A stretch of DNA of 10,091 bases from an uncultured bacterium (GTDB taxonomy: Bacteria > Pseudomonadota > Gammaproteobacteria > Burkholderiales > Burkholderiaceae_D). Of the stretch, positions 1-10,091 are shown one piece after another; position 1 is the first letter of the stretch, and each line of letters starts with the position of its first letter. Location: NCBI GenBank assembly GCA_903872555.1, contig CAIQLE010000281.1, positions 1-10,091 of the forward strand, in the 5' to 3' direction. The translations under genes and the position numbers were made by a program. A model generated the notes under the pieces. It had not been told where the DNA came from and searched no databases. It saw only the letters and a program-made list of their open reading frames with translations.

Positions 1-39
1 AGCCGAGGTGAATATCGAATAAGCAATACGGGAAATACT

Positions 40-1170
40 TTAAAAAAGCTGCCGATACTGACCGCCAGGCATTAATTCAATCTGACCCTGCATTTCCAGT
101 GTGAATAAAGCCGCCTGAATCTGAGCGGTATTCAGCCCGCTGCGTTCTGCTAGTTGGTCAACCGAAACCGGATCATGGCCTGCGGCTGATAATAATTTTT
201 CCAGTGTCGGGTCCGCTGTACGCGAAGCGTTTTGTTGCGGCGCAGCAGGCGCTGCATCTGCAGTAACCAGGTCTGATTCAGTCCAGCGCAATTCTTCCAT
301 GATGTCCTTAGCCGATTCCACCAGTTTTGCGCCCTGCCTGATCAGTAAATGACAGCCCTTGGAGAGCGGCGAATGGATGGATCCGGGAATGGCAAAGACA
401 TCCCTGCCCTGCTCCAGTGCACTGCGTGCCGTGATCAGCGAACCCGACTGCGCTGCCGCCTCAACCACCAGCACCCCCAGTGACAGGCCGCTGATGATGC
501 GGTTACGGCGCGGGAAATTCGCGGCAATCGCCGGGGTTTTTAGTGGATATTCGCTCAAAAGGCAGCCTTCTTCGGCTATCTTGTGCGCCAGTGCTCTATG
601 CTTGGCCGGGTAGACCAGATCTAAGCCGGTGCCGGTCACGGCAATCGTCGAGCCCTGTTCGGGGGTTGAAGTGAGTGCGCCCGCATGCGCTGCTGCATCG
701 ATACCTAGAGCCAAACCAGAAATAACCGTCAGCCCCGCGCTGCTCAGCAGCTGCGCAAAGCGCTCGGCATGTTGCATGCCCTGTACAGTGGCATTGCGGC
801 TGCCGACGATGGCCATGGCCGGACGGGACAATAATTCGATACGACCTTTGGCATACAGCAGTGGCGGCGGATCAGAAATACTGAGCAGGGAGGGGGGATA
901 GTGCGCATCGGCCAGCGTCAGCACATGATTTCCAGCCTGTCCGGCCCATGCCAGCGTGAGTGCGATCTGTTCCTGCATTGCTTCGTCAGGTGCGGCACTC
1001 AGCGCATAGGCGAGTTTTTCTGACACGCATTTTTGCAGGGCCGCAAAGCCGGCGCTGAAAATAGTGTCAGGCAGTCCGAAATGACTTAGCAATTGCCGTG
1101 CGGTCTGCGGGCCTATGCCATCAGTCAGCATCAACCTGAGCCACAAGGCCAGATCGTCGGTGACGATCAT
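40..1170 (-). CDS. dprA: DNA-processing protein DprA (Smf)
   Basis: 376 residues, cytoplasmic. The family binds incoming single-stranded DNA during natural transformation and loads RecA onto it. An N-terminal helical region (about 1-70) precedes the Rossmann-like DprA core (about 80-295). Visible core motifs are GSR at 123-125, SGLALGID at 151-158, FPRRNRIISGLS at 219-230 and SGSLITA at 242-248. A C-terminal winged-helix domain spans about 318-376, as in many proteobacterial DprA proteins, after an Ala-rich linker. Nothing looks truncated. The ATG overlaps the stop codon of the upstream LysM gene as ATGA (1167-1170), and there is no clear Shine-Dalgarno, so translation is probably coupled. 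A second Met at residue 14 is possible, but the residues before it fit the family's N-terminal helix. Family assignment is firm; competence of this organism is not shown by it, since dprA is also common in non-transformable bacteria. Confidence 0.96.
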   Translation of the reverse strand: MIVTDDLALWLRLMLTDGIGPQTARQLLSHFGLPDTIFSAGFAALQKCVSEKLAYALSAAPDEAMQEQIALTLAWAGQAGNHVLTLADAHYPPSLLSISDPPPLLYAKGRIELLSRPAMAIVGSRNATVQGMQHAERFAQLLSSAGLTVISGLALGIDAAAHAGALTSTPEQGSTIAVTGTGLDLVYPAKHRALAHKIAEEGCLLSEYPLKTPAIAANFPRRNRIISGLSLGVLVVEAAAQSGSLITARSALEQGRDVFAIPGSIHSPLSKGCHLLIRQGAKLVESAKDIMEELRWTESDLVTADAAPAAPQQNASRTADPTLEKLLSAAGHDPVSVDQLAERSGLNTAQIQAALFTLEMQGQIELMPGGQYRQLF

Positions 1171-2255
1171 GGTCTGCTGCTGGCCATGGTGTTGGCTGCG
1201 GAACCGGGTGACGCGGTGGTGCTATGGAATACATCACCGATGGTGAATTCATGCTCAGCCCGCATGACCAGCGCCAGTGAAGTCTGTTCCAGAACTTCAA
1301 AGACGAATAAGGTGGCGACTTCTTGAGACATGATTGTTGGCAGTCTGCCCGTGCTTGGCTTGAGATCAGCCATTTTAACTTGCCTCTCTACGCGCACGAC
1401 ACTGCCTGCATCCATGCCCTCTGCTGTTCCGCGGTTGAGTGCGACCACATCATGCAGGCCCGCCCAGCGACCCGCGCGCATCAGGGCAGCGACCTGACCC
1501 GTCATGCTGTTGGCCGCATGAGGTATGGCCTGCAGCCCACTATCAGTGGTCGCAGGCAGGAGCAGGTCGCCGGGCAAGATTTCACTATCAGAAGATTGAA
1601 TCCGAAAGCGATGCAGTCGTGCTCCTTCAGAGGCCTGCCAGAGCGCCCGGCCCAAACGCAAGCTGCTCAGCGCAAGTAATTTTCCTGACGCAGGATCTTT
1701 GATTTCCCGAAATGGCCGCAGCAGCTCGAATTGCCTTTGCCCTTGCAGCTCGCCCTCGACAAAGGCCACATCACCCGTGCCCGACATGCCACGGCCTTCA
1801 TCAAAGCGTATGATTTTTGGCGCTTGTTTCAGCGCAGTGATGCTGATCAGTGGCGTATGTCGGAGAAAACTGAGCAAGTGCGGTGCGATCGTCGGCAGAG
1901 CCTCAGGCCGCAGGGATTCTGCGCGCGCGCGTGGAGTGAGTTTTGTAATGTCTGAGGCTGCGACAGATATTTCAGCCGTCTTCACAAGCAACTTGCCATG
2001 TGCGCGATCAAAGACGATGGTCTGCCCCGGATAAATCCAGTGAGGGTCATGAATATGCTCACGATTGGGTTCCCACACCTGAGGCCAGCACCAGGGATTA
2101 TTCAGGAATCTGGCGGCGATATCCCATAGGGTGTCACCCTGAACCACCACATGCGCATCAGGTGCTTGTTGAAGGAATTCACAGCTTGCATGTGCCCATG
2201 GGGCACTGCTGATTGCCAGAGCGAGACAGAGGGCAGCTGTGCTACACTTTTTCAT
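1167..2255 (-). CDS. Secreted LysM peptidoglycan-binding domain protein
   Basis: 362 residues from the ATG at 2255. I chose this start because it opens a signal peptide (MKK, hydrophobic core at about 6-19, likely cleavage after AHA at 23) and has a GAG-type ribosome site a few bases upstream. The frame is open to about 2423, but those 56 codons would bury the signal peptide. A single LysM domain covers about 34-82, with the GDTLWDIA core, the PWCWPQVW segment and the IYPGQTIVF end; such domains bind peptidoglycan N-acetylglucosamine chains. The remaining 280 residues have no catalytic motif I recognise. They contain GD-x-L and a DVVALNRGTAEGMDAGSV block (269-286) of the type seen in other betaproteobacterial LysM proteins. 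It is probably a periplasmic or wall-associated protein of unknown detailed role. It overlaps dprA by 4 bp and lies divergent to def. Confidence 0.88.
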   Translation of the reverse strand: MKKCSTAALCLALAISSAPWAHASCEFLQQAPDAHVVVQGDTLWDIAARFLNNPWCWPQVWEPNREHIHDPHWIYPGQTIVFDRAHGKLLVKTAEISVAASDITKLTPRARAESLRPEALPTIAPHLLSFLRHTPLISITALKQAPKIIRFDEGRGMSGTGDVAFVEGELQGQRQFELLRPFREIKDPASGKLLALSSLRLGRALWQASEGARLHRFRIQSSDSEILPGDLLLPATTDSGLQAIPHAANSMTGQVAALMRAGRWAGLHDVVALNRGTAEGMDAGSVVRVERQVKMADLKPSTGRLPTIMSQEVATLFVFEVLEQTSLALVMRAEHEFTIGDVFHSTTASPGSAANTMASSRP

Positions 2256-2430
2256 CGTTATCTCACTCTCGTGTTTCGTGATGTCTGACGCGTTGTTAGA
2301 CAGTAATTGGCTGGTAATTGCACTTTGATCTGAGTTCTCGCGCTGCAAAAGCGAGTAGGATTTTGCATCAGCCCTTGCCAATTCCGAACACGATTTTCTG
2401 AATTTCTCGCCTTTGTTGCGCAAAAGTTGT
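2256..2430. promoter_or_regulatory. Divergent LysM/def intergenic region
   Basis: These 175 bp must contain the promoters of both the LysM-dprA pair (minus) and def-fmt (plus), as no other gene precedes either. The best plus-strand match is TTGCCA at 2375-2380 with a poor -10 (ctgaat, 2398-2403) at 17-bp spacing. The minus strand has TTGGCA over the same site, with an even weaker -10. A small hairpin (CTCGC 2337-2341 with GCGAG 2351-2355) is present without a T tract. Neither promoter can be assigned with confidence. Confidence 0.45.
2303..2320. repeat. Two GTAATTG copies one helical turn apart
   Basis: GTAATTG occurs at 2303-2309 and again at 2314-2320, an 11-bp period, within the divergent region between the LysM gene and def. 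Two identical half-sites on the same DNA face could be an operator for either gene. I found no convincing -35/-10 pair nearby, so this is only a candidate. Confidence 0.25.
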
Positions 2431-2964
2431 ATGGCTCTCTTAACTATCCTCCGCTACCCCGATGCTCGCTTGCACAAGATCGCCAAGCCGGTTACGACAT
2501 TCGATGATCGCCTCAAAAAATTAGTGGCCGACATGGCAGAGACCATGTATGACGCGCATGGTGTTGGTCTGGCTGCGACCCAGGTGGATGTGCATGAGCA
2601 ACTGATTCTGATTGATGAGTCAGACACGCGCGATCAGTTGCGTGTACTGATTAATCCAGAGATAGTCTGGGCCAGCGAAGAGCGCTCGGTGTACGACGAA
2701 GGGTGTCTCTCCGTGCCGGGAATTTACGATGGTGTGGAACGCCCGGCCCGGGTGCGCGTGAAAGCCTTCGATGCAGATGGCAAGGTGCAGACGATTGAAG
2801 CCGAAGGCCTGCTGGCTGTCTGCGTGCAGCATGAAATGGATCATCTCAAGGGCAAGGTGTTTGTTGAATATTTATCGCCTTTAAAGCGCAACCGTATCAA
2901 GGCCAAGATGCAAAAAGAAGAGCGCGAGATGAAAAAAGAGCGCGACCCTGAGATGGCACGCTGA
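2431..2964 (+). CDS. def: Peptide deformylase
   Basis: 177 residues, close to the usual ~170. It removes the formyl group from the N-terminal formylmethionine of nascent proteins and is a cytoplasmic, ribosome-associated metalloenzyme, usually with Fe(II). All three signature motifs are present: GVGLAATQ at 44-51, EGCLSVP at 90-96 with metal ligand Cys92, and QHEMDH at 133-138 with ligands His134 and His138 and catalytic Glu135. A Lys/Arg/Glu-rich tail (about 152-177) probably forms the C-terminal helix used for ribosome docking in other deformylases. I use the ATG at 2431 because [11 protein letters not shown] matches the family's N-terminus; an in-frame TTG at 2413 would add six unconserved residues. 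No strong Shine-Dalgarno precedes either start. The gap to fmt is 4 bp, so the two are almost certainly cotranscribed. Confidence 0.97.
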
Positions 2965-2968
2965 GGCG

Positions 2969-3925
2969 ATGAAAGTCATTTTTGCCGGTACGCCTGAGTT
3001 CGCGGCCACGGCGCTGGCGGCACTCCATGGGGCGGGCTTTACGATTCCACTGGTGCTGACTCAGCCCGATCGTCCTGCGGGGCGCGGCATGCAATTGCAT
3101 CCCTCACCAGTCAAACAATTCGCCCTGCAACATCAGATACCCGTCGCCCAGCCTGTGTCACTGCGACTAGACGGTAAATTTCCTGAAGCTGCTGCCCAGG
3201 CTCATGCACTCTTACGCGATACCCCGCATGATGTGATGGTGGTGGCTGCGTATGGGCTGATACTGCCAACAACAGTGCTGCAGATACCTAGGATGGGCTG
3301 CATCAATATTCATGCCTCATTGCTGCCGCGCTGGCGCGGCGCGGCGCCTATACACCGGGCGATAGAAGCCGGAGACGCCGAGACCGGTATCACCATCATG
3401 CAAATGGATGAAGGTCTGGATACAGGCGCGATGTTATTGACTGAACACGAGTCCATCTCCCCGCAAGACACGACAGCGGCCTTGCATGATCGTCTGGCGC
3501 ACATGGGCGGGCGCATGATCGTTGAGGCTTTACGCAGTCTGGAGCAAGGCAAGTTGCAAGCAACACCACAGCCTGCCGAAGGCATCACCTACGCTGCGAA
3601 AATTAGCAAAGATGAAGCGGCGCTGGATTTTCAATTGCCGGCAAGTGTGCTTTTGCGGCGTATCCGTGCTTTTAATCCCTTCCCCGGTGCAGTCGTGCAT
3701 GCAGCTGATGTGGCATTAAAAATCTGGGATGCACAGTTGTCAGAAGCTCAGGGCAAGCCAGGTCAGGTACTGGCGATTGACCAGTCAGGCATCACCGTGG
3801 CCTGCGGCGAGGCTTCCTTGGTGCTGACCCAATTGCAAAAGCCCGGCGGCAAACGTCTGGCTGCGAATCTTTTCTTGCAGGGTTTTGCACTGGACGTAGG
3901 ACAGCAGCTCATAGGCAAGGCCTGA
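2969..3925 (+). CDS. fmt: Methionyl-tRNA formyltransferase
   Basis: 318 residues, standard length. It transfers the formyl group of 10-formyltetrahydrofolate to Met-tRNA(fMet), making the initiator tRNA whose formyl group the upstream deformylase later removes. The N-terminal Rossmann catalytic domain (about 1-205) starts with [11 protein letters not shown]. It contains QPDRPAGRG (32-40), the SLLPRWRG loop (117-124) that contacts the acceptor stem, and the GLDTG segment (149-153). Asn113, His115 and Asp151 fit the catalytic Asn-His-Asp set of the E. coli enzyme by motif. The smaller C-terminal beta-barrel tRNA-binding domain covers about 210-315. A GAGG sits very close to the ATG and overlaps the def stop region. 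rsmB, a frequent neighbour of fmt, does not follow; the metH leader does. Confidence 0.97.
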
Positions 3926-3932
3926 ATTCCCG

Positions 3933-3938
3933 TATAAT
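3933..3938 (+). promoter_or_regulatory. Candidate metH promoter (-10 TATAAT)
   Basis: A perfect TATAAT lies 8 bp after the fmt stop codon. A start 7-8 bases downstream (about 3945-3946) would put the 5' end of the transcript at the first base of the riboswitch P1 stem, which supports it. No good -35 exists at 16-18 bp spacing, where the sequence lies inside the fmt end, and there is no extended TG. Activator dependence or a weak -35 is possible. Confidence 0.6.
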
Positions 3939-3945
3939 CTTGCGT

Positions 3946-4025
3946 GCGCCGATTTGATTTTTTATAGTCAATACCAGCTTGCGGGCGCCGGAGTCCAAGT
4001 CTCCTAAAAAATACTGCTAAAGCGG
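3946..4025 (+). ncRNA. SAM-II (SAM_alpha) riboswitch, metH leader
   Basis: Recognised by motif order and pairing. P1 is GCGCC (3946-3950) with GGCGC (3984-3988). Its loop begins GATTTG (3951-3956) and ends CTTGC (3978-3982). The 3' segment GCTAAAG (4016-4022) leads into GCGG (4022-4025), which can pair with CC-A-GC (3974-3978, one bulged A) as the H-type pseudoknot; TTGC and GCTAA then line the expected ligand site. These match the conserved blocks of alphaproteobacterial metA-type SAM-II aptamers as I remember them. The P1-to-pseudoknot linker carries an extra hairpin, GGAG (3990-3993) with CTCC (4001-4004), followed by the A-rich TAAAAAATA. The class binds S-adenosylmethionine and lowers expression of methionine-synthesis genes, which fits metH downstream. 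No covariance search was possible. Confidence 0.85.
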
Positions 4026-4032
4026 CACGCAC

Positions 4033-4064
4033 ACCCGGCCTAGCTTTGCTGTCCGGGTTTTTTT
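4033..4064 (+). terminator. Intrinsic terminator in the metH leader
   Basis: A 6-bp GC-rich stem, ACCCGG (4033-4038) with CCGGGT (4053-4058), continues after a small internal loop into TAGC (4041-4044) with GCTG (4048-4051) and a TTT loop. Seven T's (4058-4064) follow directly. It lies between the SAM-II aptamer and the metH ATG at 4086, so it probably serves as the expression platform; it would also end fmt transcripts. The upstream segment GCCGG-A-GT (3987-3994) can pair with 4033-4039 to prevent it forming. Confidence 0.85.
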
Positions 4065-4085
4065 ATTTCTTCGACTGCTAATCCG

Positions 4086-7000
4086 ATGAAACGCGATCTT
4101 CCTTCTCCCGTTGAAACACAACTGCGCAGCTTGCTGGCCAAACGTATCCTGATTCTTGACGGAGCGATGGGCACCATGATCCAGCGCTACAAACTGACGG
4201 AAGAAGATTATCGCGGCCAGCGTTTCGCCGACTTTTCTGTGCCGGGCAAGGACGTCTTCGTCAAGGGCAATAATGAATTACTGACGCTGACCCAGCCACA
4301 CATCATTCAGGAAATTCACGAACAGTATCTGGCAGCCGGCGCCGATCTGATCGAGACCAATACCTTTGGCGCGACCACGATCGCTCAGGACGACTATCAC
4401 ATGGCGCATCTGGCGCGTGAAATGAATCTTGAAGCCGCCAGAATCGCACGTGCCGCCTGCGACAAGTATTCAACACCCGACAAGCCACGCTATGTTGCCG
4501 GCGCGCTTGGCCCCACACCCAAGACCGCATCTATTTCACCGGATGTGAATGATCCTGGTGCGCGCAATGTGAGTTTCGATCAGCTCGTTGCGGCCTACTA
4601 TGAGCAGACCATGGCGCTGGTTGAAGGCGGTGCCGATGTGCTACTGGTTGAAACCGTATTCGATACGCTTAATTGCAAGGCCGCTCTGTTTGCGGTCGAT
4701 AAATTTTTTGAAGATTCAGGCAAGCGACTGCCCATCATGATTTCAGGCACGGTGACGGATGCCTCTGGTCGCATCTTGTCTGGTCAGACTGTCACAGCGT
4801 TCTGGAATTCGGTGCGTCATGCACGCCCCCTGACCATCGGTCTGAACTGCGCTTTAGGGGCTACCCTGATGCGCCCGTATGCCGAAGAGTTATCCAAGAT
4901 TGCAGAGACCTTTGTCTGCATCTATCCGAATGCTGGTCTGCCCAACCCCATGTCTGACACAGGCTTTGATGAAACGCCGGATGTCACTTCGTCTCTGCTG
5001 AAAGATTTTGCAGAAAGCGGTTTCGTCAATATCGCCGGCGGCTGCTGTGGTACCACACCCGAGCACATCAAAGCGATCGCCGGCACGGTGAGCAAAGTTG
5101 CGCCACGCAAGATACCCACCCATCTGCATCAGATGCAGCTGTCCGGTCTGGAGCCTTTTGTCATTGATGAAGATTCGCTATTCGTGAATGTGGGCGAGCG
5201 TACTAACGTGACGGGATCAAAAGCCTTTGCGCGCATGATCCTGAATGAGCAGTATGAAGAAGCGCTGGCTGTAGCACGCCAGCAGGTGGAAAACGGTGCG
5301 CAGGTCATCGATATCAATATGGATGAGGCGATGTTGGATTCGGTGGCAGCGATGACGCGCTTCCGGAATCTGATTGCCTCAGAGCCCGATATTGCGCGCG
5401 TGCCTATCATGATCGATTCATCAAAATGGTCAGTGATCGAGGCGGGCTTAAAGTGCGTGCAGGGCAAGGCGATCGTTAATTCGATTTCACTCAAAGAAGG
5501 CGAACCAGAATTTTTACGTCAGGCCAATCTCTGCCGACGCTATGGCGCCGCCGTGATCGTGATGGCGTTTGATGAAAGTGGTCAGGCTGACACTTATGCC
5601 CGCAAGACTGAAATCTGTACACGTGCCTACAAACTGCTGGTCGAGACGATAGGCTTCCCACCAGAAGATATTATTTTCGATCCGAATATTTTTGCCGTCG
5701 CTACCGGTATCGAAGAGCACAATAATTACGCCGTTGATTTCATCGAAGCCACACGCTGGATACGTGAAAATCTGCCGCATGCCAAAGTCAGTGGCGGTGT
5801 CTCGAATGTGAGTTTTTCTTTCCGTGGCAATGATCCTGCGCGCGAAGCTATACATACGGTGTTTTTATATCACGCGATCAAAGCGGGTATGAGCATGGGC
5901 ATCGTCAACGCAGGCATGGTGGGCGTGTATGACGACCTCGATCCTGAATTGCGTGAGCGTGCCGAAGACGTGGTACTGAACCGTCGTGATGATGCAACTG
6001 AGCGCATGATTGAACTGGCCGCGACCCTGAAGGCCGGCGATAAAAAAGAAGAACAAAATCTGGTCTGGCGTGATCAGCCGGTTCAAAAGCGGCTGGCGCA
6101 TGCACTGGTACATGGCATCACGCAGTGGATAGTCGAAGACACCGAAGAGGCGCGCGCGCAAGTCGCAGACAGCGGTGGCCGCCCTATCCATGTGATCGAA
6201 GGTCCGCTGATGGATGGCATGAACATCGTTGGTGATCTTTTCGGTCAGGGCAAAATGTTTTTGCCTCAGGTCGTGAAATCAGCGCGCGTGATGAAACAGG
6301 CGGTAGCGCATCTGGTGCCCTTCATCGAAGAAGAAAAAGCCGAAGAAGAACGTCGCACGGGCCAGGCCTCCAAGCCCAAGGGCAAGATCGTGATTGCAAC
6401 CGTCAAGGGCGATGTGCATGACATAGGCAAGAACATTGTCTCTGTGGTTTTGCAGTGTAATAACTTTGAAGTCGTCAATATGGGCGTGATGGTGCCTGCG
6501 GCTGAAATTCTGGCTAAGGCCAAGGAAGAAAATGCAGACATCATCGGACTCTCAGGATTGATTACACCTTCGCTGGAAGAAATGGCGCATGTGGCCAAAG
6601 AAATGCAGCGTGACCCCCATTTCCGTGCTTTGAAAACGCCGCTTCTGATTGGCGGCGCCACCACCAGTCGTGCACATACGGCGGTCAAGATTGCGCCTAA
6701 CTATGAAGGCCCAGTGGTGTATGTGGCTGATGCTTCGCGTTCTGTATCGGTGGCGCAGTCGTTGCTGACACCTGAATCACGCGAGCAATATATCGCTGAC
6801 ATTGCCACTGACTATGAGCGCATAAGAGTTCAGCATGCAGGTAAGAAAGCGCTGCCACTGCTCAGCCTTGAGGCGGCACGCAAGAACAAGATGGCCTTGT
6901 CTTTCGAAGGTAAGTTCGCGCCGCACAAACCGAAATTCATAGGTCGCCGCCATTTCCGTAATCTGGATCTGGCGATACTGGCCAACTACATAGACTGGGG

Positions 7001-7841
7001 TCCTTTTTTCCAGACCTGGGATCTGGCAGGTCCTTATCCGGCCATACTGAAAGATCCGGTCGTAGGCGAGTCCGCCAGCAATGTCTACAAAGAAGGTCTG
7101 GCCTTGCTGAAGAAAGTTGTGGAAGGTCGCTGGCTGACGGCGAATGGCGTGATGGCCATACTGCCTGCCAATAGCATCAATGATGATGACATTGAAGTCT
7201 ATACCGATGAGACACGCAGCGAAGTCGCTTTCACTTACTACGGCCTGCGTCAGCAAAATGAAAAACCGGTGATTGATGGTGTCGCGCGTCCCAATCAGTG
7301 TCTGGCTGATTTCATTGCACCTAAATCTTCAGGCATTACCGATTACCTGGGCATGTTCGCCGTGACCTCGGGCATAGGGATAGAAAAATACGAGAAGCGT
7401 TTTGAAGATGCGCATGATGATTATTCATCCATCATGCTCAAATCACTGGCAGACCGTCTTGCAGAAGCTTTTGCCGAATATCTGCATGAACGTGTGCGTA
7501 AAGATTTATGGGGCTTTGCCAGCGATGAAGACCTGAGCAATGAGGCACTGATTGCCGAAGCCTATCGCGGCATACGTCCTGCTCCCGGCTATCCGGCCTG
7601 CCCTGAGCACACCGTGAAGGCGGATCTGTTCCGCATACTGGAAGCGGAAGATATAGGCATGAGCCTGACCGAGTCGTATGCCATGTTCCCCGGCGCGGCT
7701 GTCTCAGGTTTCTATTTTGCGCATCCGGAATCGAAGTATTTCACCGTTGGCAAAATAGGTCAGGATCAGGTGCGTGACATGGCTGAACGCCGTGGCGTAT
7801 CAGTGCAACAGATGGAAGTTTGGCTGGCGCCTAATTTGTAA
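4086..7841 (+). CDS. metH: Cobalamin-dependent methionine synthase
   Basis: 1251 residues, full length (E. coli MetH is 1227). It methylates homocysteine to methionine using 5-methyltetrahydrofolate, with the methyl carried on cobalamin; cytoplasmic. All four modules are present in order. The homocysteine module (about 15-340) has zinc ligands Cys255 (GLNC) and Cys320-Cys321 (GGCCG). The pterin module (about 358-640) includes GERTNVTGS at 370-378. The B12 cap and binding modules (about 655-900) have DVHDIG at 776-781 with cobalt-ligand His778, plus SGLITPS and [13 protein letters not shown]. The AdoMet reactivation domain (about 925-1245) has RPAPGYPAC at 1164-1172. It probably has its own promoter and SAM-II/terminator leader, so control by SAM is expected. 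The ATG has no obvious Shine-Dalgarno and starts 21 bases after the terminator T tract. No damage or frameshift is visible. Confidence 0.98.
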
Positions 7842-7903
7842 ATTTCAGCGGCGTCAAAATTGAGCCGTGAATACGCACGATACTGGCCCGATGGCAATCC
7901 GGT

Positions 7904-7939
7904 CTGAGTTAATACACAGTGAACTCAGTATTAATTCAG
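7904..7939. terminator. Inverted repeat at convergent gene ends
   Basis: CTGAGTTAATAC (7904-7915) pairs with GTATTAATTCAG (7928-7939) over 12 bp with a single G-U, around a 12-base loop. An alternative 7-bp stem, CTGAGTT with AACTCAG (7922-7928), uses the same left arm. The right arm covers the stop codon and last codons of the minus-strand amidotransferase gene, and the left arm is about 60 bp after the metH stop. Position suggests a bidirectional terminator or 3'-end protecting hairpin, but neither strand has a T tract after it, so factor-independent termination is doubtful. Confidence 0.5.
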
Positions 7940-8698
7940 CGGCTTGCCATCGACAAAGACCTTCAACTCGCCGACACTGAAGGCATGCCAGTTTTCATTG
8001 GTGGTCAACGGCTCGGTGACAATGATGGCCACCCGGTCATTCGGTGTCGTCACTTCGGAAAAATCAACCGATAAATCTTCGTCAGACAGTTTGGCTTCTT
8101 CAAACGGATACTGACGAACGATATAGTGCAGGCGCGTAGAGCAATGCGCGAACAGTGCCGAACCATCCGACAGCATCATATTGAAAACCCCATAGCTGGC
8201 GATAGCGCGTGTCAATTCATCCAGTGCGATTTTCAGGGCCGGCGTGTCGGGAGCAACATTGCCAAAGCGTTTGCGCAATTCTTGCAGCAAATAACAGAAG
8301 GCCAGTTCACTGTCCGTGGTGCCTACAGGCCGGAATGCCCCGTCCAACACGGGCGCAAAGTTTTTCAGGTCCCCATTGTGAGCAAAGACCCAGTAGCGTC
8401 CCCAAAGCTCTCGTACAAAGGGATGGCAGTTTTCCAGCGCGACCTGTCCCTGAGTGGCTTTGCGTATATGCGCAATCACATTCTTTGATTGGATGGGATA
8501 ACGCTTGATCAGCTCGGCCACTGGCGAGGCGACCGCAGACTGATGGTCGACGAACAGGCGCACGCCTGTTCCTTCAAAGAAGGCAATGCCCCAACCGTCT
8601 TTGTGTTCGTCGGTAAGGCCGCCGCGTGTTGCAAAACCTGTAAAGCTGAACACAATGTCGGTGGGTACATTGCAGTTCATGCCGAGAAGCTGGCACAT
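7931..8698 (-). CDS. Class II glutamine amidotransferase (YafJ-like)
   Basis: 255 residues with an N-terminal nucleophile glutamine amidotransferase fold. Met1 is followed by Cys2, the expected catalytic nucleophile after Met removal, which fixes the start despite the lack of a clear Shine-Dalgarno. Other class II features are RGG (25-27), DGWG (34-37), AHIRKAT (76-82), NCHPF (90-94), FAHNG (105-109) with the oxyanion-hole Asn-Gly, and TTDSE (127-131). The protein consists only of this domain, as in YafJ and EgtC-type proteins, with no synthetase domain to receive ammonia. The family hydrolyses glutamine or gamma-glutamyl amides; the acceptor here is unknown. EgtC (ergothioneine pathway) is similar, but no egtB/egtD neighbour is visible, so I prefer the generic name. 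It lies 63 bp after the TrmB-like gene on the same strand, probably cotranscribed, and converges on metH. Confidence 0.9.
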   Translation of the reverse strand: MCQLLGMNCNVPTDIVFSFTGFATRGGLTDEHKDGWGIAFFEGTGVRLFVDHQSAVASPVAELIKRYPIQSKNVIAHIRKATQGQVALENCHPFVRELWGRYWVFAHNGDLKNFAPVLDGAFRPVGTTDSELAFCYLLQELRKRFGNVAPDTPALKIALDELTRAIASYGVFNMMLSDGSALFAHCSTRLHYIVRQYPFEEAKLSDEDLSVDFSEVTTPNDRVAIIVTEPLTTNENWHAFSVGELKVFVDGKPLN

Positions 8699-8761
8699 GG
8701 ATAAAGTAGTCAGGTGAAGATGTAGGTAACGGTATCACGAAACGCTGCGCTGCCTGTTTTA

Positions 8762-9454
8762 TCAGCGCGCCTTATCCGCAGCGCTCAGCTGTATCTCACA
8801 GCGCCACAGACCATGGCCTGATGCGGCATATTTTTCTTCAAAGGGTGTGAGGGCTGCCGATGAATCGATGATGTGCGCCTGATAGTCAGTGACTTGCCCG
8901 CTCAGCTGACCTGCTGCAGCTGCAAACTCAGCGATATAAATTTCCCAGTTGCTACGGCATTCTATGCGGCCACCCAAGGCTACGATCACAGGGAAAACCG
9001 GATGCCCGTGCCAACGGCGTATGAGTTGATCTTTCTTAGGCCAGGGGTTGGGATAGAGCAGGTAATGCTGCTCAGGATGGATGGCATGTTTCAGCATCAG
9101 CCGCCAGTAATCCACCAGATCGGCGCGCACAGTGAGGTAATTCTCTGGCAGTTTGCCGTCCCACTGCACAGCCCGCTCAAGTCGGTCGGCTGACTGATCG
9201 ATACCAATAACGAAGTGATCAGGATATTGTGCAGCAAGACGCCGCGTGGACAGTCCCACGCCGCAACCTGCATCAATGATAAGTGGCTTGCTGCCGTGAT
9301 CGCGCCAGACAGCCATGCTGTACTCGAAGGCAGAAAGGCTGTTGTCTGAGAGCGGCTTTAAAAAATCTGTATCAGCATGTTTTTTGACCAAGGCCGTGAG
9401 CTGTTCATTTGGGCCAGTCTGATTGCTGGTGACGGGACGGGAGTTGCTGCGCAT
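8762..9454 (-). CDS. TrmB-like SAM-dependent methyltransferase paralog
   Basis: 230 residues from the ATG at 9454; an in-frame TTG at 9472 would add six residues, and neither has a convincing ribosome site. It is a class I methyltransferase with SAM motif DAGCGVGLS (61-69), an acidic residue in GIDQS (84-88) and ADL (111-113). The C-terminal half follows tRNA (guanine-N7)-methyltransferase TrmB: YPNPWPKK (134-141), RSNWEIY (167-173) and TPFEEKY (203-209). However, the Asp of the usual FPDPW motif is Asn136, the RH of the KxRHxKRR segment is absent (DQLIRR follows), and the usual TD before W is SN at 168-169. The Arg pair, Thr203 and the Phe-Glu of TxFE remain. It therefore looks like a diverged paralog, not the housekeeping m7G46 enzyme. 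Substrate unknown; tRNA is the first guess. It lies between the DUF3567 and amidotransferase genes on the same strand. Confidence 0.85.
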   Translation of the reverse strand: MRSNSRPVTSNQTGPNEQLTALVKKHADTDFLKPLSDNSLSAFEYSMAVWRDHGSKPLIIDAGCGVGLSTRRLAAQYPDHFVIGIDQSADRLERAVQWDGKLPENYLTVRADLVDYWRLMLKHAIHPEQHYLLYPNPWPKKDQLIRRWHGHPVFPVIVALGGRIECRSNWEIYIAEFAAAAGQLSGQVTDYQAHIIDSSAALTPFEEKYAASGHGLWRCEIQLSAADKAR

Positions 9455-9569
9455 CTGCTGAATGCTACACAAAAAATTCGGCCAGCAGCAGCTGACCGTG
9501 AAGGTGGAGATAAGGCTTGATGTAAAGCGCAGTACCTGATCGGCGTCTGAGGTGATTGCGGGTGCCGTC

Positions 9570-9827
9570 TCAGTGCAGAACGACAGACTGCGCCATCATA
9601 GGTCCATAGCTATCGAGGAATTCATCAATTTCTTCAACGCTAGGTTCGCCGACAATTAATTCGCGCACATGCTGACGAAAAGATTCTGCCATAGGGCCGG
9701 CGATAAAAATTTCGCGCTTGCCGGGTTTGTCGAGAATTTCATAGCCGCCAAAGCGCATAGTTTCCAGTCCTGCATCAGCGCCGAATTCGACGACACTGTA
9801 AAGCTCGCTGTTATAGATCAGGTTCAT
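9570..9827 (-). CDS. DUF3567 family protein
   Basis: 85 residues, acidic, soluble, no signal peptide or membrane segment. The sequence pattern (NLIYNSELYSVVEF near the start, GGYEILDKPGKREIFI at 27-42, then AESFRQHV and EPSVEEIDEFLDSY at 61-74) matches DUF3567, a small betaproteobacterial family of unknown function. I recognise it by pattern memory only. The ATG at 9827 has the best ribosome site in the window, AGGAG five to six bases upstream. An in-frame extension to 9875 would need a TTG start and adds unconserved residues. The gene is followed 116 bp later by the TrmB-like gene on the same strand, so cotranscription is possible but not certain. The Shine-Dalgarno overlaps the stop of a possible 24-codon upstream ORF. 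Confidence 0.85.
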   Translation of the reverse strand: MNLIYNSELYSVVEFGADAGLETMRFGGYEILDKPGKREIFIAGPMAESFRQHVRELIVGEPSVEEIDEFLDSYGPMMAQSVVLH

Positions 9828-9835
9828 GTCGGCTC

Positions 9836-9910
9836 CTAGTGTGATGCCTGCAAGTTGATTGCCTTGATTCTGCAAATGGCGTTGAGGTGAGAAATTTCAA
9901 TAGCTGTCAT
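9836..9910 (-). CDS. Possible 24-residue ORF before the DUF3567 gene
   Basis: An ATG at 9910 opens a frame for MTAIEISHLNAICRIKAINL plus QASH, ending in TAG at 9836-9838. AGGA lies 8 bases upstream of the ATG. The stop codon overlaps the AGGAG used by the DUF3567 gene, whose ATG follows 8 bases later, so ribosomes finishing here could reinitiate there. It could be a coupled leader peptide or chance. I recognise no homolog, and its composition gives no amino-acid attenuator signature. Confidence 0.3.
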   Translation of the reverse strand: MTAIEISHLNAICRIKAINLQASH

Positions 9911-9947
9911 GTGCAATTCCTGTGCCCGCGCTGTTTTTCTTACTCAC

Positions 9948-10091
9948 TTAACTGCAGTTCAGTTCCGGCCCCAGCTCCAGTAAGGCGAGATATTGCTCAT
10001 CCTGCAAAAATTTTTTCACATTCGCTATGTGGGTGGCATCTGCCAGGCTCAGATAAAGCGCAGCAGGCTTTTGCCTCAGCAGACGGTTCAG
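9948..10091 (-). CDS. C-terminal end of an unrecognised protein (partial)
   Basis: The frame is open from the window edge (10091) for 47 codons to TAA at 9948-9950. The translation begins LNRLLRQKPAALYLSLADAT and ends with LLELGPELNCS. The amphipathic, Leu-rich character and the usual GC-rich third positions look like real coding sequence. The gene starts outside the window, so its length and family cannot be judged, and I do not recognise it. It lies on the same strand as, and about 120 bp upstream of, the DUF3567 gene. No terminator is visible after its stop. Confidence 0.6.
   Translation of the reverse strand: MNRLLRQKPAALYLSLADATHIANVKKFLQDEQYLALLELGPELNCS

Follow-up and report, generated by a model that had tools for sequence, protein, structure and literature searches.

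A probable SAM-II class riboswitch with two inserted hairpins ahead of metH in a betaproteobacterium

Which RNA occupies the gap between fmt and metH in this bacterium, and what does it do to methionine synthesis? The window, that is, the whole 10,091-nucleotide stretch of DNA that was analyzed, carries in order dprA (-), a gene for a LysM protein (-; the label is our own reading of the sequence), def, fmt and metH, with 160 nt separating the last two. The original prediction placed a SAM-II riboswitch in this gap, ahead of a full-length metH in what looked like a betaproteobacterium. Both the target and the host hold up: the encoded protein scores above the TIGR02082 cut-off (Table 1), and the nearest named metH loci come from Oxalobacteraceae MAGs, one MAG titled Polynucleobacter, Herminiimonas and Noviherbaspirillum. 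The Polynucleobacter sp. title (L117, a member of the window's genus) looks wrong beside the Oxalobacteraceae MAGs. In our judgment, it is highly probable that the gap encodes a riboswitch of the SAM-II class that controls metH through premature transcription termination. The evidence supports reading this RNA as an expanded structural variant of SAM-II, a known class carrying two extra hairpins.

The gap opens with a TATAAT box, continues with the aptamer blocks and ends in a CCCGG...CCGGG hairpin with seven T. By eye, the TATAAT box was found at the identical place in 20 of 20 leaders (L001-L020). No convincing -35 box was seen for this putative leader promoter, and a consensus scan of positions 3800-4150 returned neither a promoter nor a terminator, although the 8-nt loop limit of that scan would miss the terminator at 4034-4064. 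From 5ʹ to 3ʹ, the blocks run GCGCC-GATTTG-(insert 1)-CCAGCTTGC-GGGCGC-(insert 2)-AAATACT-GCTAAAGCGG, with insert 1 placed between L1 and the 5ʹ strand of P2 and insert 2 between P1 and L3. The predicted series of P1, GATTTG, CTTGC, GCTAAAG and pseudoknot GG was found in order within 3946-4025, each block at its assigned place: GATTTG at 3951-3956, CTTGC at 3978-3982, GCTAAAG at 4016-4022 and, at 3974-3975, a CC able to pair with the GG at 4024-4025.

According to the accessible text of PMC3764141, the SAM-II pocket is built from G8 and U10-U12 in L1 and from U20, U21, G22, C23 and G42-A47 in P2b. The residues described there are complete in the window (3951-3955, 3979-3982 and 4016-4021), and the pairs of the P1 hairpin and the P2 pseudoknot both exist. 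The element thus shares with SAM-II (RF00521, SAM_alpha) the H-type pseudoknot, all pocket residues and a place upstream of methionine-pathway genes, here metH and, after the second copy in the genome, metX; a transcription terminator is also found in some described SAM-II members. It differs from SAM-II in its P1 (GCGCC/GGCGC instead of GUGG(U/C)/GCCAC), in the two inserted hairpins, in the lack of an RF00521 match in the window and in having metH as its target. When folded with the pseudoknot left out, the leader is not more stable than shuffled sequences (z -0.65; 39 of 200 shuffles were equally good), and P1 reaches a probability of merely 0.06-0.27 in the window. An outer helix (GCGUGC/GCACGC) that appeared in the predicted fold was dropped, being absent from the relatives compared by eye.

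Table 1. Features of the metH leader and its target gene in the window
Feature	Position	Strand	Basis
TATAAT, putative -10 box of the leader promoter, directly past the fmt stop codon	3933..3938	+	sequence
P1 5ʹ strand, GCGCC	3946..3950	+	pairs with 3984-3988
L1, GATTTG, corresponding to G8 and U10-U12 of the SAM-II pocket (2QWY numbering)	3951..3956	+	residue roles as given in the accessible text of PMC3764141
Insert 1, possible hairpin UUGA(Y)...(R)UCAA overlapping the L1 uridines	3954..3971	+	flanking-base counts, UCAA conservation
P2 5ʹ strand, CC-A-GC-UUGC (U20, U21, G22 and C23 of the pocket)	3974..3982	+	pairs with 4016-4025
P1 3ʹ strand, GGCGC	3984..3988	+	pairs with 3946-3950
Insert 2, variable hairpin at the start of L3, GGAG 3990-3993 / CTCC 4001-4004	3989..4008	+	folding z
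L3, AAATACT, A-minor strand along P1	4009..4015	+	conservation in A3 and A4
GCTAAA-GCGG, pocket G42-A47 and P2 3ʹ strand	4016..4025	+	GCTAAA in 20/20 leaders L001-L020
Intrinsic terminator, CCCGG...CCGGG then 7 T	4034..4064	+	terminator in 114/123 distinct elements
metH, full-length B12-dependent methionine synthase, 1251 aa	4086..7841	+	TIGR02082 1706.7 bits, cut-off 1010.85

The search with the Rfam model RF00521 that the original prediction had proposed as a check gave no credible match in the window. An Rfam scan of the full window returned nothing at E values up to 1, RF00521 included, and a scan of 3900-4110 at E values up to 10 returned merely two matches of 12-14 bits to other families (atoC and anti-hemB), which were taken as chance. 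The miss is apparently due to the two inserted hairpins; it concerns a database threshold, not a structural feature, and the inserts are probably its cause. Independent support for the class comes from a model, R2, made from 31 metX/metZ leaders (alignment A3) with zero metH leaders and zero sequences from the window's genus. It was built because an earlier model, R1, includes the window and some of its kin and is circular when scored on them. R2 scored 51.6 bits on the window (E 2.2e-14, filters off), and the second of the 15 matches listed scored 7.3 bits. With the pocket residues all in order, this match supports the predicted SAM-II class. Across 56 sources, R2 matched all 34 metH leaders. 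It also matched each of 22 alphaproteobacterial SAM-II leaders (22 of the 30 loci fetched) with scores of 13.9-42.2 bits, the match being weak for two of them (E 0.014 and 0.057), so that a single independent profile finds both the window and bona fide SAM-II.

RF00521 itself recognizes some members of the group. Its gathering cut-off of 36 bits was passed by four of seven metH leaders scanned (L193, 46.2 bits; L162, 43.3; L167, 40.3; L173, 36.2) and narrowly missed by the other three (L152, 35.8; L033, 32.2; L034, 32.0); the two inserts set the window and its genus apart from these leaders. Across 56 genomes, two RF00521 matches lay above the cut-off (45.2 and 38.4 bits), and further matches at E near 1 were discarded as noise, since 8 of 14 control genomes gave them as well. 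Many betaproteobacterial SAM-II elements have thus been overlooked by RF00521. The L193 match, at 1329-1402 (+), is a SAM-II of alphaproteobacterial type before metH in a MAG titled Gemmatimonadales.

A betaproteobacterial element with similar properties has been described before. The metXZ element of Leyn 2014 (PMC4239095) is presented in the accessible text of that paper as a pseudoknot built from six conserved regions, accompanied by a terminator and with no known ligand, occurring once per genome before metX (metXW) or metZ. The present element shares with it an architecture of conserved blocks in a pseudoknot, the terminator behind them, metX or metZ downstream, betaproteobacterial hosts and an origin in comparative genomics; the difference is that the available portion of Leyn 2014 gives metXZ neither a ligand nor a link to SAM-II. 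Copies of the element do precede metX and metZ of betaproteobacteria and carry a terminator, the window copy itself preceding metH. The two are very likely the same, a match made on the text description in the accessible part of Leyn 2014 rather than on the sequences in its figures. The orphan metXZ element thereby gains a probable ligand. It might be argued conversely that the element is the metXZ attenuator and no relative of SAM-II, with something else driving the terminator: Leyn 2014, in the text available, called metXZ new and confined SAM_alpha to Rhizobiales and Rhodobacterales. We regard this as extremely improbable, because RF00521 scores members above its cut-off (the two matches among the 56 genomes and the four metH leaders) and because R2 finds alphaproteobacterial SAM-II. 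RF02424 (Bp2_287), filed as an sRNA and not as a riboswitch, stems from a Burkholderia sRNA screen whose authors, in the accessible text of PMC3521395, proposed a cis-acting role in methionine metabolism. Its matches coincide with three metZ leaders of the element (L058 1460-1632, -, 203.9 bits; L059 1465-1667, -, 107.5 bits; L060 1412-1588, +, 157.2 bits), each on the strand opposite metZ. RF02424 therefore seems built on the strand complementary to a SAM-II leader, and its orientation in Rfam is likely to be wrong. SAM-V has a SAM-II-like pocket with other helix lengths, according to the part of PMC2704228 available, and gave no Rfam match in the window. Nor did the SAH riboswitch (RF01057), a separate family that also precedes metH in some betaproteobacteria.

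Covariation across elements shows the structure, and sequence, conservation, target and terminator are observed. The motif blocks were present in 20 of 20 leaders (L001-L020) fetched through DNA similarity alone; in alignments A2-A4, where these motifs served to find or cut out many of the rows, the invariance of the blocks is in part built in. The AAAT of L3 and the C that follows it are conserved at 90% or more in the 31 metX/metZ leaders (A3) and invariant in 42 metH leaders (A4). P1 was absent from the search pattern, and the counts for P1 and P2 were made without a pre-filter on P1 pairing. All five inner P1 pairs occur in 155 of 163 distinct raw pattern matches, and the other eight look false or mis-parsed. 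Among the 155, the helix is GCGCC/GGCGC in 128, GUGGU/GCCAC in 15, GUGGC/GCCAC in 7 and GCGUC/GACGC in 3, with two others; the GUGG types are alphaproteobacterial, so that the bases of P1 differ between alpha- and betaproteobacteria and the pairing is kept. In P2, the pair between loop position -5 and tail position +4 is C-G in 54, T-A in 29 and T-G in 15 of 133 betaproteobacterial elements, and 0 of 500 shuffles did as well; among 22 alphaproteobacterial elements, the same pair was no better than shuffling (67 of 500). Within A3, 91.9% of P1 cells are paired, a level reached by 99 of 500 shuffles. Changes on both sides occur in three of the six P1 pairs (0 of 500 shuffles), two of which rest on one sequence each, and only one of the five shuffle measures on A3 was clearly exceeded. 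Covariation was accordingly seen in P1 across groups and in the P2 pair -5/+4 within betaproteobacteria. Inside the genus, P1 is invariant and therefore carries no covariation information.

The original prediction had also called metH an unusual target for SAM-II. This is so when measured against the literature on Alphaproteobacteria, but not within the family, where the context is common. A DNA search with the leader found it in 25 of 56 relatives, including 19 of 21 genomes of the genus (the window's own counted), and in all 19 it stands before metH. A pattern of the three core blocks occurred in 165 of 300 genomes of the order, and the reversed control pattern was absent in every genome listed. 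R1 matched 115 of 145 family genomes, and MetH is encoded in 142 of the same 145. Sixty metH leaders were then taken from the family, 45 with an adjoining R1 match (places compared by eye) and 15 with none listed; 53 of the 60 contain the element by motif or R2, and the 7 that lack it gave no SAH or cobalamin switch with Rfam. Together with five members of the genus and G021, G022 and G029, the 53 put the element before metH in at least 61 of 145 family genomes, which is a lower bound, and in at least 24 of 44 genera. Among 80 named loci, an R1 match lies right upstream of metH in 14, including Noviherbaspirillum pedocola, Undibacterium terreum, a Herminiimonas MAG, Accumulibacter and Methyloversatilis; three of the 14 belong to the window's genus (L117, L118 and L128) and three are also in the family sample (L119, L134 and L152). 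The targets of the element are hence metX and metZ, which it precedes in many Burkholderiales, and metH, a regular target in the family and one that can now be added to those of SAM-II. An earlier mention of SAM-II in betaproteobacteria dates from 2009 (PMC2704228, as far as its accessible text goes), and 44 tandem SAM-II examples are reported in the available part of PMC9481103; neither is claimed here as new. Searches of the open-licence literature turned up neither a SAM-II element ahead of metH in this family nor a connection between metXZ and SAM-II.

We infer from the conserved pocket and the target genes that the ligand would be SAM, and the element probably senses it and turns off the methionine-making metH. 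The same fold might instead bind another ligand of the cycle, such as SAH, methionine or a form of cobalamin, since MetH uses B12 and homocysteine. That metH can follow SAH is seen in betaproteobacteria, where 2 of 15 named loci scanned with Rfam (L161 and L145) have an SAH riboswitch at the same place. However, the window's genome carries a separate, ordinary SAH riboswitch before ahcY (L287, G000:C22:10354-10428, -, 56.7 bits), and SAH sensing is therefore already served elsewhere in that genome. Sister copies of the element precede metX and metZ, which to our knowledge are not SAH targets. Moreover, the SAM-contacting residues listed in the accessible text of PMC3764141 are all kept, including U11 and U21, which recognize the charged sulfur. 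Another ligand is thus very improbable, and SAM remains the preferred one. According to the text of Leyn 2014 (PMC4239095) available, metH of Comamonadaceae is under an SAH riboswitch. With metH behind SAM-II in some relatives and behind an SAH riboswitch in others, the replacement of one switch by another at a single locus becomes directly testable.

In the mechanism that we propose, the RNA would begin right after the TATAAT box at the end of fmt. SAM would bind the H-type pseudoknot of P1 and P2 and lock the 3ʹ strand of P1 and the GCUAAAGCGG strand; the terminator at 4034-4064 would then form and metH would be off. Without SAM, the freed strands would capture the 5ʹ half of the terminator hairpin by base pairing, and transcription would continue into metH. 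The result would be product feedback, in which MetH makes methionine, methionine yields SAM and SAM stops metH. The OFF direction is suggested by the SAM-II precedent in the accessible text of PMC9373788 and by the nature of the target gene.

Of 123 distinct elements, 114 have a terminator downstream, and in 111 of these its 5ʹ arm includes CCCG. The motif was present in 25 of 156 terminator-like hairpins taken for comparison from other places in the 80 named loci and the window. This contrast is indicative only, because the comparison hairpins were selected with a longer T run and under an energy limit, and close relatives are among the elements. This CCCG can pair with the CGGG adjoining P1. 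Over 121 elements, pairing of the terminator 5ʹ halves exceeded that of their shuffled versions both for GCUAAA+4 (mean z -1.06) and for the P1 3ʹ strand (mean z -0.97), and no excess was seen for L1 (0.05). This bias fits a switch whose aptamer strands keep the terminator from closing up to the point at which SAM engages them. Folding the window without pseudoknots points the other way, with an antiterminator on the P1 strand at 0.01 or less and the terminator at 1.00. An antiterminator formed through the P1 3ʹ strand may exist, with the sequence bias of the terminator for it and the fold against it.

That the terminator stands at 1.00 in this fold without ligand also speaks for control at translation or mRNA stability instead of termination, and the SAM-II of S. 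meliloti, in the available text of PMC9373788, acts partly at both levels. Against this, a terminator follows nearly every distinct element, and metH starts 60 nt past the aptamer in the window, so that P2 cannot directly cover its ribosome site. We therefore consider such control improbable and retain premature termination as the mechanism.

Both inserts sit where the chain turns, and, judged on the published fold, the pocket could therefore stay intact. Insert 2 is a hairpin of variable sequence. The 54 distinct inserts of 15-65 nt from metH leaders vary widely, yet they have a mean folding z of -2.60 (-2.4 in the window); 98% lie below the mean of their own mononucleotide shuffles, and 72% have at least four pairs. 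In one metH leader (L281 119-343, -), the second insert exceeds 100 nt by a wide margin and the core blocks are intact.

Insert 1 was parsed in metH leaders from 66 of 72 loci. It is present in 53, with the flanking bases U-G in 40, C-G in 8 and U-A in 4, plus one parsing artefact; it is missing from 12, and one more leader is mis-parsed. Two loci that start at an inner GATTTG (L230 and L235) account for the single A-G row and one row classed as other. No C-A flank occurs, but chance alone would give 0.6; the absence is therefore uninformative, or weak as covariation, and the case for a hairpin comes mainly from the conservation of its UCAA. Each column of the UCAA is conserved at 90% or more in the 42 rows of A4, and the motif was not seen among the metX/metZ rows of A3. 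The second genomic copy, before metX, likewise has insert 2 and lacks insert 1. Since UCAA is able to pair with two of the L1 uridines of the pocket, a hairpin in insert 1 would compete with SAM. It is conceivable, though we rate it as rather unlikely, that the family's metH leaders form a gated SAM-II subclass in which the UUGA/UCAA hairpin of insert 1 must open before SAM binds. If so, the gate would make metH respond at a higher SAM level, or more slowly, than the metX copy of the same genome, which has no insert 1.

Several genomes carry more than one copy of the element. In the window's own genome, a third R2 match was counted besides the metH and metX copies, and one genome of the class (G921) has 10 R2 matches over several contigs. 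Two further copies lie about 1 kb apart on one strand in L050 (479-563 and 1506-1589, +). Tandem SAM-II-like pairs were seen in L036 (1500-1680, +), L028 (1506-1758, +), L037 (1506-1724, +) and L057 (1370-1554, -). In these pairs, the first element has a terminator and the second lies closer to the start codon, the second of L037 being weak (16.1 bits). A metZ-like start follows the L036 pair, and the pairs in L028, L037 and L057 precede small proteins with no Pfam match.
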